Part shown: one piece after another, positions 1 to 64,000 of the stretch | Position numbering within the stretch: position 1 is the first letter of the stretch | Layout of the letters: every line of letters begins with the position of its first letter | Position numbers and translations under genes: made by a program | Origin: Aureibaculum flavum | GTDB taxonomy: Bacteria; Bacteroidota; Bacteroidia; Flavobacteriales; Flavobacteriaceae | DNA: 64,000 bases | Direction of reading: 5' to 3' | NCBI RefSeq assembly: GCF_016406085.1 | Contig: NZ_JAEHFJ010000005.1 | Span: 62,001 to 126,000, forward strand | Notes under the pieces: model-generated | What the model saw: only the letters and a program-made list of their open reading frames with translations | Told to the model about the DNA's origin: nothing | Databases searched by the model: none

Positions 1-557
1 GAACAATTATTGTTGGACACTGGGGTAGTGAGGAGCAAGGCTTAAACGGTTCTAGAGCGTTTGTAGAAGACCATCCTGAAATTGTAAAAAACATTCAAGC
101 TGTTTTTAATCAAGACAATGGTACCGGTAGAGTAGTGAATTTATCAGGTCAAGGATTTTTACATTCTTATGACTTTTTAGGCAGATGGCTTAATGCTGTA
201 CCTAAAGATATTAGTAAACATATAGAAACGAACTATCCTGGAGCTCCGGGTCGTGGAGGTTCAGATTATGCTTCGTTTTTGGCAGCGGGTGCACCTGCTT
301 TTAGTTTAAGTTCTTTAAGTTGGTCGTATTGGAATTATACATGGCATACCAACTTAGATACGTATGACAAAATTGTTTTTGATGATGTACGTAGCAATGC
401 CATTTTAACAGCTATTTTAACCTATATGGCTAGTGAAGATGAACAATCTACACCAAAAGATAAAATTGTATTGCCAATGAGCAGAAGAACAGGTGAGCAA
501 ATGGTTTGGCCAACACCGCGTTCTCCTGAACGTAAAGGAATGCTAGAAGAGAAATAA
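1..557 (+). CDS. M28 family metallopeptidase, C-terminal part (5' end outside window)
   Basis: The reading frame is open from base 3 to the TAA at 555-557, so the gene begins upstream of the window; a GTG inside it is not the real start. The visible part has the signature of secreted M28 (aminopeptidase/carboxypeptidase) zinc peptidases: a GHWGSEEQGLNGS block, where the first Glu is the usual catalytic base and the second a zinc ligand, then an Asp in FNQDNGTG and a late His in WHTNLDTYD, both at positions used for the remaining zinc ligands. It probably hydrolyses peptides or N-terminal residues outside the cytoplasm, but its signal peptide is not visible. The Asp and His ligand assignment is by family pattern. 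A strong terminator follows at 603-635. Confidence 0.85.
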   Translation, partial: TIIVGHWGSEEQGLNGSRAFVEDHPEIVKNIQAVFNQDNGTGRVVNLSGQGFLHSYDFLGRWLNAVPKDISKHIETNYPGAPGRGGSDYASFLAAGAPAFSLSSLSWSYWNYTWHTNLDTYDKIVFDDVRSNAILTAILTYMASEDEQSTPKDKIVLPMSRRTGEQMVWPTPRSPERKGMLEEK

Positions 558-602
558 TTCAGTATTCAGTTGGCAGTAGTAGTCAGCAGTTTTAAAATAC
601 AT

Positions 603-635
603 AAAAAAACCTTTTCATTTGAAAAGGTTTTTTTA
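603..635 (+). terminator. Intrinsic terminator after the M28 peptidase gene
   Basis: A perfect hairpin: an A7 run leads into ACCTTTTC, a four-base ATTT loop, then GAAAAGGT and a T7 run. It is symmetric, so it can act on both strands, but only the peptidase gene reads into it. Confidence 0.85.
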
Positions 636-807
636 TGATTAAATAGTTTGGTTAAGATTTCGTTGTGGAATTGGTCTACGAGTATTGAAACAATTTGAGT
701 GTGTATTAGGGATTGTACTGAATTATAGATATTTAGGTTGTGTTTTTTGTTTTAAACACGCTAAATATTTCAAATAATTTCTTTTTTGGATGTATATAAA
801 TAATTTT

Positions 808-845
808 ATTGTATATTTACAATTAAACGAATGTAAATATACAAT
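808..845 (+). promoter_or_regulatory. Perfect 13-bp inverted repeat, probable autoregulatory operator of the Xre/RES pair
   Basis: Arms 808-820 (ATTGTATATTTAC) and 833-845 (GTAAATATACAAT) are exact reverse complements around a 12-nt spacer, ending one base before the antitoxin ATG at 847. The left arm contains TATATTTA, close to the Bacteroidota -7 element TAnnTTTG. Toxin-antitoxin operons usually repress themselves through such sites, so binding by the Xre-type antitoxin is the natural inference. Confidence 0.65.
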
Positions 846-846
846 C

Positions 847-1347
847 ATGAGTGTAAGGTCGACATCAAAAGAATTTGGAAAAAAGAAGGATGTAAGCAAA
901 ACAGTTTCTAAAACAGTAAGTAAACGCAAAAGTCTAACTAAATTTTCACCAGCCTGGGTTGTTTTAAATGCTAAGAAAACCCCTGGTTATAAAATGGAAT
1001 TAATTGGTCGTATTCGCGTAGGTGTAAAAAAAACAGATTGGAAGCAGTTAATACATTATACTGGGTCAACTGAAAAAGAGTTTGAGCACATATTACCGAC
1101 ATCAATTAGTAGTATGCAAAAGAAAACTGTTTATGGAAAAGAAACATCAGAACGAATCTACGAATTGGCAAGGTTGTTTGGCTTAGGTTATGAGGTTTTT
1201 GATTCTAAAAATGATTTTAAGCAATGGCTAATGACTCCATCAAGAACTTTGGGGAATAAAATTCCGTTTGAATTGTTAGATAGTAGTTTTGGATTCGAAA
1301 TGGTAGAGAATGAAATAGTGAGAATTCAGTACAACGTTTATAGTTAA
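847..1347 (+). CDS. Xre/MbcA/ParS-type antitoxin of a RES toxin-antitoxin pair
   Basis: A 166-residue protein from the ATG at 847. An upstream in-frame ATG at 790 would read through the operator palindrome, so the later start is preferred. The N-terminus is basic and Ser/Lys/Thr-rich (residues 1-30). The middle and C-terminal part fit the Xre-like plus DUF2384 layout of RES antitoxins: a helical segment ending in IYELARLFGLGYEVF, then FKQWLMTPSRTLGNKIPFELLDSSFG, the conserved C-terminal block (W...P...L....P..LL.S..G) that binds and plugs the toxin. Stop and toxin start share one base (TAATG), so the two are translationally coupled. It should neutralise the RES toxin and repress the operon. 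Confidence 0.88.
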   Translation: MSVRSTSKEFGKKKDVSKTVSKTVSKRKSLTKFSPAWVVLNAKKTPGYKMELIGRIRVGVKKTDWKQLIHYTGSTEKEFEHILPTSISSMQKKTVYGKETSERIYELARLFGLGYEVFDSKNDFKQWLMTPSRTLGNKIPFELLDSSFGFEMVENEIVRIQYNVYS

Positions 1348-1817
1348 TGATTGTTTATAGAATTGCAAATGTTAAATATAAAGATTCAACACTTTCTGGT
1401 ATTGGGGCTGAAAAGGTCGGTGGAAGATGGAATGAAGTAGGAACACGTGCGGTTTATTGCTCAGAAAATATTTCTTTAGCATTACTAGAGTATTATGTTC
1501 ATTCTGAAAATATTGCATATTTACCCAAAGAAATATTAATTGCAAAAATTCAGTTTCCAGATGAATTTATTATAGAAGAATTAGAAGAACTTCCAGAAAG
1601 GTGGAATCAACATCCCTACACATCCAAGACTACAAAGGTTTTTACAAACTTAATTAAAAATCGAAACTTATTTGCTTTAAGGGTGCCATCTACTATTGTT
1701 GGTTTAGAATCAAATATAATTCTTAATCCTTTGTACAAAGAGTTTGGCAAAGTGCAGGTAATTGAGTTTGTTAAATTACCTATAGATGAAAGACTTAAAA
1801 AAGTTAAGAAGGAGTAA
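1347..1817 (+). CDS. RES-domain toxin (NAD+-degrading type)
   Basis: A 156-residue RES-domain protein. The family residues are visible: an Arg near the N-terminus in VYRIANVKY, then GIGAEKVGGRWNEVGTRAVYCSE (G..GG.RWn..G..vyY.s), then SLALLEYYVH, and a late Ser in RVPSTIVGLESNIILNP, matching the conserved PS....E.N.l.NP block. RES toxins degrade NAD+ and arrest growth; this activity is known for family members and inferred here. It follows the antitoxin with a 1-nt overlap. Length is ordinary for the family and nothing looks broken, so the pair is probably active. Confidence 0.92.
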   Translation: MIVYRIANVKYKDSTLSGIGAEKVGGRWNEVGTRAVYCSENISLALLEYYVHSENIAYLPKEILIAKIQFPDEFIIEELEELPERWNQHPYTSKTTKVFTNLIKNRNLFALRVPSTIVGLESNIILNPLYKEFGKVQVIEFVKLPIDERLKKVKKE

Positions 1818-1830
1818 GTTTAAGTAGTTT

Positions 1831-2352
1831 CTAAAATTGTATATATACTTCTGGTAATACACTTTGATTGATTAATTTGCCATTTTTGCTTGTAACCATT
1901 AAATAGAAATTCGCAAGGTTGTAATCAACGTTAATGTCTAAAATTAATGTTACGGAAGAAATAGTAATATCTTCATTTGAGCTTGTTAACTTATAACGAA
2001 AAGATTTAAGATAAGGTTTTTGAACAACTTTAATCAATTCAGGCGAAGTTAAATCTCCCAAAATAGAGTTTAATCTTGAATATGATTCTTCAAAAATTAT
2101 TTTGTATCTCTTAATGCCCGCTGTTAATATAGGTGTGATATTATTAATTCTAAATAAATAATCAACCCCATTTTTATCATCAAAAGAATTTAAAATGCCT
2201 TCTGCAAGATTCTCACTTCTGTATATTAACTTTTTATCAATAGATTCCAGAGGTATTCCTTCATTTTTAACTTTTTTTGCGTGATTATTACATGAAAATA
2301 ATAATAAAACTATGGTGCAAATACAGAATGAAAGTGATATTGATTTTAGCAT
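1831..2352 (-). CDS. Predicted lipoprotein of unknown function
   Basis: A 173-residue protein with a lipoprotein signal peptide: hydrophobic residues 4-20 then LLFSC-NN, so Cys21 should be the lipidated residue. The mature part is short, polar and probably mostly beta (SVTLILDINVDYNLANFYLMVTSKNG). I do not recognise a family. It ends 13 bases from the RES gene, convergently, and is separated from metK by a terminator that belongs to metK. Likely located at the outer membrane or periplasm. Confidence 0.7.
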   Translation of the reverse strand: MLKSISLSFCICTIVLLLFSCNNHAKKVKNEGIPLESIDKKLIYRSENLAEGILNSFDDKNGVDYLFRINNITPILTAGIKRYKIIFEESYSRLNSILGDLTSPELIKVVQKPYLKSFRYKLTSSNEDITISSVTLILDINVDYNLANFYLMVTSKNGKLINQSVLPEVYIQF

Positions 2353-2489
2353 TTGTAAGATTTATAATTAACTATTATGATAATGAAGAGTCAAAAAATG
2401 ATACAATATTTTAATGAATTTGGCTAAGTTATATTATAATATGTAAGAACCAAACGAACTAAGGTGTAGGTTGTTTTAATATTTCACAC

Positions 2490-2526
2490 AAAAAGACCTC
2501 AGAGTTATCTAAAACTTTGAGGTCTT
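2490..2526 (-). terminator. Intrinsic terminator of metK
   Basis: Read on the minus strand, AAGACCTCA pairs with TGAGGTCTT and is followed by a T run, about 70 bases after the metK stop. Confidence 0.8.
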
Positions 2527-2593
2527 ATATTATTCATTCATATTGAAGTAGTTACTTTTGTAGATATCATTACTTCCATGAAGAATGAGCCTT

Positions 2594-3850
2594 TTAAATG
2601 TTAAAAGCTTCCTTTACTTTATCTACAAAATCTAATTTTTCCCAAGTAAACAATTCTACTTCTTTTTCTACCTTACCTGAATACGGGCTTTCAAATACTT
2701 TGGTAATGGTTTGTGGTGCTTTACCCATATGGCCATAAGCAGCCGTTTCTAAATAAATAGGGTTACGTAACTTTAAACGCTCTTCTATAGCAGCAGGTCG
2801 CATGTCAAAAATTGAAGCCGCTTTTCTCGCTATTTCGCCATCTGTTAAACCTAATGTTGAGGTCCCATAAGTATCTACAAATATTGAAGTAGGTTCCACA
2901 ACCCCAATAGCATAACTCACTTGTACCAATACTTCACTAGCAACACCTGCAGCTACTAAATTTTTTGCAATATGTCTAGAGGCATAGGCAGCACTTCTAT
3001 CTACTTTACTAGGATCTTTACCTGAAAATGCACCACCACCGTGGGCTCCTTTGCCACCGTATGTATCTACAATAATTTTTCTTCCTGTTAAACCGGTATC
3101 ACCATGTGGACCACCAATTACAAATTTACCTGTTGGGTTTATATGATATGCAATGTCATCATTAAATAATGCTTGTACATGAGCAGGGAACAATTCTTTA
3201 ACTCTAGGTATCAAAATAGAAACGATATCACTTTTAATTTTTGCCAACATGTTTGCATCATTATTGTCAAAATCGTCATGTTGCGTAGAAACTACAATCG
3301 CATCTATGCGTTGTGGTTTATTATCATCACTATACTCAATAGTAACCTGACTTTTAGCATCAGGTCTTAAATATGAAATTTCATAATTTTCTCTTCGTAA
3401 CTCAGCTAATACTTGTAATATTTTGTGAGAAATATCTAAAGCCAAAGGCATATAGTTTTCTGTTTCGTTGGTTGCATAACCAAACATCATTCCTTGGTCA
3501 CCTGCACCTTGCTCTTCTTTGGTAGCTCTATCAACACCTTGGTTAATATCTTGAGATTGTTCGTGTATCAACGAAATTACACCACAAGAATCACCAGAAA
3601 ACTGATATTCACCTTTGGTGTAACCAATTTTATTGATCACCTTTCTTGCAATTTCTTGTACGTCTAAATAGGTCTTACTTTTAACCTCACCTGCTAAAAC
3701 AACTTGTCCAGTTGTTACTAAGGTTTCACAAGCTACTTTAGACTCAGGGTCAAAGGCTAAAAAATTGTCTAATAATGCGTCGCTAATTTGATCTGCGACT
3801 TTGTCAGGGTGTCCTTCCGAAACACTTTCTGATGTAAATAAATATGCCAT
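2594..3850 (-). CDS. metK: S-adenosylmethionine synthetase
   Basis: A 418-residue methionine adenosyltransferase, which makes SAM from methionine and ATP with release of phosphate and pyrophosphate in the cytoplasm. The family blocks are in order: [20 protein letters not shown] near residue 6, [13 protein letters not shown] near 118, [24 protein letters not shown] near 235, and [19 protein letters not shown], the phosphate-binding loop, near 272. Length is close to that of other Bacteroidota MetK proteins. It is transcribed alone from the minus strand behind a leader of about 150 nt that contains a SAM-II-like aptamer, so its product probably limits its own expression. The divergent neighbour is a DM13 lipoprotein. 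Confidence 0.98.
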
Positions 3851-3917
3851 AATGTTATTTTAAATGGTAACGATTTTAAATAAAAAAGATTGCAAAACTG
3901 ACTAAAGGAGTAGGATT

Positions 3918-3966
3918 ACTGCTTTAGCATTTTTAAAGAGGTTGCAATCAGTCAAATTAATCCTCT
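3918..3966 (-). promoter_or_regulatory. SAM-II-type riboswitch aptamer in the metK leader
   Basis: Read on the minus strand: AGAGG (3962-3966) pairs with CCTCT and encloses a loop with ATTTGACTGATTGCAA, followed by AAAAATGCTAAAGCAGT. This is the SAM-II order: P1, a loop ending in the conserved ATTGCAA, P1', then an A-rich stretch and GCTAAA. The loop ACTG is complementary to the CAGT directly after GCTAAAG, the place where SAM-II forms its pseudoknot (usually CC with GG), which looks like covariation. Downstream, TTGCAATC followed by six T (3882-3895) can pair with GATTGCAA of the aptamer, and CTAAAG can pair with CTTTAG, giving alternative folds. The class assignment is by recall of the consensus, not a model search. 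Confidence 0.75.
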
Positions 3967-4007
3967 GTATTATAAAATTGAATAATCAATTTATTCAATA
4001 ACGGGGG

Positions 4008-4015
4008 CAAAGGTA
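4008..4015 (-). promoter_or_regulatory. Probable -7 promoter element of metK
   Basis: The minus strand reads TACCTTTG, an exact match to the Bacteroidota TAnnTTTG element. A start a few bases downstream would give a leader of about 150 nt containing a TTGAATAA/TTATTCAA hairpin (3979-3999) and then the riboswitch. No convincing -33 element was seen. Confidence 0.55.
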
Positions 4016-4119
4016 GAAAAATAAAAGTCATAACATATAAAGTAATATTAAAATTTTGGTAATTTTTATTTTTGCGTAAGCTTCTGTTAATTGTTACGAC
4101 AAAACCCAAAACTACAAAT

Positions 4120-4521
4120 ATGCGAAAGGTATTGATATTGTCATTTATAATGGTATTTTTTTTGAATTGCTCGTCTTCTGATGGTGAAATGCAAGCTGAA
4201 CAAGAAGAGATGGAAGAAGTTGAAATTCAAGCTGGAGATTTTGTTTCGGGTGCCCATACCACAACGGGTAAAGTATCGGTTAGCTCTGACTTAAAAACAT
4301 TAAATTTTACCAATTTTAAAACTGATAATGGACCTAAGCTATTAGTGTATCTTACAACTGCTGTTGGCTCATCTGATTTTGTTTCTTTAGGAGATTTAAA
4401 AGGTGTTTCTGGCAATTATTCATATGCAATTCCGGAAAATACAGATGTGTCTAAATATAAAATTGTAGATATTTGGTGTGTAGATTTTTCCGTAAGTTTT
4501 GGGCATGCAGAACTTAAATAG
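4120..4521 (+). CDS. DM13-domain lipoprotein
   Basis: A 133-residue protein from the ATG at 4120. A TTG at 4072 would add 16 residues before the signal peptide, so it is not used. Residues 1-16 form a lipoprotein signal ending in FFLNC-SSS. After an acidic Glu-rich linker comes a complete DM13 domain: GDFVSGAHTTTGKVSV, LNFTNFKTDNGPKLLVYL, FVSLGDLKGVSGNYSYAIP and IVDIWCVDFSVSFGHAEL. DM13 domains keep a single Cys in a WC..F motif, seen here as IWCVDFSV, and have been proposed to have a redox role; the substrate is unknown. It is divergent from metK and probably faces the periplasm or cell surface. Confidence 0.88.
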   Translation: MRKVLILSFIMVFFLNCSSSDGEMQAEQEEMEEVEIQAGDFVSGAHTTTGKVSVSSDLKTLNFTNFKTDNGPKLLVYLTTAVGSSDFVSLGDLKGVSGNYSYAIPENTDVSKYKIVDIWCVDFSVSFGHAELK

Positions 4522-4608
4522 GATATCTAGAGTAAGACAATTGAAGAAAACATAAAAGTTTATATTTTACGTTATTCATATAGATTCTAAAAAAAGTTAA
4601 GAAAAAGC

Positions 4609-4640
4609 TTTGATATATTAGAATTGTTTTGCAATATTTG
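4609..4640 (+). promoter_or_regulatory. Candidate promoter of the metY operon
   Basis: TTTG at 4609-4612, a 20-nt gap, then AATATTTG at 4633-4640, close to the Bacteroidota TTTG-N19-21-TAnnTTTG pattern. It lies 30 bases upstream of the SAM-I riboswitch. Confidence 0.5.
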
Positions 4641-4669
4641 CAACGTAAGTTCAATTACTTATTGAAATT

Positions 4670-4780
4670 GTTATCAAGAAAGGCAGAGGGATAGACCCGT
4701 TGAAGCCTTAGCAACCCTTTAATCTTTAAAGAAGGTGCTAAATTCTACCAAAAAAGTTTTTAAGCTTTAGGATAGATAAC
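4670..4780 (+). promoter_or_regulatory. SAM-I (S-box) riboswitch upstream of metY
   Basis: Classic S-box core: GTTATC (4670-4675) then AAGAAAGGCAGAGGGA, GACCCGTTGAAGCCTTAGCAACC, GAAGGTGCTAAATTCTACC and the closing GATAAC (4775-4780), which pairs with the first arm. The P3/P4 variation differs from the second copy at 23754. A hairpin and T run directly after it (4787-4808) fit control by termination, so high SAM should turn off metY and the MetX-ThrA fusion gene. Confidence 0.95.
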
Positions 4781-4786
4781 ACAGAC

Positions 4787-4808
4787 AAAATTACTTTTAG
4801 TAATTTTT
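4787..4808 (+). terminator. Candidate riboswitch-controlled terminator before metY
   Basis: AAAATTACT and AGTAATTTT form a 9-bp AT-rich hairpin with a 3-nt loop, followed by more T. It starts seven bases after the SAM-I aptamer. It has few GC pairs, so its strength is uncertain. Confidence 0.5.
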
Positions 4809-4968
4809 ATGTATTTCTTAATAACATTTTTCTAGTATAAAGATTTAGTACAAAAGAGGTATCAGATTATGCCTAGATTTTGACTTAACGCTATACTTAT
4901 AAGTTCAATTACAAAGTATTTGTCTCGAAAATCGAGTCAATTTTATTTAATAATTTAATTTCAGAAAA

Positions 4969-6261
4969 ATGAGTACACTCAAATTAGCAACCAATGCATT
5001 ACACGCAGGCCACGACACAAAAACCAATGGAGGAACAAGAGCTGTTCCTATCTATCAAACATCATCATATGTTTTTGATAATACAGACCACGCCGCAAAC
5101 TTATTTTCATTAAAAGAATTAGGTTTTATTTACACACGATTAAATAATCCAACAAATGAAATATTACAAAGCCGATTGGCTGCAGTTGAAGGTGGTGTTG
5201 GAGCAGTAGTTTTCGCATCAGGATCAGCGGCTATTTCAACAGGCCTTTTAACGCTTTTAAAAGCTGGAGATCATATTGTTGCATCAAGCAGTTTGTATGG
5301 CGGTACCTATAACCTTTTAAATGTTACTTTACCAAGATTAGGTATAACAACTACTTTTGTAGATGCTTCTGACCCTGAAAATTTCGGTAAAGCGGTTAAA
5401 GAGAATACAAGAGCCTTTTTTGTAGAATCTTTGGGTAATCCAAAATTAGATGTGCTAGATTTAAAAGCAATATCAAAAGAAGCTAAGGCAGCTCAAGTAC
5501 CTTTTATTGTAGATAATACCGTAGCAACTCCTGCCTTATTAAACCCAATTGAACATGGAGCGAACCTGGTAATTCATTCACTTACTAAATATATTGGCGG
5601 ACAAGGAACTTCATTAGGTGGAGCAATTATTGATGCAGGAACTTTTGATTGGACAAATGGTAAATTTCCTGAATTTACAGAACCTACTGCAGGTTACCAC
5701 GGTTTAGTGTATAGCGAAGCTTTAGGTGCCGCAGCATTTACTTTTAAATTAATATTGGAAGGTTTGCGTGATTTTGGTGGAGCTTTAAGTCCATTTAATG
5801 CTTTTCAAATTATACAAGGTTTAGAAACATTACCAGTTAGAATTAAACAACATAGTGCTAATGCTCTTGAATTGGCAACTTGGTTAGAAAGTAGAGACGA
5901 AGTTGTTTGGGTTAATTACCCAGGTTTAGAAAGTAATAAGTACAATGCATTAGCAAAAGAATACTTGCCAAAAGGTCAAAGCGGATTGGTAACTTTTGGT
6001 GTAAAAGGCGGATTTGAATCGGCCAAAAAAGTTACTGATGCAACCAAAATATTTTCTTTGTTAGCAAATATTGGTGATACAAAATCGCTAATAATTCATC
6101 CAGCAAGTACAACTCATCAGCAGTTAACTGCAGAACAACAAGCTGATGCTGGTGTAGGTCAAGATTTGATTAGATTATCAGTTGGTTTAGAAGATATAGA
6201 AGATTTAAAAGCTGATTTAGAAGAGGCATTTGCCGCAATTGATAAAAGTGTATTAGCTTAA
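4969..6261 (+). CDS. metY: O-acetylhomoserine sulfhydrylase (PLP enzyme)
   Basis: A 430-residue Cys/Met metabolism PLP enzyme of the O-acetylhomoserine (thiol)-lyase type, which joins sulfide to O-acetylhomoserine to make homocysteine. Typical blocks are TNALHAGHDTKTNGGTRAVPIYQTSSYVFD at the N-terminus, YTRLNNPTNEILQ, and the PLP lysine at Lys207 in HSLTKYIGGQGTSLGG. The length of about 430 and the N-terminal ALHAG motif separate MetY from shorter cystathionine gamma-synthases. It sits behind a SAM-I riboswitch and 14 bases before the MetX-AK-HSD fusion, whose first domain should make its substrate. Confidence 0.95.
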   Translation: MSTLKLATNALHAGHDTKTNGGTRAVPIYQTSSYVFDNTDHAANLFSLKELGFIYTRLNNPTNEILQSRLAAVEGGVGAVVFASGSAAISTGLLTLLKAGDHIVASSSLYGGTYNLLNVTLPRLGITTTFVDASDPENFGKAVKENTRAFFVESLGNPKLDVLDLKAISKEAKAAQVPFIVDNTVATPALLNPIEHGANLVIHSLTKYIGGQGTSLGGAIIDAGTFDWTNGKFPEFTEPTAGYHGLVYSEALGAAAFTFKLILEGLRDFGGALSPFNAFQIIQGLETLPVRIKQHSANALELATWLESRDEVVWVNYPGLESNKYNALAKEYLPKGQSGLVTFGVKGGFESAKKVTDATKIFSLLANIGDTKSLIIHPASTTHQQLTAEQQADAGVGQDLIRLSVGLEDIEDLKADLEEAFAAIDKSVLA

Positions 6262-6275
6262 TCTAGTAATAAAAC

Positions 6276-9200
6276 ATGCTTTCAAAAATCAGCATACATA
6301 ATTATGTAACTCAGTCAGGGGTTTCTTACGAAGAAATCCCGTTGAGTTATCAAATTTTTGGTAAAGAACTTCATTCGGCACCAATTGTTTTGATTAACCA
6401 CGCTTTAACAGGGAATAGTAATGTTGCTGGTGAGGGTGGATGGTGGACAGATTTAGTAGGTGATGATAAGGTAATTGATACTAAAAAGTTTACCGTGCTG
6501 GCTTTTAATATTCCAGGGAATGGTTATGATGGTTTTGTAATTGAAAATTACAAAGATTTTGTAGCTAGAGATATAGCACGTTTATTTTTATTGGGATTAA
6601 AACAGGTGAAAGTGAACAAATTGTTTGCTATTGTTGGAGGTTCTTTAGGTGGAGGAATTGCATGGGAAATGGCAGTGTTATCACCAGAAATTACGGAAAA
6701 TTTGATTCCCGTAGCTTCAGATTGGAAATCGACCGATTGGTTGATAGCCAATTGTCAAATTCAAGAACAATTTTTATTAAATTCCAGTAGTCCTGTGCAT
6801 GATGCCAGAATGCATGCCATGCTATGTTATAGAACTCCAGAATCTTTTAAGGAGCGTTTTCATCGTTCTAAAAATGAAGAATTAGATGTTTTTAATGTAG
6901 AGAGTTGGTTGTTGCATCATGGTAAAAAGTTACAAGAACGCTTTCAGTTATCTGCATATAAATTAATGAATCAATTGCTTAAAAGCATTGATGCCTCTAA
7001 AGATAATTCTGATAAAATTTTAGATACTATTTCTGCTAATATTCATTTGGTAGGTGTAGATTCTGACATGTTCTTTACAGCAGAAGAAAATAGAGAAACA
7101 CAACTAAAATTGGCATTAACGCATCCTAATGTTACCTATAATGAAATTAATTCGGTACACGGGCACGATGCTTTTTTAATAGAGTTTGACCAATTAGAAA
7201 AAATTATTGAAGGTGTATTTAGGCCTTCGTCTGAAACAAAAAGAATGAAGATATTAAAATTTGGAGGTAAATCGCTTGCTAATGGAGAGGGCATCAATAA
7301 AGTAGTTTCCATTATTAAGGGAAAGGTAGATCAAGGTGATAAAATTGCTGTGGTAGTCTCTGCTCGTGGTAATGCGACAAATGAATTGGAGTCAATTCTT
7401 GAAAAAGCAGTTAAAAATGAAGATTATCATGAAGCGTTAGATACTTTTAAGAAATACCAACGAGATATTTATGAGAACATTGATTTTACTGATGAATTTG
7501 CCATACTCGATAAACTTTTTAATGGGGTTCAATTATTAGGAGATTATAGTCAAAAAATAAAAGATCAAGTGTTAGCTCAAGGTGAATTACTCTCTGTAAA
7601 GTTACTTGCAAATGTATTAAAGGATCAGGGTGTTAATACAAATATTACTGATGCTAGAGCCTTAATAAAAACAGATGAGAACTTTGGGAATGCACAACCC
7701 GTTGGTAAAATCTCTAAAGAGAATGTAATAGAGCACTTCAAAAAATTTAATGGTACAACGGTAAATATTGTTACTGGGTTTATTGCTTCTAATCAAAAAA
7801 ATGAAACCACGACGTTGGGTAGAAATGGTAGTAATTATACGGCTGCTTTATTAGCCAATTATTTAGATGCTGAAGAGTTACAAAACTATACACACGTAGA
7901 TGGGATTTATACGGCAAATCCTGATATGGTTGCTGATGCAAGAAAAATAAAGGAACTTTCTTATAGTGAAGCCAATGAGTTAGCAAATTTTGGAGCTACA
8001 ATTTTACATGCTAAAACGATTATTCCGTTAATTGAAAAAAATATAAACTTAAGAATATTAAATACCTTTAACCCTGAAGATGAAGGTACTTTAATTACAG
8101 CTAGAGCAAGTTCTAAAGGTATTAAATCGCTTTCTGTATTAGAAGACACGGCATTAATTAATTTTGAAGGTCGTGGTTTATTAGGTAAAGTAGGTGTAGA
8201 TGCAAGAATATTTAGGGCGTTAGGAAATCATGATATTAGTGTAAGTATTATCTCTCAAGGTTCTTCAGAACGTGGTATAGGTTTAGTAGTAGATGCAGAA
8301 AAAGCTACTCAAGCAGTTGTTGCTTTAGAGCGTGAATTTGAAAGTGATTTTTATTCTCAAGATGTAAATAAAATAAGTGTTATAGATCAGGTTTCCGTTA
8401 TTTCTTTGATAGGAATTGATTTGAGTTCTTTTCATAAACCTTTTAACTCTCTTGTTAAAAATCAAGTAGTACCTTTATTATTTAACAATACTATTTCTGG
8501 AAAAAATGTAAGTATTGTGGTTAAAAAAGAGCAATTGCATAAAGCTCTTAATGTGATACACAGTGAGATATTTGGCATTTCTAAAAAGATAAATATAGCC
8601 ATTTTTGGACATGGCTTGGTTGGTGGAACTTTGATCAATCAAATTATAAATTCTAAAGACGGTATAGAAAAACGAAAAGGTATAAAACTAAATATTTTTG
8701 GTGTTGGTAATTCTAAGAAAGTCTTGCTTGATAGAAATGGCGTAAAAGAAACTTGGCAATCTGATATTGTAAATGATGGTATATCATATACTGTAGATGA
8801 TATCATCACTTTTTCGAATCAAAATCATTTGGAAAATTTAATCGCAGTTGACAATACAGCAAGTAAAGATTTTGTGGCTAACTATATCAAGTTGGCGGAA
8901 AATGGATTTGACTTAGTGTCTTCAAATAAAATTGGAAATACTATCGGATTAGATTTTTATGAGGAACTCAGAGAGGTATTGTCAAAAAATCAAAAAAATT
9001 ATTTATACGAAACCAATGTTGGTGCAGGGTTACCATTAATTGATACCATTCAGTTGTTACACCTTTCAGGTGAAAATATAACTAGAATTAGAGGTGTCTT
9101 TTCAGGATCTTTAAGCTATTTGTTCAATCATTTTTCAGTAGAGGATAGGCCATTTAGCGTTATTTTAAAAGAGGCCATTGATAACGGGTTTACAGAGCCA

Positions 9201-9665
9201 GATGCTAGGGAAGATTTATGTGGTAATGATGTGGCTAGAAAATTATTGATTTTAGCACGTGAATTAGATTTAAAAAATGAATTGGAAGATGTGCAAATTC
9301 AAAATTTGATTCCAGAGAATTTAAGAGCGGTTTCTTCTGATGAATTTTTAACTAGAATTGCCGAATTAGATAACGTTTATACTACTGTAAAACAAGATCA
9401 AAAACCCAATCATGTACTTAGATATGTAGGCGATTTGTCTGGTGATTTATCGAAAGATGATGGTGCAAAATTAAATGTGCAATTAGATTCTGTGCCAGAA
9501 GATAGTCCATTAGGTCAAGTAAAAGGTAGTGATTCTATTTTTGAAATTTATACGGAATCTTATGGAGACCAACCTATTGTTATTCAAGGTGCAGGTGCCG
9601 GAGCAGCAGTTACTGCAAGAGGTGTTTTTGGTGATATTTTAAGGTTGACGGAGAAGTTGGGGTAA
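6276..9665 (+). CDS. Trifunctional homoserine O-acetyltransferase / aspartokinase / homoserine dehydrogenase fusion
   Basis: One uninterrupted 1129-residue frame. Residues 1-322 are a MetX-like alpha/beta hydrolase with the nucleophile elbow GGSLGGG, an Asp in DSDMFFTAEE and a His in HGHDAFLIEF, so the Ser/Asp/His triad is present. Residue 324 begins an aspartokinase, KILKFGGKSLANGEG, with ATP and aspartate blocks and an ACT region around 610-740. From about 770 a homoserine dehydrogenase follows, with IAIFGHGLVGG (nucleotide fold), GAGLPLIDT, GVFSGSLSYLFN and TEPDAREDLCGNDVARKL. One chain thus covers aspartate phosphorylation, aspartate-semialdehyde reduction and homoserine acetylation, the steps that feed MetY upstream. 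It shares metY's SAM-I control. Aspartate-semialdehyde dehydrogenase is not in the window. Confidence 0.93.
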   Translation: MLSKISIHNYVTQSGVSYEEIPLSYQIFGKELHSAPIVLINHALTGNSNVAGEGGWWTDLVGDDKVIDTKKFTVLAFNIPGNGYDGFVIENYKDFVARDIARLFLLGLKQVKVNKLFAIVGGSLGGGIAWEMAVLSPEITENLIPVASDWKSTDWLIANCQIQEQFLLNSSSPVHDARMHAMLCYRTPESFKERFHRSKNEELDVFNVESWLLHHGKKLQERFQLSAYKLMNQLLKSIDASKDNSDKILDTISANIHLVGVDSDMFFTAEENRETQLKLALTHPNVTYNEINSVHGHDAFLIEFDQLEKIIEGVFRPSSETKRMKILKFGGKSLANGEGINKVVSIIKGKVDQGDKIAVVVSARGNATNELESILEKAVKNEDYHEALDTFKKYQRDIYENIDFTDEFAILDKLFNGVQLLGDYSQKIKDQVLAQGELLSVKLLANVLKDQGVNTNITDARALIKTDENFGNAQPVGKISKENVIEHFKKFNGTTVNIVTGFIASNQKNETTTLGRNGSNYTAALLANYLDAEELQNYTHVDGIYTANPDMVADARKIKELSYSEANELANFGATILHAKTIIPLIEKNINLRILNTFNPEDEGTLITARASSKGIKSLSVLEDTALINFEGRGLLGKVGVDARIFRALGNHDISVSIISQGSSERGIGLVVDAEKATQAVVALEREFESDFYSQDVNKISVIDQVSVISLIGIDLSSFHKPFNSLVKNQVVPLLFNNTISGKNVSIVVKKEQLHKALNVIHSEIFGISKKINIAIFGHGLVGGTLINQIINSKDGIEKRKGIKLNIFGVGNSKKVLLDRNGVKETWQSDIVNDGISYTVDDIITFSNQNHLENLIAVDNTASKDFVANYIKLAENGFDLVSSNKIGNTIGLDFYEELREVLSKNQKNYLYETNVGAGLPLIDTIQLLHLSGENITRIRGVFSGSLSYLFNHFSVEDRPFSVILKEAIDNGFTEPDAREDLCGNDVARKLLILARELDLKNELEDVQIQNLIPENLRAVSSDEFLTRIAELDNVYTTVKQDQKPNHVLRYVGDLSGDLSKDDGAKLNVQLDSVPEDSPLGQVKGSDSIFEIYTESYGDQPIVIQGAGAGAAVTARGVFGDILRLTEKLG

Positions 9666-9704
9666 AACATCTTTGTTACTAAAAAAAGTTTAAATTTAAC
9701 AATT

Positions 9705-9731
9705 GCCCCCTTGAGGGGACTTTAGGGGTGT
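9705..9731. repeat. GC-rich intergenic repeat-like element
   Basis: CCCC-TTGA-GGGG hairpin followed by TTTAGGGGTG, in otherwise AT-rich spacer between the fusion gene and the second sulfhydrylase. Elements of this look are scattered between genes in Flavobacteriaceae; only one copy is in this window, so the call rests on resemblance. Confidence 0.35.
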
Positions 9732-9783
9732 TCAAGTAACTAATATAACTGTCTCTGTTCATTTCAAATCTAAAATAGTATGC

Positions 9784-10959
9784 ATGTCTAAACAAAAAAA
9801 CTTCGAAACAGAAGCCATCAGAACTCAAACTGAGCGTTCACAATTTTTAGAACATTCTAATCCTATATATTTAACGTCTAGTTTTGTGTTTGAAGATGCT
9901 GAAGATATGCGGGCTTCTTTTGCTGAAGAAAAAGAACGTAATATTTACAGTCGTTTTACAAATCCAAATAATTCAGAATTTGTGGATAAAATTTGTAAAA
10001 TGGAAGGAGCGGAACAAGGTGTTGCTTTTGCAACAGGTATGTCTGCCGTTTTCTCAACCTTTGCAGCGTTGTTAAATGCAGGAGATCATATTGTTTCTGC
10101 ACGTTCTGTTTTTGGTTCTACTCATGGTTTATTTACAAAGTTTTTACCAAAATGGAATATTACTACGAGTTATTTTAAAATTGATGAATTAGATAAAATT
10201 GAAAGTTTAATTACACCGAATACTAAAATTTTATATGCCGAGAGTCCTACCAACCCTGCTGTTGATATTTTAGATTTAGAACTGTTGGGTAATATTGCTA
10301 AAAAGCATAATATATTACTTGTAATTGATAATTGTTTTGCCACACCTTATTTGCAGAATCCTATAAAATTTGGAGCTGATTTGGTAATACATTCTGCCAC
10401 TAAATTAATTGACGGACAAGGTAGAGTAATGGGGGGAGTTACCGTGGGAAGAGCTGATTTAATCAGAGAAATTTATTTATTTGCAAGAAACACAGGGCCA
10501 GCATTGTCTCCCTTTAATGCATGGGTGTTATCAAAAAGTTTAGAAACCTTGGCGGTTCGAGTAGATAAGCATTGTGAAAATGCTTTAAAAATTGCAGAAT
10601 TTTTAGAAAGCCATGGGCATGTTAATATAGTAAAGTATCCTTTTTTAAAGTCGCACCCACAATATGCTATTGCTAAAAAACAAATGAAGGCCGGTGGTAA
10701 TATTGTAGCTTTTGAAGTTAAAGGAGGAGTAGAAGCTGGTAAAAAGTTTTTAAATGCTTTAGAAATCTGTTCGCTTTCTGCAAATTTAGGTGATACGAGA
10801 ACTATTGTTACGCATCCTGCCTCTACAACACACGGTAAATTAAGTAAAGAAGATAGATTAGAAACCGGAATTACTGACGGTTTAGTAAGAGTTTCTGTGG
10901 GGTTAGAGAATGTAAATGATATAATTCAAGATTTAGATCAAGCACTAAAAAGTAGTTAA
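9784..10959 (+). CDS. Second Cys/Met-metabolism PLP enzyme, O-succinylhomoserine sulfhydrylase-like
   Basis: A 391-residue PLP enzyme related to metY but closer to MetZ-type sulfhydrylases: AIRTQTERSQFLEHSNPIYLTSSFVF at the start, IYSRFTNPNNSEF, and the PLP lysine at Lys207 in HSATKLIDGQGRVMGG. The SRFTNP and TKLIDGQGR forms are typical of MetZ. It probably makes homocysteine from an activated homoserine and sulfide; because the neighbouring acyltransferase is MetX-like, acetylhomoserine is a likely real substrate. Cystathionine gamma-synthase activity is the alternative. It is 118 bases after the fusion gene and 24 bases before the Rrf2 regulator. Confidence 0.85.
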   Translation: MSKQKNFETEAIRTQTERSQFLEHSNPIYLTSSFVFEDAEDMRASFAEEKERNIYSRFTNPNNSEFVDKICKMEGAEQGVAFATGMSAVFSTFAALLNAGDHIVSARSVFGSTHGLFTKFLPKWNITTSYFKIDELDKIESLITPNTKILYAESPTNPAVDILDLELLGNIAKKHNILLVIDNCFATPYLQNPIKFGADLVIHSATKLIDGQGRVMGGVTVGRADLIREIYLFARNTGPALSPFNAWVLSKSLETLAVRVDKHCENALKIAEFLESHGHVNIVKYPFLKSHPQYAIAKKQMKAGGNIVAFEVKGGVEAGKKFLNALEICSLSANLGDTRTIVTHPASTTHGKLSKEDRLETGITDGLVRVSVGLENVNDIIQDLDQALKSS

Positions 10960-10967
10960 AAAATTTA

Positions 10968-10982
10968 GTACTTTCGCAGTAC
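10968..10982 (+). promoter_or_regulatory. Inverted repeat over the -7 box of the Rrf2 gene
   Basis: GTACT-TTCGC-AGTAC overlaps TACTTTCG (10969-10976), a near match to the -7 element, one base before the Rrf2 ATG. It would suit autoregulation and a leaderless or very short-leader mRNA. The arms are only 5 bp, so chance is possible. Confidence 0.4.
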
Positions 10983-10983
10983 A

Positions 10984-11391
10984 ATGCTTTCAAAAAAAAC
11001 AAAATACGGACTTAAGGCTCTTTCCTATTTGGCAAGAGAAAAGGATAGAACACCAGTTCAGATTGCCACCATTTCTGAAAAGGAGAATATCTCTAGAAAA
11101 TTTTTAGAAAGTATTTTATTGACGTTGCGTAAAAGTGGATTCTTAGGATCAAAAAAGGGTAAAGGTGGTGGTTACTACTTATTAAAAAATCCTGAAGACA
11201 TAAAAATGTCTGACGTTATCCGTGTTTTAGAAGGTCCCATTGCTTTGACACCTTGTGTTAGTCTTAATTTTTATGAAAAATGTGCAGACTGTGTTGATGA
11301 AGAAACATGTGAAGTCCGTCATCTTATGCTAGAGGTAAGAGACAGTACGCTGAAAATATTTGATCACAAAACACTTGCTGATCTCATTTAA
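10984..11391 (+). CDS. Rrf2-family transcriptional regulator, probable sulfur-assimilation regulator
   Basis: A 135-residue Rrf2 protein. Residues 1-60 form the winged helix (LSKKTKYGLKALSYLA, then ISRKFLESILLTLRKSGFLGSKKGKGGGYYL), with the conserved basic GKGGGY wing. The C-terminal part has four cysteines in LTPCVSLNFYEKCADCVDEETCEVR, spaced C-X8-C-X2-C-X5-C, unlike the three-Cys Fe-S pattern of IscR/NsrR and unlike cysteine-poor CymR. It lies between methionine genes and the cys genes; a conserved 19-bp site ahead of the cysH and sulfite reductase operons is a plausible target. Cofactor binding is inference. Confidence 0.85.
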   Translation: MLSKKTKYGLKALSYLAREKDRTPVQIATISEKENISRKFLESILLTLRKSGFLGSKKGKGGGYYLLKNPEDIKMSDVIRVLEGPIALTPCVSLNFYEKCADCVDEETCEVRHLMLEVRDSTLKIFDHKTLADLI

Positions 11392-11493
11392 TACTTCTTT
11401 TTTCCTTTTCAATCAAAATCCATTCACTATTCTTTTTCGAATTTTTAAAAGGCGAAAAAAATAGCTTATTTTTGATTCCTAGAATTTAATATA

Positions 11494-13434
11494 ATGCAAA
11501 AACGTACTGTGTTTAAGATGCTCAACGAGGCATCTGTTACCTATAAAAATAATAATTATTTAAGTCAAAAAAACGATTCTGGTTGGGATAGGATTACCTT
11601 TAGTGAGGCTAAAGAAAGGGCATTAAAGTTAGCCTCTGCATTTATTGAATTGGGAGTAAATGCTAAAGATAAAGTCGCCATTTTATCTGAAGCGAAAATA
11701 GATTGGGTAATTTCAGAATTTGCAACTCTATATGCAAGTAGCGTTATTGTTCCTCTATCTATAAAATTATTACCAGAAGAAGTGCCTTTTCGCGTTAACC
11801 ATTCTGGAGCTAAGTTTTTTGTAATTTCAGAAAATACCTTAGAAAAAGTTATTGGATCTTGGAATTTATATGAAAATATAGATTTGAAGATTATTATACT
11901 TGATAAGCCTTCTGCTAAAATTAGTGAAATTTGTAAAGCCGCTAATTTTGATGAAAAAGAACTTCTTTTTATCGATGATTTGTATGAGCTAGGGGTTTCG
12001 AAATTAGAAGTAAACTTAAAGAAAATTGAAGAAAATGAAAAGAGCACTCAAGAAGATGATGTTGTAACAATCTCCTATACTTCGGGTACAACAGGTAACC
12101 CAAAAGGGATAATGTTAACCCATTTAAATTATTTTTCTAATAGTAATGAGGCTGTAAATACTTTTAAAATTGGAGAGCTAATTTCTACATTGATTATTTT
12201 ACCAACAGATCATTCATTTGCTCATACTATTGGTTTATATACAGCATTGGTCTGTGGTATTTCTATTCATTTTGTCGATGCTCGTGGAGGTGGTATGAAT
12301 GCGTTAAAAAACATTCCTATAAATTTGGTGGAAGCGAAACCCAATTTTTTATTGACAGTACCAGCCTTAACTGGAAATTTTATAAATAAGATAAAGGATG
12401 GAATTAAAACAAAAGGACCATTTATTGAAGGAATTTTCAAGCGTGGTTTAAAAGCGGGAATTCGAAGAAATGGTGATGGTTTTACTAAACCTGGTGTAAT
12501 GACTCAGCTGGTAACATACTTTAATTATAGTATTGCAGAAAAATTAATATTTAAAAAACTTCGTTTAATTTTTGGTTCTGAAATTGAATTTTTTGTTGGT
12601 GGAGGTGCTTTACTCGATATTAAACAACAGCAATTCTATAAAGCGATTGGTATTCCTGTATATCAGGGGTACGGACTAACAGAGGCGTCACCAATTATTT
12701 CAACAAATACGCCTTTCGCTCATAAAATGGGAACATCCGGTATTATTTTAAACAATATGTTATGTAAAATTTGTGACGAAAATGGTATCGAACTTCCCAA
12801 AGGACAAAGAGGGGAAATCTGTATAAAAGGAGATAATGTGATGAAGGGGTATTATAAAAATGAAGAGGCCACTAAAGAAACCATAAAAGAAGGCTGGCTA
12901 TTTACTGGCGATTTAGGTTTTATAGATCAAGATAACTTTTTAGTTGTAGTAGGTAGAGAAAAGGCATTGTTGATCTCAGAAGATGGTGAAAAATATTCAC
13001 CGGAAGAAATAGAGGAGGCTGTTATTAATGTTTCTCCTTTAATTGAACAAATTATGATTTATAATGATCATAAAAAATATACTACTGCATTAATTACATT
13101 AAATAGGATGCATGTTCAGTCTTTTATTAAAGCACACAAAAAGGTTGATGCGGATCAGGTACTTCAGAAATTGAAAAAGGAATTATTAGCTTTTAGTAAA
13201 CAACCTGAATTTAAGGGGAAGTTTCCACCTAAATGGATTCCTTCTAATTTTCAAATCATAAAAGAAGAGTTTTCTGAAGCAAACTTCCTGATCAATTCTA
13301 CGTTAAAAATGGTGCGTCATAAAATTACCACAAAATATCAAGATCGTTTGGATTTAATGTATGGAAAAGAAGCACAAGGTATATCTGCAGAAAAAAACAA
13401 GCAAGTTCTAAATAAATTGTTTTTTGAAGAGTAA
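11494..13434 (+). CDS. AMP-forming acyl-CoA synthetase (long-chain fatty acid-CoA ligase type)
   Basis: A 646-residue ANL-superfamily adenylating enzyme. The phosphate loop SYTSGTTGNPKGIMLTH is near residue 193, the A5 motif YGLTEASPIIS near 393, the hinge-side GWLFTGDLGF near 467, VVGREKALLISEDGEKYSPEEIE near 484, and the catalytic-type Lys in NSTLKMVRHKI near 610. It is expected to activate a fatty acid to acyl-AMP and then acyl-CoA. An internal helical insertion (FKRGLKAGIRRNGDG, about 315-330) matches the family's long form. It has no obvious sulfur role; it lies between the Rrf2 gene and the cysH operon with its own spacers, so it is probably an unrelated neighbour. Confidence 0.9.
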   Translation: MQKRTVFKMLNEASVTYKNNNYLSQKNDSGWDRITFSEAKERALKLASAFIELGVNAKDKVAILSEAKIDWVISEFATLYASSVIVPLSIKLLPEEVPFRVNHSGAKFFVISENTLEKVIGSWNLYENIDLKIIILDKPSAKISEICKAANFDEKELLFIDDLYELGVSKLEVNLKKIEENEKSTQEDDVVTISYTSGTTGNPKGIMLTHLNYFSNSNEAVNTFKIGELISTLIILPTDHSFAHTIGLYTALVCGISIHFVDARGGGMNALKNIPINLVEAKPNFLLTVPALTGNFINKIKDGIKTKGPFIEGIFKRGLKAGIRRNGDGFTKPGVMTQLVTYFNYSIAEKLIFKKLRLIFGSEIEFFVGGGALLDIKQQQFYKAIGIPVYQGYGLTEASPIISTNTPFAHKMGTSGIILNNMLCKICDENGIELPKGQRGEICIKGDNVMKGYYKNEEATKETIKEGWLFTGDLGFIDQDNFLVVVGREKALLISEDGEKYSPEEIEEAVINVSPLIEQIMIYNDHKKYTTALITLNRMHVQSFIKAHKKVDADQVLQKLKKELLAFSKQPEFKGKFPPKWIPSNFQIIKEEFSEANFLINSTLKMVRHKITTKYQDRLDLMYGKEAQGISAEKNKQVLNKLFFEE

Positions 13435-13637
13435 GGTTCTGAATGTATTTAATATAATACTGCAATCCAAACTTGTTTATTCATACCTATAAAAGTAACC
13501 TTTATCATATATTCAAGAAAAAACTTAATTGATTACTGATTTGTACACATGTTACAAAGAATATTGTGATATGTTAAAAAATTAAAAAAATATTCAATTT
13601 TATCAGTTTGTTTTTACTATCGATACAATATTTCTTT

Positions 13638-13673
13638 TACATTTGCATTATATCCTAGTAAGCCGATAGGATA
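13638..13673 (+). promoter_or_regulatory. Promoter -7 box plus palindromic operator of the cysH operon
   Basis: TACATTTG (13638-13645) matches the Bacteroidota -7 element exactly. Five bases later TATCCTA-N9-TAGGATA (13651-13673) is a perfect 7-bp inverted repeat at the expected transcription start. Nineteen bases of it, CTAGTAA-N4-ATAGGATA (13655-13673), recur ahead of the sulfite reductase gene at 16945-16963. A repressor bound here would block initiation. Confidence 0.6.
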
Positions 13674-13692
13674 ATTGTAAAAATGAATTTAT

Positions 13693-13950
13693 ATGATAAT
13701 CGATAGCCTGATTAATAGTAGAGTAGAAGCTAAAGAAAAGACTTCAGGGAATAAGGAGCATGTGAAACGCAGTGTAGCAAAAACCATTAGTTGGAGAATT
13801 ATTGGTACTATAGATACTGTAATTATATCGTGGTTAATTACTGGTACAATTGCATTAGCACTTTCTATTGGAGCATTAGAATTTATTTCAAAAATGGTAC
13901 TTTATTTCTTTCACGAAAGAGCATGGAACAACATAAAATGGGGGAAATAA
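13693..13950 (+). CDS. DUF2061 small membrane protein
   Basis: An 85-residue protein. Residues 25-85 match DUF2061: VKRSVAKTISWRIIGTIDTVIISWLITGTIALALSIGALEFISKM, two hydrophobic helices separated by a short turn, then YFFHERAWNNIKWG, the family's conserved end. The first 24 residues are a polar extension. It is the first gene of the cysH-cysD-cysN operon and its TAA overlaps the cysH ATG by one base, so the two are coupled. DUF2061 proteins recur next to sulfate-activation genes; a role in the membrane for sulfate or sulfite handling is inference only. Confidence 0.88.
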   Translation: MIIDSLINSRVEAKEKTSGNKEHVKRSVAKTISWRIIGTIDTVIISWLITGTIALALSIGALEFISKMVLYFFHERAWNNIKWGK

Positions 13951-14564
13951 TGGAATTGAATTTAGAACAACTTAATAAAGATCTAAGTACGAAAACACCT
14001 GTGCAAATTATTGAATGGGCAATAACTCTAGCAAAAGCACCTGTACTTACCACAAACTTTAGACCTTATGAAGTTGCAATTTTGCATGCAGTATCTCAGG
14101 TTAAAAAAGATATTAAAATAATTTGGTGTGATACGGGTTATAATACGCCAAATACCTATAAACATGCTGAGGAGTTGATTGATAAATTAAAATTAAATAT
14201 AAAATTATATGTTCCAAAGCAAACTTCAGCTCATAGAGATGTGGTTTTAGGTATTCCGAATGTAGATGATCCAAAACATAAAATATTTACGGAACAAGTA
14301 AAATTAGAGCCGTTCAAAAGAGCCATGGCAGAACATACACCAGATGTGTGGTTTACAAACTTAAGAAAAGGGCAAACTGCGTTTAGAGATAGTATTGATA
14401 TTTTATCGCAAGATGCGAATGGTTTATTAAAAGTGAGTCCATTTTATCATTATAGTGATGAAGAATTGGATGCTTATTTAGAGGTAAATAGTTTGCCAAA
14501 TGAATTTAAATACTTTGATCCAACAAAAGTGTTAGAAAATAGAGAATGTGGATTACATTCATAA
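13950..14564 (+). CDS. cysH: Phosphoadenylyl-sulfate (PAPS/APS) reductase
   Basis: A 204-residue CysH protein reducing activated sulfate to sulfite with thioredoxin-type electrons. The ATG at 13950 (one-base overlap with DUF2061, GGGGGA just upstream) is preferred to in-frame codons further up that run through the DUF2061 gene. Visible motifs are TTNFRPYEVAILH, IIWCDTGYNTPNTY, FTNLRKGQTAFRDSIDIL and the C-terminal active-site ECGLH with Cys200. The paired-Cys motifs that hold the [4Fe-4S] cluster of APS-specific reductases are absent, so it looks PAPS-type, yet no APS kinase (cysC) gene is in this window. It could be a cluster-free APS reductase. Confidence 0.92.
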   Translation: MELNLEQLNKDLSTKTPVQIIEWAITLAKAPVLTTNFRPYEVAILHAVSQVKKDIKIIWCDTGYNTPNTYKHAEELIDKLKLNIKLYVPKQTSAHRDVVLGIPNVDDPKHKIFTEQVKLEPFKRAMAEHTPDVWFTNLRKGQTAFRDSIDILSQDANGLLKVSPFYHYSDEELDAYLEVNSLPNEFKYFDPTKVLENRECGLHS

Positions 14565-14588
14565 GATACAGTAACAAACTATAGAGAA

Positions 14589-15536
14589 ATGGAGACGATA
14601 GAAAAATTAGAACATATAAAAAGTACAGCAGTGATTAATAATACAGCATCAATAAATTCTTTAGAAAATGAAGCAATTTATATTTTTAGAGAAGTAGCAG
14701 CACAATTTGAAAAACCTGTGTTATTATTTTCAGGAGGTAAAGATTCAATTACTTTAGTAAGGTTGGCTCAAAAGGCTTTTTATCCTGCTAAAATTCCGTT
14801 CCCTTTAATGCATATTGATACGGGGCATAACTTTCCGGAAACTATCGAGTTTAGAGATAGATTGGTTAAAGAATTGGGTCTGGAATTGATTATTAGAAAT
14901 GTACAAGACTCTATTGATCAAGGAAAAGTAAAAGAAGAATCTGGAAGATATTCAAGTAGAAATCAATTACAAACAACAACATTGTTAGATGCTATTGAAG
15001 AATTTAAATTTGATGCATGTATTGGTGGAGCTAGAAGAGATGAGGAAAAAGCGAGAGCTAAAGAAAGAATATTTTCTGTAAGAGATGACTTTGGACAATG
15101 GGATGAAAAGAAACAAAGACCAGAATTATTTGACATGTTAAATGGTGAAATTGAGTTAGGTCAAAATGTAAGAGTTTTTCCAATTTCAAATTGGACTGAA
15201 TTAGATGTTTGGTCTTATATAGAAAAAGAAGACATTGAAATTCCATCAATTTATTTTGCTCATACCAGAGCAACTTTTGTAAGAGACGGTATGATTTGGA
15301 CAGCAGATGACGGTATCGTTTATAGAGATGACAATGAAGAGGTTGTTGATCGTGTAGTGCGTTTTAGAACCGTAGGTGATATGAGTTGTACCGCAGCAGT
15401 ACTTTCTGATGCAGCAGATATTACATCTGTTGTTAGAGAAATAAGAGCATCTACAATTTCAGAAAGAGGAGCAAGAATAGATGATAAACGTAGCGAAGCG
15501 GCTATGGAAAAACGGAAACAACAAGGGTACTTTTAG
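14589..15536 (+). CDS. cysD: Sulfate adenylyltransferase small subunit
   Basis: A 315-residue ATP sulfurylase subunit of the PAPS reductase-like fold. Visible are the PP-loop SGGKDSITLVRLA (near residue 51), PLMHIDTGHNFPE, the CIGGARRDEEKARAKER block and the C-terminal family tail RASTISERGARIDDKRSEAAME and KKQGYF-type end (KQQGYF). With CysN it makes APS from ATP and sulfate in the cytoplasm. It lies 24 bases after cysH and 73 bases before cysN, in the order H-D-N. Confidence 0.97.
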   Translation: METIEKLEHIKSTAVINNTASINSLENEAIYIFREVAAQFEKPVLLFSGGKDSITLVRLAQKAFYPAKIPFPLMHIDTGHNFPETIEFRDRLVKELGLELIIRNVQDSIDQGKVKEESGRYSSRNQLQTTTLLDAIEEFKFDACIGGARRDEEKARAKERIFSVRDDFGQWDEKKQRPELFDMLNGEIELGQNVRVFPISNWTELDVWSYIEKEDIEIPSIYFAHTRATFVRDGMIWTADDGIVYRDDNEEVVDRVVRFRTVGDMSCTAAVLSDAADITSVVREIRASTISERGARIDDKRSEAAMEKRKQQGYF

Positions 15537-15609
15537 TAGGTAAGGCGATAGCCAGTTATAGTAATCAGTTCATCAAAGATATGACTGAAAACAGAATACA
15601 AATTAGATT

Positions 15610-16863
15610 ATGGAAGTTTTAAAAATAGCAACGGCAGGTAGCGTAGATGATGGTAAAAGTACCTTAATAGGAAGAATACTTTATGATACAAAATCTTTAA
15701 CAGATGATAAGTTAGAAGCCATTGAAAAAACAAGTAAACAGAAAGGATATGATTATCTTGATTTTTCTTTAGCTACTGATGGATTAGTAGCGGAAAGAGA
15801 ACAAGGTATTACCATAGATGTGGCTCATATCTATTTTTCAACGGCTACTAAAAGTTATATAATAGCAGATACTCCTGGCCATGTTGAGTATACTAGAAAT
15901 ATGGTTACGGGTGCATCGACCTCACAAGCGGCAATTATTTTAATTGATGCTAGAAAAGGAGTAATAGAGCAAACTAATCGCCACTTTTTTATCAATAACC
16001 TTTTAAGAATTAAAGAGGTTGTTGTCGCTATTAATAAAATGGATCTTGTTGATTATTCTGAAGAAAAATATAATGCTATAAAAGCTGATTTTGAAGCATT
16101 AATGAGTAAAAGAGATTATCAAAATCAAAAGATAACTTTTGTGCCTGTTAGTGCACTTAAAGGTGATAATGTTGTACGTAAGTCTGAAAATATGCCTTGG
16201 TACGACGGTCCTTCTATTTTAGATCGATTAGAAGCATTAGGTAAACAAGACATTTTTAATGTGGGCACACCTAGGTTTCCGGTACAATTTGTAATTCGAC
16301 CTAAGACTGATGAATTTCATGATTTTAGAGGATATGCAGGTAAAGTTTATGGAGGTGAGTTAAGCGTTGGGGATGAAGTTGTGGTGTTGCCATCACAAAC
16401 AAAATCAAAAATAAAAGATATTTATTTTTATGATAAAAAGTATCAAACAGCATCAAGAAGATCTTCAGTAACTATAACATTAGAAGATGATATTAATGTG
16501 AGTAGAGGAGATATGATTGTTAAGGCTGGTGAAATACCAACTATCGATAAGCAATTTACGGCTCAAGTATGTTGGATGGATACGAAAGAGTTGACTGCAG
16601 GTGCTAAGTATATTGTTCAGCATGGAGTGAATAAAGTATTGGCAAAAGTGGACACTATCCATCATAAAATAAATCCAGATTATTCAGGTATTAATGAAGA
16701 TGTTTTAGGGTTAGGCGTTAATGATATAGCATCTGTTTCTTTTAAATTAAACAAACCTATTTTTTATGATGCCTTTAAAAATCATAGAACGAATGGTTCA
16801 TTTATATTAATTGATACACAAACCAATAACACAGTAGGAGCTGGTTTCATCAGTCAGAATTAA
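15610..16863 (+). CDS. cysN: Sulfate adenylyltransferase large subunit (GTPase)
   Basis: A 417-residue translation-factor-like GTPase that drives ATP sulfurylase. GTP motifs are G1 AGSVDDGKSTLIGR, G2 GITIDVAHIYF, G3 DTPGHVEYTRNM, G4 NKMDL and G5 VSALKGDNV. Two beta-barrel domains follow (PVQFVIRPKTDEFHDFRGYAGKVYGGELSVGDEV onward). It ends after the barrels and carries no APS-kinase extension, so it is CysN and not a NodQ/CysNC fusion; it is somewhat shorter than the enterobacterial protein. Partner of the cysD product. Confidence 0.97.
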   Translation: MEVLKIATAGSVDDGKSTLIGRILYDTKSLTDDKLEAIEKTSKQKGYDYLDFSLATDGLVAEREQGITIDVAHIYFSTATKSYIIADTPGHVEYTRNMVTGASTSQAAIILIDARKGVIEQTNRHFFINNLLRIKEVVVAINKMDLVDYSEEKYNAIKADFEALMSKRDYQNQKITFVPVSALKGDNVVRKSENMPWYDGPSILDRLEALGKQDIFNVGTPRFPVQFVIRPKTDEFHDFRGYAGKVYGGELSVGDEVVVLPSQTKSKIKDIYFYDKKYQTASRRSSVTITLEDDINVSRGDMIVKAGEIPTIDKQFTAQVCWMDTKELTAGAKYIVQHGVNKVLAKVDTIHHKINPDYSGINEDVLGLGVNDIASVSFKLNKPIFYDAFKNHRTNGSFILIDTQTNNTVGAGFISQN

Positions 16864-16944
16864 ATTGAAGTAATAGTCATTTAATTCAAATTCAAGAGAA
16901 TTTAAGGTGGTTAAAAAAGTGTATTAAAAAACACGTTTAATAAA

Positions 16945-16963
16945 CTAGTAACTCTATAGGATA
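16945..16963 (+). promoter_or_regulatory. Second copy of the cys operator, ahead of sulfite reductase
   Basis: CTAGTAA-CTCT-ATAGGATA matches the site at 13655-13673 in all 15 bases outside the N4 centre. The outer TATC of the first site is not kept. It lies about 100 bases before the sulfite reductase start, with an ACTCTC/GAGAGT hairpin (17002-17025) in between. Shared control of cysH-D-N and the sulfite reductase operon by one regulator is inferred. Confidence 0.55.
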
Positions 16964-17061
16964 TAGGTGTTATTAAAAAGTGAGAAAATATAAATATAAA
17001 TACTCTCAGAAATCCATAAGAGAGTTCTTTTCCTCCGGGAAGGTAAGTGAGGTAAGCAATT

Positions 17062-19164
17062 ATGCAAAGTTTTAGAACAGAATTAGAAAATCCAGTTGTA
17101 GAAAAAGATATTATAGAATTAGCGAATAAAATTGAGCTATTTCATAATGGTAAAATTGATGAGGAAAAATTCAGAAGTCTTCGTTTAGCACGCGGTGTTT
17201 ATGGTCAGCGTCAAGCAGGTGTTCAAATGATCCGTATTAAAATACCTTTCGGTAAATTAAAGAGCAATCAGTTGCGTAGAATTTCAGCAGTATCTGATGA
17301 GTATTCTCGTGGACGTTTACATATTACTACACGTCAAGATATTCAAATTCATTATGTTGATTTAGATAGAACTCCGGAGTTATGGGCTGAATTAGAAAAA
17401 GATGAAGTTACCGTTCGAGAAGCTTGTGGTAATGTTGTTAGAAATGTAACAGCATCTGAAACTGCTGGAATAGATATTAACGAACCTTTTGATGTGTCGC
17501 CTTATGCCGATGCCATTTATAAATTCTTTTTACGTAACCCAATTTGTCAAGAAATGGGGCGTAAATTTAAAGTGTCTTTCTCATCTACAGATGAAGATAC
17601 GGGGTTATCTTACCTTCATGATATAGGTTACATTGCTAAAATTGAAAATGGTATTCGTGGTTTTAAAGTTGTTGTAGCTGGAGGTTTAGGTTCTCAACCA
17701 CGTCATGCCGATGTGCTATATGATTTTGTTGCTTCAGATAAAATTATTCCAATTATGGAAGGTGTTTTAAGGGTTTTTGATCGTTATGGTGAGCGTAAAA
17801 GTAGAGCCAAAGCGAGAATGAAATTCTTGTTAAAAGATATCGGTTTAGATGCTTTTAAAGAACTAATTGCTCAAGAGCAAAAGGCGATTGAGTTTAAAAG
17901 TATTGCAATTGATGCTGCTAGTTATGTAGCTTCAAAACCAGTTTCAGTAGAAGCACCTCAAGTAGAAATTAAGGATCAAGACGCATTCAATTTATGGAAA
18001 TCTACGAACCTTATTCCTCAAAAGCAAGAAGGTTATGTTGCTATAGGTATCAAAGTGTTGTTGGGTGATTTTTATACAGATAAAGCACGTTTATTAGCAG
18101 ATTTGGTAGACACATATGCTGCTGGTGAAATACGTTTAACGCTACGTCAAAATATAGTTATTCCTTTTGTTAAGGAAGATTTAGTTCCCCTTTTCTATCA
18201 AGAATTAGAGAAATTAGGATTTGTTGAAGCGGGTTATAATAAAGCCATAGATATTACGGCGTGTCCTGGTACTGATACTTGTAATTTGGGTATTGCTAGT
18301 AGTACAGGTATAGCAGTAGAGTTAGAGCGTATGCTTAAAGCTGAATACCCACAATATTTAAAGAATGAAGATTTAGTCATCAAAATAAGTGGATGTATGA
18401 ATGCTTGTGGTCAGCATAATATGGCGAATATTGGTTTTCAAGGTATGACCGTAAGAACTCCGGATAAATTAATTGCTCCAGCATTACAAGTATTGTTAGG
18501 TGGAGGTAATTTAGGAAACGGAAATGGAGCCTTTGCAGATAAAGTAGTAAAAGTTCCAAGTAAAAGAGGACCAGAAGCACTTAGAAGAATATTAAATGAT
18601 TTTGAAGCAAATGCTAACGGAAAACAATTTGTTGACTATTATAAAGAAAAAGGTGAAAAGTATTTTTACGATTTCTTAAATGACTTACAAGACGTAGTTA
18701 ATTTAGTTCAATCTGATTTTATTGATTGGGGTGAAGAAGAAAAGTACCTTAAAGAAATTGGTATAGGTGAATGTGCAGGTGTTGTTATTGATTTAATTGC
18801 TACCCTGTTTTTAGAAAGTGAAGAGAAAATTGAAAATGCAGAAGAAGCATTTGGTAATCAAGTATATTCAAGTGCTATTTATCACGCTTATAGTTCATTA
18901 GTAAATTCAGCTAAAGCAATGTTGTTAGCTGAAAATAAAAAAACAAATACACATGCTGGTATTATTGCTCAGTTTGATGAGTTTTTTGTTGAAAGTGATA
19001 GAATAGTTTTAGGAACTTCATTTTCTGATTTGATATACCAAATCAATAAATTTCCTCCAACTGAAGATTTTGCTACCAAGTATATTGAAAATTCAAATCA
19101 GTTTTTAAATAAAGTTAGAGCGTATAGAGAAGCTCAAAAACAATTAGAAGCTAAAGCTGTATAA
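17062..19164 (+). CDS. Sulfite (nitrite/sulfite) reductase with C-terminal HEPN-like domain
   Basis: A 700-residue protein. Residues 1-550 are a siroheme and [4Fe-4S] reductase: RGVYGQRQAGVQMIRIKIP, LHITTRQDIQIHYVDL, and the four cluster cysteines Cys401 and Cys407 (TACPGTDTC) with Cys445 and Cys449 (SGCMNACG). From about 565 a helical domain follows that looks like HEPN (AIYHAYSSLVNSAKAMLL, then THAGIIAQFDEFFVES); no R-X4-6-H nuclease motif is seen in it. It should reduce sulfite to sulfide with ferredoxin electrons; the operon supplies siroheme, a ferredoxin and its reductase, and no CysJ-type flavoprotein. Nitrite reduction is possible but the sulfur context argues for sulfite. Confidence 0.92.
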   Translation: MQSFRTELENPVVEKDIIELANKIELFHNGKIDEEKFRSLRLARGVYGQRQAGVQMIRIKIPFGKLKSNQLRRISAVSDEYSRGRLHITTRQDIQIHYVDLDRTPELWAELEKDEVTVREACGNVVRNVTASETAGIDINEPFDVSPYADAIYKFFLRNPICQEMGRKFKVSFSSTDEDTGLSYLHDIGYIAKIENGIRGFKVVVAGGLGSQPRHADVLYDFVASDKIIPIMEGVLRVFDRYGERKSRAKARMKFLLKDIGLDAFKELIAQEQKAIEFKSIAIDAASYVASKPVSVEAPQVEIKDQDAFNLWKSTNLIPQKQEGYVAIGIKVLLGDFYTDKARLLADLVDTYAAGEIRLTLRQNIVIPFVKEDLVPLFYQELEKLGFVEAGYNKAIDITACPGTDTCNLGIASSTGIAVELERMLKAEYPQYLKNEDLVIKISGCMNACGQHNMANIGFQGMTVRTPDKLIAPALQVLLGGGNLGNGNGAFADKVVKVPSKRGPEALRRILNDFEANANGKQFVDYYKEKGEKYFYDFLNDLQDVVNLVQSDFIDWGEEEKYLKEIGIGECAGVVIDLIATLFLESEEKIENAEEAFGNQVYSSAIYHAYSSLVNSAKAMLLAENKKTNTHAGIIAQFDEFFVESDRIVLGTSFSDLIYQINKFPPTEDFATKYIENSNQFLNKVRAYREAQKQLEAKAV

Positions 19165-19174
19165 AAAAATAGAT

Positions 19175-19948
19175 ATGAGTTTAAAAACACCAAAATTGAC
19201 TGTTGTAGGTGCTGGTCCTGGAGATCCAGAACTAATTACTTTAAAGGCGATTAAAGCAATACAAGCTGCTGATGTTATTATGTATGATGCACTTATTAAT
19301 GTAGCCCTTTTGGAATATGCATCTGCTGGTGTTGAAAAAATATTTGTAGGTAAACGAAAAGGATGTTACCGTTATCAGCAAGAGCAAATCAATGAAATTA
19401 TTGTAAGTAGAGCGAAATCTGATGGACATGTAGTTCGATTAAAAGGTGGTGATCCTTACATATTTGGTAGAGGTTCTGAAGAAATAGAATATGCTCAACA
19501 ATTTGGTTTAGAAACTGCTGTGGTACCCGGAATTTCTTCAGCAATGGCAGTACCTGCTTATCAAGGTATTCCATTGACGAAAAGAGGAGCATCTGAGAGT
19601 TTTTGGGTAATTACAGGTACTACAAAATCTCATCAAATATCTACCGATGTTGCGTTGGCAGCAAAATCATCTGCAACCGTTGTTATTCTAATGGGTATGG
19701 GTAAACTAGATGAAATTGTAGCGTTGTTCTCTGCTGAGAATAAGCAAAAAACACCAGTAGCTATTATCCAGAATGGTACAACTGAAAATGAAAAATACGG
19801 TTTTGGAACTATTGAAACGATCAGTGAAGTTGTAAAAGAAAAAAAACTGTCATCTCCAGCTATTATTGTTATTGGTGACGTAGTAAATCAAAGAAATATT
19901 TTAGATAAAGTTCAACAAGAAGTTCAAATAAAACAAGAGGTATGTTAG
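19175..19948 (+). CDS. cobA: Uroporphyrinogen-III C-methyltransferase
   Basis: A 257-residue SUMT of the tetrapyrrole methylase family, adding two SAM methyls to uroporphyrinogen III to give precorrin-2. Diagnostic segments are LTVVGAGPGDPELITLKA at the N-terminus, VRLKGGDPYIFGRGSEE near residue 88, VVPGISSAMAVPAYQGIPLTKRG near 117 and VILMGMGKLDEI near 170. It carries only the methylase half of CysG; the dehydrogenase half is the next gene, overlapping by seven bases. Its product supplies siroheme for the sulfite reductase 10 bases upstream. Confidence 0.96.
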   Translation: MSLKTPKLTVVGAGPGDPELITLKAIKAIQAADVIMYDALINVALLEYASAGVEKIFVGKRKGCYRYQQEQINEIIVSRAKSDGHVVRLKGGDPYIFGRGSEEIEYAQQFGLETAVVPGISSAMAVPAYQGIPLTKRGASESFWVITGTTKSHQISTDVALAAKSSATVVILMGMGKLDEIVALFSAENKQKTPVAIIQNGTTENEKYGFGTIETISEVVKEKKLSSPAIIVIGDVVNQRNILDKVQQEVQIKQEVC

Positions 19949-20526
19949 GAGATAAAAATGAATTGTATCCAATATTTTTAAAAGTAAATCAACTCAATAT
20001 AATCATTGTTGGAGGAGGAGAGGTTGCACTTGAGAAACTTTCTTTTTTATTAAAATCGAGTCCAAATGCGAAAGTAGGTTTAATAGCATTAGACTTTTCT
20101 CCTAAGCTATTAGGATTGGCAAAAAAGCATGATATATTAACGATGCAAAGACCCTACACGCAAAACATTTTACACAAGCAACATATTGTTATTGCCGCCA
20201 CAAATAATAAAGATGTAAATGCTGAAATTTATAGGGATGCAAAACAAAAACAATTATTAGTTAATGTTGCAGATACTCCTGAAATGTGTGATTTTTACCT
20301 TGGTGGGATTGTTACCAAGGGTAATGTAAAAATTGCAATTTCAACCAATGGGGAATCGCCAACAGTAGCTAAAAGATTACGTCAATTTTTCGAAGAAGTA
20401 ATTCCAGATGACATTAACATAATGGTGGGTAATTTAAATTCATTTAGAAAGACCATTAAAGGAACTTTTAAGTCAAAAGTCGATGCCTTAAATAAGCTTA
20501 CAGAAACTTTATTAATTAAAAATTAA
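19942..20526 (+). CDS. Precorrin-2 dehydrogenase / sirohydrochlorin ferrochelatase family (siroheme synthase N-domain)
   Basis: A 194-residue protein corresponding to the N-terminal half of CysG. It starts YPIFLKVNQLNIIIVGGGEVALEKLSFLL, the NAD-binding GGG motif, and has NVADTPEMCDFYLGGIVTKGNVKIAISTNGESP and LRQFFEEVIP. It should oxidise precorrin-2 to sirohydrochlorin; whether it also inserts iron, as Met8/CysG do, or needs a separate chelatase as with SirC cannot be told from sequence, and no other chelatase gene is nearby. The ATG overlaps cobA by seven bases. Confidence 0.9.
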   Translation: MLGDKNELYPIFLKVNQLNIIIVGGGEVALEKLSFLLKSSPNAKVGLIALDFSPKLLGLAKKHDILTMQRPYTQNILHKQHIVIAATNNKDVNAEIYRDAKQKQLLVNVADTPEMCDFYLGGIVTKGNVKIAISTNGESPTVAKRLRQFFEEVIPDDINIMVGNLNSFRKTIKGTFKSKVDALNKLTETLLIKN

Positions 20527-20563
20527 ATTGATTTTATAAATCGGAATATCAAAAAATATTAAA

Positions 20564-21613
20564 ATGATTAAGACAGATATATTAATAATAGGAGCGGGTC
20601 CAACAGGATTGTTTACGGTCTTTGAAGCAGGATTACTAAAGTTAAGATGTCATTTAATTGATGCTTTGCCAATTGCAGGTGGACAATGTTCAGAAATTTA
20701 TCCAAAGAAACCTATTTATGACATTCCAGGGTTTCCTGAAGTGTTAGCTGGTAAATTAACAGATAATTTACTAGAACAGGGTAAACAATTTGAACCAGGA
20801 TTTACCTTAGGTGAACGTGCAGAAACTATCGATAAACAAGAAGATGGTTCTTTTGTTGTCACTACAAATAAAGGGACAAAACATCAAGCCCCAATTGTGG
20901 CAATTGCAGGTGGATTAGGTAGTTTTGAGCCGCGTAAACCTAAAATTGAAAATATTTCTTTTTATGAAGATAAAGGTGTTGAATATTTTATAAAAGATCC
21001 TGAAGTGTATAGAAATAAAAAAGTGGTAATTTCTGGAGGTGGAGATTCTGCTTTAGACTGGGCAATCTTTTTAGCTGATGTAGCGAGTGAGGTTACCTTA
21101 GTGCATCGTAGAAATGAATTTAGAGGAGCATTAGATTCTGTTGATACGGTTCAGGAATTAAAACTGTTGGGTAAGATAAATTTAGTAACACCTGCAGAAG
21201 TAATCAAGTTACATGGAGATACTAAAGTAGAAGCCGTATCAGTGTTAAAAGATGGTAAAGAAGAACGTATTGAAACTGACCATTTTATTCCGCTTTTCGG
21301 ATTGTCACCTAAGTTAGGCCCTATTGGAAATTGGGGACTAGAAATTGAAAAAAATGCTATAAAAGTGGATACGTTTGATTACCAAACAAATATTCCTGGT
21401 GTTTTTGCTATTGGTGATGTAAATACATATCCAGGTAAATTGAAGTTGATTTTATGTGGATTTCATGAGGCTACTTTAATGTGCCAATCTGCATATAAAA
21501 TGTTGAATCCTGGTAAAAAATATGTAATGAAATACACTACAGTTAGTGGTATTAATGGATTTGACGGTAGCCGAAAAGAATCACCAAAAGCAGTAGTTAA
21601 AGCAATAGTATAG
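20564..21613 (+). CDS. Ferredoxin-NADP reductase, thioredoxin-reductase-like type
   Basis: A 349-residue FAD/NAD(P) flavoprotein of the YumC-type ferredoxin-NADP reductase family. FAD-binding GAGPTGLFTVFEAG starts at residue 9, IYDIPGFP follows, the NADP fold is VVISGGGDSALDWAIFLAD near residue 160, and GVFAIGDVNTYPGKLKLILCGFHEA is near 285. The redox Cys pair of true thioredoxin reductases is missing, which supports FNR. A ferredoxin gene follows at two bases, and the sulfite reductase is upstream, so it probably moves electrons from NADPH to ferredoxin to sulfite reductase. Confidence 0.9.
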   Translation: MIKTDILIIGAGPTGLFTVFEAGLLKLRCHLIDALPIAGGQCSEIYPKKPIYDIPGFPEVLAGKLTDNLLEQGKQFEPGFTLGERAETIDKQEDGSFVVTTNKGTKHQAPIVAIAGGLGSFEPRKPKIENISFYEDKGVEYFIKDPEVYRNKKVVISGGGDSALDWAIFLADVASEVTLVHRRNEFRGALDSVDTVQELKLLGKINLVTPAEVIKLHGDTKVEAVSVLKDGKEERIETDHFIPLFGLSPKLGPIGNWGLEIEKNAIKVDTFDYQTNIPGVFAIGDVNTYPGKLKLILCGFHEATLMCQSAYKMLNPGKKYVMKYTTVSGINGFDGSRKESPKAVVKAIV

Positions 21614-21615
21614 AG

Positions 21616-21936
21616 GTGGTTGACGTAAAAATAAAAATAAAAGACAGAGAAGGTGTAATTCATGAGGTACTTGCACCGACTGATATGGCAATGAATTTAA
21701 TGGAAGTTTGTAAATCCTATGAACTTCCTGTAGAGGGAACTTGTGGTGGTATGGCCATGTGTGCATCATGCCAATGCTATATTTTATCTGATCATAGTTT
21801 GTTAGAAATACAAGACGAGGAAGAGGCAATGCTGTCTGAAGCGTTCTATGTGAAAGAAAATAGTAGACTTGGTTGTCAAATACCGATAACAGAAGCGTTA
21901 CACGGTTTAGAAATTGAATTGGCACCAGAATTATAA
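21616..21936 (+). CDS. Adrenodoxin-type [2Fe-2S] ferredoxin
   Basis: A 106-residue ferredoxin. The cluster cysteines are Cys43, Cys49 and Cys52 (GTCGGMAMCASC, C-X5-C-X2-C) and Cys87 (SRLGCQI), the vertebrate adrenodoxin/bacterial ISC-ferredoxin pattern. The only usable start is GTG at 21616, two bases after the reductase stop; no nearby ATG begins the domain. Expected partner of the preceding ferredoxin-NADP reductase and electron donor to the sulfite reductase of this operon. Confidence 0.9.
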   Translation: MVDVKIKIKDREGVIHEVLAPTDMAMNLMEVCKSYELPVEGTCGGMAMCASCQCYILSDHSLLEIQDEEEAMLSEAFYVKENSRLGCQIPITEALHGLEIELAPEL

Positions 21937-21972
21937 TTAAGTTTATTTTATAAAACCTCAATTAAGGTGGTG

Positions 21973-22000
21973 TTGTAAATGGCTAAACTTAATACCTTTG
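21973..22000 (+). promoter_or_regulatory. Promoter of cysE-cysM
   Basis: TTG at 21973-21975 and TACCTTTG at 21993-22000, 17 bases apart, match the Bacteroidota -33/-7 pattern; the leader would be about 40 nt. This separates cysE-cysM from the ferredoxin gene upstream. Confidence 0.6.
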
Positions 22001-22045
22001 CATTAAATGTTTTTATAGTCAAACACTTTAATCTGTTTTTAATTT

Positions 22046-22816
22046 ATGCAATTACATTCTCAGGAAAAGCCACAACTTAGAAATTATAACATCTGTCTAA
22101 AAGATACTGTAGAGGTATTTACCAAAAAACTTTTTTATAGTTTGTTTGATAGCGTTTTTAAAGCTGAAAATTATGATTTTTTAAAAAGTACATTTTTAAA
22201 AATTACAGATAGACTTAATGTAAATGGCAATCAGCAACTTTGGGAAGAATTTCAATCAAAGTTTGAAGCTATTCAATTCAAATTGAATTTAGATGCAAAG
22301 TCTATTGAAGAAAATGACCCTGCCGCAGAAAGTTTAGAAGAAGTGTATTTGGCATATCCAGGTTTTCATGCTACTGCAATTTATAGATTAAGTCATGAAC
22401 TTTATAAATTAAAAGTCCCCATTTTACCAAGAATGATGAGCGAATATGGGCATGGGTTAACGGGAGTAGATATCCATCCCGGTGCCACTATTGGCGATTC
22501 TTTTTTTATAGATCACGCTACCGGAATAGTAATTGGTGAATCATCAATTATAAAAAATAATGTAAAAATATATCAAGGTGTTACGCTAGGAGGAATTCAA
22601 GTAAAAAAGAGTTTGGCGAGTACAAAAAGGCATCCCACTATTGAAGATAATGTTATTATTTATGCCAATGCTACTATTTTAGGAGGTGATGTTGTTGTAG
22701 GAGCTAATAGTATTATAGGTGCAAATGTATGCCTTACCGAATCTGTACCCGAAAACTCAATTTTAACCTATCAAAAAGAATTTAAAATAAGAACAAGAGA
22801 TAATGATTCAAAGTAA
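22046..22816 (+). CDS. cysE: Serine O-acetyltransferase
   Basis: A 256-residue serine acetyltransferase of the EpsC-like long form. The first 110 residues are helical; from about residue 130 comes the left-handed beta helix with hexapeptide repeats: GVDIHPGATIGDSFFIDHATGIVIGE, VKIYQGVTLGG and HPTIEDNVIIYANATILGGDVVVGANSIIGAN. The conserved DHATG and GE motifs are present. It makes O-acetylserine from serine and acetyl-CoA. The next gene, a cysteine synthase, overlaps it by 14 bases, so the two steps of cysteine formation are coupled. Confidence 0.96.
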   Translation: MQLHSQEKPQLRNYNICLKDTVEVFTKKLFYSLFDSVFKAENYDFLKSTFLKITDRLNVNGNQQLWEEFQSKFEAIQFKLNLDAKSIEENDPAAESLEEVYLAYPGFHATAIYRLSHELYKLKVPILPRMMSEYGHGLTGVDIHPGATIGDSFFIDHATGIVIGESSIIKNNVKIYQGVTLGGIQVKKSLASTKRHPTIEDNVIIYANATILGGDVVVGANSIIGANVCLTESVPENSILTYQKEFKIRTRDNDSK

Positions 22817-23693
22817 ATCTATAATTGATATTATTGGTAATACACCATTGGTTGAAGCGAAAAATATTACTTCAAATAAAAAGGTACGTCTATTCTTAAA
22901 ATTAGAAGGGAAAAACCCTGGAGGTAGTGTTAAAGATCGTGCGGCATATAACATGGTTAACGAAGCCTTAAAACGTGGAGATATTAGTAAAGGAGATACG
23001 TTGGTGGAAGCGACTAGTGGAAATACTGGGATTGCTTTAGCTTTTATTGCAAAGCTTTTGGGATTAAATATGGTATTGGTTATGCCCGAGAATTCAACAG
23101 AAGAACGAATTAAAACCATGAGGGCGTATGGAGCAGAATTAATTTTAACACCAGCTGATAATGGTATTGAAGGAGCTCGTGATTTAGCTATACAACTAGA
23201 AAAAGATAAGGGGTACTTTATGCTTAATCAGTTTTCGAATGACGATAATTGGAAAGCTCATTACAAAACTACAGGTCCGGAAATCTGGAAAGATACAGAA
23301 GGAGAAATCACACATTTTGTTTCTGCGATGGGTACAACGGGAACTATTATGGGGGTTTCTACCTATTTGAAAGAACAAAATGCAGCTATAGAAATAGTAG
23401 GTGCTCAGCCCGCAGATGGAGCTAAAATTCCCGGTATCAGAAAATGGCCAGAAGAATACTTACCTGAAATCTTTAACAGATCAAAAGTAGATACCATAAT
23501 AGAGGTTAGCGAAAAAGACGCTAGAAATGTAGCAAATACATTGGCAAAAGAAGAAGGTGTGTTTGCTGGCATGAGCAGCGGAGGTTCAGTTAGTGCTGCT
23601 TTAAAAATTGCAGAGACTATTGAAAAAGGAGTGATTGTTGCCATAATATGCGATATAGGTGATCGATATTTGTCTTCAGATTTGTTTCAATAA
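22803..23693 (+). CDS. cysM: Cysteine synthase (CysM-type O-acetylserine sulfhydrylase)
   Basis: A 296-residue fold-type II PLP enzyme. IGNTPLVEAKNI opens the protein, Lys44 in GGSVKDRAA binds PLP, EATSGNTGIALAF carries the substrate loop, AMGTTGTIMGVSTYL the phosphate loop, and GMSSGGSVSAAL the C-terminal Ser. The R at ..GIRKWPEEYLP and the length favour CysM over CysK, so it may accept thiosulfate as well as sulfide; this is a pattern-based guess. It overlaps cysE and ends 60 bases before a SAM-I riboswitch that starts the next transcript. Confidence 0.93.
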   Translation: MIQSKSIIDIIGNTPLVEAKNITSNKKVRLFLKLEGKNPGGSVKDRAAYNMVNEALKRGDISKGDTLVEATSGNTGIALAFIAKLLGLNMVLVMPENSTEERIKTMRAYGAELILTPADNGIEGARDLAIQLEKDKGYFMLNQFSNDDNWKAHYKTTGPEIWKDTEGEITHFVSAMGTTGTIMGVSTYLKEQNAAIEIVGAQPADGAKIPGIRKWPEEYLPEIFNRSKVDTIIEVSEKDARNVANTLAKEEGVFAGMSSGGSVSAALKIAETIEKGVIVAIICDIGDRYLSSDLFQ

Positions 23694-23753
23694 AATTGGT
23701 TTTAAGTTATTTATTGCTTTATTTTGTGCCTAAGTATTAGTTCTTTAATATAT

Positions 23754-23907
23754 GTTATCAAGAAAGGTGGAGGGATTAGACCCTATGAAACCTTAGCAAC
23801 CCTTTTTCTGATTTCTCAGAATAAAGAAGGTGCTACATTCTACTCTTCCTATAACCATAGTTGTTTTAGGGTTTTTAGTGTCAAACTAAAAATTTAGGCT
23901 AGATAAC
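23754..23907 (+). promoter_or_regulatory. SAM-I (S-box) riboswitch upstream of the metH operon
   Basis: S-box core: GTTATC (23754-23759), AAGAAAGGTGGAGGGATTAG, ACCCTATGAAACCTTAGCAACC, GAAGGTGCTACATTCTACTC and closing GATAAC (23902-23907). A longer P4/lower region than the copy at 4670 is seen (the TAGTTGTTTTAGGG and AGTGTCAAACT segment). No clear terminator follows in the 90 bases before the start codon, so control may be translational or through a weaker hairpin. Confidence 0.95.
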
Positions 23908-23998
23908 TACGAGATTTTCAAACTCCACGATTCTTGCGAACACATATATTATAATTATCCTAAAAAGGAAGGATAAACTATGAACTGATATAAAAAAA

Positions 23999-25009
23999 AT
24001 GCAGATGAAAAATATTCGACAAGAATTAGAAAAAAGAATTTTAGTATTAGATGGTGCAATGGGTACCATGTTACAGCAATATAAATTTTCAGAAGAAGAC
24101 TTTAGAGGAGAACGCTTTAAAGATTTTCACTTACCCTTAAAGGGAAATAATGATTTGTTGTCAATTACAAAACCAGTAGCCATAAAGGAGATTCATGCCA
24201 AGTTCCTAGAGGTGGGTGCAGATATTATTGAAACCAATACCTTTTCAGGAACTACCATTGCCATGGCAGATTATGATTTACAAGATATTGTATATGAACT
24301 TAATTTTGAATCAGCAAAAATTGCCAGAGAAGTTGCTGATGAATTTACAGAAAAAGAACCCCATAAACCAAGATTTGTAGCAGGTTCAATTGGACCCACA
24401 AATCGTACGGCAAGTATGTCTCCAGATGTGAATGATCCTTCTTTTAGGGCTGTAACTTTTGATGAATTACGTATTGCATATAAACAACAAGTGGGAGCTC
24501 TCATTGATGGTGGCGTAGATTTATTGTTGGTAGAGACCATCTTTGATACGTTAAATGCTAAAGCGGCATTATTTGCTATAGAGGAGGTAAAAGAGGAGAA
24601 AAACGTTGATATTCCAATTATGGTTTCGGGTACAATAACCGATGCTTCAGGTAGGACATTGTCTGGACAAACCGTTGAAGCTTTTTTAATATCAATCTCT
24701 CATATTCCAATTTTAAGTGTAGGGTTTAATTGTGCTTTAGGAGCAGATCAATTAAAACCCTATGTACAAAGATTATCTAGAATAACTCCCTTTCTAACGT
24801 CTGCTCACCCAAACGCGGGGTTGCCAAATGCTTTCGGTGAATATGACGAAACTCCTGAAGAAATGCAAGCCTTAATTGAGGGCTATCTAAAAGATAATTT
24901 AATCAATATTATTGGAGGATGTTGTGGTACAAATCCAGAGCATATTAGAGCGATTGCTGAGGTAGCAAAAAAATATAAACCAAGGAGCGTTTTAGAACAA
25001 ACCTTATGA
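23999..25009 (+). CDS. Methionine synthase, homocysteine-binding half (split MetH)
   Basis: A 336-residue homocysteine S-methyltransferase domain. LVLDGAMGTMLQQYKF is near residue 16, then GNNDLLSITKP, ETNTFSGTTIAM, VAGSIGPTNRTASMSPDV, and the zinc-binding cysteines in VGFNCALGADQ and GGCCGTNPEHIR. It corresponds to the first module of full-length MetH (about 1200 residues); the remaining modules are in the gene at 25288. It ends with a 4-base overlap with the ABM-domain gene between them. An ATG at 24005 is an alternative start, two codons in. It should transfer the methyl from cobalamin to homocysteine when assembled with the other half. Confidence 0.92.
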   Translation: MQMKNIRQELEKRILVLDGAMGTMLQQYKFSEEDFRGERFKDFHLPLKGNNDLLSITKPVAIKEIHAKFLEVGADIIETNTFSGTTIAMADYDLQDIVYELNFESAKIAREVADEFTEKEPHKPRFVAGSIGPTNRTASMSPDVNDPSFRAVTFDELRIAYKQQVGALIDGGVDLLLVETIFDTLNAKAALFAIEEVKEEKNVDIPIMVSGTITDASGRTLSGQTVEAFLISISHIPILSVGFNCALGADQLKPYVQRLSRITPFLTSAHPNAGLPNAFGEYDETPEEMQALIEGYLKDNLINIIGGCCGTNPEHIRAIAEVAKKYKPRSVLEQTL

Positions 25010-25287
25010 TTTTAGAAGTAGCTATTTTACATATTAAAAAAGGATTGTCTAAAGATTTTGAGATTAGTTTTAACGAAGCTCAAAAAATAATAGCATCTAA
25101 AAATGGATATGTTTCTCATCAGCTTAAAAAATGTGTTGAGCAAGAAGATAAGTATATATTATTAGTAAACTGGAATACTATAGAAGATCACGAAGTTGGC
25201 TTTAGAAAATCACCAGAGTATCAAGATTGGAAAGCGTTATTACACCATTATTATGAGCCTTTTCCAATTGTAGAACATTATAAATAA
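25006..25287 (+). CDS. ABM-fold (antibiotic-biosynthesis-monooxygenase-like) small protein
   Basis: A 93-residue dimeric alpha+beta barrel type protein: VAILHIKKGLSKDFEISFNEAQKIIASKNGYVSHQLKKCVEQEDKYILLVNWNTIEDHEVGFRKSPEYQDWKALL (quoted in meaning as the pattern) covers strand, helix, strand and the W..IEDHE..FR.S.EY..W motif typical of the ABM family. It is wedged with a 4-base overlap after the homocysteine half and abuts the other half of MetH directly. ABM proteins are oxygenases or heme-related enzymes, but many are uncharacterised; a role in B12 or methyl transfer is only suggested by position. Confidence 0.8.
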   Translation: MILEVAILHIKKGLSKDFEISFNEAQKIIASKNGYVSHQLKKCVEQEDKYILLVNWNTIEDHEVGFRKSPEYQDWKALLHHYYEPFPIVEHYK

Positions 25288-27972
25288 ATGAAAGACGAAA
25301 AGAAATATTTAACCTTATCTGGTTTAGAACCATTAATTCTAACACCAGAGAGTAATTTTGTAAATGTTGGTGAACGAACCAATGTTACAGGTTCTCGAAA
25401 ATTCTTGAGGTTAATTAAAGAAGAAAAGTTTGATGAAGCCTTAAGTGTTGCTAGAGATCAAGTAGAAGGAGGTGCTCAAATTATCGATGTAAACATGGAT
25501 GAGGGCATGTTAGATGGTGAACAGGCAATGGTGAAATTTTTACATCTTATTGCTTCAGAACCAGATATTGCTAGAGTTCCAGTGATGATTGATAGCTCAA
25601 AGTGGCACATTATAGAAGCCGGACTAAAAGTAGTACAGGGTAAAGGCGTTGTAAATTCTATTAGTTTAAAAGAAGGTGAAGAGCAATTTATTCATCATGC
25701 AAAATTAGTGAAACGCTATGGTGCAGCCGTAATAGTTATGGCATTTGATGAAGATGGACAAGCGGATACTTACGAAAGAAGAATTGAAATTTGTAAACGT
25801 TCTTACGATGTTTTGGTGGACAAAGTTGGTTTCCCAGCTCAAGATATTATTTTCGATCCAAATATTTTTCCAGTTGCCACTGGATTGGAAGAACACCGAT
25901 TAAATGCACTTGACTTTTTTAAAGCTACTAAGTGGATTCGTGAAAATTTACCTCATGCCAACGTAAGTGGTGGAGTAAGTAATGTTTCTTTCTCGTTTAG
26001 AGGAAACAATCCTGTAAGAGAAGCGATTAATGCGGCTTTTTTGTACCATGCTATTCAACATGGAATGACAATGGGTATTGTAAATCCAACAATGTTAGAG
26101 GTTTATGACGATATTCCTAAAGATTTATTAGAACGTGTTGAAGATGTATTATTCGATAAACGTGACGATGCTACAGAACGATTATTAGAATTTGCAGAAA
26201 CCGTAGTTGGAAAAGATAAGGTAGATGATGTTACGAAAAATCTATGGCGAAATGACCCGTTGCAAGATAGAATTACACATGCATTGGTTAAAGGAATTGA
26301 TGCCTTTATCATTGAAGATGTAGAAGAAGCGAGACTAACTGCTGTAAGACCGATAGAAGTTATTGAAATTAATTTAATGACCGGAATGAATGTGGTCGGT
26401 GATCTTTTTGGTAGTGGGAAAATGTTTTTACCGCAAGTGGTAAAATCAGCACGAGTAATGAAAAAGGCAGTAGCCTATTTACAACCATTTATAGAAGCTG
26501 CAAAAGACCCTAAAGCTCCAAAAGAAGGAATAGGGAAAATTCTAATGGCTACTGTAAAGGGCGATGTACATGATATTGGTAAAAATATTGTTGCTGTTGT
26601 TTTAGCGTGTAACAATTATGATATTGTTGATTTAGGTGTGATGGTACCGCCAGAAAAAATTATTGCTGAGGCTATAAAACATAATGTGGATGCAATCGGT
26701 TTAAGTGGTCTAATTACACCATCTTTAGACGAGATGACGTTTCTGGCAGAAGAAATGGAAAAGAGCGGGATGACCATTCCTCTATTGATTGGTGGTGCCA
26801 CAACATCAAAGGCTCATACGGTTGTCAAAATTTCGCCGAAGTATAATAATACAGTAGTGCATATTAATGATGCGTCAAGGGCAGTAACCGTTGTTGGTAA
26901 CCTGTTAGACAAGAATAATGAGGCGTTTAAAAAACAAATCAGAGAAGAGTACGATAAATTTAGAGATAATTTTTTAAGTCGTATGAAAGCTAAAGAATAC
27001 ACCACCTTAGAAGTTGCAAGAGAACGGAAGTATAAAATAGACTGGAAACATACAACAATTACAACCCCGAAAAAATTAGGTGTTACAATTATTGAAGATT
27101 TTGATTTAAGTCTTTTGAAGGATTATATAGATTGGAGTCCCTTTTTTAGAAGTTGGGAACTTCATGGTAAATTTCCTGATATACTAACTGATGCTGTTGT
27201 GGGTGAGCAAGCCACGATAATTTATAAAGAAGCACAGATTTTATTACAACGTATTTTTGATGAAAAATTATTGGCTGGTAAAGCTATTTTTGGGTTGTTT
27301 CCTGCAAGTGCAATAAATGACGATGATATTGAAATTTATGATGAAAACGGTAACGCAGTAAACTCTTTTATTACGCTAAGGCAACAACTTAAAAGACGTC
27401 AGGGCATTCCAAGTTACGCGTTGGCTGATTTTATAGCCCCTAAAGAGAGCGGTAAACAAGATTATATTGGTTGTTTTGCCGTTACTACAGGTTTTGGTAC
27501 CGATGAGATTGTTAAGGAATTTCAAGATAATTTAGATGATTATAATGCCATTATGGTAAAGGCATTAGCGGATAGGCTAGCAGAAGCTTTTGCAGAATAT
27601 ATACACGAAAAAGTTAGAACTGATTATTGGGGGTATGATGTAAATGAGCATTTATCTAACGAAGAGATGATAAAAGAAAGTTACAAAGGTATTCGACCGG
27701 CACCAGGCTATCCTGCATGTCCTGATCATCTTGAAAAGAGAACCATTTGGGAGTTGCTAAATGTGGAAGAAAATATTGGAATGCAACTTACAGATAGTCT
27801 TGCTATGTGGCCAGCTTCAAGTGTGTCTGGATATTATTTTGGTAATGAAGAGGCTAAGTATTTTGGTCTAGGAAAAATAAAAGAAGACCAATTAGAAAGC
27901 TATGCAAAACGTAGAAATATACCGCTTGATGAAGCAAGAAAATGGTTGAACCCGAATTTGGCAGAAGATTAA
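25288..27972 (+). CDS. metH: Methionine synthase, folate-, cobalamin- and SAM-binding half (split MetH)
   Basis: An 894-residue protein carrying the last three modules of B12-dependent methionine synthase. The pterin domain opens with [19 protein letters not shown], the cap and B12 domains contain the His ligand in [18 protein letters not shown] and [14 protein letters not shown], and the activation domain has [18 protein letters not shown]. It takes the methyl from methyltetrahydrofolate through cobalamin to homocysteine held by the protein at 23999. The C-terminal activation module allows reductive remethylation with SAM. It directly follows the ABM gene with no gap. Confidence 0.96.
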
Positions 27973-27977
27973 ATACT

Positions 27978-28214
27978 ATGAAATTTATTGAATTAAAGTT
28001 AGGAAGTCATATTGTTGTACATGGTTATGACAAAGAAAATAAAGAGATAACAGAAGAAGTTATTGTTGAAGGATTTTCAAGAAAATTGGTTGCACTTTCA
28101 AGAATTAAATCGGTAAGTGAAAAATATATATTAACCGATTATATAGATGGTCGATGGATTTATTGGGAATATGCTGGCACTTTAGAAGCCGTAAATGAAT
28201 TACTAAAAAAATGA
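27978..28214 (+). CDS. Small protein of unknown function in the met operon
   Basis: A 78-residue protein from the ATG at 27978, just after the metH stop, ending with a 4-base overlap with metF. An earlier in-frame ATG at 27942 would overlap metH by 30 bases, so the later one is used. Short beta-rich sequence (FIELKLGSHIVVHGYDKENKEITEEVIVEGFSRKLVALSRIKSVSEKY pattern), without a membrane segment or Cys. I do not recognise the family. Its fixed place between metH and metF suggests a role in the methyl cycle, which is inference only. Confidence 0.75.
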   Translation: MKFIELKLGSHIVVHGYDKENKEITEEVIVEGFSRKLVALSRIKSVSEKYILTDYIDGRWIYWEYAGTLEAVNELLKK

Positions 28215-29164
28215 AAATAACAGAACACATAGCACAAGCAAAAGGAAAAACATTATTTTCTTTTGAAATTATCCCACCACAAAAGGGTAAAAATATTCAA
28301 GAGTTATATAATAATATAGATCCTTTGATGGAGTTTAAACCTCCTTTTATAGATGTTACAACGTCTAGAGAAGAATATATTTATATTGATAAAGATGGAC
28401 TGTTAGATAGAAAAACGACTAGGATGCGTCCGGGAACCGTTGGTATTTGTGCTGCTATAAAACATAAATATAACGTTGATACAGTTCCGCATGTTTTATG
28501 TGGAGGTTTTACTAAAGAAGAAACGGAATATCTGTTGGTTGATTGTCATTATTTAGGTATTGAAAACGTTATGGCTCTTAGGGGAGATGCTATGAAACAT
28601 GAGCAATATTTTAAGGCGACCAATGGTGGTCATACTTTTGCTACTGAATTGGTAAGCCAAATACAAAATCTAAATACAGGTAAGTATTTACATGATGTAA
28701 TTGATGCAGATGATAAAGCAGATTTTTGTATCGGTGTAGCCGGTTATCCTGAAAAGCATTTGGAAGCTCCATCTTTAGTAACCGACTTAAAAAGGTTAAA
28801 GCAAAAAGTTGATGCTGGTGCAGATTATGTAGTAACCCAAATGTTTTTTGATAATAAAAAATATTTTGAGTTTGTTGCTGCAGCAAGAAAAGAAGGAATT
28901 ATGGTACCTATAATACCAGGAATTAAACCTATTGCTGTAAAACGACATTTACAATTGTTGCCACAAGTGTTTAAAATTGATTTACCGGAAGAACTGATAA
29001 AAGAAGTTGAACAATGTAAAGATAATAAAGCCGTTAGACAAGTGGGTGTAGAGTATTGTATTCAACAGTCTAAGGAATTGTTAAAAGCTGGTGTGCCAGT
29101 ATTGCATTATTACTCAATGGGTAAGTCAGATAACATTAAAGCGGTAGCTCAGGGTGTTTTTTAA
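28211..29164 (+). CDS. metF: 5,10-methylenetetrahydrofolate reductase
   Basis: A 317-residue FAD-dependent TIM-barrel enzyme reducing methylene-THF to methyl-THF, the methyl donor for MetH. Family blocks are FSFEIIPPQKG at the start, FIDVTTSREEY, PHVLCGGFTKEETE, GIENVMALRGDA near 117, and the flavin-binding AGADYVVTQMFFDNKKYFEF followed by PIIPGIKPI. It overlaps the small gene upstream by four bases, so the whole run from 23999 to 29164 is one tightly packed operon under a SAM-I riboswitch. Confidence 0.97.
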   Translation: MKITEHIAQAKGKTLFSFEIIPPQKGKNIQELYNNIDPLMEFKPPFIDVTTSREEYIYIDKDGLLDRKTTRMRPGTVGICAAIKHKYNVDTVPHVLCGGFTKEETEYLLVDCHYLGIENVMALRGDAMKHEQYFKATNGGHTFATELVSQIQNLNTGKYLHDVIDADDKADFCIGVAGYPEKHLEAPSLVTDLKRLKQKVDAGADYVVTQMFFDNKKYFEFVAAARKEGIMVPIIPGIKPIAVKRHLQLLPQVFKIDLPEELIKEVEQCKDNKAVRQVGVEYCIQQSKELLKAGVPVLHYYSMGKSDNIKAVAQGVF

Positions 29165-29247
29165 CTTATTTTGTAAGTAAATAAGTATTTTAGATACTAA
29201 CATAAGCAAAAGCAATTATAGTTTATTCTATTTGGTAAAATAATTAC

Positions 29248-29255
29248 TATTTTTG
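29248..29255 (+). promoter_or_regulatory. Candidate -7 promoter element of trxA
   Basis: TATTTTTG matches the Bacteroidota -7 consensus 37 bases before the trxA ATG. No -33 element at the usual distance was recognised. Confidence 0.4.
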
Positions 29256-29291
29256 TAGTGTAAAAAATAATAACAATTATAAAAAAATAAT

Positions 29292-29609
29292 ATGGCAATA
29301 GAAGTTACAGATGCTACCTTTTTGGATGTAGTATTAAAATCAGAAAAACCTGTTTTAGTAGATTTTTGGGCAGCATGGTGTGGCCCTTGTAGAATGTTAG
29401 CTCCAACAGTAGAAGAATTAAGTACCGATTTTGAAGGCAAAGCAGTTGTTGTAAAAGTTGATGTAGATGCAAATCAAGAATTCGCGGCTAAATACGGTGT
29501 TAGAAATATACCTACTATCTTAATATTTAAAGGTGGTGAAGTGGTTGATAAGCAAGTTGGTGTAGCACCAAAAGCAACATACACTGAAAAATTAGAAGCT
29601 TTAGTTTAA
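29292..29609 (+). CDS. trxA: Thioredoxin
   Basis: A 105-residue thioredoxin with Cys30 and Cys33 in FWAAWCGPCRM, the cis-proline block NIPTILIFKGGE, and the fold's full length. It reduces protein disulfides and is the usual electron donor to CysH, so its position just after the sulfur genes fits, but thioredoxins serve many enzymes. It has its own promoter region and a terminator after it. Confidence 0.97.
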   Translation: MAIEVTDATFLDVVLKSEKPVLVDFWAAWCGPCRMLAPTVEELSTDFEGKAVVVKVDVDANQEFAAKYGVRNIPTILIFKGGEVVDKQVGVAPKATYTEKLEALV

Positions 29610-29630
29610 AGAAAAGCTAGTAAAATTTTT

Positions 29631-29673
29631 AAAAAGGTTTGTTTCAGACGTAGTCCGATACAAACCTTTTTTT
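29631..29673 (+). terminator. Intrinsic terminator after trxA
   Basis: AAAAAGGTTTGT (29631-29642) and ACAAACCTTTTT (29660-29671) are exact reverse complements around a 17-nt loop, followed by more T. Confidence 0.85.
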
Positions 29674-29689
29674 ATGATATCTTGTGTCA

Positions 29690-30613
29690 ATGTCAGTTAA
29701 TGAAGCAAAAAATATAACCGGAATAAAGAACTTAGAGCTGCTTGCTAATCAAGTGGTAGAAGGTTTTATTACCGGTATACATAAAAGCCCATTTCATGGG
29801 TTTTCGGTCGAGTTTGCAGAACATCGCTTATATAATAAAGGAGAAAGTACGAAACATATAGACTGGAAATTATTTGCAAAAACGGATAAGCTATTTGTAA
29901 AAAGGTACGAAGAAGAAACAAATTTAAGATGTCAGCTGATTATAGATAATTCAGCTTCGATGCATTATCCTCAATTGAAAAATTCAGGATTAAAGCAATT
30001 GAATAAAATTGGGTTTTCAGTGGTAGCTTCAGCGGCCTTATTAGAGATTCTAAAGCGTCAACGTGATGCTTATGGGTTAAGTGTCTATTCTGATGTAAAT
30101 GAATATTACGCTCCAGCTAAGGGGAGTGAACGCCATAGGCGAATGTTATTGAATCAGCTCGAATTATTACTTGAGCAAGAGGCAAAGACCAAAACAAAGA
30201 CATTTACAGCATTGCATGAAATTGCAGACAAAATTCATAGACGCTCTTTAATTTTCTTATTTACTGACATGTTTCAGTCAGATATAGAAGAAGAGAGTTT
30301 ATTCGAAGCATTACGTCATTTAAAGTATAATAAGCACGAAGTAGTACTGTTTCATACGTTTGACGGTAAAAAGGAGCTAGATTTCGATTTTAGTAATACT
30401 CCAAAAAGATTTGTTGATGTAGAAACAGGTGAACATATTAATTTATATGCTGATACCGTAAAGGAAGGGTATAAGGATATTGTCGAAAAGTATTTTAATA
30501 ACTTGAAAATGAAATGTATGCAATATAAAATTGACTATGTTCCAGTAGATATTAATGAAGGTTTTGAGCAGGTTCTTACTACGTATTTAGTCAGTAGGAA
30601 AAAATTTTTATAA
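29690..30613 (+). CDS. DUF58-domain protein (vWA-like)
   Basis: A 307-residue protein from the ATG at 29690; a GTG two codons earlier is less likely. DUF58 signatures are HKSPFHGFSVEFAEHRLYNKGESTKHIDWKLFAKTDKLFVKRYEEE-type sequence near residues 30-75, then a MIDAS-like DNSASMHYP (D.S.S) near 85 and LFTDMF near 195, as in vWA folds. DUF58 proteins usually sit with MoxR ATPases and BatA-D genes; here none is adjacent, so it is an orphan at this locus. Possible role in protein assembly or stress at the membrane. Confidence 0.9.
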   Translation: MSVNEAKNITGIKNLELLANQVVEGFITGIHKSPFHGFSVEFAEHRLYNKGESTKHIDWKLFAKTDKLFVKRYEEETNLRCQLIIDNSASMHYPQLKNSGLKQLNKIGFSVVASAALLEILKRQRDAYGLSVYSDVNEYYAPAKGSERHRRMLLNQLELLLEQEAKTKTKTFTALHEIADKIHRRSLIFLFTDMFQSDIEEESLFEALRHLKYNKHEVVLFHTFDGKKELDFDFSNTPKRFVDVETGEHINLYADTVKEGYKDIVEKYFNNLKMKCMQYKIDYVPVDINEGFEQVLTTYLVSRKKFL

Positions 30614-30630
30614 TAATTTTGTAAAAACAT

Positions 30631-30660
30631 TTTGCTATTAAAAAAAACAACTTATATTTG
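30631..30660 (+). promoter_or_regulatory. Promoter of tRNA-Asp
   Basis: TTTG (30631-30634), an 18-base gap and TATATTTG (30653-30660), a full Bacteroidota promoter 17 bases before the tRNA. Confidence 0.75.
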
Positions 30661-30677
30661 CACTCGCTTTAAGCAAC

Positions 30678-30751
30678 GGTCTGGTAGTTCAGCTGGTTAG
30701 AATGCCGCCCTGTCACGGCGGAGGTCGCGGGTTCGAATCCCGTCCAGACCG
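30678..30751 (+). tRNA. tRNA-Asp (anticodon GTC)
   Basis: Complete cloverleaf of 74 bases: acceptor GGTCTGG/CCAGACC with discriminator G, D arm with AGCTGGTTA, anticodon stem CCGCC/GGCGG around the loop CTGTCAC with GTC at 30712-30714, and T arm GGTTCGAATCC. The CCA end is not encoded. It is followed by an AAAATTTCT/AGAAATTTT hairpin (30754-30779) and then a 38-bp terminator repeat. Confidence 0.98.
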
Positions 30752-30845
30752 CTAAAATTTCTAAAGTTCGAGAAATTTTAACGACGTTGTGTTGTTTTTA
30801 GTAGTTTACATATAAAACTACTCTAACTGAATAAGTTAGTCGATG

Positions 30846-30883
30846 AAAAGCTTCCCAAATCGGGATGCTTTTTTGTTTTATAG
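30846..30883 (+). repeat. Direct repeat copy 1: terminator downstream of tRNA-Asp
   Basis: A 38-bp sequence identical to 32112-32149. It is itself a terminator: AAGCTTCCC-AAATC-GGGATGCTT then T6, with one mismatched pair (T opposite T) inside the stem. The two copies keep the same mismatch, which argues for duplication and not for independent terminators. They bracket the HEPN-like gene. Confidence 0.9.
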
Positions 30884-31032
30884 AGGTTTTGTAAAACATT
30901 CAATTTTCATTTATATGGAGATTGTAAAACATAAATTTCTGATAATCTTTGAAGTCTTCTTACTGAAATAACTTATTCTGTTATCTTTTTTTACTAAACA
31001 TAAATTCTTAAATTTGGTTTAATAAATTAGGT

Positions 31033-32085
31033 ATGAATCAATATTGTGTATATTCAATTAATTATCCAGGTATTTTTAGTCTAAAACCTAATATTTGGTT
31101 TAAATTTTCCAATAAAATTGGAAGTTTTGCATTTTTTGTTAATGAGCCAAGAAAAGGATTAGTTATTAATGATCCAAACAATTCTATAGTTTGGGACAAG
31201 AAAGAGTCTAAATTAAAGAAAAGGATAGAAAAAATTGAAAAAGATAATCTTATTTTGGAACCAGTATTTAAAAGTGGAAATACTGGTTTTCTTTCAATAA
31301 TTGAAAGAGATTTTGAAAGTGGCAGAAGTTTCTTTGAAAAGGGAAGTACTAGACTTATTTTATTAATAGAAGAGTCTTGGGATATTGATAATTCTGCAAA
31401 AATTAAAGAATGTTTGAACTTTATATTTGTTATATATAATTCTAATATAATTAATAGCGTAATTCTTCCAATAGATGGTCATTATTTAAACGAATCAATT
31501 ATAATTTTTGAATCTAAATTGGAATTTGATATGGACTTTGATGAATTGATAGAGAGCCGTCCTGAACTAAATCTAACATTTGTTGCTAAGGAGACTAGAT
31601 TCGCAATGTCTAAATATGGAATAACGCTATCAGAGGTTCCAAAAATTGAAAAAAGTGATGGATTAAATCAAATTTCAGAGGAATATTTTGATGTATTTGA
31701 GCTTTACTCATTAGGATTAGTACAATTAAACTATTTTGGTAATTATAAATTGGCTTTATTGGAATGTTTTGTTGCGGTTGAAATGTTGGTTACACGTATT
31801 ACTGATAAAGTAAAGAAATCTAGGGGTATTTCAAATAGGAAAATTAATGATAATAAAAAATCCGTTGACCTTTCATATAAAATGGATATTGAATTAAAAC
31901 TATTTTTTAAATTTAATAAAATTGAAGAATCTTTATTAGGACAAATGACTCGAGCTAGAAGCCTTAGGAATAATGTAATGCATGAAAATACTTCAGTTGA
32001 TGAAAAAGAGGTGAGAGATTTAATAGTACATATCAATAAATTTATTTTTATGTTGGTTAAAAAAGAAACTATAAGTCAAAAATAA
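31033..32085 (+). CDS. HEPN-domain protein (candidate RNase), possible mobile defence gene
   Basis: A 350-residue protein with no signal peptide. Residues 1-210 are a mixed alpha/beta domain I do not recognise, resembling the N-terminal half of ApeA-like and similar HEPN proteins only in layout. The C-terminal 120 residues are helical and end with ARSLRNNVMHEN, where Arg312 and His317 form the R-X4-H motif of HEPN nucleases, preceded by a LALLECFVAVEMLVTRI helix. HEPN proteins with this motif are metal-independent RNases in phage defence and toxin systems. It is AT-rich, alone, and lies between two identical terminator copies next to tRNA-Asp, so gain by transfer is likely. Confidence 0.75.
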   Translation: MNQYCVYSINYPGIFSLKPNIWFKFSNKIGSFAFFVNEPRKGLVINDPNNSIVWDKKESKLKKRIEKIEKDNLILEPVFKSGNTGFLSIIERDFESGRSFFEKGSTRLILLIEESWDIDNSAKIKECLNFIFVIYNSNIINSVILPIDGHYLNESIIIFESKLEFDMDFDELIESRPELNLTFVAKETRFAMSKYGITLSEVPKIEKSDGLNQISEEYFDVFELYSLGLVQLNYFGNYKLALLECFVAVEMLVTRITDKVKKSRGISNRKINDNKKSVDLSYKMDIELKLFFKFNKIEESLLGQMTRARSLRNNVMHENTSVDEKEVRDLIVHINKFIFMLVKKETISQK

Positions 32086-32111
32086 ATAATTCAATTTTTT
32101 TAAATTATTAT

Positions 32112-32149
32112 AAAAGCTTCCCAAATCGGGATGCTTTTTTGTTTTATAG
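32112..32149 (+). repeat. Direct repeat copy 2: terminator downstream of the HEPN gene
   Basis: Identical over 38 bp to 30846-30883; 1266 bp separate the two starts. The flanking bases differ on both sides. Here it ends the HEPN transcript. Confidence 0.9.
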
Positions 32150-32364
32150 CCATTTTTCTTCCTATTTTAAAGTGGCATTGTTTTGTTCACTAGGGTTAAG
32201 CACAATTATTTGCCAAATTTTTCTTTCACTTGGTTGTATTGAAGTGTTAAATTATGTTGGATTTGCATAAACAGTATCATAAAACCCTAAAATTTACGTT
32301 ATAAGCACTAAACCTTTTTGAAATCTAAGGTGATTGTTAATTTGCACCCGTAAACATAATCACA

Positions 32365-33558
32365 TTGAAAAAATATATTCCAGTACTATTAATAGCCCTA
32401 ATAGTTGTTTTGAGCAGCTTTATGCTAGGTGCTAAGCCTGAATCTGCAAAGAAAGAAACAATTGAGCCTGTAGTAGTATTAGCGACTCCTATTGAAAAGG
32501 AAAGTTCCCTGTTAATTGAACACTATCCTCAAGTAGCAACAAAAAAAGTAAGTCATAAATTAGATTCTTTATTACAGCGTATTAATAAAAGGCAAGATTT
32601 TAATGGATCATTGTTAGTAGCAAAGCATGGGAAAATATTGTATGACAATTATGTCGGTTATGCAGATTTTAATAAGAAAGCACCAGTAAATGAAGCTTCT
32701 ATATTTCAATTAGCCTCAGTCAGTAAACAATTCACTGCAGCAGCTATAATGTTATTGTTTGAACGGAATCAAATTCAACTTACAGATACTGTAAATAAGT
32801 ATTTTCCTCATTTTCCTTATGAAAATATAACAATTAAAAACCTTCTAAATCATACGTCTGGCTTGCCGAGGTATTTTTGGGTTGCAGAGCATGAATGGAA
32901 TCATAAAAAAGCACCAACGAATAGTGAAATGATGGAATTACTTGAATCAAGTAAAGCTCAACGATATTTTAAACCAGGACGGAATTTTGATTACTCTAAT
33001 ACAGGTTATTTTGTATTGGCATCTATAGTTGAAAAAGTTTCTGGTAAAAGTTTTAGTGCATTTGTGAAAAAGAATATTTTTGAACCATTAGAGATGAACG
33101 ATTCTTTTGTCCTTAGTTCTGAAAATGATGCTACTATAGAAAATCATTTAGACGGTTATAGGGTATATAGAGGTTATAAACATCTAAAAATTAATACTAC
33201 AGTTAATGATGCTATTGTAGGTGATAAAAATGTTTATTCTTCCAGTATAGATTTACTGAAGTGGACACTTGGCTTAAATAGTGGAAAACTACTTTCAAAA
33301 GAATCCGTAAACCTAATGTATTCTAAAGGAGAAACAATTTCCGGAAAGAAAATTCCTTACGGTTTTGGCTTAAGAATAAACACTGAAGATCCAAATATAA
33401 TTTATCATTATGGTAAATGGAATGGGTTTAGTACGGGACTTACCCAGTATCAAAAAGACGATTTGGTAGTCATTATTCTAGAACATACCAGTTACAGAGC
33501 TATGTCATCGTTGAATAAAAAAGTAAAGACAATTATTTCAGAAAATTTCCATTCTTAA
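32365..33558 (+). CDS. Serine hydrolase, beta-lactamase class C-like, exported
   Basis: A 397-residue protein with TTG start at 32365, the only start that gives the signal helix KKYIPVLLIALIVVLSSFML. The catalytic motifs of class C/penicillin-binding-like serine hydrolases are S118-V-S-K121 (ASVSKQF), YSNTGY (Y-x-N) near 210 and HYGKWNGF (the H/K-x-G box) near 350. FNGSLLVAKHGKILYDNYVGYAD and LLNHTSGLPRY are family blocks. Mature protein likely in the periplasm or anchored by its N-terminal helix. The substrate could be peptidoglycan peptides or esters; true beta-lactamase activity is not implied. Confidence 0.9.
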   Translation: MKKYIPVLLIALIVVLSSFMLGAKPESAKKETIEPVVVLATPIEKESSLLIEHYPQVATKKVSHKLDSLLQRINKRQDFNGSLLVAKHGKILYDNYVGYADFNKKAPVNEASIFQLASVSKQFTAAAIMLLFERNQIQLTDTVNKYFPHFPYENITIKNLLNHTSGLPRYFWVAEHEWNHKKAPTNSEMMELLESSKAQRYFKPGRNFDYSNTGYFVLASIVEKVSGKSFSAFVKKNIFEPLEMNDSFVLSSENDATIENHLDGYRVYRGYKHLKINTTVNDAIVGDKNVYSSSIDLLKWTLGLNSGKLLSKESVNLMYSKGETISGKKIPYGFGLRINTEDPNIIYHYGKWNGFSTGLTQYQKDDLVVIILEHTSYRAMSSLNKKVKTIISENFHS

Positions 33559-33640
33559 GGCTCAATGTTCTAGTTATTTCGATTTCATGAGCTTTTTTAG
33601 ACCTGAGTAAGATGTTATCTTGTATTGTGATTTCTTAAAG

Positions 33641-33826
33641 TTAAAGTTGATCTTCATCAATTGTGTTTTCTAATCGATCAATAAATAATTTCTTTCCTGT
33701 ATTGTCAATCATTCCATACAATCGATGTGATAAATTATCTCCTTTTGAAAGTATAATATAATCACCAGGCGTGGAAATAGAAGAAGAGGTATTGGCTGTT
33801 GCAGGGTAAATACTTTTCCAGTTTTT
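33641..33826 (-). pseudogene. Remnant coding frame, C-terminal tail only
   Basis: The minus strand holds an open frame of about 61 codons ending in TAA, reading WKSIYPATANTSSSISTP, GDYIILSKGDNLSHRLYG, then MIDNTGKKLFIDRLENTI. It begins at a stop in a run of seven A (about 33822-33828) directly after FGVA in the same frame, so a frameshift or decay is likely. No start codon fits the beginning. The sequence has protein-like codon use but no family was recognised. It lies in the 450-bp gap between the serine hydrolase and the next gene. Confidence 0.4.
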
Positions 33827-34008
33827 TTAAGCCACACCAAATTTGAAATTAATTATACTTACTTATTTATAGTTGTAATTAACTTCATGAATATTATTCA
33901 ATTTAGAAAGTGCTTTTAAAAGTAATCAGTTTTCTGAAAGAAGTGAATTTTGATACAGAGCATACGTGTTGCTAAAAAGTACTAAAATTGAGATGATTAA
34001 AAATCTTT

Positions 34009-34476
34009 TTATTTCGTATGCTTAAACAAGAATAATAGACCTATTGCATAAAGTGGAGTAAGAGCATACCATTTATATTCACGAAGTTTATAAGAATAAC
34101 TTTGAAAGTACTGTTCTTTGAGTTGATTAAGATTTGTATAAAAGGCTTCACTAAAAGAAACAGCATCACTTTTTGTTTTTATAGCAGAATATTTAGCTTT
34201 TACCTGTTGTACTCTAACATCTTTTTCACTATTACTAGCATAAAAGTCTATAGCTGCAAACCATCGTAAAGTGGGTTCAACTGATTTCATTTTTGCATCC
34301 ATTTCTAATGAATCAACCTGGTTACCAAAAGACTGTTCAAAAAAGCGACCAATTTCAAAATCGTAGTTGTCGTATTTTTTAGTTTTGTTGTGGATACTGT
34401 TCGTCCATAAATAAAAACCTAAATTTATAGTTAGTAATGTAATCAATAAATATATTGCTTTCCGTTTATTTTTCAT
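34009..34476 (-). CDS. Membrane protein of unknown function
   Basis: A 155-residue protein with a hydrophobic helix near each end: AIYLLITLLTINLGFYLW at residues 7-24 and WYALTPLYAIGLLFLF near 137-152, and a polar, mostly helical middle that would face the periplasm. I do not recognise the family. It is the last member of the minus-strand accessory array and stands apart from the gene upstream by 257 bases. Confidence 0.65.
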   Translation of the reverse strand: MKNKRKAIYLLITLLTINLGFYLWTNSIHNKTKKYDNYDFEIGRFFEQSFGNQVDSLEMDAKMKSVEPTLRWFAAIDFYASNSEKDVRVQQVKAKYSAIKTKSDAVSFSEAFYTNLNQLKEQYFQSYSYKLREYKWYALTPLYAIGLLFLFKHTK

Positions 34477-34733
34477 AATAGGTACCTAAAGAATCAAATT
34501 GTATTCAATGTATGGTTATTACTCCAGAGCCTTCTACTCGTGTGTTATATTTTTATAATTTCTATTACTTTATTTTAGAAGTAAATAACGTCATTACATA
34601 GACGATTAAATTTTAATACATTTCTAAAGTGATAACCATTTCTGTAGTTAAATATGCTATGTATTGAATTATTATCACAGCTTTTACCTCCTATTAAAAA
34701 ATGATAATTTCCGTTATTATAAAGTAGGTCTTA

Positions 34734-35408
34734 TTAAAAATTATAATATAAATGATCTTTCCATTGGTCAATGCCTAATAAATTCCATTTTTCTTGTTGG
34801 TAATATGCTATGTTATTTTCAAGCTTACGGATATTGTCTTTGACAGGTACTTTCTTTTTTGAAAATAGTTTAACGAGTATTCTACCTACAAAGTCATTAT
34901 TATCTTTAAGATTTTTTAAATAATTTTTTTGGCTGGTAAGCTTTTCTTCAATTTCTAAAACAGCTTTATAAAATGATGTAATTTCAACATCTATATTTTT
35001 TATATTACTGTAAAGTCTAATGTTTTGATCGTAAATATCATCATCCTCCATGTCGTATATTTCTCCAGCTTCTAAAAGTCCGTAATGTTGCGTGCCAGAT
35101 AGTGAATTTCTTGCCTCTTCAATTTTTTTATTAAGAACACTTTCATCAAATAGTCTCTTTGTTTTGAGGGTTTCTAAAAAATCGAATAATTTACTTTTAC
35201 CTTTTTCTAAATTACCTGTTAAGGCTATCATTTGCTTATTGTCCCAAATTATAGAATTACACATTTGAACATCTTCACTGATTAGTATTTTATAAGCTAA
35301 CGGAATATAATACTCGCTTTCTGATACACCACAAATGTTTTTTTGAGTTGTTTTTTCTAGTTTGCCTTGGTTGTAATTAAGGGAATATAAATAACTTCTA
35401 TTTGCCAT
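34734..35408 (-). CDS. Unknown soluble protein beginning MANRSYLYSL
   Basis: A 224-residue protein without signal peptide. Residues 1-70 begin with ANRSYLYSLNY, related in form to the start of the protein at 44621-45424 (GHRTYLSIHTK), and both continue with an ISEDVQ/LPFFW-like segment. The second half is charged and helical (EVEL..KNYLKNLKDNND, then ENNIAYYQQEKWNLLGIDQW), probably coiled coil. These openings occur in small families of bacterial proteins in variable gene neighbourhoods; no activity is known to me. Confidence 0.6.
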   Translation of the reverse strand: MANRSYLYSLNYNQGKLEKTTQKNICGVSESEYYIPLAYKILISEDVQMCNSIIWDNKQMIALTGNLEKGKSKLFDFLETLKTKRLFDESVLNKKIEEARNSLSGTQHYGLLEAGEIYDMEDDDIYDQNIRLYSNIKNIDVEITSFYKAVLEIEEKLTSQKNYLKNLKDNNDFVGRILVKLFSKKKVPVKDNIRKLENNIAYYQQEKWNLLGIDQWKDHLYYNF

Positions 35409-35593
35409 ATTATTGATGAATTACCTCTTTTAACTTTTCGGGTAAGGGTATGTTATGTAGTATATGAAACACCACTGTTTTATCTTGTGTTTTAGATTGC
35501 TTTTACTCAAAAGTATAGCATCATAACACTATAAAAAGGGGGGAATTTATATTTGAGTGGTAGTAAACAATATTCGTGTGTTTTTTTAATGAT

Positions 35594-36112
35594 TTACATC
35601 GTCCAAAGGTTAAATTTACCTACTGTGGCATTTGGATTTTCAATTTTAAGTTCTTTTAAAAATTGTGTAAAATTTTTATTCCATAAAGTAAAGTTGTGCC
35701 TGAATTTAAATTCAACTTGTTCATTGTTGTGCAGTGCAATTAATTTCCAGATTCTTCTATTGTTTACTTTAAGCATTGTGTGTTTAAGCTCAATAATATC
35801 ATTAAAAGGTATGGAAATAGCTTTTTGTTCATTATTGAGTATATAAAAAACACCATTATAATAATAGTGGTTTTTAGTCGATATTTTTTTTAAGTAGCTG
35901 AAGTCAGTGTTAAGGTCTTCTGAAAATTCAATAGTATTTGTTTGCTTCTTCTCATTTAAAAAGAAGAAGAATATATAACCTGCCATCATTAAAATGAAAA
36001 GGAGCGTAAGTAAAACGATACTCCAAAAAGGCATGCCGTTTAGTAAAATAACTAGTAACAACAGTCCGAAAACTAAGGTAAAAAGAACAAGCTTTATAAT
36101 CTTAGGTTTCAT
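35594..36112 (-). CDS. Small membrane protein with PH-like half
   Basis: A 172-residue protein: two hydrophobic helices (LVLFTLVFGLLLLVILL and WSIVLLTLLFILMMAGYIFFFF) in the first 55 residues, then a soluble domain with a beta pattern YYYNGVFYILNNEQKAISIPFNDIIELKH, RRIWKLIALHNNEQVEFKF and a final helix NFTQFLKELKI, the layout of bacterial PH-like domains. Its ATG overlaps the stop of the WG-repeat lipoprotein gene by one base. Several other proteins of this layout are in the array (42184, 43655, 53111, 57865). Confidence 0.6.
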   Translation of the reverse strand: MKPKIIKLVLFTLVFGLLLLVILLNGMPFWSIVLLTLLFILMMAGYIFFFFLNEKKQTNTIEFSEDLNTDFSYLKKISTKNHYYYNGVFYILNNEQKAISIPFNDIIELKHTMLKVNNRRIWKLIALHNNEQVEFKFRHNFTLWNKNFTQFLKELKIENPNATVGKFNLWTM

Positions 36113-37851
36113 TATTTTTTTATTAATTCTCCTTTGTAATTATAGCTTGTTTTACCATAATCAAAACTATAGATTCTTTTTTCTTGATCGTCCTTTTTAA
36201 GAAAGTCAATATCATCTTCCTTGGTGTCAAATAACACCTTTCCATTCAAATCAATAAATTTATAAGTTCCATTGAATTGGACAGCAGTGATACCATCTTC
36301 AAAATCTTCAGCATCACTGTATTTAAATGGAATTACCATTTTGCCTTTACTATTCATGAAACCAATCTTTGAATTGGCATTACTTACTATAATTCTGTCA
36401 TCAGATAGGTTATCAGAAATTTTTGTAACACCAGTTAATAGGGTTGCATTAGCGTTCTCATCTAAAATATAGTATTTGTCATCGTCAGTAATTCCGAATA
36501 ATAAATCGCCAACTTCTCTCATAAGCCAATATGATTTTGAACCTATCGGTTTGTTATCAGAAGTAAAAAGAGTATAATGTTCATTTTCTTGTTCGGGTAG
36601 TATTCCGACAAGTCCATTATTAAATACTTTTACGTCATAAACTAATAATGTGTCTAATCGTTTTTCGGCTCTATTTAAATAATAAAAGTAATTATAATCT
36701 TCATAAAAATTGCCGCCTGTATTTTCTAAGCCGTCTGATCCTTTTATTGTTATTTGTGGTTCACCTTTGCTGTTTAAAAACACGGTTGCATCTTCAGTTT
36801 CCATTGCAAATAAATCGTCGGTTTCTTTAAAGGGTTTATAGTTGCGAGCGGTAAATAATGTTTCACGATTTTCAGAGTCATTTTCGAAATATAATTTAAT
36901 AGATTTTACATTTCCATGATAATAATATTGTCTGTGAAAAATACCATCATTATCGTTAAAGAAATCCAAGTTGGATAAATTATTTTTTAAATACTCTTGA
37001 AATTCAGCTGTGTTTTCAAAATCATCATCGTTTAATTTTTCCTGTAATTTTTTAAAATATCCTAACATTTCTGTAAATACGGACTTCATTTCGCCAGGTG
37101 CTATTCCATTATTTGAATATCCACTTCTATCTAATACTTTTCCTTCTGCATTATAACCTTGTATTCTCACAGGAGAATCAATAGTATCACTTAGAGTAAA
37201 ATAGATGTAATTGCCTTCTGCTTTTACCAAGGTAATTTCGCCGCCTTTAAAAGTAACCTTAGGTTTGTCTAAAGAGACTTCAACAACATCGTAATCTTTT
37301 ACATAATTAAGGTTATAAGTAATGTCTATACTGTCTATTGGTTTTACTTTTCCCCAAGCTTCATCAAAGGTAAAGTCTACTTCGTAATCTGCGATACTAT
37401 CTGTTCGTATTTCACCATCATGATAGTAAATTTTATTAGGAATAAATTTTTGAGAAACGCCTTCTCCAAGATTTATAGGTTTCGATGAGTCTGAATTGTT
37501 TTTAGTAAATTCTAATTGACTTTCATAGTCTTCAAAAGTTTGCACAAATACAATATCATTAAATTGATAAAGAGCTTTACTAATTCCTGTAGTATCTATT
37601 TTGAACGCTTCTTCATACTTTTCATCTTCTTTCACAATTACTTCTATTTCATTGGAAAATGAATTCTCAAAGAATTTAGAAATTGATTCAAATTGTTTAA
37701 CGTTACTATTCATTTCCTCCTTAATTTCTTCTATTGATTTATCATCTAGCTTTGATATAAATTCATTTAATTCAGGGTTGTCATTTGGTTGTGAATTGTC
37801 ACAACTTATTACAGTTAAAAGTGCTGTAATTAGATATATAAGTTTTTTCAT
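36112..37851 (-). CDS. WG-repeat-like lipoprotein
   Basis: A 579-residue lipoprotein with signal ending in LTVISC-DNSQ (Cys17). The middle is beta-rich with a block GGEITLVKAEGNYIYFTLSDTIDSP that is also found, as GEI.LK.(I/L)E.NKV..IMP, in the two WG lipoproteins at 47670 and 49139. Near the C-terminus are WG-type repeats, KIGFMNSKGKMVIPFKYSDAEDF and YKFIDLNGKVLFDT. It probably sits at the outer membrane or periplasm. Overlaps by one base the genes on both sides (35594 and 37851), so it is part of a coupled operon. No catalytic motif was seen. Confidence 0.7.
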   Translation of the reverse strand: MKKLIYLITALLTVISCDNSQPNDNPELNEFISKLDDKSIEEIKEEMNSNVKQFESISKFFENSFSNEIEVIVKEDEKYEEAFKIDTTGISKALYQFNDIVFVQTFEDYESQLEFTKNNSDSSKPINLGEGVSQKFIPNKIYYHDGEIRTDSIADYEVDFTFDEAWGKVKPIDSIDITYNLNYVKDYDVVEVSLDKPKVTFKGGEITLVKAEGNYIYFTLSDTIDSPVRIQGYNAEGKVLDRSGYSNNGIAPGEMKSVFTEMLGYFKKLQEKLNDDDFENTAEFQEYLKNNLSNLDFFNDNDGIFHRQYYYHGNVKSIKLYFENDSENRETLFTARNYKPFKETDDLFAMETEDATVFLNSKGEPQITIKGSDGLENTGGNFYEDYNYFYYLNRAEKRLDTLLVYDVKVFNNGLVGILPEQENEHYTLFTSDNKPIGSKSYWLMREVGDLLFGITDDDKYYILDENANATLLTGVTKISDNLSDDRIIVSNANSKIGFMNSKGKMVIPFKYSDAEDFEDGITAVQFNGTYKFIDLNGKVLFDTKEDDIDFLKKDDQEKRIYSFDYGKTSYNYKGELIKK

Positions 37852-39110
37852 TATCTGATTATTTTGAGTTCGTTAGATCCTTTTGGTTGATATAAATAAT
37901 GGTTTAATGTAAAATCATGGCCTTTACCAGTGAAAATGATCATATCTGATTTATCCTTGGCATATGTATAAATTAATTTTCCGCCACTATTAAATTCAAT
38001 ATCAAAATCATTTGCTACAGTATATTTATAGCAATATAATTGAACAGACAAATAGGTTTCCCATTCACTACGTGCAGGTTCAAAATTAGTATCAAAATCT
38101 AATTGCTGCATTTCAAAATCTTTTTGATAGAATATATCGTTAAGAGCTTGCTCATCTTTCGCCAACATAGCTTTACCTAATTTATCATATAAGGCAATTA
38201 CTTTATCTTTCAACCTTTCGTCGTTTCTTAAGTCAGCACCATCGGTCCATGCTTTAGGATAGTAAGGTAATGTAGAATTAAAATCTGTTTGAAATACAAT
38301 AGGTGTACTACCTTTTAAAGCTGTTTTTTCTATTGCTTCAATAATTTCTTCATTTTCATTATTTACGATAGCAGCTGTAAAATAAGCCTGTTCATTAAAA
38401 GCTTTTGCACCATCTTTTTGACGAGGTTTAACGATTATTTTTATTGATGAGTCTGGTCCAACAATATAATTGTTTAAATTAAATTCTGTTTCATTAGAAG
38501 ACTCAGTAATTATAATGTCGTTTACAATTATGTCATATACGCAATCATAAGATCTTGTGTTTAATACGTATTTAGCTTGGTTGTCAAAGGTTTTTATTTC
38601 TTTATGGATGTTTGCTAATGGGATCGTATAAATGGGTTTATAATTGATAGTTAATTCAGCATAATCTTTATCTCCAAAGGCTGCTAAATGTTTGCCATTT
38701 ACCAAGTTAATTTTAAGTGTTTTATCTTCAGTTTCGTCTTTCCACCCAAATTCAAGACGGTCACTGTAGCTGTCAGTTAAATTTATTAATCCATTATTGG
38801 CTTCAATTGCTTCCAGTAAATTTTTAGCAGAAAAATTAAGGGTATCCGTTGTCAGTAATGTGTAATTATCAGTAATTAATGCTTCCTTTATAGGTACTCC
38901 AGCATAGTGCATTCCTTTTATGGTAATTTGTTCAAAACTAGAAGTACTGTCAATGTCTTCATCTTCATTTTCTAGTTGTATTTTTGCAATTAGGCCTTTT
39001 GTATCTGCGTGAGATTTAATTTTGGAAAAGTCGTATTTAAGTGCATCTTTACCACACGAGGTAATGGAAATGCTGGCTAATAATACTATATAAAAGATAA
39101 CGTTTTTCAT
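37851..39110 (-). CDS. Two-module lipoprotein, paralogue of the 39745 protein
   Basis: A 419-residue protein with a signal ending in SISITSC-GK. Its C-terminal 230 residues closely match the secreted protein at 39745-40632 (shared LPYYP..W..G..LR.DE.LK, DKLGKA, EMQQLDFDT/EIQQLDFDT, and an identical type of ending ELKII). The N-terminal 165 residues are a separate beta-rich module that may relate to the small protein at 39135. So it looks like a fusion of the two neighbours' modules. One-base overlap with the WG lipoprotein gene. Function unknown. Confidence 0.65.
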   Translation of the reverse strand: MKNVIFYIVLLASISITSCGKDALKYDFSKIKSHADTKGLIAKIQLENEDEDIDSTSSFEQITIKGMHYAGVPIKEALITDNYTLLTTDTLNFSAKNLLEAIEANNGLINLTDSYSDRLEFGWKDETEDKTLKINLVNGKHLAAFGDKDYAELTINYKPIYTIPLANIHKEIKTFDNQAKYVLNTRSYDCVYDIIVNDIIITESSNETEFNLNNYIVGPDSSIKIIVKPRQKDGAKAFNEQAYFTAAIVNNENEEIIEAIEKTALKGSTPIVFQTDFNSTLPYYPKAWTDGADLRNDERLKDKVIALYDKLGKAMLAKDEQALNDIFYQKDFEMQQLDFDTNFEPARSEWETYLSVQLYCYKYTVANDFDIEFNSGGKLIYTYAKDKSDMIIFTGKGHDFTLNHYLYQPKGSNELKIIR

Positions 39111-39134
39111 TGATTGAAATTTTGTGTTTTATTG

Positions 39135-39587
39135 TTATTGAATGAGTGTGACTACCAGTTCGTCAAATTCAGTAAATATTCCTTCTTCTGTCTTAATTCT
39201 TAGTGTAGTATTAACTTTATCAGTTTTCCATTCGTAAAAAATAGAACTACTTCTTTCGTTTATTTCAGGCTCACCATACAATTCAATTAACTTCGTTTTA
39301 ATGTTGTTATAATCTGATTTTTCATTAAAGAGTTTCATAGTCATTGTTCTGCCACCCCAATTGTTTTCAAAACTTACTTTATCAACAATTATGTCATAGA
39401 ATCTTAAAAAGCGTTCATCACTAAACTCAATTTGACTGTATTCTTCCTTAAACGGGATGCCCTTAAAATGAGTTTTAATATCAGTTTCGAAGGTGATGTC
39501 TTCTAAATTTTTTACAAGTCCTTTGTAGTCAATTTGGGCGTAGCCACAAAGGGTTATAAATAATAGGATTATGGTTAGTTTTTTCAT
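39135..39587 (-). CDS. Small secreted protein of unknown function
   Basis: A 150-residue protein with signal peptide TIILLFITLCGYAQ-ID. The mature part contains VSFENNWGGRTMTMKLFNEKSDYNN then IKTKLIELYGEPEIN, a strand-helix pattern with a LYGEP turn seen in small structural proteins of Bacteroidota. Gap of 24 bases to the 37851 lipoprotein gene. No catalytic residues seen. Confidence 0.6.
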   Translation of the reverse strand: MKKLTIILLFITLCGYAQIDYKGLVKNLEDITFETDIKTHFKGIPFKEEYSQIEFSDERFLRFYDIIVDKVSFENNWGGRTMTMKLFNEKSDYNNIKTKLIELYGEPEINERSSSIFYEWKTDKVNTTLRIKTEEGIFTEFDELVVTLIQ

Positions 39588-39744
39588 AAGTTTTTTACGG
39601 GTTAGCTGTTCTTTTAGTAATTCAACACTACAAACATATTACTATTTAAAATTGGTTAAAATTGCTAATATATATTCGTAGTAGTTTGGTATATATTTGA
39701 TATTTCACCGTTATGTTTTTTATACTTCTTTATAGATTTACTTG

Positions 39745-40632
39745 TTATTTTATAATTTTGAGCTCATCAGATTCTTCTGGCTGGTATAACATATAAGACA
39801 TTTGAGTATCTATTGTTTTTCCATTGAAGATGAGCATATCTAAAATATTTTCAGGTTGTATGTATACCAATTTTCCGTCAGCATAATACGTAATGTTAAA
39901 ATCTTCTGTTACAGTATAATTTTTTGTGGGTTCATTCAGTGCAACTATTTCTTTCCATAGTTTTGTTGTAGTTTCAATTTTCGTATCAAAATCCAATTGC
40001 TGAATTTCGTATTGCCGTATATAAAATAGATTGTTAATTGTATGTTCATCGTTCTCTAAGATAGCTTTGCCTAGCTTATCAAAAAGTGCAATTATTTTAG
40101 CTTTTAATTTTTCATCCTTACGCAGATTAACGCCATTTTTCCATGTTTCTGGGTAATAAGGTAATTTAGAATCAAACTTAAATTGAAAAACGAATGGTTC
40201 ACTGCCTTCAAGTTCTGTGGTGTCAATAGTCTTTAAAGTGTCCAAAGTTTGTTCTTCTATGACCATGGCAGATAGTTTTGAATATGCTCTAAAACTTTGA
40301 ACCTTTCTTTTAGAAATAACTCCATTTTCAGGATAAGATATATATCCAGGATTTGCTATTATTTTAATAGAAGAAAACTTATCAGTAATAAAATTGTTTA
40401 AATCATAATTATTTGCACCATAAGCGGGTTTAATTTCGATTCCATTTATGAAAACATCAACTTCGCATTTTTGCGAATTAATTATTAGTTTATAGTGTGG
40501 TTGGTTTTGAAATGCCTTTAATTCGCCGTGTATATTTGCATTAGCTTTTACTTTAGTGGAGTCATCTTCTACTTGACTATGAGAAGAAGTAAAAGTGCCT
40601 ATTAGTGTAATAAATAAAATTATTTTTTTCAT
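39745..40632 (-). CDS. Secreted protein, paralogue of the C-terminal half of the 37851 protein
   Basis: A 295-residue protein with signal peptide ending in TSSHSQ-VE. Body shares YKLIINSQKCEVDVFINGIEI, FQFKFDSKLPYYPETW, LFDKLGKAILENDEHTIN and YEIQQLDFDTKIE with the lipoprotein at 37851. It lacks the lipobox and the N-terminal module of that paralogue. Lies 5 bases after the LRR protein gene in the same run. Function unknown. Confidence 0.65.
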   Translation of the reverse strand: MKKIILFITLIGTFTSSHSQVEDDSTKVKANANIHGELKAFQNQPHYKLIINSQKCEVDVFINGIEIKPAYGANNYDLNNFITDKFSSIKIIANPGYISYPENGVISKRKVQSFRAYSKLSAMVIEEQTLDTLKTIDTTELEGSEPFVFQFKFDSKLPYYPETWKNGVNLRKDEKLKAKIIALFDKLGKAILENDEHTINNLFYIRQYEIQQLDFDTKIETTTKLWKEIVALNEPTKNYTVTEDFNITYYADGKLVYIQPENILDMLIFNGKTIDTQMSYMLYQPEESDELKIIK

Positions 40633-40637
40633 GAGTT

Positions 40638-42182
40638 TTAATTAGCTCGACGATGGAATGTATGAATTTTTATATTTGGATATTTTTTTTTGAGGTTTTC
40701 AATTTCGACATAAGCTTCATCTTCAGAATAGTTTAAATAAACCTCCTTTATGTTTTTTAGATCGTCAAAAACTTTATTATCGATTCCATCCTTGTAATAA
40801 TCGAAATGAAGTATTTCTAAATTTTTCAACGCATATACTTCTTTGGGTAATTCTTTTAAATTACAGAAACCGATGTTTAATTCTTCTAAATGTTCTATTT
40901 TGCCTAAATAATCAAAACGTTTAATTTTTTTGTTAAAACTTAAGTTCAGCTTTTTTAATTTTTTAAGTTTAATCAAATATTTAGGTACACTTTCAAAAGG
41001 ACAAAAGCTGAGGTTTAGCTCTTCAAGGTCACTTAGGTTTTCTATACCTGCCAGACTTTCTAAATTATCATTGTCAAATAGATTTAGGTATTTTAGTTTT
41101 TTAAGTTGTGAAACCTCATAAGGAAGCATATAACCTGTTCCTCTGTTTTCTTGTAGGTCTAAATGTGTAAGATTCGTTAATTGTTCTAATCCTTCAAAAT
41201 TCTGTAAGACACTTCCTATTTTCAGTGATTTTAGGTTTTTTAGAGCTAAAATTTCAGGTCGAATATCAGAAATATTACTATACGAAATATCTAGAGTTTC
41301 TAACTTCGTTAAGTGTTCTAAAACCTCTGTACTTCTATAGTCACTTAATTTACGATTGTCAGAAATATTCAAGTGCTTTAGTTCTTTAAATTCTTTAAAT
41401 GTTTCAGGAATTTCTGAAATGTCACATGAAGATAGGTTTAAATATTCAAGTTGTTTTGTGTATTTTAAATTTGATAGGTCTGTCAAGTTATTGCTGTAAT
41501 GTAAGTCAAGATATTTTAAGTTTTTTAAATACTTGAAACTTTTGGGAATTGAATCTAGTTTGGTTTGTTCAAAAATGAGTGTATCTATTTGTGCTAAGTA
41601 TTTAAAACTTTCATAGTCGCTAATAGAGTCAGCTGATAATCTTACTTTTCTTAGTGATTTTAATTTTAAAATAGCCTTAGGAATTTTATAGTTTAGATAT
41701 ACATCTAATGATTTTAGTTTCTTTAAAGGGATAATCCTTTTAATATGCTTCTCATTTTCTAGATTTCCTATTCTTATGTGTTCAAGTTGGGTAATTTTTT
41801 TTATTTTTTTAGGTAAAGTGAGTAATTCACAAAAACTAATATTTAAGTTTTTTAAATGTTTAAGATTGTAAATGCCTTTTAGGCTTTCAATTCCATTGCA
41901 GTGCGAAACAGTTAATTTTTCTAGGTTGGTTAAATTACTTAAAGGTGTTATATCTGTTAAACTATCTTGAAATTTTATAGTGAGACTTTTCAAGTTTTTA
42001 AATTCTGCAATATCAGTTGGAAGTTCATTTATTTTATAGTAAAAACCGTGAATTTCTAAATGATAAATTTTGGACTTATCTGTTTTGGGGGATATTTCGC
42101 TATATTCAAAAACTTTATGTTTGTTTTGAGCAAAGCATAAATTAACATTTAGTACTATAACAAATAATAGAAAGACTCTCAT
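40638..42182 (-). CDS. Secreted leucine-rich-repeat protein
   Basis: A 514-residue protein with signal peptide VLNVNLCFAQ-N. From about residue 60 to the end it is an unbroken series of about 18 leucine-rich repeats of the L..L..L.L..(C/N).(I/L)..LP type (for example LKHLKNLNISFCELLTLP and LEELNIGFCNLKELP). There is no enzyme domain or anchor, so it is probably an extracytoplasmic binding protein with a curved LRR solenoid. Genes on both sides are 1-5 bases away. Confidence 0.85.
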   Translation of the reverse strand: MRVFLLFVIVLNVNLCFAQNKHKVFEYSEISPKTDKSKIYHLEIHGFYYKINELPTDIAEFKNLKSLTIKFQDSLTDITPLSNLTNLEKLTVSHCNGIESLKGIYNLKHLKNLNISFCELLTLPKKIKKITQLEHIRIGNLENEKHIKRIIPLKKLKSLDVYLNYKIPKAILKLKSLRKVRLSADSISDYESFKYLAQIDTLIFEQTKLDSIPKSFKYLKNLKYLDLHYSNNLTDLSNLKYTKQLEYLNLSSCDISEIPETFKEFKELKHLNISDNRKLSDYRSTEVLEHLTKLETLDISYSNISDIRPEILALKNLKSLKIGSVLQNFEGLEQLTNLTHLDLQENRGTGYMLPYEVSQLKKLKYLNLFDNDNLESLAGIENLSDLEELNLSFCPFESVPKYLIKLKKLKKLNLSFNKKIKRFDYLGKIEHLEELNIGFCNLKELPKEVYALKNLEILHFDYYKDGIDNKVFDDLKNIKEVYLNYSEDEAYVEIENLKKKYPNIKIHTFHRRAN

Positions 42183-42183
42183 T

Positions 42184-42906
42184 TTATGAAAAAAATAGAA
42201 TGTAGATTAAATAGCCCATTAAACTAATGGTATAAAGTGTTATTTTGGCTAATACACCTTCATCAGTCTGTGTGTGTTTATTCGTAAAAGCATCGAGAAT
42301 GGCGTATAATAATAGTATTAGAAGTGGAATGCCAAATAGAAGTTTGTATTGTTTGTTTTCGATTACAAAAAAACCAATTAATATGGCCATCATACCAAAT
42401 CCAGCTAAGTTTATAACTACATGTTCATTAAGTTTAAATTTAGTGCGATAGTTTATAACTCCAGACTGTGTATTCTTTTTAATGATTGATGCCGCTTCTT
42501 GGTAATCGGTCAGTTCGGCTGGTATAAAAATCTGTTTCTTTAATGCCCGTATACGTAGTCCTCGTTTTGTCTCACTATAACTCTTAATATCTCTAAAGCT
42601 TATCTTAGTGCTTTTAGCATTGGGTACTTGCTTTTCTATAAATGAGTCTTCAACAATATATTTCGTGTCTATAAAAACGCTTTTCACTCCTTTTTTTGCT
42701 GAGAAAAATCCAGCGATTAGAAAAAAAACTCCAATACCGACAAGTATATAAACAAATTCTTTTTCCTCAAATAGCTCGCCATTTTTTACGGAATTCGCTA
42801 TAACCATACTTGTAAAAATTAAACCTATTAGCATTGGGTATATGGCAATTACTTTTTTAGTAGCAAATTTATTGATAACGGAATCTGAAAAAGTGTAAAT
42901 GTTCAT
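42184..42906 (-). CDS. Multi-helix membrane protein with PH-like insert
   Basis: A 240-residue protein with helices near residues 20-38 and 50-67, a soluble stretch with TKYIVEDSFIEKQVPNAKSTKISFRDIKSY and RGLRIRALKKQIFIPAELTDYQEA that fits a bacterial PH-like fold, and three more helices at 165-182, 188-206 and 222-238. Similar in layout to the proteins at 35594, 43655, 53111 and 57865. Stop overlaps nothing but is one base from the LRR gene. Function unknown. Confidence 0.6.
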   Translation of the reverse strand: MNIYTFSDSVINKFATKKVIAIYPMLIGLIFTSMVIANSVKNGELFEEKEFVYILVGIGVFFLIAGFFSAKKGVKSVFIDTKYIVEDSFIEKQVPNAKSTKISFRDIKSYSETKRGLRIRALKKQIFIPAELTDYQEAASIIKKNTQSGVINYRTKFKLNEHVVINLAGFGMMAILIGFFVIENKQYKLLFGIPLLILLLYAILDAFTNKHTQTDEGVLAKITLYTISLMGYLIYILFFS

Positions 42907-42911
42907 GATGA

Positions 42912-43658
42912 TTAATTTTTAATTAATTTAGAAAATTCACGGGTAGATATAGATTTACGCTTATGCTTTTTATAAAGTTCATCATGTGTCATAATAAGTT
43001 CATTCCAAAAATAGTATCCAAATTTATCTTTTGCGTAAGGTCCAGCACCAACTTCTGAAGTAAAAGTATTATAATCTATATTTTTTAATTGGCCAGCTCG
43101 TTCACCATAAATATGGTTTTTGTCTTTCGCATAATGGTCTCCGATTACTTTAAAAGTGTTGTAATCTGCAATACTATAAATAGAAAACCTACCACCATAT
43201 GCCATGTCAAAATAATGATAGATGTAATTTTTATCTTTATAAAAAGTACTTCCTAAATAATCAAATGATTTGATGTCAATTATTTCATTTAAAGTGCTTT
43301 CACTATCGCAAAATTGGGTAATATAATTTTTAGTATTACCAACTTCAGTGGCATAGTCAATTTGAAAACCGAGTTGACCTTTGTTATTACGGTAAAGTTT
43401 GTCCTTAATAAGGTTCCAGTCTAATGCCAAATTAATACTATCTAGCCTTTCTATGGTGTTCATGATTTTATCCTCTCTAGAAAGAGCATCTTCAACCAAG
43501 GGTTCTTCAACACCTACCGCATCTGCTGCTTCTGAAGCATCTATTACGCTTTCTGAAGTATGTCTATGAATATAGTCCCTATCTTCAAAATTAGGACACC
43601 CCAAAAGCATTAAAAGTGTCAAGAAAGGGAAAAGTCTTGATAAGTAACCTACGTTCAT
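42912..43658 (-). CDS. DKNYY-domain lipoprotein
   Basis: A 248-residue lipoprotein (LLMLLGC-PN). The second half contains the DKNYY repeat signature three times: FYKDKNYIYHYF, HYAKDKNHIYGERAG and PYAKDKFGYYFWNE, each followed by a D.(N/D)TF..(I/V) segment, as in the family of enterobacterial and Bacteroidota repeat proteins. Its ATG overlaps the stop of the membrane gene upstream (43655) by four bases. Role unknown; DKNYY proteins are often surface or toxin-associated, but that is not shown here. Confidence 0.8.
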   Translation of the reverse strand: MNVGYLSRLFPFLTLLMLLGCPNFEDRDYIHRHTSESVIDASEAADAVGVEEPLVEDALSREDKIMNTIERLDSINLALDWNLIKDKLYRNNKGQLGFQIDYATEVGNTKNYITQFCDSESTLNEIIDIKSFDYLGSTFYKDKNYIYHYFDMAYGGRFSIYSIADYNTFKVIGDHYAKDKNHIYGERAGQLKNIDYNTFTSEVGAGPYAKDKFGYYFWNELIMTHDELYKKHKRKSISTREFSKLIKN

Positions 43659-44104
43659 AATTTGCGTGTTTTGAGTTGTTTCATTAAGCTATAAAAATCT
43701 TTAGTATCGATGGTGTTTTGATAAATTGTCATTTTTTTACCATTATAAAAAGTCAACTTTACTTTTTGAAAATTACGATATTTGTCGGTGTTTTTTAGTA
43801 AGCTTATGAATATAAACGGACTTGTGCCTGTTTTATGTTTTTTAATTTGTTTTTGTTTCAGCTTTTTTAAATCAGCAGTTTTGGTCAAAAGGCCAAAAAA
43901 GTTTTTCTTTATTAATTGAGCGTTTTTTATTTCATAACGCTCTATTTTCCAAAAGCCGTAACATAGTGTTGTAATTGATAAAGCAAGCCAGAAATAGCCC
44001 AACGGATGTTTCTGTAAAGAATCAGAAAAATAATAACCAATTAAAAATAAAATTCCTAACAAAATAAGTTCTGCGGCAATGCTATTATCTGGTTTTGCTT
44101 TCAA
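43655..44104 (-). CDS. Small membrane protein with PH-like half
   Basis: A 149-residue protein with two helices in the first 55 residues (AELILLGILFLIGYYF and LGYFWLALSITTLCYGFW), then a basic domain KKNFFGLLTKTADLKKLKQKQIKKH and FQKVKLTFYNGKKMTIYQNTI that suits a PH-like beta sandwich. Overlaps the DKNYY gene by four bases. No known family assigned. Confidence 0.6.
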   Translation of the reverse strand: MKAKPDNSIAAELILLGILFLIGYYFSDSLQKHPLGYFWLALSITTLCYGFWKIERYEIKNAQLIKKNFFGLLTKTADLKKLKQKQIKKHKTGTSPFIFISLLKNTDKYRNFQKVKLTFYNGKKMTIYQNTIDTKDFYSLMKQLKTRKL

Positions 44105-44105
44105 T

Positions 44106-44519
44106 TTATTTTATTTTTATACCACTTCCTCCGTACAATTGAGTGGCTACTAAGCTAAATTCTTCTGCTAGTATTTGTTTTTTGATATGGTGTTTTTTAC
44201 CATATTGTTTAATTTCATTTTTGAGTTTACTTGTTTTTGAAATGGCAATACCAGCCATAGTAAATACAATAAGTAATAAAATACCACCAATTGTCATTTC
44301 TGTATTCATAATTGTATTATAAGTGCTTAATTCATAAGATTTTCCTGCTAAAAACACATTGTGAATTAAGACTAAAATACCAATTCCTAAAAAAGGTAGT
44401 TTTACATAAGTTTCCATATCTGCTAAAGATTTATAAACCTCAAGTGAGCTTTTTAATTCAGTTTCTGATAATTTACTAAGAGTATCTAATTCAACTTCTA
44501 TAACATTCTCGTTTTCCAT
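44106..44519 (-). CDS. Small two-helix membrane protein
   Basis: A 137-residue protein. Hydrophobic helices at about 42-57 (LPFLGIGILVLIHNVF) and 74-92 (MTIGGILLLIVFTMAGIAI) and a helical acidic N-terminus. One base from the next gene. No family recognised; likely inner membrane. Confidence 0.6.
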   Translation of the reverse strand: MENENVIEVELDTLSKLSETELKSSLEVYKSLADMETYVKLPFLGIGILVLIHNVFLAGKSYELSTYNTIMNTEMTIGGILLLIVFTMAGIAISKTSKLKNEIKQYGKKHHIKKQILAEEFSLVATQLYGGSGIKIK

Positions 44520-44620
44520 AATTTTTTATTTTAATACTGTAAATATAAAATGGAAAGTTGCAATAAAAATTGGGCAATCAATATTTGAGTATTTTCAATG
44601 GATATTCGAAAATATTAGAA

Positions 44621-45424
44621 TTATTTTTCTAATTTAAGAGCTTTGCTGATTTGTATTAAGTTGATAATAGTATAAACATAAAATGATAAGTTGATAAAGC
44701 CGATAGTAATAACCCAAAATGAAAATCCATCCTTAATGTATCCTCTATAGACAATGTAAGTGAAAAAAGGAGTCAGAAGTAGAATTATTATATTGTTTAT
44801 TAACGATTTTTTGGTGGGAACAACCTTTTTGCTTGGAAAATTTGGTATCCGTCTATCTTTTTTGGCTTTGCTATAATTTGGAAAAATATCTTCAAATTCT
44901 TTAGAATAAGAAAATCCAGTACCACCAGCAATTAAATCATATCGCATTAAATAGGTTTCTGCTTGAAGATTTTGGGTTTCAATGGTGTTAATATCAGTTT
45001 GTATAGTGATTGTAAACTCTTCAAGAGTGCTGAAATTAGCAATTTCAAAAATATCTAAAAGTAGATATTGATTAGGTTCGGCAAATTTTGAACGGATATA
45101 TTTTACAAAATCTTTAAATAAAGGAACACTTTCAGAAGCGTATTTTTCTAGAAATAAAAGAGTTCGGTTTGCATTTTTTATAAAAGATGCTTTGTCTATT
45201 TTAATACATGCACCCTCGGGTTCATTTTTGTAATAATTATCTAATAGACTTTCGTCTTCTAACATTGATAATTCTTCAATTTTTTTCCAGATTGGTTTTA
45301 TAGCATCCAGCTGTTTATTATCCATCAGACCAATCCAGAAAAACGGTAATGAATTATTTGCTTCAAATAACATTTCACCATCTTCACTTTTGGTATGTAT
45401 GCTTAAGTAGGTTCTATGTCCCAT
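44621..45424 (-). CDS. Unknown protein beginning MGHRTYLSI, with C-terminal membrane helices
   Basis: A 267-residue protein. The start GHRTYLSIHTKSEDGEMLFEANNSLPFFWIGLMD resembles the start of the 34734 protein (ANRSYLYSL), so both may belong to one small family. A helical middle follows (LPFFWIG.., then FLEKYASESVPLFKDFVKYI), and at the C-terminus two helices, IIILLLTPFFTYIVYRGY and FWVITIGFINLSFYVYTII. The soluble part would be cytoplasmic. Activity unknown. Confidence 0.6.
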   Translation of the reverse strand: MGHRTYLSIHTKSEDGEMLFEANNSLPFFWIGLMDNKQLDAIKPIWKKIEELSMLEDESLLDNYYKNEPEGACIKIDKASFIKNANRTLLFLEKYASESVPLFKDFVKYIRSKFAEPNQYLLLDIFEIANFSTLEEFTITIQTDINTIETQNLQAETYLMRYDLIAGGTGFSYSKEFEDIFPNYSKAKKDRRIPNFPSKKVVPTKKSLINNIIILLLTPFFTYIVYRGYIKDGFSFWVITIGFINLSFYVYTIINLIQISKALKLEK

Positions 45425-45454
45425 AAATTATAGTATATGCTTTAATGGTATTGT

Positions 45455-45886
45455 TTACTCTACAATTCTAATATTGTGTTTTTTAGTGAAATAGTATTTT
45501 TCGTCTATAAGAGCTTTTATCTTGGGGATTCTTATTTTTCCTGTCTTTAGAGGTGTAAAATAAATTAAGGTGTATGATTTTACATGGCCATTATTAATTT
45601 TTGTTGATGAATTAGAGGCCCCTTTTTTTAGGCCTGGTATTGTCAACTCAAAGGGCGGAAAATAATCAAAAGTTTTATTCGTTTCTACAATTAATACGAT
45701 AGTATCTGAAAGGTTATAAACTGATTTTTCTGTCCAAGATATTAATTGAATATCTTTCTTGTTGTTTAGTTTGGATTCGAATTTGTATTCATGCTTAAAA
45801 ATAAAATTATTTTGACTGCCTACAGCATATGAAATAATTATAAAAAAGACTAGTACTGATAAAGTGCGGGTTTTTAAATTTTTCAT
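45455..45886 (-). CDS. BatD-like single-domain secreted protein
   Basis: A 143-residue protein with signal sequence VLVFFIIISYAVGS and one immunoglobulin-like domain of the BatD (oxygen-tolerance) type: YNLSDTIVLIVETNK, then FPPFELTIPGLKKGASNSSTKINNG, SYTLIYFTPLKTGKIRIPK and a final strand. Full BatD has two or three such domains and a membrane anchor; here only one is present, so it may be a free derivative. Gap of 30 bases on both sides. Confidence 0.6.
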   Translation of the reverse strand: MKNLKTRTLSVLVFFIIISYAVGSQNNFIFKHEYKFESKLNNKKDIQLISWTEKSVYNLSDTIVLIVETNKTFDYFPPFELTIPGLKKGASNSSTKINNGHVKSYTLIYFTPLKTGKIRIPKIKALIDEKYYFTKKHNIRIVE

Positions 45887-45916
45887 TTTAATTACGAGTT
45901 AGAGAATTTCAACTTA

Positions 45917-47536
45917 TTAATAATATTCTTTAAAGGTTTTTGTATCTAACCAACCATTTTTTCCATCTCTAGATATTTTGTAAAAAGACTTTGTAACTTG
46001 TTCCATAGAATCAAATTGAACAGTTTTATGATTGGGATAAATAGCAACTTTATTATCCTTGTAAAAATAGATTAGTCCATCATTAGTATTCATTTCAATA
46101 TTATCATAAATTAATGGAAGTACTTCGGTAACTTTTACATAACCTTTTTTATTTAAATCAGTTGGAATTGGCTTTAGAATTGAATCACCAGATTTTGTGA
46201 TAAAGTATTCTTTAGTAGCTTTTTTGAATACAGCTTTTTCTGGCTCATAGGTGAAAATACCGACTTTACTATTTTGTGTTACCTTTAGTAACCTAGGTTT
46301 TATATTTATTTCACCAACATAGCTGCTGTTGCCATCCCAAGAGAATTGATTAGAATTATTTAAAAAACTCACTTTACTATTTTTTGGAAAACCTCTTAAC
46401 TGTAATGTTTCTCCATACAGTGTTCCTCCAAAAGAACCTCTTGAGGAGCTTATGCTGAATGGTGTTTTAAGATCTTTGTTCTTTATAATTCGATATTCAT
46501 TTGAAGAAACTGTGCCGCAAACAAAATAGGATACTGGGGGCAATGTAAGTATTTTATTACCTTCACTATCCAAATAATAAGCACCTTCAGTATCTAATAT
46601 TTCTATACCAGCATGATAAAAATAAACCTGTTGTAAAGAATTAAATTCTAATGGCTTTAAAGCAAAATTATAAATTGAAATATTAGTTGAAGTTTTACCA
46701 ATAATATAATGTGGGCTAAAAAAGATGGAGTCAAATGCTTTTTTAAGTCTATCAGTTCCATAGTGGTTAATCAATCTATATTGGTTTTTATCCTTCTGTA
46801 ATTGGTAAAAATCTTCTGGATTAAAATAGGTTAATAATTCTTTGTTTCTAAAATTATATCGATTGTCATTTATAGAGATGTTACTGTTTGCAATCGGTTC
46901 GTAGTCATCAAACACCAATAAGTTTTCTTTTTTAAATGGAATTAAAATTCCTTCTATTGAATTACCTTGAAAATAAAGGTTCATGTATTTATCATTACCT
47001 AAACTTAAAATAAGTGTAGTAAGAAATTCTCTATCTTTTATTCTCCATTTGTCCGTTTTATCATCTTGTTGGTTTTCAATAGATCCTCCAAGGCCTGCAC
47101 TTAACCGAGTTGAATACGTAAGTTCATTTATACTTATTATATCTTCTGAAATGGGTTTTAATAAAGTGGTGTTTTTTTCATCAGTTTCTGAATTATGTAG
47201 AATCCAATTGTTTTCTGATAATAAATTTTTAAAATCTAAAAGCGTATAGGATGCTAATGCTGTTGTATAAAAAGTGTTGTCATATTTTTCTTGAATTTCG
47301 TGGAGTGTTTTTACACTATTGGATTGGTGTGGTTCAAGTAAAATTACATAGTCTTTATTGGTGCTTTTATCTAAATAAATTTCATTAAAATTACCCTCGT
47401 CATCTTTTTGAAACAAATAATAATAAGCATCATTATCATATGCAATTAGATCTATAATTGGAGTTTTTATTACATCTTGTGCAGTAATGCTTATCGATGT
47501 TAAATAAATAATTACTGTAAAAAGAAATTTATTCAT
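45917..47536 (-). CDS. Large secreted protein with WG-like end
   Basis: A 539-residue protein from the ATG at 47536. A codon four residues upstream (MYSH) is also possible, but MNKFLFTVIIYLTSISITAQ is a clean signal peptide. Mature part is beta-rich with many YD., YYLDSEGNKIL and VPLIYDNIEMNTNDGL-type strands and ends in FYKISRDGKNGWLDTKTFK, a WG-like repeat unit. No catalytic residues recognised. It is likely outside the cytoplasm. Confidence 0.65.
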   Translation of the reverse strand: MNKFLFTVIIYLTSISITAQDVIKTPIIDLIAYDNDAYYYLFQKDDEGNFNEIYLDKSTNKDYVILLEPHQSNSVKTLHEIQEKYDNTFYTTALASYTLLDFKNLLSENNWILHNSETDEKNTTLLKPISEDIISINELTYSTRLSAGLGGSIENQQDDKTDKWRIKDREFLTTLILSLGNDKYMNLYFQGNSIEGILIPFKKENLLVFDDYEPIANSNISINDNRYNFRNKELLTYFNPEDFYQLQKDKNQYRLINHYGTDRLKKAFDSIFFSPHYIIGKTSTNISIYNFALKPLEFNSLQQVYFYHAGIEILDTEGAYYLDSEGNKILTLPPVSYFVCGTVSSNEYRIIKNKDLKTPFSISSSRGSFGGTLYGETLQLRGFPKNSKVSFLNNSNQFSWDGNSSYVGEINIKPRLLKVTQNSKVGIFTYEPEKAVFKKATKEYFITKSGDSILKPIPTDLNKKGYVKVTEVLPLIYDNIEMNTNDGLIYFYKDNKVAIYPNHKTVQFDSMEQVTKSFYKISRDGKNGWLDTKTFKEYY

Positions 47537-47669
47537 ATGACTATACATTTCCCTATTCTTTTAGTTCAACACCTTTAAAATTAAAAACTTCATATTTAGA
47601 ATTGGATTGTCCGTCAATGCTTCTACTGGTTTTAATTTTATTGCTAAAGATGTTTATACTTTTGTAAAT

Positions 47670-49100
47670 TTATGGCGATACCTGCTTTCCGTTTTTGTCA
47701 AAATATTCAACCTTGTTGCTTTGGTTTTTAACTTTGAAAAGATCTTTCTCGGCCCATATGTATTTATGCTCAATAGGTATTATGACTTTTCCAGTTTTAG
47801 CATCAACTACGCCTCGTAAAGATTTACGCTCTACAATTACCAAAGTATTATGATATAAATCGGATTCAAATAGACTGTAAGATACTGGGGTTAGATTATT
47901 TTTAGAAAGGTCAAGAAGATACAATTGATAAGAACCATTAAGATAACCTCCATAATAATAATAATTTAGAGAGCTCAATTCATTAAAATTTGGTTGTATT
48001 TTCCATTTACCATCAATACCTACCAACCCATCTTTTTTAGTAATAGAATCTGTGGAAATAAAATAGCCAAATTGATCTTTTCTTTTACTTAGATATGATT
48101 TTTGCACGACAAGATTTTTTTTGCCTAATATATTTTGTTGTTTGCTAATAAATATATTTATGGAAGAAACATTACCTGAGTATCTATAGGTGGCAGTGTA
48201 ATAAGGTTCTGTTTCCAAGGGTTCAGCGGGTATATTTTTTTTGATAAAAGTCTCTAGTTCCGCTTTGTCCTTAAACTCATTATTCTTTAATTTTTTTAAA
48301 GCGTTCTTTTGAATACCCATTACTGTTTTTAAAAAAGATAATGTTTCTTTTGAAGGTAATGTTCCACCCGACATTCCATGCTTTTGCATTACACGTCCAT
48401 CCTTATATAAAGCATCAATAACAACTAACCTTTCCTCAATTGACTTTGGCATAATTAAAGTGACTTTGTTTTTTTCTATATTTTTTAAAATAATCTCACC
48501 TTCTGGAAAGGTTAGTTTTGTATTATCTTTCCCAAGGTTAAATTTTTCTACTACGGGGTATTGATAATTGACTTCAACTTCCAATTTTTCCACTGGTTTA
48601 GATTGCTTTAACCGAACACCTATATTAGAACTGCTTTTAGTTAATCTTTTAAGAGTGTCGTTTGTAACTAATACGGTTTTGTCTTTAAAAACTACTTTTT
48701 TTAATAAAAAAACAGGATTTTCTTTTTCATTATCATAATAGTAACTTGAATAGCCAATAATATTGCCAAACTTACCATCATAGTAGTCAAATGTTATATA
48801 ATTACTTGGGTATTGTAAGTCTTCCCTTAAATACAATGAATCTAAATACTTATTGATAGCTTTTTTTATTTCTAAAGTATCCTTTAAACCTGATGCTTCT
48901 TGAAAATATATTTTCAAAGAATCGTCTTGTACCTGGTCAGCTGGTGCAAAAACAATATTCGAATCCATAAAGTTTAGCAATGATTCTGCAGATTTTATTT
49001 TTTCTTCAAGCTCAATCTCTGCCTCTTGTAAATCTCTGTTTTGAGGTTTACATGAAATGCTAAATAATAATAACGTGGTTATGTAAATGTATTTTTTCAT
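47670..49100 (-). CDS. WG-repeat-like lipoprotein (paralogue of 49139)
   Basis: A 476-residue lipoprotein with signal ending in LLFSISC-KPQ. It shares with the neighbour at 49139 the opening ...LQEAE....K, a block FPEGEIILKNIEKNKVTLIMPKS, the segment IQKNALKKLKNNEF and the KDGLVGIDGKWKIQPNFNEL unit with YYY, then SLFESDLYHNTLVIVE. Identity is spread over the whole length, so the two are recent duplicates in tandem, 38 bases apart. The C-terminal part has a WG-like pair (GVVDAKTGKVIIPIEHKYI). Confidence 0.7.
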   Translation of the reverse strand: MKKYIYITTLLLFSISCKPQNRDLQEAEIELEEKIKSAESLLNFMDSNIVFAPADQVQDDSLKIYFQEASGLKDTLEIKKAINKYLDSLYLREDLQYPSNYITFDYYDGKFGNIIGYSSYYYDNEKENPVFLLKKVVFKDKTVLVTNDTLKRLTKSSSNIGVRLKQSKPVEKLEVEVNYQYPVVEKFNLGKDNTKLTFPEGEIILKNIEKNKVTLIMPKSIEERLVVIDALYKDGRVMQKHGMSGGTLPSKETLSFLKTVMGIQKNALKKLKNNEFKDKAELETFIKKNIPAEPLETEPYYTATYRYSGNVSSINIFISKQQNILGKKNLVVQKSYLSKRKDQFGYFISTDSITKKDGLVGIDGKWKIQPNFNELSSLNYYYYGGYLNGSYQLYLLDLSKNNLTPVSYSLFESDLYHNTLVIVERKSLRGVVDAKTGKVIIPIEHKYIWAEKDLFKVKNQSNKVEYFDKNGKQVSP

Positions 49101-49138
49101 GAGTTTAAATTATCAATTTAAGTTTATTGACTTGATTT

Positions 49139-50668
49139 TTATTTTTTTAATTTTAAACCTTTTAAATTGAAATCATCATCAGTTTTAAGTTTTCCATCTT
49201 CCCAAATTTTGGTGCTGATTTTACCGTCATATATTTCAATATCATCATAAATTTCTGGTAAAACTTGCTTCATGTTGGCATTGTAAACTCCGTATTTGTC
49301 ATCTATATTTCTTGCTATAAATAGTCCTTCATCTTCAAAAATATATTCATAGTTAAATGGGAGTACCATTTGGTTGGTTTTAGCATTGATAATACCTTGC
49401 TCTTTGTTTGGATTTTCTATAATTGCTAAATTTTCATAGTATAAATCGTATTCCCCTAATTTATAATTTACAGGGTCAAAAGAATTTTCTTTAGGGTTTA
49501 AACGCAATAATAGTAGGGAGTCATTTTTAGTTGCAGTATAATAATAGTCATTTTGATAATTTAAATTTTCAAATACAGGTGGTTTAATCCAATTTCCATC
49601 TAAACCAACAAAACCTAGTTTTTTAGTAGTTGTATCTGTTGCTTTAGAAAAATTTAAATGTGTTGCTTTATAAGTATCCTTTTCTATAATTATATTATGT
49701 TCTGTATATAATTCATTTCCTTTTTGAAAAAACACATCTATATAAGCAATATCTTCTTCAAAAATATAAGTAGCTATAAGTTTTGTGCTACCATCTTTGG
49801 GGTCGGCAGGACTGTTATTATTTATATATGTGTCTAACTCTAATTGGCTATTAAATTCATTTTTGTTTAGTTTTTCAATTGCCATTTTTTGAATCGGAAT
49901 TACCTTTTCTAAATATGAAATCTGATCTGTTGTCAATGCTTTGCTATAAGAATAATTTGACACATCAATAGCGTTTCCATCACCGTCATAAGCAAAAACA
50001 TTAGCTAATTTTTCTCTTAAACTTATAGGCATAATAAACTGAACTTTATTATTCTCCAGTTTTTTTAACCTTATTTCACCTTCTGGTAATTCTATTGATA
50101 GTTTGTCTTTTCTTAAACTGACTTTTTTTACTTGTGGGTATTTATATATTACTTTTACTTGTAGTTGTTCAATAGGTTTTGGAGTATTAAATACAATACC
50201 CTTGTATAGGTTGGTTTGTGCTCCGTACTCAATGGTGTCCGCTAAAACTTGTGAGGTTTTATCTCTATATATCACTTTTTCTAATAAAAAAACAGGTTCT
50301 TCATCTTTGTGTTGATAATAGTAATTTTTATCACCTCTTATAAGTCCAAAATCGCTTTTATCATAATCTATTTCCAAATAATTACCAGGATAATCAATTC
50401 TCTCTGTGAAAAATATGGAATCTAAATAATTGATAATTTTCTTTTTTACAATTAACGAATCAAGTTGTTTTTGGGGATTGTTTTTAGATTTAGAATTGAT
50501 AATGATAGCAGGGTTATAAATATCAGGCTCGTTATTAAAATCTAATGCAGATTGCATTATTTCGACACTTTTCTTTAAGTCAGATTTAGCTTCTTGTAAA
50601 CTTTCATCTTGCGAGTTACACGAAACAATGATTATAAATAGAATGAGCAAATAATTATATTTTTTCAT
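49139..50668 (-). CDS. WG-repeat-like lipoprotein (paralogue of 47670)
   Basis: A 509-residue lipoprotein (LLILFIIIVSC-NSQ). Same plan as the 47670 protein with LQEAKSDLKKS, LPEGEIRLKKLENNKVQFIMP, IQKMAIEKLNKNEF, LGFVGLDGNWIKPP, and C-terminal WG-like units GIINAKTNQMVLPFNYEYIFEDEG and KYGVYNANMKQVLPEIYDDIE. First gene of the run to 34009 and preceded by a 361-base gap with a decayed gene fragment. Confidence 0.7.
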   Translation of the reverse strand: MKKYNYLLILFIIIVSCNSQDESLQEAKSDLKKSVEIMQSALDFNNEPDIYNPAIIINSKSKNNPQKQLDSLIVKKKIINYLDSIFFTERIDYPGNYLEIDYDKSDFGLIRGDKNYYYQHKDEEPVFLLEKVIYRDKTSQVLADTIEYGAQTNLYKGIVFNTPKPIEQLQVKVIYKYPQVKKVSLRKDKLSIELPEGEIRLKKLENNKVQFIMPISLREKLANVFAYDGDGNAIDVSNYSYSKALTTDQISYLEKVIPIQKMAIEKLNKNEFNSQLELDTYINNNSPADPKDGSTKLIATYIFEEDIAYIDVFFQKGNELYTEHNIIIEKDTYKATHLNFSKATDTTTKKLGFVGLDGNWIKPPVFENLNYQNDYYYTATKNDSLLLLRLNPKENSFDPVNYKLGEYDLYYENLAIIENPNKEQGIINAKTNQMVLPFNYEYIFEDEGLFIARNIDDKYGVYNANMKQVLPEIYDDIEIYDGKISTKIWEDGKLKTDDDFNLKGLKLKK

Positions 50669-50767
50669 GATTGAAAAATGTTGTTTTCATTGGTTTGAAT
50701 GATAGAGCTAAAATACTTTTAATTGTAAGATATCAATCATAAGAATATATATCTGCTAAGCTAAAAT

Positions 50768-50878
50768 CAATATTCGTTCTAGATTAAATTGTTATTGTGT
50801 ATTGAGTGCTCATGCCATTGGTAAACCTTATCTCATAGCTTCTAATATATAATCTCTCAGAATGAATAGTGTAGGGAG
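50768..50878 (-). pseudogene. Decayed copy of the end of the 51582 gene
   Basis: The minus strand reads LRDYILEAMR-stop-GLPMA, which aligns with LKDYITEVVGQGIPNAM of the intact protein (coding at about 51670-51750); nucleotide similarity runs on through most of 50790-50876 with small indels and two in-frame stops. The rest of this 361-base gap (50669-51029) shows nothing else recognisable. It records a past duplication of the gene. Confidence 0.7.
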
Positions 50879-51029
50879 TGTATGAAGAAATGTATTTAGA
50901 AAGAGCTTTATTACCAAAACGTATTTTATAATACGCTTTTTGCAGGAAAAAAATATAGTTTTAAAATGCACGTATAAATAACCTCTATTAATTAAATAAG
51001 AGATAAAAGAATGCTATTTTATGTTGTTG

Positions 51030-51365
51030 TTATCTAAATATAGTCATTATTATAGATGGTAAAAAAAGAAATAGTATAAGTATGATACCAGACCAAAACC
51101 AAAATGGTGTTTTGATAAAAGAATTTATTTCATCATATTTTCTTTTTAACGAAGTATCCATTTCTTTAGGTGCAAGCGTTTTTTTACAATGTGTACATTC
51201 TGATACTCCAGTTTTACCCAAAGGGAAAAATGGTATCCAATAAAGATGTGCGTATTTACCAAAAATAGTAATATTGATAGGGGCCTGATTTTTACAGTAC
51301 TGACAAGTAGGACCTGTAACCCTTTCTGTTTTTAAATGTTTACTTTTACTTCCGTAAAATATCAT
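51030..51365 (-). CDS. Zinc-ribbon membrane protein
   Basis: A 111-residue protein with two CxxC pairs, TCQYC-KN and ECTHC-KK, separated by a conserved block HLYWIPFFPLGK, the zinc-ribbon family pattern (C..C...F.IP.FP.G...C..C). A helix near the C-terminus, FWFWSGIILILFLFLPSIIMTIF, anchors it. Its ATG overlaps by four bases the stop of the small frame at 51362. Presumably binds one zinc; role unknown. Confidence 0.8.
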   Translation of the reverse strand: MIFYGSKSKHLKTERVTGPTCQYCKNQAPINITIFGKYAHLYWIPFFPLGKTGVSECTHCKKTLAPKEMDTSLKRKYDEINSFIKTPFWFWSGIILILFLFLPSIIMTIFR

Positions 51366-51511
51366 ACTATTAAATTTTTTAAATTTATAAATAGGTTGCC
51401 AAATGTAATGATTATATGGTCAACCTCTGGCTGTAGTTCACTCTTTTTAATGTAGTTGAGGTAGAGACTTGGTGTTCCGTTATCTAATATGTTTCGCTCT
51501 AACTGTGGCAT
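51362..51511 (-). CDS. Small 49-residue frame, possible gene or remnant
   Basis: ATG at 51511 (minus) to the TGA at 51362-51364, ending in a 4-base ATGA overlap with the zinc-ribbon gene, which suggests coupling. The product begins MPQLERNILDNGTPSLYLNY and ends with a hydrophobic segment. The frame is blocked just upstream by a stop inside the palindrome. No family recognised; a remnant is equally likely. Confidence 0.3.
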   Translation of the reverse strand: MPQLERNILDNGTPSLYLNYIKKSELQPEVDHIIITFGNLFINLKNLIV

Positions 51512-51539
51512 TTGAATTCTTCTAAGGTGTCTTAAAATA

Positions 51540-51575
51540 AGAATACTCTACCTTAAATTTAAGGTAGAGTATTCT
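51540..51575 (-). terminator. Perfect 36-bp palindrome, terminator of the 51582 gene
   Basis: Two 18-base arms, AGAATACTCTACCTTAAA and its exact complement, with no spacer. On the minus strand it is followed by TATTTTA, so it probably ends the upstream transcript just after the 51582 gene. On the plus strand only AAAAC follows. Confidence 0.6.
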
Positions 51576-51581
51576 AAAACT

Positions 51582-52280
51582 TTATAATCCAATTTTTAAA
51601 TGATGGTACTTTTCTCCTAATACTTGTTTAAAGTGTAGGCCAATTAAGTTCTGTTTAACCAAATCTTTATTGTACTCCGTACTCATAGCATTCGGTATAC
51701 CTTGTCCCACTACTTCTGTTATATAATCTTTTAGAATTAATGCAGTAGGCTCACCTTTTAAAGTAAAAGTCAATTCATATTCGTTGTGATCTCCAGCACC
51801 AAATTTCTTTTGGGTTTTTGAATTTTCAATTTGCGATATTGTTGCAGATCTAACTTGATCATTATTAAATATGATATGGCTTTCAATTTTATCCTCAAAA
51901 TAAGTGAGAAAATGAAGTTCATCTCCACTTAAAACAAAGTAACACACGGCATCTTCTCTAGTGTACCTGGCTTTTACGCCAACTAACCTCCAAGCGGCTG
52001 ATTTAGCCATGTCAGTAGCAAGTGCTTTTGCTTTATCTCCTGTGGTAGTTGGAATTCGGCCTTCAGAGAAAGCATCAACAGGAGCGTTTTTCATTTCATC
52101 TTTTAAAAATGAAAATTTTCCATTTAAAAGTTCCTTAAAATATATAGAGGTATTTTCCTTTTGATTGATAACATTAAAATTCTTTGTTACACTAGCTGTT
52201 TTCTTTTGTTGCATTAAATACCAACCAAATGAAAAAGCACAAAGTACAATTACCAATATTATTGTTCCTGTTGTTCCCAT
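51582..52280 (-). CDS. Membrane-anchored protein of unknown function
   Basis: A 232-residue protein with one N-terminal helix (GTIILVIVLCAFSFGWYLM), then a soluble domain with LNGKFSFLKDEMKNAP, FSEGRIPTTTGDKAKA, AAWRLVGVKARYTREDAVCYFVLSGDELHFLTYFEDKIESHIIF and ending with KQVLGEKYHHLKIGL. No recognised family. A decayed partial copy of its C-terminal half lies at 50768-50878. Eleven bases after the LipL32-like gene in one transcription unit. Confidence 0.6.
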   Translation of the reverse strand: MGTTGTIILVIVLCAFSFGWYLMQQKKTASVTKNFNVINQKENTSIYFKELLNGKFSFLKDEMKNAPVDAFSEGRIPTTTGDKAKALATDMAKSAAWRLVGVKARYTREDAVCYFVLSGDELHFLTYFEDKIESHIIFNNDQVRSATISQIENSKTQKKFGAGDHNEYELTFTLKGEPTALILKDYITEVVGQGIPNAMSTEYNKDLVKQNLIGLHFKQVLGEKYHHLKIGL

Positions 52281-52291
52281 TATTTAATAAA

Positions 52292-52972
52292 TTATTTCAT
52301 TTGAGCTTTTAATTCTTCAATAGTTTTAGCCATAACAACTCCAGGTAATTTTATTGGAGAACCAATTTGAGCTAAAAAAGTACCTTTTACTTCTCCTTTT
52401 TTATAAGTAGTAAAACCAATTCTGTATAAACCTGTTGTTAATGCACCTGTTGGGTCTCCAACTTTACTTTTATATCTTAATAAAGAGTTATAAGAGTTAC
52501 CACTAGGTTGTTTGTATATTTCACTAGTATCATCATTACTAGCTAATTTATGCCAAGATGCCGTTTTGTAATTATCAACTTTATCTTTAGAAATAATATC
52601 AGAACGCTCTAAAGTAATATAAGTATCAAAGAAATCTTTAGAAGATGCATTGGCATCATAAGTTGCTCCTTTAATAGGGTTTTTAACTTTTACTTTATTA
52701 GCTGGAGAGATCATTCTAAGTCCTAATTCTGGTGCTACAGCAGGAATCCATACGTAGATATAATAGAATTTTTTTCCATCTCTAACTTCATCTTCAGTAT
52801 CTACGGCTGCATGGCCTAAGTAACTAACGACATCCGTATAAGGAACTTTTTTTGTAACTGGTCCAATTTTTTTCTCGATAGAACTACCAAATGCTTTTAA
52901 TTTTTGTGCACCTGCAGTGTTAATGGTGAAAGCTGCAATAGCAACTAGTAAACTAATTTTTAATGTTTTCAT
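52292..52972 (-). CDS. LipL32-family secreted protein
   Basis: A 226-residue protein with a signal peptide ending NTAGAQ-K and no lipobox. The mature part carries segments of Leptospira LipL32: VWIPAVAPELGLRMISP, FFDTYITLERSDII, SYNSLLRYKSK, GLYRIGFTTYKKGEVKGTF. In LipL32 these form the jelly-roll core with a calcium-binding site. A homologue in a Bacteroidota genome is unusual to me; its role here is unknown but it should be surface or periplasmic. First gene in an operon with 51582. Confidence 0.85.
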   Translation of the reverse strand: MKTLKISLLVAIAAFTINTAGAQKLKAFGSSIEKKIGPVTKKVPYTDVVSYLGHAAVDTEDEVRDGKKFYYIYVWIPAVAPELGLRMISPANKVKVKNPIKGATYDANASSKDFFDTYITLERSDIISKDKVDNYKTASWHKLASNDDTSEIYKQPSGNSYNSLLRYKSKVGDPTGALTTGLYRIGFTTYKKGEVKGTFLAQIGSPIKLPGVVMAKTIEELKAQMK

Positions 52973-53110
52973 CTTTAAAATTTAAATGGTTTAATTATTT
53001 ATTGTGATTATTTGTATTCACTTGGCTAAAATAGTAGTACTTTATTGCTTAATAGTGAAGCAATGTTTATTCGCTACGATTTGGTTGATATTCGTTTTTT
53101 TTGATTAAAA

Positions 53111-53602
53111 TCAATCTCTATTGGTGATATTAGTACAGACTTTTTCTAAAAAGGTTTTAAATTCTATGTATTGCGAGTCAGCGTCAAAATTTTCTGCAAA
53201 AAATTCAAATCGATTTTTGTTATTCTCGCTATATAAAATAACGGACTCTCCATCGTCATTATCTTCCTTTACCCATAATTCATTAACGCTACTATAATTT
53301 AATTGTACAGTATCAGAGGAACCTTTAGGAAAACTCATTGAAGATTCACCTAAGCTAATCGGTTTTTTATTTTGTTTTGATTTTGAAGCATTTATAAATT
53401 TATAAACAGCATAAGCGATAAATAGTACTCCAAGTACTGCTGGTATATAATAGCTTAGAGGATAGTTTAAGACTATATTACCTCTATACGAAAAACTTAC
53501 TTTTTCAATAAAGGCATATATTGCTACCGCAATAAAAACAACGGCAGGTGAAAAAATCCAAATTGAAAATTTTTCTTTATAATTGAAGGTTTTCGTGTTC
53601 AT
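53111..53602 (-). CDS. Small membrane protein with PH-like half
   Basis: A 163-residue protein with helices at 13-32 (WIFSPAVVFIAVAIYAFI) and 47-66 (YYIPAVLGVLFIAYAVYKF), then a soluble domain LGESSMSFPKGSSDTVQLNYSSVNELWVKEDNDD, VILYSENNKNRFEFF and a final helix, the PH-like layout seen in the other small members. Two bases from the gene at 53605. Confidence 0.6.
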   Translation of the reverse strand: MNTKTFNYKEKFSIWIFSPAVVFIAVAIYAFIEKVSFSYRGNIVLNYPLSYYIPAVLGVLFIAYAVYKFINASKSKQNKKPISLGESSMSFPKGSSDTVQLNYSSVNELWVKEDNDDGESVILYSENNKNRFEFFAENFDADSQYIEFKTFLEKVCTNITNRD

Positions 53603-53604
53603 GG

Positions 53605-53961
53605 TTAGTTATTTTGAATTTCTATTAAATAGTTTTCTACTTCGTTAGCTACCTTATTTTGTGAACCTGCTATAATAGCATGTACAAGCATTGCTATAAT
53701 GCCACGCTGAGTTAAGGTATTAATGTAGGTGCTTGGTGCAATAGGTCTTATATCAACAATATTATTTTCTTTTAATACTATTTTTGCACCCGCAGTACCA
53801 CTTTTTTTAATAACAATACATTGTTTACCTGCGGTTAACATTACTTGTCCATCATCAAACCATTGGTCTTGTTGTATAGAACATTCCATTGTAGTTTTAG
53901 TCATTAAAAATTGTTTGATATTTTCAAGTGAATTGTATTCTGGTTGTAGTTTACGTTTCAT
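53605..53961 (-). CDS. Small unknown protein
   Basis: A 118-residue protein without signal peptide. It has a short strand-rich part (MECSIQQDQWFDDGQVMLTAGKQCIVIKK) and a C-terminal segment TQRGIIAMLVHAIIAGSQ that may be a helix. It starts the small operon 53605-53111. No family recognised. Confidence 0.55.
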   Translation of the reverse strand: MKRKLQPEYNSLENIKQFLMTKTTMECSIQQDQWFDDGQVMLTAGKQCIVIKKSGTAGAKIVLKENNIVDIRPIAPSTYINTLTQRGIIAMLVHAIIAGSQNKVANEVENYLIEIQNN

Positions 53962-54098
53962 CTGTAATGGATTTTAAATTCAATATCAAAACTAATACCA
54001 ACCAAAGTTTAAATAACGAGCAAATGTATATTTACGCTATTTTTACTACTATTTGATTGAGATGAGTTTAAATTTGATTTTTCAAATGAAACTGTTAT

Positions 54099-54833
54099 TT
54101 ATTCTCCAAGTAATTTGGAAACAAATTCTTCTTTTCTCCGTGAAGCTACAGGTACTTTTACGCCTGATTTTAAATAAATATACCCTGTTTTGTCATATTT
54201 ATCAATATAATTTAGATTAACTACATACGATTGATGTGTTCTAATAAAATTTGTTGTAGGTAGTTGTCCTTCAAATTCTTTTATAGGTTTAGAAGCAATA
54301 TATGATTTACCATCAGAAAGGTAAAATGTAGTATAGCCTTTATCTGATTGGCAATATACCAATGCATCGAATTCAATAACCTGATAGCCTTCTTGTAACC
54401 TAAGAACTAATTTAGTTTTGGTATTGTCTATCAATTGACTCTTAACAACCTCTAACTGTTCTTTTTGAGTAACCACTTCAGTAATTACAGCTTTGTCAAT
54501 AGCGGCTTCTAGTTCATCAATATCTACTGGTTTTAAAATATAATCAACTGCTCCATTTTTAATAGCTTGTAATGCATATTGCTCATAAGCAGTAATAAAA
54601 ATAACCTTAAATGAGAGCTCTGTGGTTTGGTCTAAGAAGTCAAACGCGTTACCATCAGCCAAGTTAATGTCTAAAAAAATTAGATCAGGTTTACAGGCTT
54701 TAGTAACAGTAACGGCATCTTTAACAGATTCACATTCGCCAATAATTTCAATATCTTTGTGAAGACTTTCTACCATAGAAATTAAACCTTTTCTAATATA
54801 TAATTCGTCTTCAACAATAAGGGCTTTAAGCAT
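54099..54833 (-). CDS. LytTR-family response regulator
   Basis: A 244-residue two-component regulator from the ATG at 54833. A TTG three codons earlier is less likely. Receiver domain residues 1-120 with the phosphorylation site Asp55 (PDLIFLDINL), acidic Asp9-Glu10 and Lys in KPVDIDE. LytTR DNA-binding domain from about 140 (VLRLQEGYQVIEF, then NFIRTHQSYVVNLNYIDKYDKTGYIYL). Eight-base overlap with its histidine kinase gene. Targets unknown; the adjacent membrane-protein array is a natural candidate. Confidence 0.95.
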   Translation of the reverse strand: MLKALIVEDELYIRKGLISMVESLHKDIEIIGECESVKDAVTVTKACKPDLIFLDINLADGNAFDFLDQTTELSFKVIFITAYEQYALQAIKNGAVDYILKPVDIDELEAAIDKAVITEVVTQKEQLEVVKSQLIDNTKTKLVLRLQEGYQVIEFDALVYCQSDKGYTTFYLSDGKSYIASKPIKEFEGQLPTTNFIRTHQSYVVNLNYIDKYDKTGYIYLKSGVKVPVASRRKEEFVSKLLGE

Positions 54834-56523
54834 CTTTATCAATTTTATAAGGTAATTTTAGGGTAACTAATGTCCCTTTTTCGTTAAATATTTTTCGGTC
54901 TTGTACATGAACGCCAGACTCCATTTTAAATTCTCTCGATATTATTTTTAAACGTTCTGAGGTGATTTTTGTTGCTAACGATTTCTTTTTATTGTTCGTT
55001 TTATTACTGTCAGCATCTACCCCAATACCGTTGTCACTTATAATACAAGTTAACTGATCGTCTTTAAATAAAATATCAACATCAATTTTTGCATTTGCAA
55101 AGTTCTTTTTAAAGCCATGTTCAATTGCATTTTCAACAAAGGGTTGAATTAACATAGGTGGAATAAGTATGTTTTGAGAAGGCAGTTTGTTTTTAAAGGT
55201 TAACGTATATATAAATTGATTCTGGCTTCTCATATTTTGTAAGTCTGCATAGTGTTGTACCGCATTTAATTCGTCTTCTAGTCGGACTAACTTTTCTCTT
55301 GAATTTTCTAAAATTAATCGCAATAATTTGGAGAATTTAGAAAGATAACTGACCGCTTTTCTATCTTCTTTATTTAAAATCATACCTTGTAAAACAGACA
55401 GGGAATTGAAAATAAAATGGGGTGTCATTTGCGATCGTAAAAGCTTTTGCTCTACCAATACATTTTCATGAGCAGCCATTATGTTTCGGTATTTGTAAAT
55501 AAATAGTGTAGTAAGTAAACCTATAATTAGTAATAAGGAAATAACCGCACCCCATAGCGTTTGGCGTTGCGATACTTGTAACTGATCATCAATTACTTTT
55601 ACTTTTTTAGTTAAGGACACTTTACTATTATTTGCACTTTCTAAAGCTTGTATTTTTTCGTTTACTTTCTGATTGAAAATATCTTGATTAATTTTCTCTA
55701 TTTCGTCTAACGTAAACATGGCTTTATCAATCTTATTTTGCTTTTTAAATAGTTCAAAATAGTTTTTATAAATTGCCTTTCTTGCTGTTAAATTATTGTC
55801 TGATTTTAATGATCTTACCGCAGAGTCTAAATGAATTTCAGCTTGTTTCCACTGTTTTAAATTCATATAAACATGAGCCATGTTTGATAGATTTATACTT
55901 ATATTTTTATCACTATTAATGTCAGTAGAAACTGATTCTTTAAGATATTTTATAGCTTCGTTCCATTTCTCTATTCCCATTAAGGTCAATGCATAATTAT
56001 TGGTAAATAGCGTCAGTTTTCTATAAGGTTTATGTGTAATTTTATTATAAACTTCATACGCTTCTTTATATTGCTCGGTATGATATAGCATCATGCCCCA
56101 TTTAAAACATAACTTCTGATATTCTAACGAGTCCTGTGGTCTAAATACGGTGCTTGCTTCTTTACAAAATTTTACACCTACTTCGTAACGGCCTAAATCT
56201 ATAACGTTTTCTGCTTTTAAGTTGAGTGCCCTGACTAAGTTTGTGGTATCTTTTTGTGCCAAACAAATGTTTTTCATTTTCTCGGCATAAATAAGGCCAT
56301 TAGAGTATTGGCCTGTCCTTCCGTATGATTTTGTTAAATAAAAAAGTTCATCTAAACTCAATTCACGCTTTTCGTCTTCTGAACTTAAAACATCAATTAC
56401 TTCTTGAAATTTCCGTTCTTTAAAAAGTTGAGTTAAGTCTTTTATCTCTTCGTTCTGGCCGAAAGCCATTTTTATTGTAAAAAACAATAAGAAGAATATA
56501 TATATGAATTTGGTATTGCCCAT
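54826..56523 (-). CDS. LytS-type sensor histidine kinase with TPR-like N-terminus
   Basis: A 565-residue protein. Signal-like N-terminus, then about 300 residues of helical repeats (YTLTKSYGRTGQYSNGLIYAEK, NNYALTLMGIEKWNEAIKYL, NLSNMAHVYMNLKQWKQAEIHLDSA) resembling TPRs, a membrane helix LWGAVISLLLIIGLLTTLFIY near 325, then a His_kinase-type catalytic end: the phospho-acceptor His369 in QMTPHFIFNSL, N box NAIEHGF, and G box ISDNGIGVD. The periplasmic TPR sensor is typical of Bacteroidota YehU/LytS relatives. Its partner is the next gene. Confidence 0.92.
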   Translation of the reverse strand: MGNTKFIYIFFLLFFTIKMAFGQNEEIKDLTQLFKERKFQEVIDVLSSEDEKRELSLDELFYLTKSYGRTGQYSNGLIYAEKMKNICLAQKDTTNLVRALNLKAENVIDLGRYEVGVKFCKEASTVFRPQDSLEYQKLCFKWGMMLYHTEQYKEAYEVYNKITHKPYRKLTLFTNNYALTLMGIEKWNEAIKYLKESVSTDINSDKNISINLSNMAHVYMNLKQWKQAEIHLDSAVRSLKSDNNLTARKAIYKNYFELFKKQNKIDKAMFTLDEIEKINQDIFNQKVNEKIQALESANNSKVSLTKKVKVIDDQLQVSQRQTLWGAVISLLLIIGLLTTLFIYKYRNIMAAHENVLVEQKLLRSQMTPHFIFNSLSVLQGMILNKEDRKAVSYLSKFSKLLRLILENSREKLVRLEDELNAVQHYADLQNMRSQNQFIYTLTFKNKLPSQNILIPPMLIQPFVENAIEHGFKKNFANAKIDVDILFKDDQLTCIISDNGIGVDADSNKTNNKKKSLATKITSERLKIISREFKMESGVHVQDRKIFNEKGTLVTLKLPYKIDKDA

Positions 56524-56553
56524 TAAAAGTTAAAAATAAACATATTAATTTAG

Positions 56554-57555
56554 TTAACGTTTAATTTCGTTTACTGTTGTCAAAAAGCCTTCAATTGATT
56601 TTTTTGACTTATTATAGTTAACCAAATAAACCAATGTGTCATTTATGGCTAATGTGCTTTGTTTAACTTTAAAAGCCTCCATTAGTTCTTCAGATGGTCT
56701 CATGTCCACAGATCCATCATTATTGTCTTTATTAATTCTGAAAAAGAATGAGAAAGGAACACCAGTTTTAACAACATGCCTATTGTTTGTAGGGAACGCA
56801 TCCCTCTCTTTATTAAAAAAATCTGTATCTATCGCAGTAACCGTTGATGGAAAATTTTCAAATTGAAGGATGTAATTGTACTTTTTTGATAGAATTTTCC
56901 ACTTTTCCATGTTGGCGGGTATATTGTTCTTGAATATACTGTCTAATTGACTAGTTTGAGATCTGTCAAATAATTTTTCCCTTAAAACATCCATTGATTC
57001 TTGTTCAATTACATTCTCTAAATATTCTTCTGTAGTTTTTGCTTTAAAACGTGCAATTTCTTTTTGGTACTTGTAATTTCCTTCCAACCATAATGTAATA
57101 TATCCACCTGGTTCTATCCCGATTACAAAAGTATAGCCATATATATTGTTCTTATTATAAACGTTAAATTTCTTTTTATTTGGATTCTTCAATCTAAATA
57201 AACTATCTATTTTTTGATATGGCAAGTCAAAAGTACCTTTGTAAATTTTCCGCTCTCTTAGTGCAACCCATTGAGCCGAAATGGTTTGCGGTAATTGCAT
57301 AAATTTAGAATCTGTATTATACGCATTTCCCCAATATCCAAAGTCAGATTCATTAAATAGCCCGAAATCCTCTCCGTTTTCAGCTGTTAACTTAAATTCA
57401 CCATAAACGGGATGATATTCAGCAAATCCAACCGCTACGGAATAGTAATGCTTATTCTCTTTCCAAGACTCGTAACTGTTATGCTTATATATGTTTAGTG
57501 CCAGTAGAATGACAGTAATACTCAAAAAGACTAAAGTAAGTTTGTGAATTCTCAT
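56554..57555 (-). CDS. DUF2931-type protein
   Basis: A 333-residue protein with one N-terminal helix (LTLVFLSITVILLALNIY). The rest fits DUF2931: YHPVYGEFKLTAENGE, W.N.Y then PQTISAQWVALRERKIYKGTFDLPYQKIDSLF and YTFVIGIEPGGYITLWLEGNYKYQ. The family is common in Bacteroidota and enterics, with unknown function, and often sits in variable gene clusters. One base from the 94-residue gene upstream and 30 bases from the histidine kinase gene. Confidence 0.75.
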   Translation of the reverse strand: MRIHKLTLVFLSITVILLALNIYKHNSYESWKENKHYYSVAVGFAEYHPVYGEFKLTAENGEDFGLFNESDFGYWGNAYNTDSKFMQLPQTISAQWVALRERKIYKGTFDLPYQKIDSLFRLKNPNKKKFNVYNKNNIYGYTFVIGIEPGGYITLWLEGNYKYQKEIARFKAKTTEEYLENVIEQESMDVLREKLFDRSQTSQLDSIFKNNIPANMEKWKILSKKYNYILQFENFPSTVTAIDTDFFNKERDAFPTNNRHVVKTGVPFSFFFRINKDNNDGSVDMRPSEELMEAFKVKQSTLAINDTLVYLVNYNKSKKSIEGFLTTVNEIKR

Positions 57556-57556
57556 T

Positions 57557-57841
57557 TTAATTATTTGAATATGCTTTAGCTAAAGCATGTGTATAAGCTT
57601 CCAAAACGCCCAAGATGATGAAAACAATTATGCTAAGGACTGCTAATAGGATAAAAAGCTTCCTTTTTTTTGATTTTTCAAAATAGGATATTAAGCCTAT
57701 TTGGACCGCCAAAAACAAAAATATATTAGGAGATATATGTAGATTGCTTCCATAGCCGTAGAGATAATTATACAATAATATTGTATTAATTACGCCTACA
57801 ATAAATGTAAATGTACTGTTAAAGCTTGTCGTTGTTTTCAA
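57557..57841 (-). CDS. Three-helix small membrane protein
   Basis: A 94-residue protein with helices near 10-28, 36-50 and 62-80, the last ending LGVLEAYTHALAKAYSNN. Sits one base before the DUF2931 gene. No family recognised. Confidence 0.6.
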   Translation of the reverse strand: MKTTTSFNSTFTFIVGVINTILLYNYLYGYGSNLHISPNIFLFLAVQIGLISYFEKSKKRKLFILLAVLSIIVFIILGVLEAYTHALAKAYSNN

Positions 57842-57864
57842 TTTATTATTTTCTTGAAATAATT

Positions 57865-58479
57865 TTAATTTATAAATGCCTCTTGTTTAATGGTGCTTTT
57901 TTGATATGCATTATACGCATAGTAAATAAAGCCACAAGTAACAATACCTCCTAAAAGCAGTGCATTTGTGGATCCTAAATATTCTGAAATTTGTAGCATT
58001 ATTTTTTTTAGCCCCCTTCTGCTCCCTGAAATTTGAAGTTTTTCACCAGCCTCAAGTTGCTTGGCAGACATAAATAGAGCAAATGTTAATATAGCAGAAA
58101 TTAGGGTGTATACAGCTGGTTTTACCCAGGTTCTAGTACGAATTTTAACTTCACTTTTCTTTAAGTTAGTCTTTGACAGGATAATATCTAAAACTTCATT
58201 ATACTGTTGTAATGTAGTGAAATGTAATACACACATTTCATTTTTGTCATTTTCTTGAAAGTAAAGTTGATAGGCTAGCTCGTCTTCATATAACACAATT
58301 TTTTCGATGTTATTATAAATAATTTGATGTTGAGTATCTAAGATACCTTTTTTACCATTGAATTTTTCTAAAAAATCTTCTTTTGTCTTATAATCTCCAT
58401 CAGTTACTTTTACATAATCTTCTGAAATTAAAATATTCTTTATATAAGTAGCATTCGTATTTATAATAAACATATCCAT
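57865..58479 (-). CDS. Membrane protein with PH-like N-terminal half
   Basis: A 204-residue protein. The soluble first half (EDYVKVTDGDYKTKEDFLEKFN, then IIYNNIEKIVLYEDELAYQLYF and CVLHFTTLQQYNEVLDIIL) has the PH-like strand pattern with a last helix. Two helices follow (VYTLISAILTFALFMSA and NALLLGGIVTCGFIYYAYN). It is the first gene of the five-gene operon that ends in the LytTR regulator. Confidence 0.6.
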   Translation of the reverse strand: MDMFIINTNATYIKNILISEDYVKVTDGDYKTKEDFLEKFNGKKGILDTQHQIIYNNIEKIVLYEDELAYQLYFQENDKNEMCVLHFTTLQQYNEVLDIILSKTNLKKSEVKIRTRTWVKPAVYTLISAILTFALFMSAKQLEAGEKLQISGSRRGLKKIMLQISEYLGSTNALLLGGIVTCGFIYYAYNAYQKSTIKQEAFIN

Positions 58480-59013
58480 ATAGTTGTCTTAACGTGGCAA
58501 TAAAAGTAGCTTAAAAATGGCAATGATATGTAGGGAAACGATATTCGTGTAAGTTTAATTTATATCCGTTAGAGGAAGCTTTGTATTAGTATTATGTTAT
58601 TTATTGAAAGATATAAGGTTAAATTTCTTTTCATCTTACTTGTAATTTAATCCTTCTATGGTGTTCGTAATTAATTTAAATTAAAGTGTTGTAAGAAAAA
58701 ATACAACCACTAAGTGTAAGAAAATCAGGAATTTAAAATTTAAAATCGTAATTATTTGAAGTTTAGGGTAGGAACTTTTAATGACAAATTGTTTTATTAG
58801 TGTAAGTGAAACATAAAGTAAACTTTTTAAAAGTCCCTAAAAAGAAACATTTGCAACAAATGATTAACCGAAAAAGAAAAGTCTCAACAAAATGGTTCCT
58901 TATAAGGTTCGCCTCAAGGATTCTAATTACCTAACCAATGAAGATTACGTGTCTTTATTATAGTGTAATAATTGAGATTTATAGACAAAAAATATTTCAA
59001 TCCAATTTACATT
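58480..59013. other. Gene-free stretch between the array and the DUF456 gene
   Basis: No real gene is seen in about 530 bases. It holds a CATTTG/CAAATG hairpin (58849-58863) and, on the plus strand, a short frame of about 23 codons that begins MVPYKVRLKDSNYL and ends at a TAG, with protein-like codon use but a stop upstream, most likely a fragment of a lost gene. The promoter of the minus-strand operon starting at 58479 should be inside it. Confidence 0.4.
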
Positions 59014-59048
59014 AAAAAGACTTTCCATTTAGGGAAGTCTTTTTTTTT
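59014..59048 (-). terminator. Bidirectional terminator downstream of the DUF456 gene
   Basis: AAAAAGACTTTCC pairs with GGGAAGTCT-T8, with A run on one side and T run on the other. It ends the minus-strand DUF456 gene 30 bases upstream. Confidence 0.75.
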
Positions 59049-59076
59049 ATAAAACGCTCTGGAAGTTTAAAATCAG

Positions 59077-59583
59077 TTATCCAATGAGTAATGACCAATT
59101 GTCATATGCCTTACTAATAAACAATACCAGAAACACCATACTTACTAAAAATTTTACAGTTGTAGAGAATAGAAAACCTAAAAAAGATCCGAAACTTGCT
59201 CTAATAGCACGTTTGGTATCTTTACTATCATGCATCATTTCTCCAATAAAGGCTCCGACAAATGCACCAATTATAAATCCGAACGGCCCAATGGGGGAGA
59301 ACAGTCCAATTAGCAATCCGATGGTTGTGCCAATAGCACCTGATTTACTTCCACCAAATTTTTTTGTTCCCATAGCGGGAATTATATAATCTAAAACCCA
59401 AATAAGTAAAGCAACCCCTAAAGTAACACCTAAAAAGGTCCAGTTCATGGGTATTGCATCTGTTAAATGTAAAACCAATAAGCCCAACCATCCGGTAAGT
59501 GGACCAGGTAATATGGGTAAAAATGAGCCGATTAAGCCTAATAACATTAGGCATCCGCCAAGTATAAGTAAAAGTATATCCAT
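59077..59583 (-). CDS. DUF456 family membrane protein
   Basis: A 168-residue protein from the ATG at 59583. An upstream start adds eight polar residues and is less likely. Hydrophobic throughout, with the DUF456 signature LLGLIGSFLPILPGPLTGWLGLLVLH at the start and glycine-rich SKSGAIGTTIGLLIGLFSPIGPFGFIIGAFVGAFIGE in the middle. About four membrane helices in the inner membrane. Function unknown for the family. Confidence 0.9.
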   Translation of the reverse strand: MDILLLILGGCLMLLGLIGSFLPILPGPLTGWLGLLVLHLTDAIPMNWTFLGVTLGVALLIWVLDYIIPAMGTKKFGGSKSGAIGTTIGLLIGLFSPIGPFGFIIGAFVGAFIGEMMHDSKDTKRAIRASFGSFLGFLFSTTVKFLVSMVFLVLFISKAYDNWSLLIG

Positions 59584-59631
59584 TATTATTTTAGTATTTA
59601 TTTGCAATATAGCAATAAGCGTGCTAAATTT

Positions 59632-59675
59632 TATAACTAAAAAATTAGTTTAAACTAATTTTTTAGTTATATTTG
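59632..59675 (+). promoter_or_regulatory. 40-bp perfect palindrome and -7 box of the blaI operon
   Basis: Bases 59632-59671 form an uninterrupted palindrome centred at 59651/59652 (arm TATAACTAAAAAATTAGTTT). Its right end runs into TATATTTG (59668-59675), an exact -7 element, 30 bases before the BlaI start. BlaI/CopY repressors bind dyads at the promoter, so this is the probable autoregulatory operator. Confidence 0.7.
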
Positions 59676-59704
59676 TCTTGTGGAAATAAATAAAAAGGAA
59701 TAAA

Positions 59705-60088
59705 ATGAAACAATTAACAAAAGCAGAAGAGCAAATTATGCAGATTATGTGGCAATTAAAATTGTGCACAGTAAAAGAAATGATTGAAAAGTTTCCGGAG
59801 CCAAAACCCGCTTATAACACGGTGTCTACGATAGTTAGAATTTTGGAAGATAAAAACTTTGTAGATCATGAAACTTTCGGAAAAGGGTATAAGTACTTTC
59901 CTTTAGTTGAAAAATCTTCCTATAGTAATCAGAGTTTACACAAGTTAATGGATGGTTATTTTGGAGGCTCCTTTAAAAGTTTAGTATCCTTTTTTGTGGA
60001 GAAAAATGATGTGAGTATGAAGGAATTGGAAAGTATCATGAAGGAGGTAAATAATACTGAAAATGAAAAAAATAATTCAGATAATTAA
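59705..60088 (+). CDS. BlaI/MecI/CopY-family repressor
   Basis: A 127-residue protein with the BlaI winged-helix layout: LTKAEEQIMQIMWQLKLCTVKEMIEKFPEPKPAYNTVSTIVRILEDKNFVDHE, then the dimerisation half beginning YKYFPLVEKSSYSNQSLHKLMDGYFGGSFKSLVSFFVEKND. The N-term of BlaI repressors is cleaved after induction by the partner BlaR membrane peptidase, here the gene at 60232. The palindrome upstream is its likely operator. Confidence 0.95.
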   Translation: MKQLTKAEEQIMQIMWQLKLCTVKEMIEKFPEPKPAYNTVSTIVRILEDKNFVDHETFGKGYKYFPLVEKSSYSNQSLHKLMDGYFGGSFKSLVSFFVEKNDVSMKELESIMKEVNNTENEKNNSDN

Positions 60089-60105
60089 CAATAAGAACAA
60101 TTAAA

Positions 60106-60173
60106 TGTAATTCAGAGCGAAGCAATGAATCTATCACTATTAATTTGACAGATTCCTCCTGCGTCGAATGACA
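60106..60173. repeat. Intergenic repeat pair (REP-like)
   Basis: TGTAATTCAGAGCGAAGCAATGAATCT (first arm) and, 11 bases later, a partly complementary GACAGATTCCTCCTGCGTCGAATGACA give an imperfect hairpin. The first part recurs as ATTCAGAGCGAAGCGAAGAATCT at 63607-63636. Such elements are common between Flavobacteriaceae genes. It sits between the BlaI and M56 genes. Confidence 0.6.
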
Positions 60174-60231
60174 TAAGTAAGAAAAATAACTTCGGATCGT
60201 GGTTTTCCGTCTTCCGACTAAAATTTTAACC

Positions 60232-61800
60232 ATGCTAGACTACATCATCAAAGTATTGCTTTTTCAAACACTATTTTTAGTGGTGTATGACCTGTTTTTA
60301 AAGCGAGAAACTTTTTTTCAATGGAACAGAGTGTATTTAATGGCAACTTCAGTGTTGGCATATGTTATTCCGTTGGTAAAAATTGATCGTGTACAGCAAA
60401 TTATACCTCAAGAATATGTGGTGCTGTTGCCTGAAGTAGTTCTAAACCCTTCTACAGTAATAAAAGAACAATTGGGCCAACCCATTACACTTTTCTTTGT
60501 TTTAAAAGTAGTTTTTTGGATAGGAGTTGCAGTCGCTGGTGTTTTATTTGCTCTAAGGCTTTATAAGTTAGTCCGATTAATAACAGCAAACGAGAAGGAA
60601 TTTACCTCGAGTTATTATTTGGTATGGTTACAAAACAATAAAGCATTTTCTTTTTTTAACTACATTTTTTTAGGAAAAGAAAGTTCTAATAAAAGGCAAA
60701 TTATAGAACATGAGTTAGTACATGTACAACAAAAGCACAGCCTAGATTTATTATTTTTTGAACTCCAGAAAATTCTGTTTTGGTTTAACCCATATAGCTA
60801 CTTGTACCAAGCACGAATATCTGAATTGCATGAGTTTATTGCCGACTCAAAAGCCATAAAAACCGAAGGTAAAGCAACGTATTTCAATAATCTATTATCC
60901 GAAACTTTTGGAGTGCAAAACATATCATTTATAAACCCATTTTTTAAACATTCATTAATTAAAAAACGAATACTTATGCTAAACAAAAACAAATCAAAGC
61001 AAAACCTGAAGTTTAAGTACGTATTGCTAATTCCTGTATTGGCGGGTATGTTATTGTATACTTCCTGTAGTCAAAGTACCTATAGTATAGAAAAAGATAA
61101 TAATGAAATATCAGCTTTGGATCAAATCGCTTTAAGGAAAAGTGTTCCATTTGCCGTTATTGAAAATGCACCTATTTTTCCAGATTGCGAAGATGCAGAA
61201 GACCCAAAAGAATGCTTAAAACAAAGTATTGAAAAGTTTGTTGCTCAAAAATTCAATACGAATCTAACTAAAGGTTTGGGTTTAGATCCCGGAAAAAAGA
61301 GAGTCTATGTGATATTCAAAATTGATAAAGAAGGTAATGTTACTGATGTAAAAGCTCGTGGTCCACACCGGGCTTTAGAAGATGAGGCGTTAAGGGTTGT
61401 AAGTAGCTTGCCTAAAATGATCCCAGGAGAACATCAGGGTGAAAAGGTAGGAGTAAAATATACGTTGCCTATTACTTTAATGGTTAATGTCGAAGAAGTT
61501 TCTAAACACCCAGAAACTATTACTTTAGAAAGTCAACCAAAAGTATTAGCATCTACAGATAATTCTATTAAAAATGGAATAATTTCAGGTAATGTGAACG
61601 GTCTCGTTTCAGGCGAACTGAAAGGCTTGCCAGGTGCAACAGTATCAATTAAAGGAACAAATAATGCAACTGTAACAGATTTTGATGGAAATTTTAGAAT
61701 TGAAGCGGATAAAGGAGATATATTGATTCTTGATTTTAAAGGATTGCCTTCTACTGAATTTAAGGTTACTGAGAATAATAATTATAAAGTTACTATGTAA
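60232..61800 (+). CDS. M56/BlaR1-like membrane peptidase with TonB-type and carboxypeptidase-regulatory-type tails
   Basis: A 522-residue protein from the ATG at 60232 (a GTG 11 codons up adds no conserved sequence). Helices at the N-terminus (about 5-20, 35-50, 88-110) and one near 263-280. The zinc motif HELVH is at 160-164 with a second Glu in ELHEFIAD, the M56 pattern. After a membrane helix ending GMLLYTSCS come a TonB-C-like domain (APIFPDCEDAEDPKECLKQSIEKFV, VYVIFKIDKEGNVTDVKARGPHRALEDEALRVV, PITLMV) and a beta-sandwich of the carboxypeptidase-regulatory type (GLPGATVSIKGTNNATVTDFDGNFRIEA). It should sense a signal and cleave BlaI. The tails would face the periplasm. Confidence 0.9.
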   Translation: MLDYIIKVLLFQTLFLVVYDLFLKRETFFQWNRVYLMATSVLAYVIPLVKIDRVQQIIPQEYVVLLPEVVLNPSTVIKEQLGQPITLFFVLKVVFWIGVAVAGVLFALRLYKLVRLITANEKEFTSSYYLVWLQNNKAFSFFNYIFLGKESSNKRQIIEHELVHVQQKHSLDLLFFELQKILFWFNPYSYLYQARISELHEFIADSKAIKTEGKATYFNNLLSETFGVQNISFINPFFKHSLIKKRILMLNKNKSKQNLKFKYVLLIPVLAGMLLYTSCSQSTYSIEKDNNEISALDQIALRKSVPFAVIENAPIFPDCEDAEDPKECLKQSIEKFVAQKFNTNLTKGLGLDPGKKRVYVIFKIDKEGNVTDVKARGPHRALEDEALRVVSSLPKMIPGEHQGEKVGVKYTLPITLMVNVEEVSKHPETITLESQPKVLASTDNSIKNGIISGNVNGLVSGELKGLPGATVSIKGTNNATVTDFDGNFRIEADKGDILILDFKGLPSTEFKVTENNNYKVTM

Positions 61801-61818
61801 CACCGTACACATTTTACT

Positions 61819-63069
61819 ATGCATAAAAAATTAGTCGTATTACTTTTTATTTTATTTATTTCTAAAACCGATGCTCAAACATCGGTTTTAGCCATTGCAG
61901 ATAATTACTTGGAAAAGGGAAATTATCAATTGGCTTTAGAGCAATTAAAAACGGATAAAAACCCAACTATAGAAGTTCTTAATAAAATAGCAGATATTTA
62001 CCAGAAAACAGGTAATTATGCGAATGCCATTAACTATTATAACAAAATATATAGTTTAAATCCATCGGATAAAGTAAAGGAACAACTGGGTAAATGTTAT
62101 CAATATACTGGCAACTCTAAAAAAGCGATGCAATTGCAAAGTGAGGTTTTAAATGACAATCCTGATAATTTATTATTGCAATATCATTTAGCCAAATTAT
62201 ATGCTGCCAATAGAAAAACAAAGGAAGCTATTATTTTGTTGGAAGGGTTGGTAGAAAAAGATCCTGAGAACCCGAATTATCATTATGAGTTAGGTGAGGC
62301 ATTAAATAAGATAAAAAAAGACCCGACGAAACCGTATTTAGAAGCCTATCGTTTAGATACCTCTCATGTTAAAAGCATGTATCAACTCGCAAAATATTTC
62401 AATAAGGTAAAAGTGAGAGATTCAGCGGACTTATTTATTGATAAAGGGCTGGAAATCGATTCTGAAAATTTGAACTTTTTACAATTAAAAGCCCAAAATG
62501 AATTTTTAAAGAAGGAATATGACACTACAATAGTGTATCTAAAAAGATTAGAAGCTCTAAATTTCAAAACGGTATTTGTCAATAAATTATTTGGTTTAAG
62601 CTATTTCAAAAACGAAGATTATGAAAATGCATTGTTGTATTTTAATAAAGTCAAAATGGCCGATTTTATGGATACGGGTACCTTATTTAATATTGGTTTG
62701 GTACATGCTGCTATGAAAGAATATAAAAAAGCTGAAATGAGTTTTTATATGTCTATAGCTTTTCAAAAACCTGAATATGATAAGAACTATTTTGAATTGG
62801 GAAAAGTGCAGTTAGAACAAAAAGAAGTTAAAAAAGCGATAACATCTTTTGAGAAAGGTTATGAAAATAATTCTAGAAATTATCAACTTTTATTTCAAAT
62901 AGCCATGCTCTCTGAAAATTATTTTAAGGATAAAAAAATTGCGTTAAGGCATTATGAGCAATATGTGGAAAATTTTTCATCGAAAGATGAAAAATCAACT
63001 TTGTATGCAAAATCTCGTATAAAAGAGATTAATAAAGAGCTTTTTATGAAAGGAACAGAAGAGGAATAA
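61819..63069 (+). CDS. TPR-repeat secreted protein
   Basis: A 416-residue protein with signal peptide LVVLLFILFISKTDAQ and about eight TPRs (AINYYNKIYSLNPSDKVKEQLGKCYQYTGNSKKA, KAEMSFYMSIAFQKPEYDKNYFELGKVQLEQKEVKKAI and so on). Eighteen bases after the M56 gene, so it is part of the bla-type operon. It may be a scaffold for the sensing module at the periplasmic face. Confidence 0.9.
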   Translation: MHKKLVVLLFILFISKTDAQTSVLAIADNYLEKGNYQLALEQLKTDKNPTIEVLNKIADIYQKTGNYANAINYYNKIYSLNPSDKVKEQLGKCYQYTGNSKKAMQLQSEVLNDNPDNLLLQYHLAKLYAANRKTKEAIILLEGLVEKDPENPNYHYELGEALNKIKKDPTKPYLEAYRLDTSHVKSMYQLAKYFNKVKVRDSADLFIDKGLEIDSENLNFLQLKAQNEFLKKEYDTTIVYLKRLEALNFKTVFVNKLFGLSYFKNEDYENALLYFNKVKMADFMDTGTLFNIGLVHAAMKEYKKAEMSFYMSIAFQKPEYDKNYFELGKVQLEQKEVKKAITSFEKGYENNSRNYQLLFQIAMLSENYFKDKKIALRHYEQYVENFSSKDEKSTLYAKSRIKEINKELFMKGTEEE

Positions 63070-63115
63070 CATTGTTTTATCAAAAAATTGTACTTTCGTT
63101 CTTTTAAATGCGACA

Positions 63116-63598
63116 ATGTTAAGGCGAACCATTAGTTTTCTTTTTTTAATACTTTTATGTACTTCTTGCGAGTACTTTTGGTCTAGTTCATCTACATCAA
63201 AAAGTAACTTAGAAGTAGCTAATACTATTATTGATTTTACAAAAGTAGATACGTATCCTGTGTTTTCTGATTGTGAGAATTATGCGGAAAGTGACAATCA
63301 AAAAGATTGCTTCTACAAAATGCTACCTCAAAAATTAGGTGAGTCTTTAAGCAAAGAAGATATAAAGGTTAAAAAAGTAGTTAATGATGCCGCTTGGATT
63401 GATATTCTAATAGATAACACAGGTAGAGCAAGTCTTGTCGATATAATTTCTACGACAGAAATTGATGAACAAATTCCTGATTTTAGACAAATTATAGAAC
63501 AAAGTATTAATCGTTTGCCAACTATGTTTCCTGCTAAAAAACAAGGCATTTTAGTACGATCTCAGTACAGAATGGCTATTGAAGTGAAAACAATTTAA
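63116..63598 (+). CDS. Lipoprotein related to the TonB-C-like tail of the M56 protein
   Basis: A 160-residue lipoprotein (LLCTSC-EYF). Its main domain, YPVFSDCENYAESDNQKDCFYKMLPQKLGESL then IDILIDNTGRASLVDIISTTEIDEQIPDFRQIIEQSINRLPTM, matches the TonB-C-like tail of the M56 protein (APIFPDCEDAEDPKECLKQSIEKFV), including the paired Cys. So the two share an ancestor. It closes the operon started at 59705. Confidence 0.75.
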   Translation: MLRRTISFLFLILLCTSCEYFWSSSSTSKSNLEVANTIIDFTKVDTYPVFSDCENYAESDNQKDCFYKMLPQKLGESLSKEDIKVKKVVNDAAWIDILIDNTGRASLVDIISTTEIDEQIPDFRQIIEQSINRLPTMFPAKKQGILVRSQYRMAIEVKTI

Positions 63599-63606
63599 AT
63601 GTTATA

Positions 63607-63636
63607 TGTCATTCAGAGCGAAGCGAAGAATCTCAC
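63607..63636. repeat. Intergenic repeat, second copy
   Basis: TGTCATTCAGAGCGAAGCGAAGAATCTCAC repeats the first arm of the element at 60106 with few changes. It lies in the spacer between the two convergent genes. Confidence 0.6.
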
Positions 63637-63675
63637 AATGATGAGTTACCTTTAGAGAGCATAATTTAAATGCCC

Positions 63676-64000
63676 TTAAAACCTGATCGCCAACTTCTTC
63701 ATTAAACGTATTACCTCTACATATAACCATATAAGTGTAACGAGCAAACCCCAAGTTGCCACCCATTCATAATATTTTGGAGCTTTATTTATTTTTCTGT
63801 CAATAAAATCAAAGTCAAGTAATAATGAGAATGAAGCAACTATTGCCGCAATGATATTAAATCCAATGGCAAACCATGAAGTACCCCAAATATAGGGTGT
63901 GTTAATGCCGAAAATATTCAATATCCAACTGATAATATAGATGCTCATAATGGTAATTATGGCCGTAATTAAGACACTTCTAAATCTTTTAGTGACAATA
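63676..64000 (-). CDS. Bax inhibitor-1/YccA family membrane protein (5' end outside window)
   Basis: The minus strand is open from the window edge to the stop at 63676; the ATG at 63948 is internal since the frame continues upstream (IVTKRFRSVLITAIITI before it). The visible end has the family's last helices: GTSWFAIGFNIIAAIVASFSLLLDFDFIDRKINKAPKYYEWVATWGLLVTLIWLYVEVIRLM, including the DF.FID and KAPKYYEW..TWGLLVTLIWLY.E signature. An inner-membrane protein, possibly a calcium leak channel as in other family members. Confidence 0.9.
   Translation of the reverse strand, partial: IVTKRFRSVLITAIITIMSIYIISWILNIFGINTPYIWGTSWFAIGFNIIAAIVASFSLLLDFDFIDRKINKAPKYYEWVATWGLLVTLIWLYVEVIRLMKKLAIRF

Follow-up and report, generated by a model that had tools for sequence, protein, structure and literature searches.

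A putative HEPN-type gene between two terminator copies at a tRNA-Asp integration hotspot of Aureibaculum flavum

The window analyzed here is a stretch of 64,000 nucleotides that forms part of contig 35 in the 4.75-Mb genome of Aureibaculum flavum (G000; the genomes compared with it also carry G numbers). Within it, an intact tRNA-Asp gene is followed by a conserved structured RNA, a gene for a probable HEPN-type protein, and a gene of the serine beta-lactamase family. The features of this locus are listed in Table 1, together with riboswitches found elsewhere in the window. The promoter-like element ahead of the HEPN gene was recognized by the consensus TAnnTTTG, as quoted in the available text of PMC9723704.

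Table 1. Features of the tRNA-Asp locus and riboswitches in the window (positions are those of the window)
Feature	Position	Strand	Remarks
SAM-II riboswitch	3914-3971	-	
SAM (S-box) riboswitch	4668-4782	+	
SAM (S-box) riboswitch	23752-23857	+	
DUF58 gene, conserved left neighbor	29684-30613	+	Anchor for locating the site in relatives
tRNA-Asp (GUC; gtc), intact	30678-30752	+	Attachment gene of the hotspot; ARAGORN; Rfam RF00005, 70 bits
Structured RNA of ~90 nt: 5' GTTGTGTTGTTTT, hairpin 1, hairpin 2, terminator	30785-30874	+	Covariance model R1; covariation
Left terminator copy	30846-30883	+	3' end of the conserved RNA
Leader of the inserted unit	30884-31032	+	Starts AGGTTTT, like the post-terminator DNA in G003
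TAnnTTTG promoter-like element	31009-31016	+	Starts 24 bp before the HEPN ATG; also in the G001 copy
Probable HEPN-type gene, 350 aa, R312-N-x3-H317	31033-32085	+	GC 25.6%; weak HEPN-family matches, below cut-off
Right terminator copy	32112-32149	+	26 bp past the HEPN stop; downstream flank is that of the G002 empty site
Serine beta-lactamase-family gene (PF00144)	32365-33558	+	

The two terminator copies form an exact direct repeat of 38 bp with a spacing of 1266 bp, and the flanks outside the repeat differ. One fold is predicted for both copies, a hairpin with a T run in which one internal T.T pair is mismatched (-13.5 and -12.2 kcal/mol; z -2.1 and -3.1), and their identity extends 9 bp beyond the T run. 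These results confirm the preliminary description of this DNA, which had reported two identical copies with the same mismatch downstream of tRNA-Asp. The terminator is not scattered through the genome. A search of G000 alone with the pattern AAAAGCTTCCCNNNNCGGGANGCTTTT, which is blind to copies with another loop length, gave only two matches in 4.75 Mb, both at this locus and flanking the HEPN gene, and a reversed control gave none. A chance origin of the repeat is ruled out by its exact 38-bp length, by the presence of two copies genome-wide, and by the empty site in relatives described below. Transposition with target duplication was rejected on the length of the repeat, since 38 bp exceeds any transposon target duplication known to us.

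The shared mismatch had been taken earlier as a sign that the terminator was duplicated on insertion. Duplication with insertion is supported, but the mismatch is not peculiar to it: among 15 genus sequences, the same position is T.T in 11, C.T in three, and G.T in one. Because this place is mismatched across the genus, the T.T pair of the window copies was inherited from the native terminator. The 38-bp repeat is the 3' end of the longer conserved RNA, the remainder of which is present on the left side only. No recognizable tRNA 3' end or hairpins precede the right copy, unlike the arrangement in G014, G016, and G256.

Between the copies there is a single plus-strand open reading frame of at least 60 amino acids, which is the HEPN gene; the other listed frame (97 amino acids, minus strand) is nested inside it. 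No integrase was found in this interval, nor any integrase trace left in the insert. The listing of reading frames and the motif thus agree with the original account of one HEPN-type gene, with R312-x4-H317, and no integrase between the copies. The leader could be aligned, with gaps, to that of the HEPN copy in G001.

The encoded protein is probably of the HEPN type and a putative RNA-cutting defense protein. Its motif, R312-N-N-V-M-H317, has R312, N313, and H317 invariant in all four aligned sequences (the window protein included; the most distant is 25% identical). This agrees with the HEPN rule given in the available text of PMC3710099, R-x4-6-H with a polar residue following the R. Searches of Pfam and NCBIfam gave no match above cut-off for the window protein, for which HepT appears below cut-off at E 0.011. 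Two of the four members match DUF4145 (E 0.13-0.3) and one matches HEPN_Swt1 (E 0.065), all below cut-off, and the NCBIfam matches of the three other members are unrelated and at chance level. None of the PADLOC models matches the window protein at E 1, and HEC-08 reaches E 0.019 in one of the four members. A PDB sequence search returned two chance-level matches only, and the N-terminal ~230 residues have no significant match in the libraries searched.

Homologues of this protein were found in G001 (72% identity), G300 (41%), and G060 (26%). The family, order, and phylum samples, which overlap and each count the window's own genome, gave tallies of 3/397, 2/395, and 1/395, with no further homologues beyond those known. 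None was found in plasmids, phages, or viral contigs, or in an initial scan of genome contigs. Two of the three homologues adjoin restriction or other defense-type genes. The G300 homologue lies next to a type IIG restriction gene, inside an array of six attC-like elements of 132-134 nt (recognized by eye), and the G060 homologue has neighbors of other kinds and no tRNA across 14 kb. The G300 array (L024; contig 2, 7969 bp) has genes between its six elements, including the HEPN homologue. Among the repeats at the window gene, by inspection, no attC-type element stood out. A defense role is what would be expected from the motif and the neighbors, and most likely the protein would be an RNase that needs no metal and responds to phage infection. 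Phage defense had been suggested at the outset. The neighbors of two of the three homologues speak for it, whereas the PADLOC result and the below-cut-off Pfam and NCBIfam matches do not, and we keep this role as an expectation.

The RNA behind tRNA-Asp is widespread. Covariance model R1 scores the window RNA at 107 bits (contig positions 92785-92874), a sequence that is among the 15 used to build the model. R1 matches are present behind tRNA-Asp in 15 of 17 genus genomes; the two others, G006 and G007, have contigs that stop within the tRNA or right at it. At E ≤0.001, the model matches 43 of 249 family genomes, two of them from the window's own genus. When 28 loci outside the genus were fetched, tRNA-Asp was present in 14, and several of those without it have a TAnnTTTG-like sequence upstream (by eye). 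The RNA may be a gene of its own, because a separate terminator-like stretch (by eye) lies between tRNA-Asp and the RNA in G256 and G023.

Covariation was assessed in two alignments. The 15 genus sequences show double changes in seven of 24 pairs and score 0.145 versus 0.107 for shuffled alignments, none of 500 of which reaches that value, but the structure slid by one column still scores 0.127 and the pair-type count is not above the shuffles. With 34 matches (30 outside the genus and four genus loci), double changes occur in 18 of 24 pairs and the score is 0.490 versus 0.163, with slid versions at 0.116 or less, in an alignment that was fitted to the model and hence is biased toward its structure. 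Only 62% of the hairpin 2 cells in this alignment are paired. Conservation within the RNA is highest in the terminator. Besides the tRNA, an Rfam search of the region gave no match at gathering score for the conserved RNA; the best sub-threshold match, Phe_leader (38.7 of 55 bits), lies over the right terminator. The RNA may or may not be Rfp18, a Flavobacterium small RNA with at least three stem-loops. Both are conserved in flavobacteria and have at least three stem-loops, and they are likened here by description, from the available text of PMC9723704. Since the RNA behind tRNA-Asp is widespread, covaries, and has no Rfam match that reaches the gathering score, both what it does and what its disruption would cost can now be put to the test.

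The site was located in all 17 genus genomes by way of the DUF58 neighbor. In G001 and G002, a single terminator copy stands at the exact place after tRNA-Asp, with no HEPN gene there; this is the empty site that the preliminary description had proposed looking for in close relatives. The G002 terminator continues unbroken into the right-hand flank of the window, and that of G001 continues into a related flank with extra bases. From the start of the tRNA to the end of the repeat (206 bp), G000 has no mismatches to G002 and two to G001, one of which is the last base of the repeat. The upstream region of G000 is 95.3% identical to that of G001 and 93.6% identical to that of G002. A single copy in these relatives is not the whole story, since in both the beta-lactamase-family gene is followed by a second one.

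The HEPN gene is found in two of the 17 genus genomes (G000 and G001), or two of 11 among the well-complete ones, six of the 17 being less than 90% complete. It is single-copy in G000. Vertical inheritance as a genus gene was rejected on this distribution. Its GC content is the lowest among the 49 reading frames of at least 150 amino acids (mean 31.2%, standard deviation 2.7). Composition and distribution together indicate that the gene is an insertion. Parsimony alone has no power to separate insertion from loss, because the three genomes are almost equally distant from each other (pairwise identities of 95.55%, 95.01%, and 95.59%, with some tRNA clusters counted more than once).

Fifteen tRNA-Asp loci of 1.5 to 16 kb each were examined, G006 and G007 having been dropped because their contigs end. 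Six of these (G000, G001, G002, G013, G014, and G016) contain additional copies of the RNA or of its terminator. The extra copy is a terminator only in G000, lies behind the beta-lactamase-family gene in G001 and G002, and is 9.2 kb away in G014 and 10.8 kb away in G016; G013 has two. In G001, G002, and G013, a copy of the terminator or of the 3' part of the RNA lies behind the beta-lactamase-family gene, and none was found there in G000. The copies around the G002 gene are identical over 37 bp, and in G013 units that end in terminator or RNA copies are stacked.

Integrase islands were also found at this site. In G016, tRNA-Asp and the RNA are followed by a 10.8-kb island and then by the tRNA 3' end and the RNA again, with an integrase adjoining the right repeat. 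This island therefore has the direct repeat with tRNA 3' end and the terminal integrase that mark tRNA-integrated islands. Its cargo includes RteC, a helix-turn-helix gene, SIR2, PDC-S11, and type II restriction genes, and its integrase matches PF13102 above cut-off and PF00589 below. The right RNA copy of G016 is identical to that of G014 and the left copy differs, which suggests that the left copy came with the element. An integrase 80% identical to that of G016 lies on another contig in G008, where it adjoins an RNA copy that has a tRNA-like tail. In G012, a second kind of integrase directly follows tRNA-Asp and the RNA. In G256, from another genus, this second kind of integrase adjoins tRNA-Asp in a 19-kb stretch that also holds a type III restriction gene and is followed by a second module; the 164 bp stretching from the tRNA 3' end across the RNA do not differ between the two modules. 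Integrases distantly related to these occur in G000 itself (34% identity to that of G016; E 1.1e-58 to that of G012).

A search with the G012 integrase gave matches in 114 of 299 family genomes. Among 30 loci fetched from the best of these matches, a tRNA was present in 24 (Asp in seven, Asn in nine, Met in four, and others in four), the integrase lay within about 1.5 kb of tRNA-Asp in seven, and the RNA was found in eight (E ≤0.1). These results mark tRNA-Asp with its trailing RNA as an integration hotspot. The attachment site had been placed just past the tRNA gene, a placement that has to be refined. In G014, G016, and G256 the repeat begins within the tRNA 3' end and covers the whole trailing RNA; the right side in G000 has the bare terminator. 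No match to three integrase queries was found between the RNA copies of G014. These identical tRNA-end and RNA copies enclose two very long RHS/YD-repeat-like genes (by eye; L156).

Other repeats at tRNA genes were observed in the same genomes. Behind tRNA-Phe in G000 there are two tandem units of ~378 bp (L079; G000:C20:187400-191600), each with a small GIY-YIG nuclease-like reading frame (by eye), a partial tRNA-Phe 3' copy, and a terminator copy. The partial tRNA-Phe copies carry an inserted TCCCGA...TCGGGA hairpin. Upstream of tRNA-Asp in G010, G012, and G016 (L011, L014, and L016), similar small reading frames (by eye) lie by partial tRNA-Asp 5' copies with the same kind of hairpin, which also occurs within the terminator loop of the far RNA copy in G008. 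At tRNA-Cys (L094) and tRNA-Leu(tag) (L097) of G000, tandem repeats of ~88-bp and ~125-bp units include the tRNA 3' end, and the ~125-bp unit includes a terminator.

An integrase island of 15 kb in tRNA-Met has the HEPN copy of G001 as its last gene. This island has a direct repeat with the tRNA 3' end and an integrase at one end, and it also holds an NsnA/PD-T4-2-like gene. At the same site, G000 and G002 have an intact tRNA-Met. To the left of the G001 copy there is a decayed flank that resembles a tRNA-Asp tail, the RNA, and half a terminator. Its alignment score of 50 was reached by none of 2000 shuffles (mean 21.7, maximum 35). Among the tRNA flanks compared, tRNA-Asp ranks first and the next scores 33; the best match, at 66, is to G010. 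The homology is decayed, with an nhmmer E of 0.029 that falls below the inclusion threshold. A second protein with R-x4-H (RNKVQH) and no family match above cut-off is encoded in this island (L070:2681-3625).

The conclusion that the HEPN gene is foreign and was inserted with duplication at a tRNA-linked attachment site, as the preliminary description had proposed, is supported by the empty sites, the foreign GC content, the occurrence in two of 17 genomes, and the integrase islands at tRNA-Asp. The explanation that we favor, and consider reasonably probable, is that the gene is cargo of a tRNA-Asp element from which the integrase and most of the right attachment site have disappeared. Integrase elements would recombine at tRNA-Asp, each bringing a tRNA 3' end, an RNA, and a terminator of its own. 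As the anatomy of G016 and G256 suggests, integration would restore both RNAs on the left and push the native 3' module rightward. In G000, such an element or part of it would have arrived with the HEPN gene adjoining its left module, and the integrase, other cargo, and right module except for the terminator would then have been lost. The remnant would be a self-contained transcription unit of promoter-like element, HEPN gene, and terminator, and the right terminator was perhaps retained because it ends the HEPN transcript.

Several observations beyond the empty sites and the composition fit this remnant explanation, namely the integrase islands at tRNA-Asp (G016, G256, G008, and G012), the accreted RNA or terminator copies in G001, G002, and G013, and the second HEPN copy with its tRNA-Asp-tail and RNA-like left flank. 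Other observations speak against it. The right copy is a 38-bp terminator alone, unlike the full right modules of G014, G016, and G256, and a larger element with the HEPN gene at tRNA-Asp was not found among the loci examined. The insert shows no trace of an integrase, the G001 flank homology is decayed, and the G016 integrase is below the PF00589 cut-off. Moreover, the 206-bp left module is the native one of G002, whereas the left and right modules of G016 differ. Because of this identity, the crossover may have occurred inside the terminator, through RecA or an integrase acting in trans, or the donor may have been a close relative.

A RecA-type recombination event, which we regard as unlikely, could have brought the terminator and HEPN DNA from the tRNA-Asp locus of a related strain through at least 38 bp of homology, with the terminator duplicated. 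The insert begins with AGGTTTT after the terminator, like the native flank of G003, the module from tRNA to terminator is unchanged, and a flank of the tRNA-Asp type is found at the G001 copy too. However, 38 bp is a short homology for RecA, and either a circular donor or an end-joining step would be needed to duplicate the terminator.

The HEPN gene could instead be ancestral, with recombination between the two terminators having removed it in G001 and G002. The empty site observed is what this event would leave behind, and the near-equal distances among the three genomes are consistent with it. Two losses, or one loss plus inheritance, would be required, and the foreign composition, the lack of a match in 15 of 17 genus genomes, and the location of the G001 copy elsewhere make this history quite unlikely. 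It differs from the remnant explanation in timing only and is compatible with it.

No more probable is a one-gene mobile unit, a 1266-bp circle of HEPN gene and terminator that would move in and out at the RNA terminator with an integrase supplied in trans by resident islands. The exact 38-bp duplication with breakpoints at the terminator, the native left module, the G002 beta-lactamase-family gene that also lies between terminator copies, the stacked units of G013, and the integrases of G000 could all be accommodated in this way. Yet the repeats next to integrases in G016 and G256 extend into the tRNA 3' end, a bare terminator was never seen as the repeat of an integrase element, and the HEPN gene is single-copy in G000. 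The preliminary description had spoken of a minimal mobile cassette. As an autonomous unit this finds no support, since no mobility gene lies inside and a larger integrase element is the better-evidenced source. A broader form, which we think quite unlikely, is a cassette dock at which units of promoter, gene, and terminator copy would be moved in trans by resident integrases specific for tRNA-Asp and stacked with the newest nearest the tRNA. Finally, it is very improbable that the terminators are alike through selection or gene conversion unrelated to insertion, since two relatives have an empty site and identity runs 9 bp beyond the T run, even though the terminator is the RNA's most conserved part.

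If the remnant explanation is correct, a probable defense gene can remain as an ordinary-looking chromosomal gene after its vehicle is gone, while the landing site is still legible. The tRNA-Asp gene and its trailing RNA serve as a landing site across several genera of one bacterial family, and the mobile elements at tRNA-Asp bring along a host small RNA in full.

With respect to known systems, the protein is like ApeA and DUF4145-type HEPN RNases, as presented in the available text of PMC3710099, in that a C-terminal R-N-x3-H follows a differing N-terminal part and homologues are near restriction genes; unlike them, it has no profile match above cut-off. The inserted unit differs from tRNA-integrated islands, since it lacks both a right repeat with the tRNA 3' end and a terminal integrase. 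A closer likeness is to cis-mobilizable elements (CIMEs), which the available text of PMC5704250 describes as decayed ICEs or IMEs with attL and attR, along with their decay and accretion. As in a CIME, integration and transfer genes are absent (the one plus-strand reading frame, 350 amino acids, is HEPN-type), direct repeats lie at a tRNA site, and the unit stands in tandem with other decayed units where integrases land. Integrase elements that could serve as a source occupy the same site in G016, G256, G012, and G008, and among the genus genomes searched the HEPN gene was found only in G000 and G001. Unlike a CIME, the unit has one gene and retains a complete module on the left only, the right repeat being the 38-bp terminator with no tRNA 3' end before it. 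We call the unit a CIME-like remnant and do not file it as a CIME, since its right attachment site is incomplete. The tandem arrangement also resembles the ssrA islands of Dehalococcoides, which, according to the available text of PMC3146451, stand in tandem behind a single-copy RNA gene and are each bounded by a direct repeat of the RNA 3' end. Those islands use tmRNA and a serine recombinase, whereas here the site is tRNA-Asp with its trailing RNA and the integrases are of the tyrosine type.
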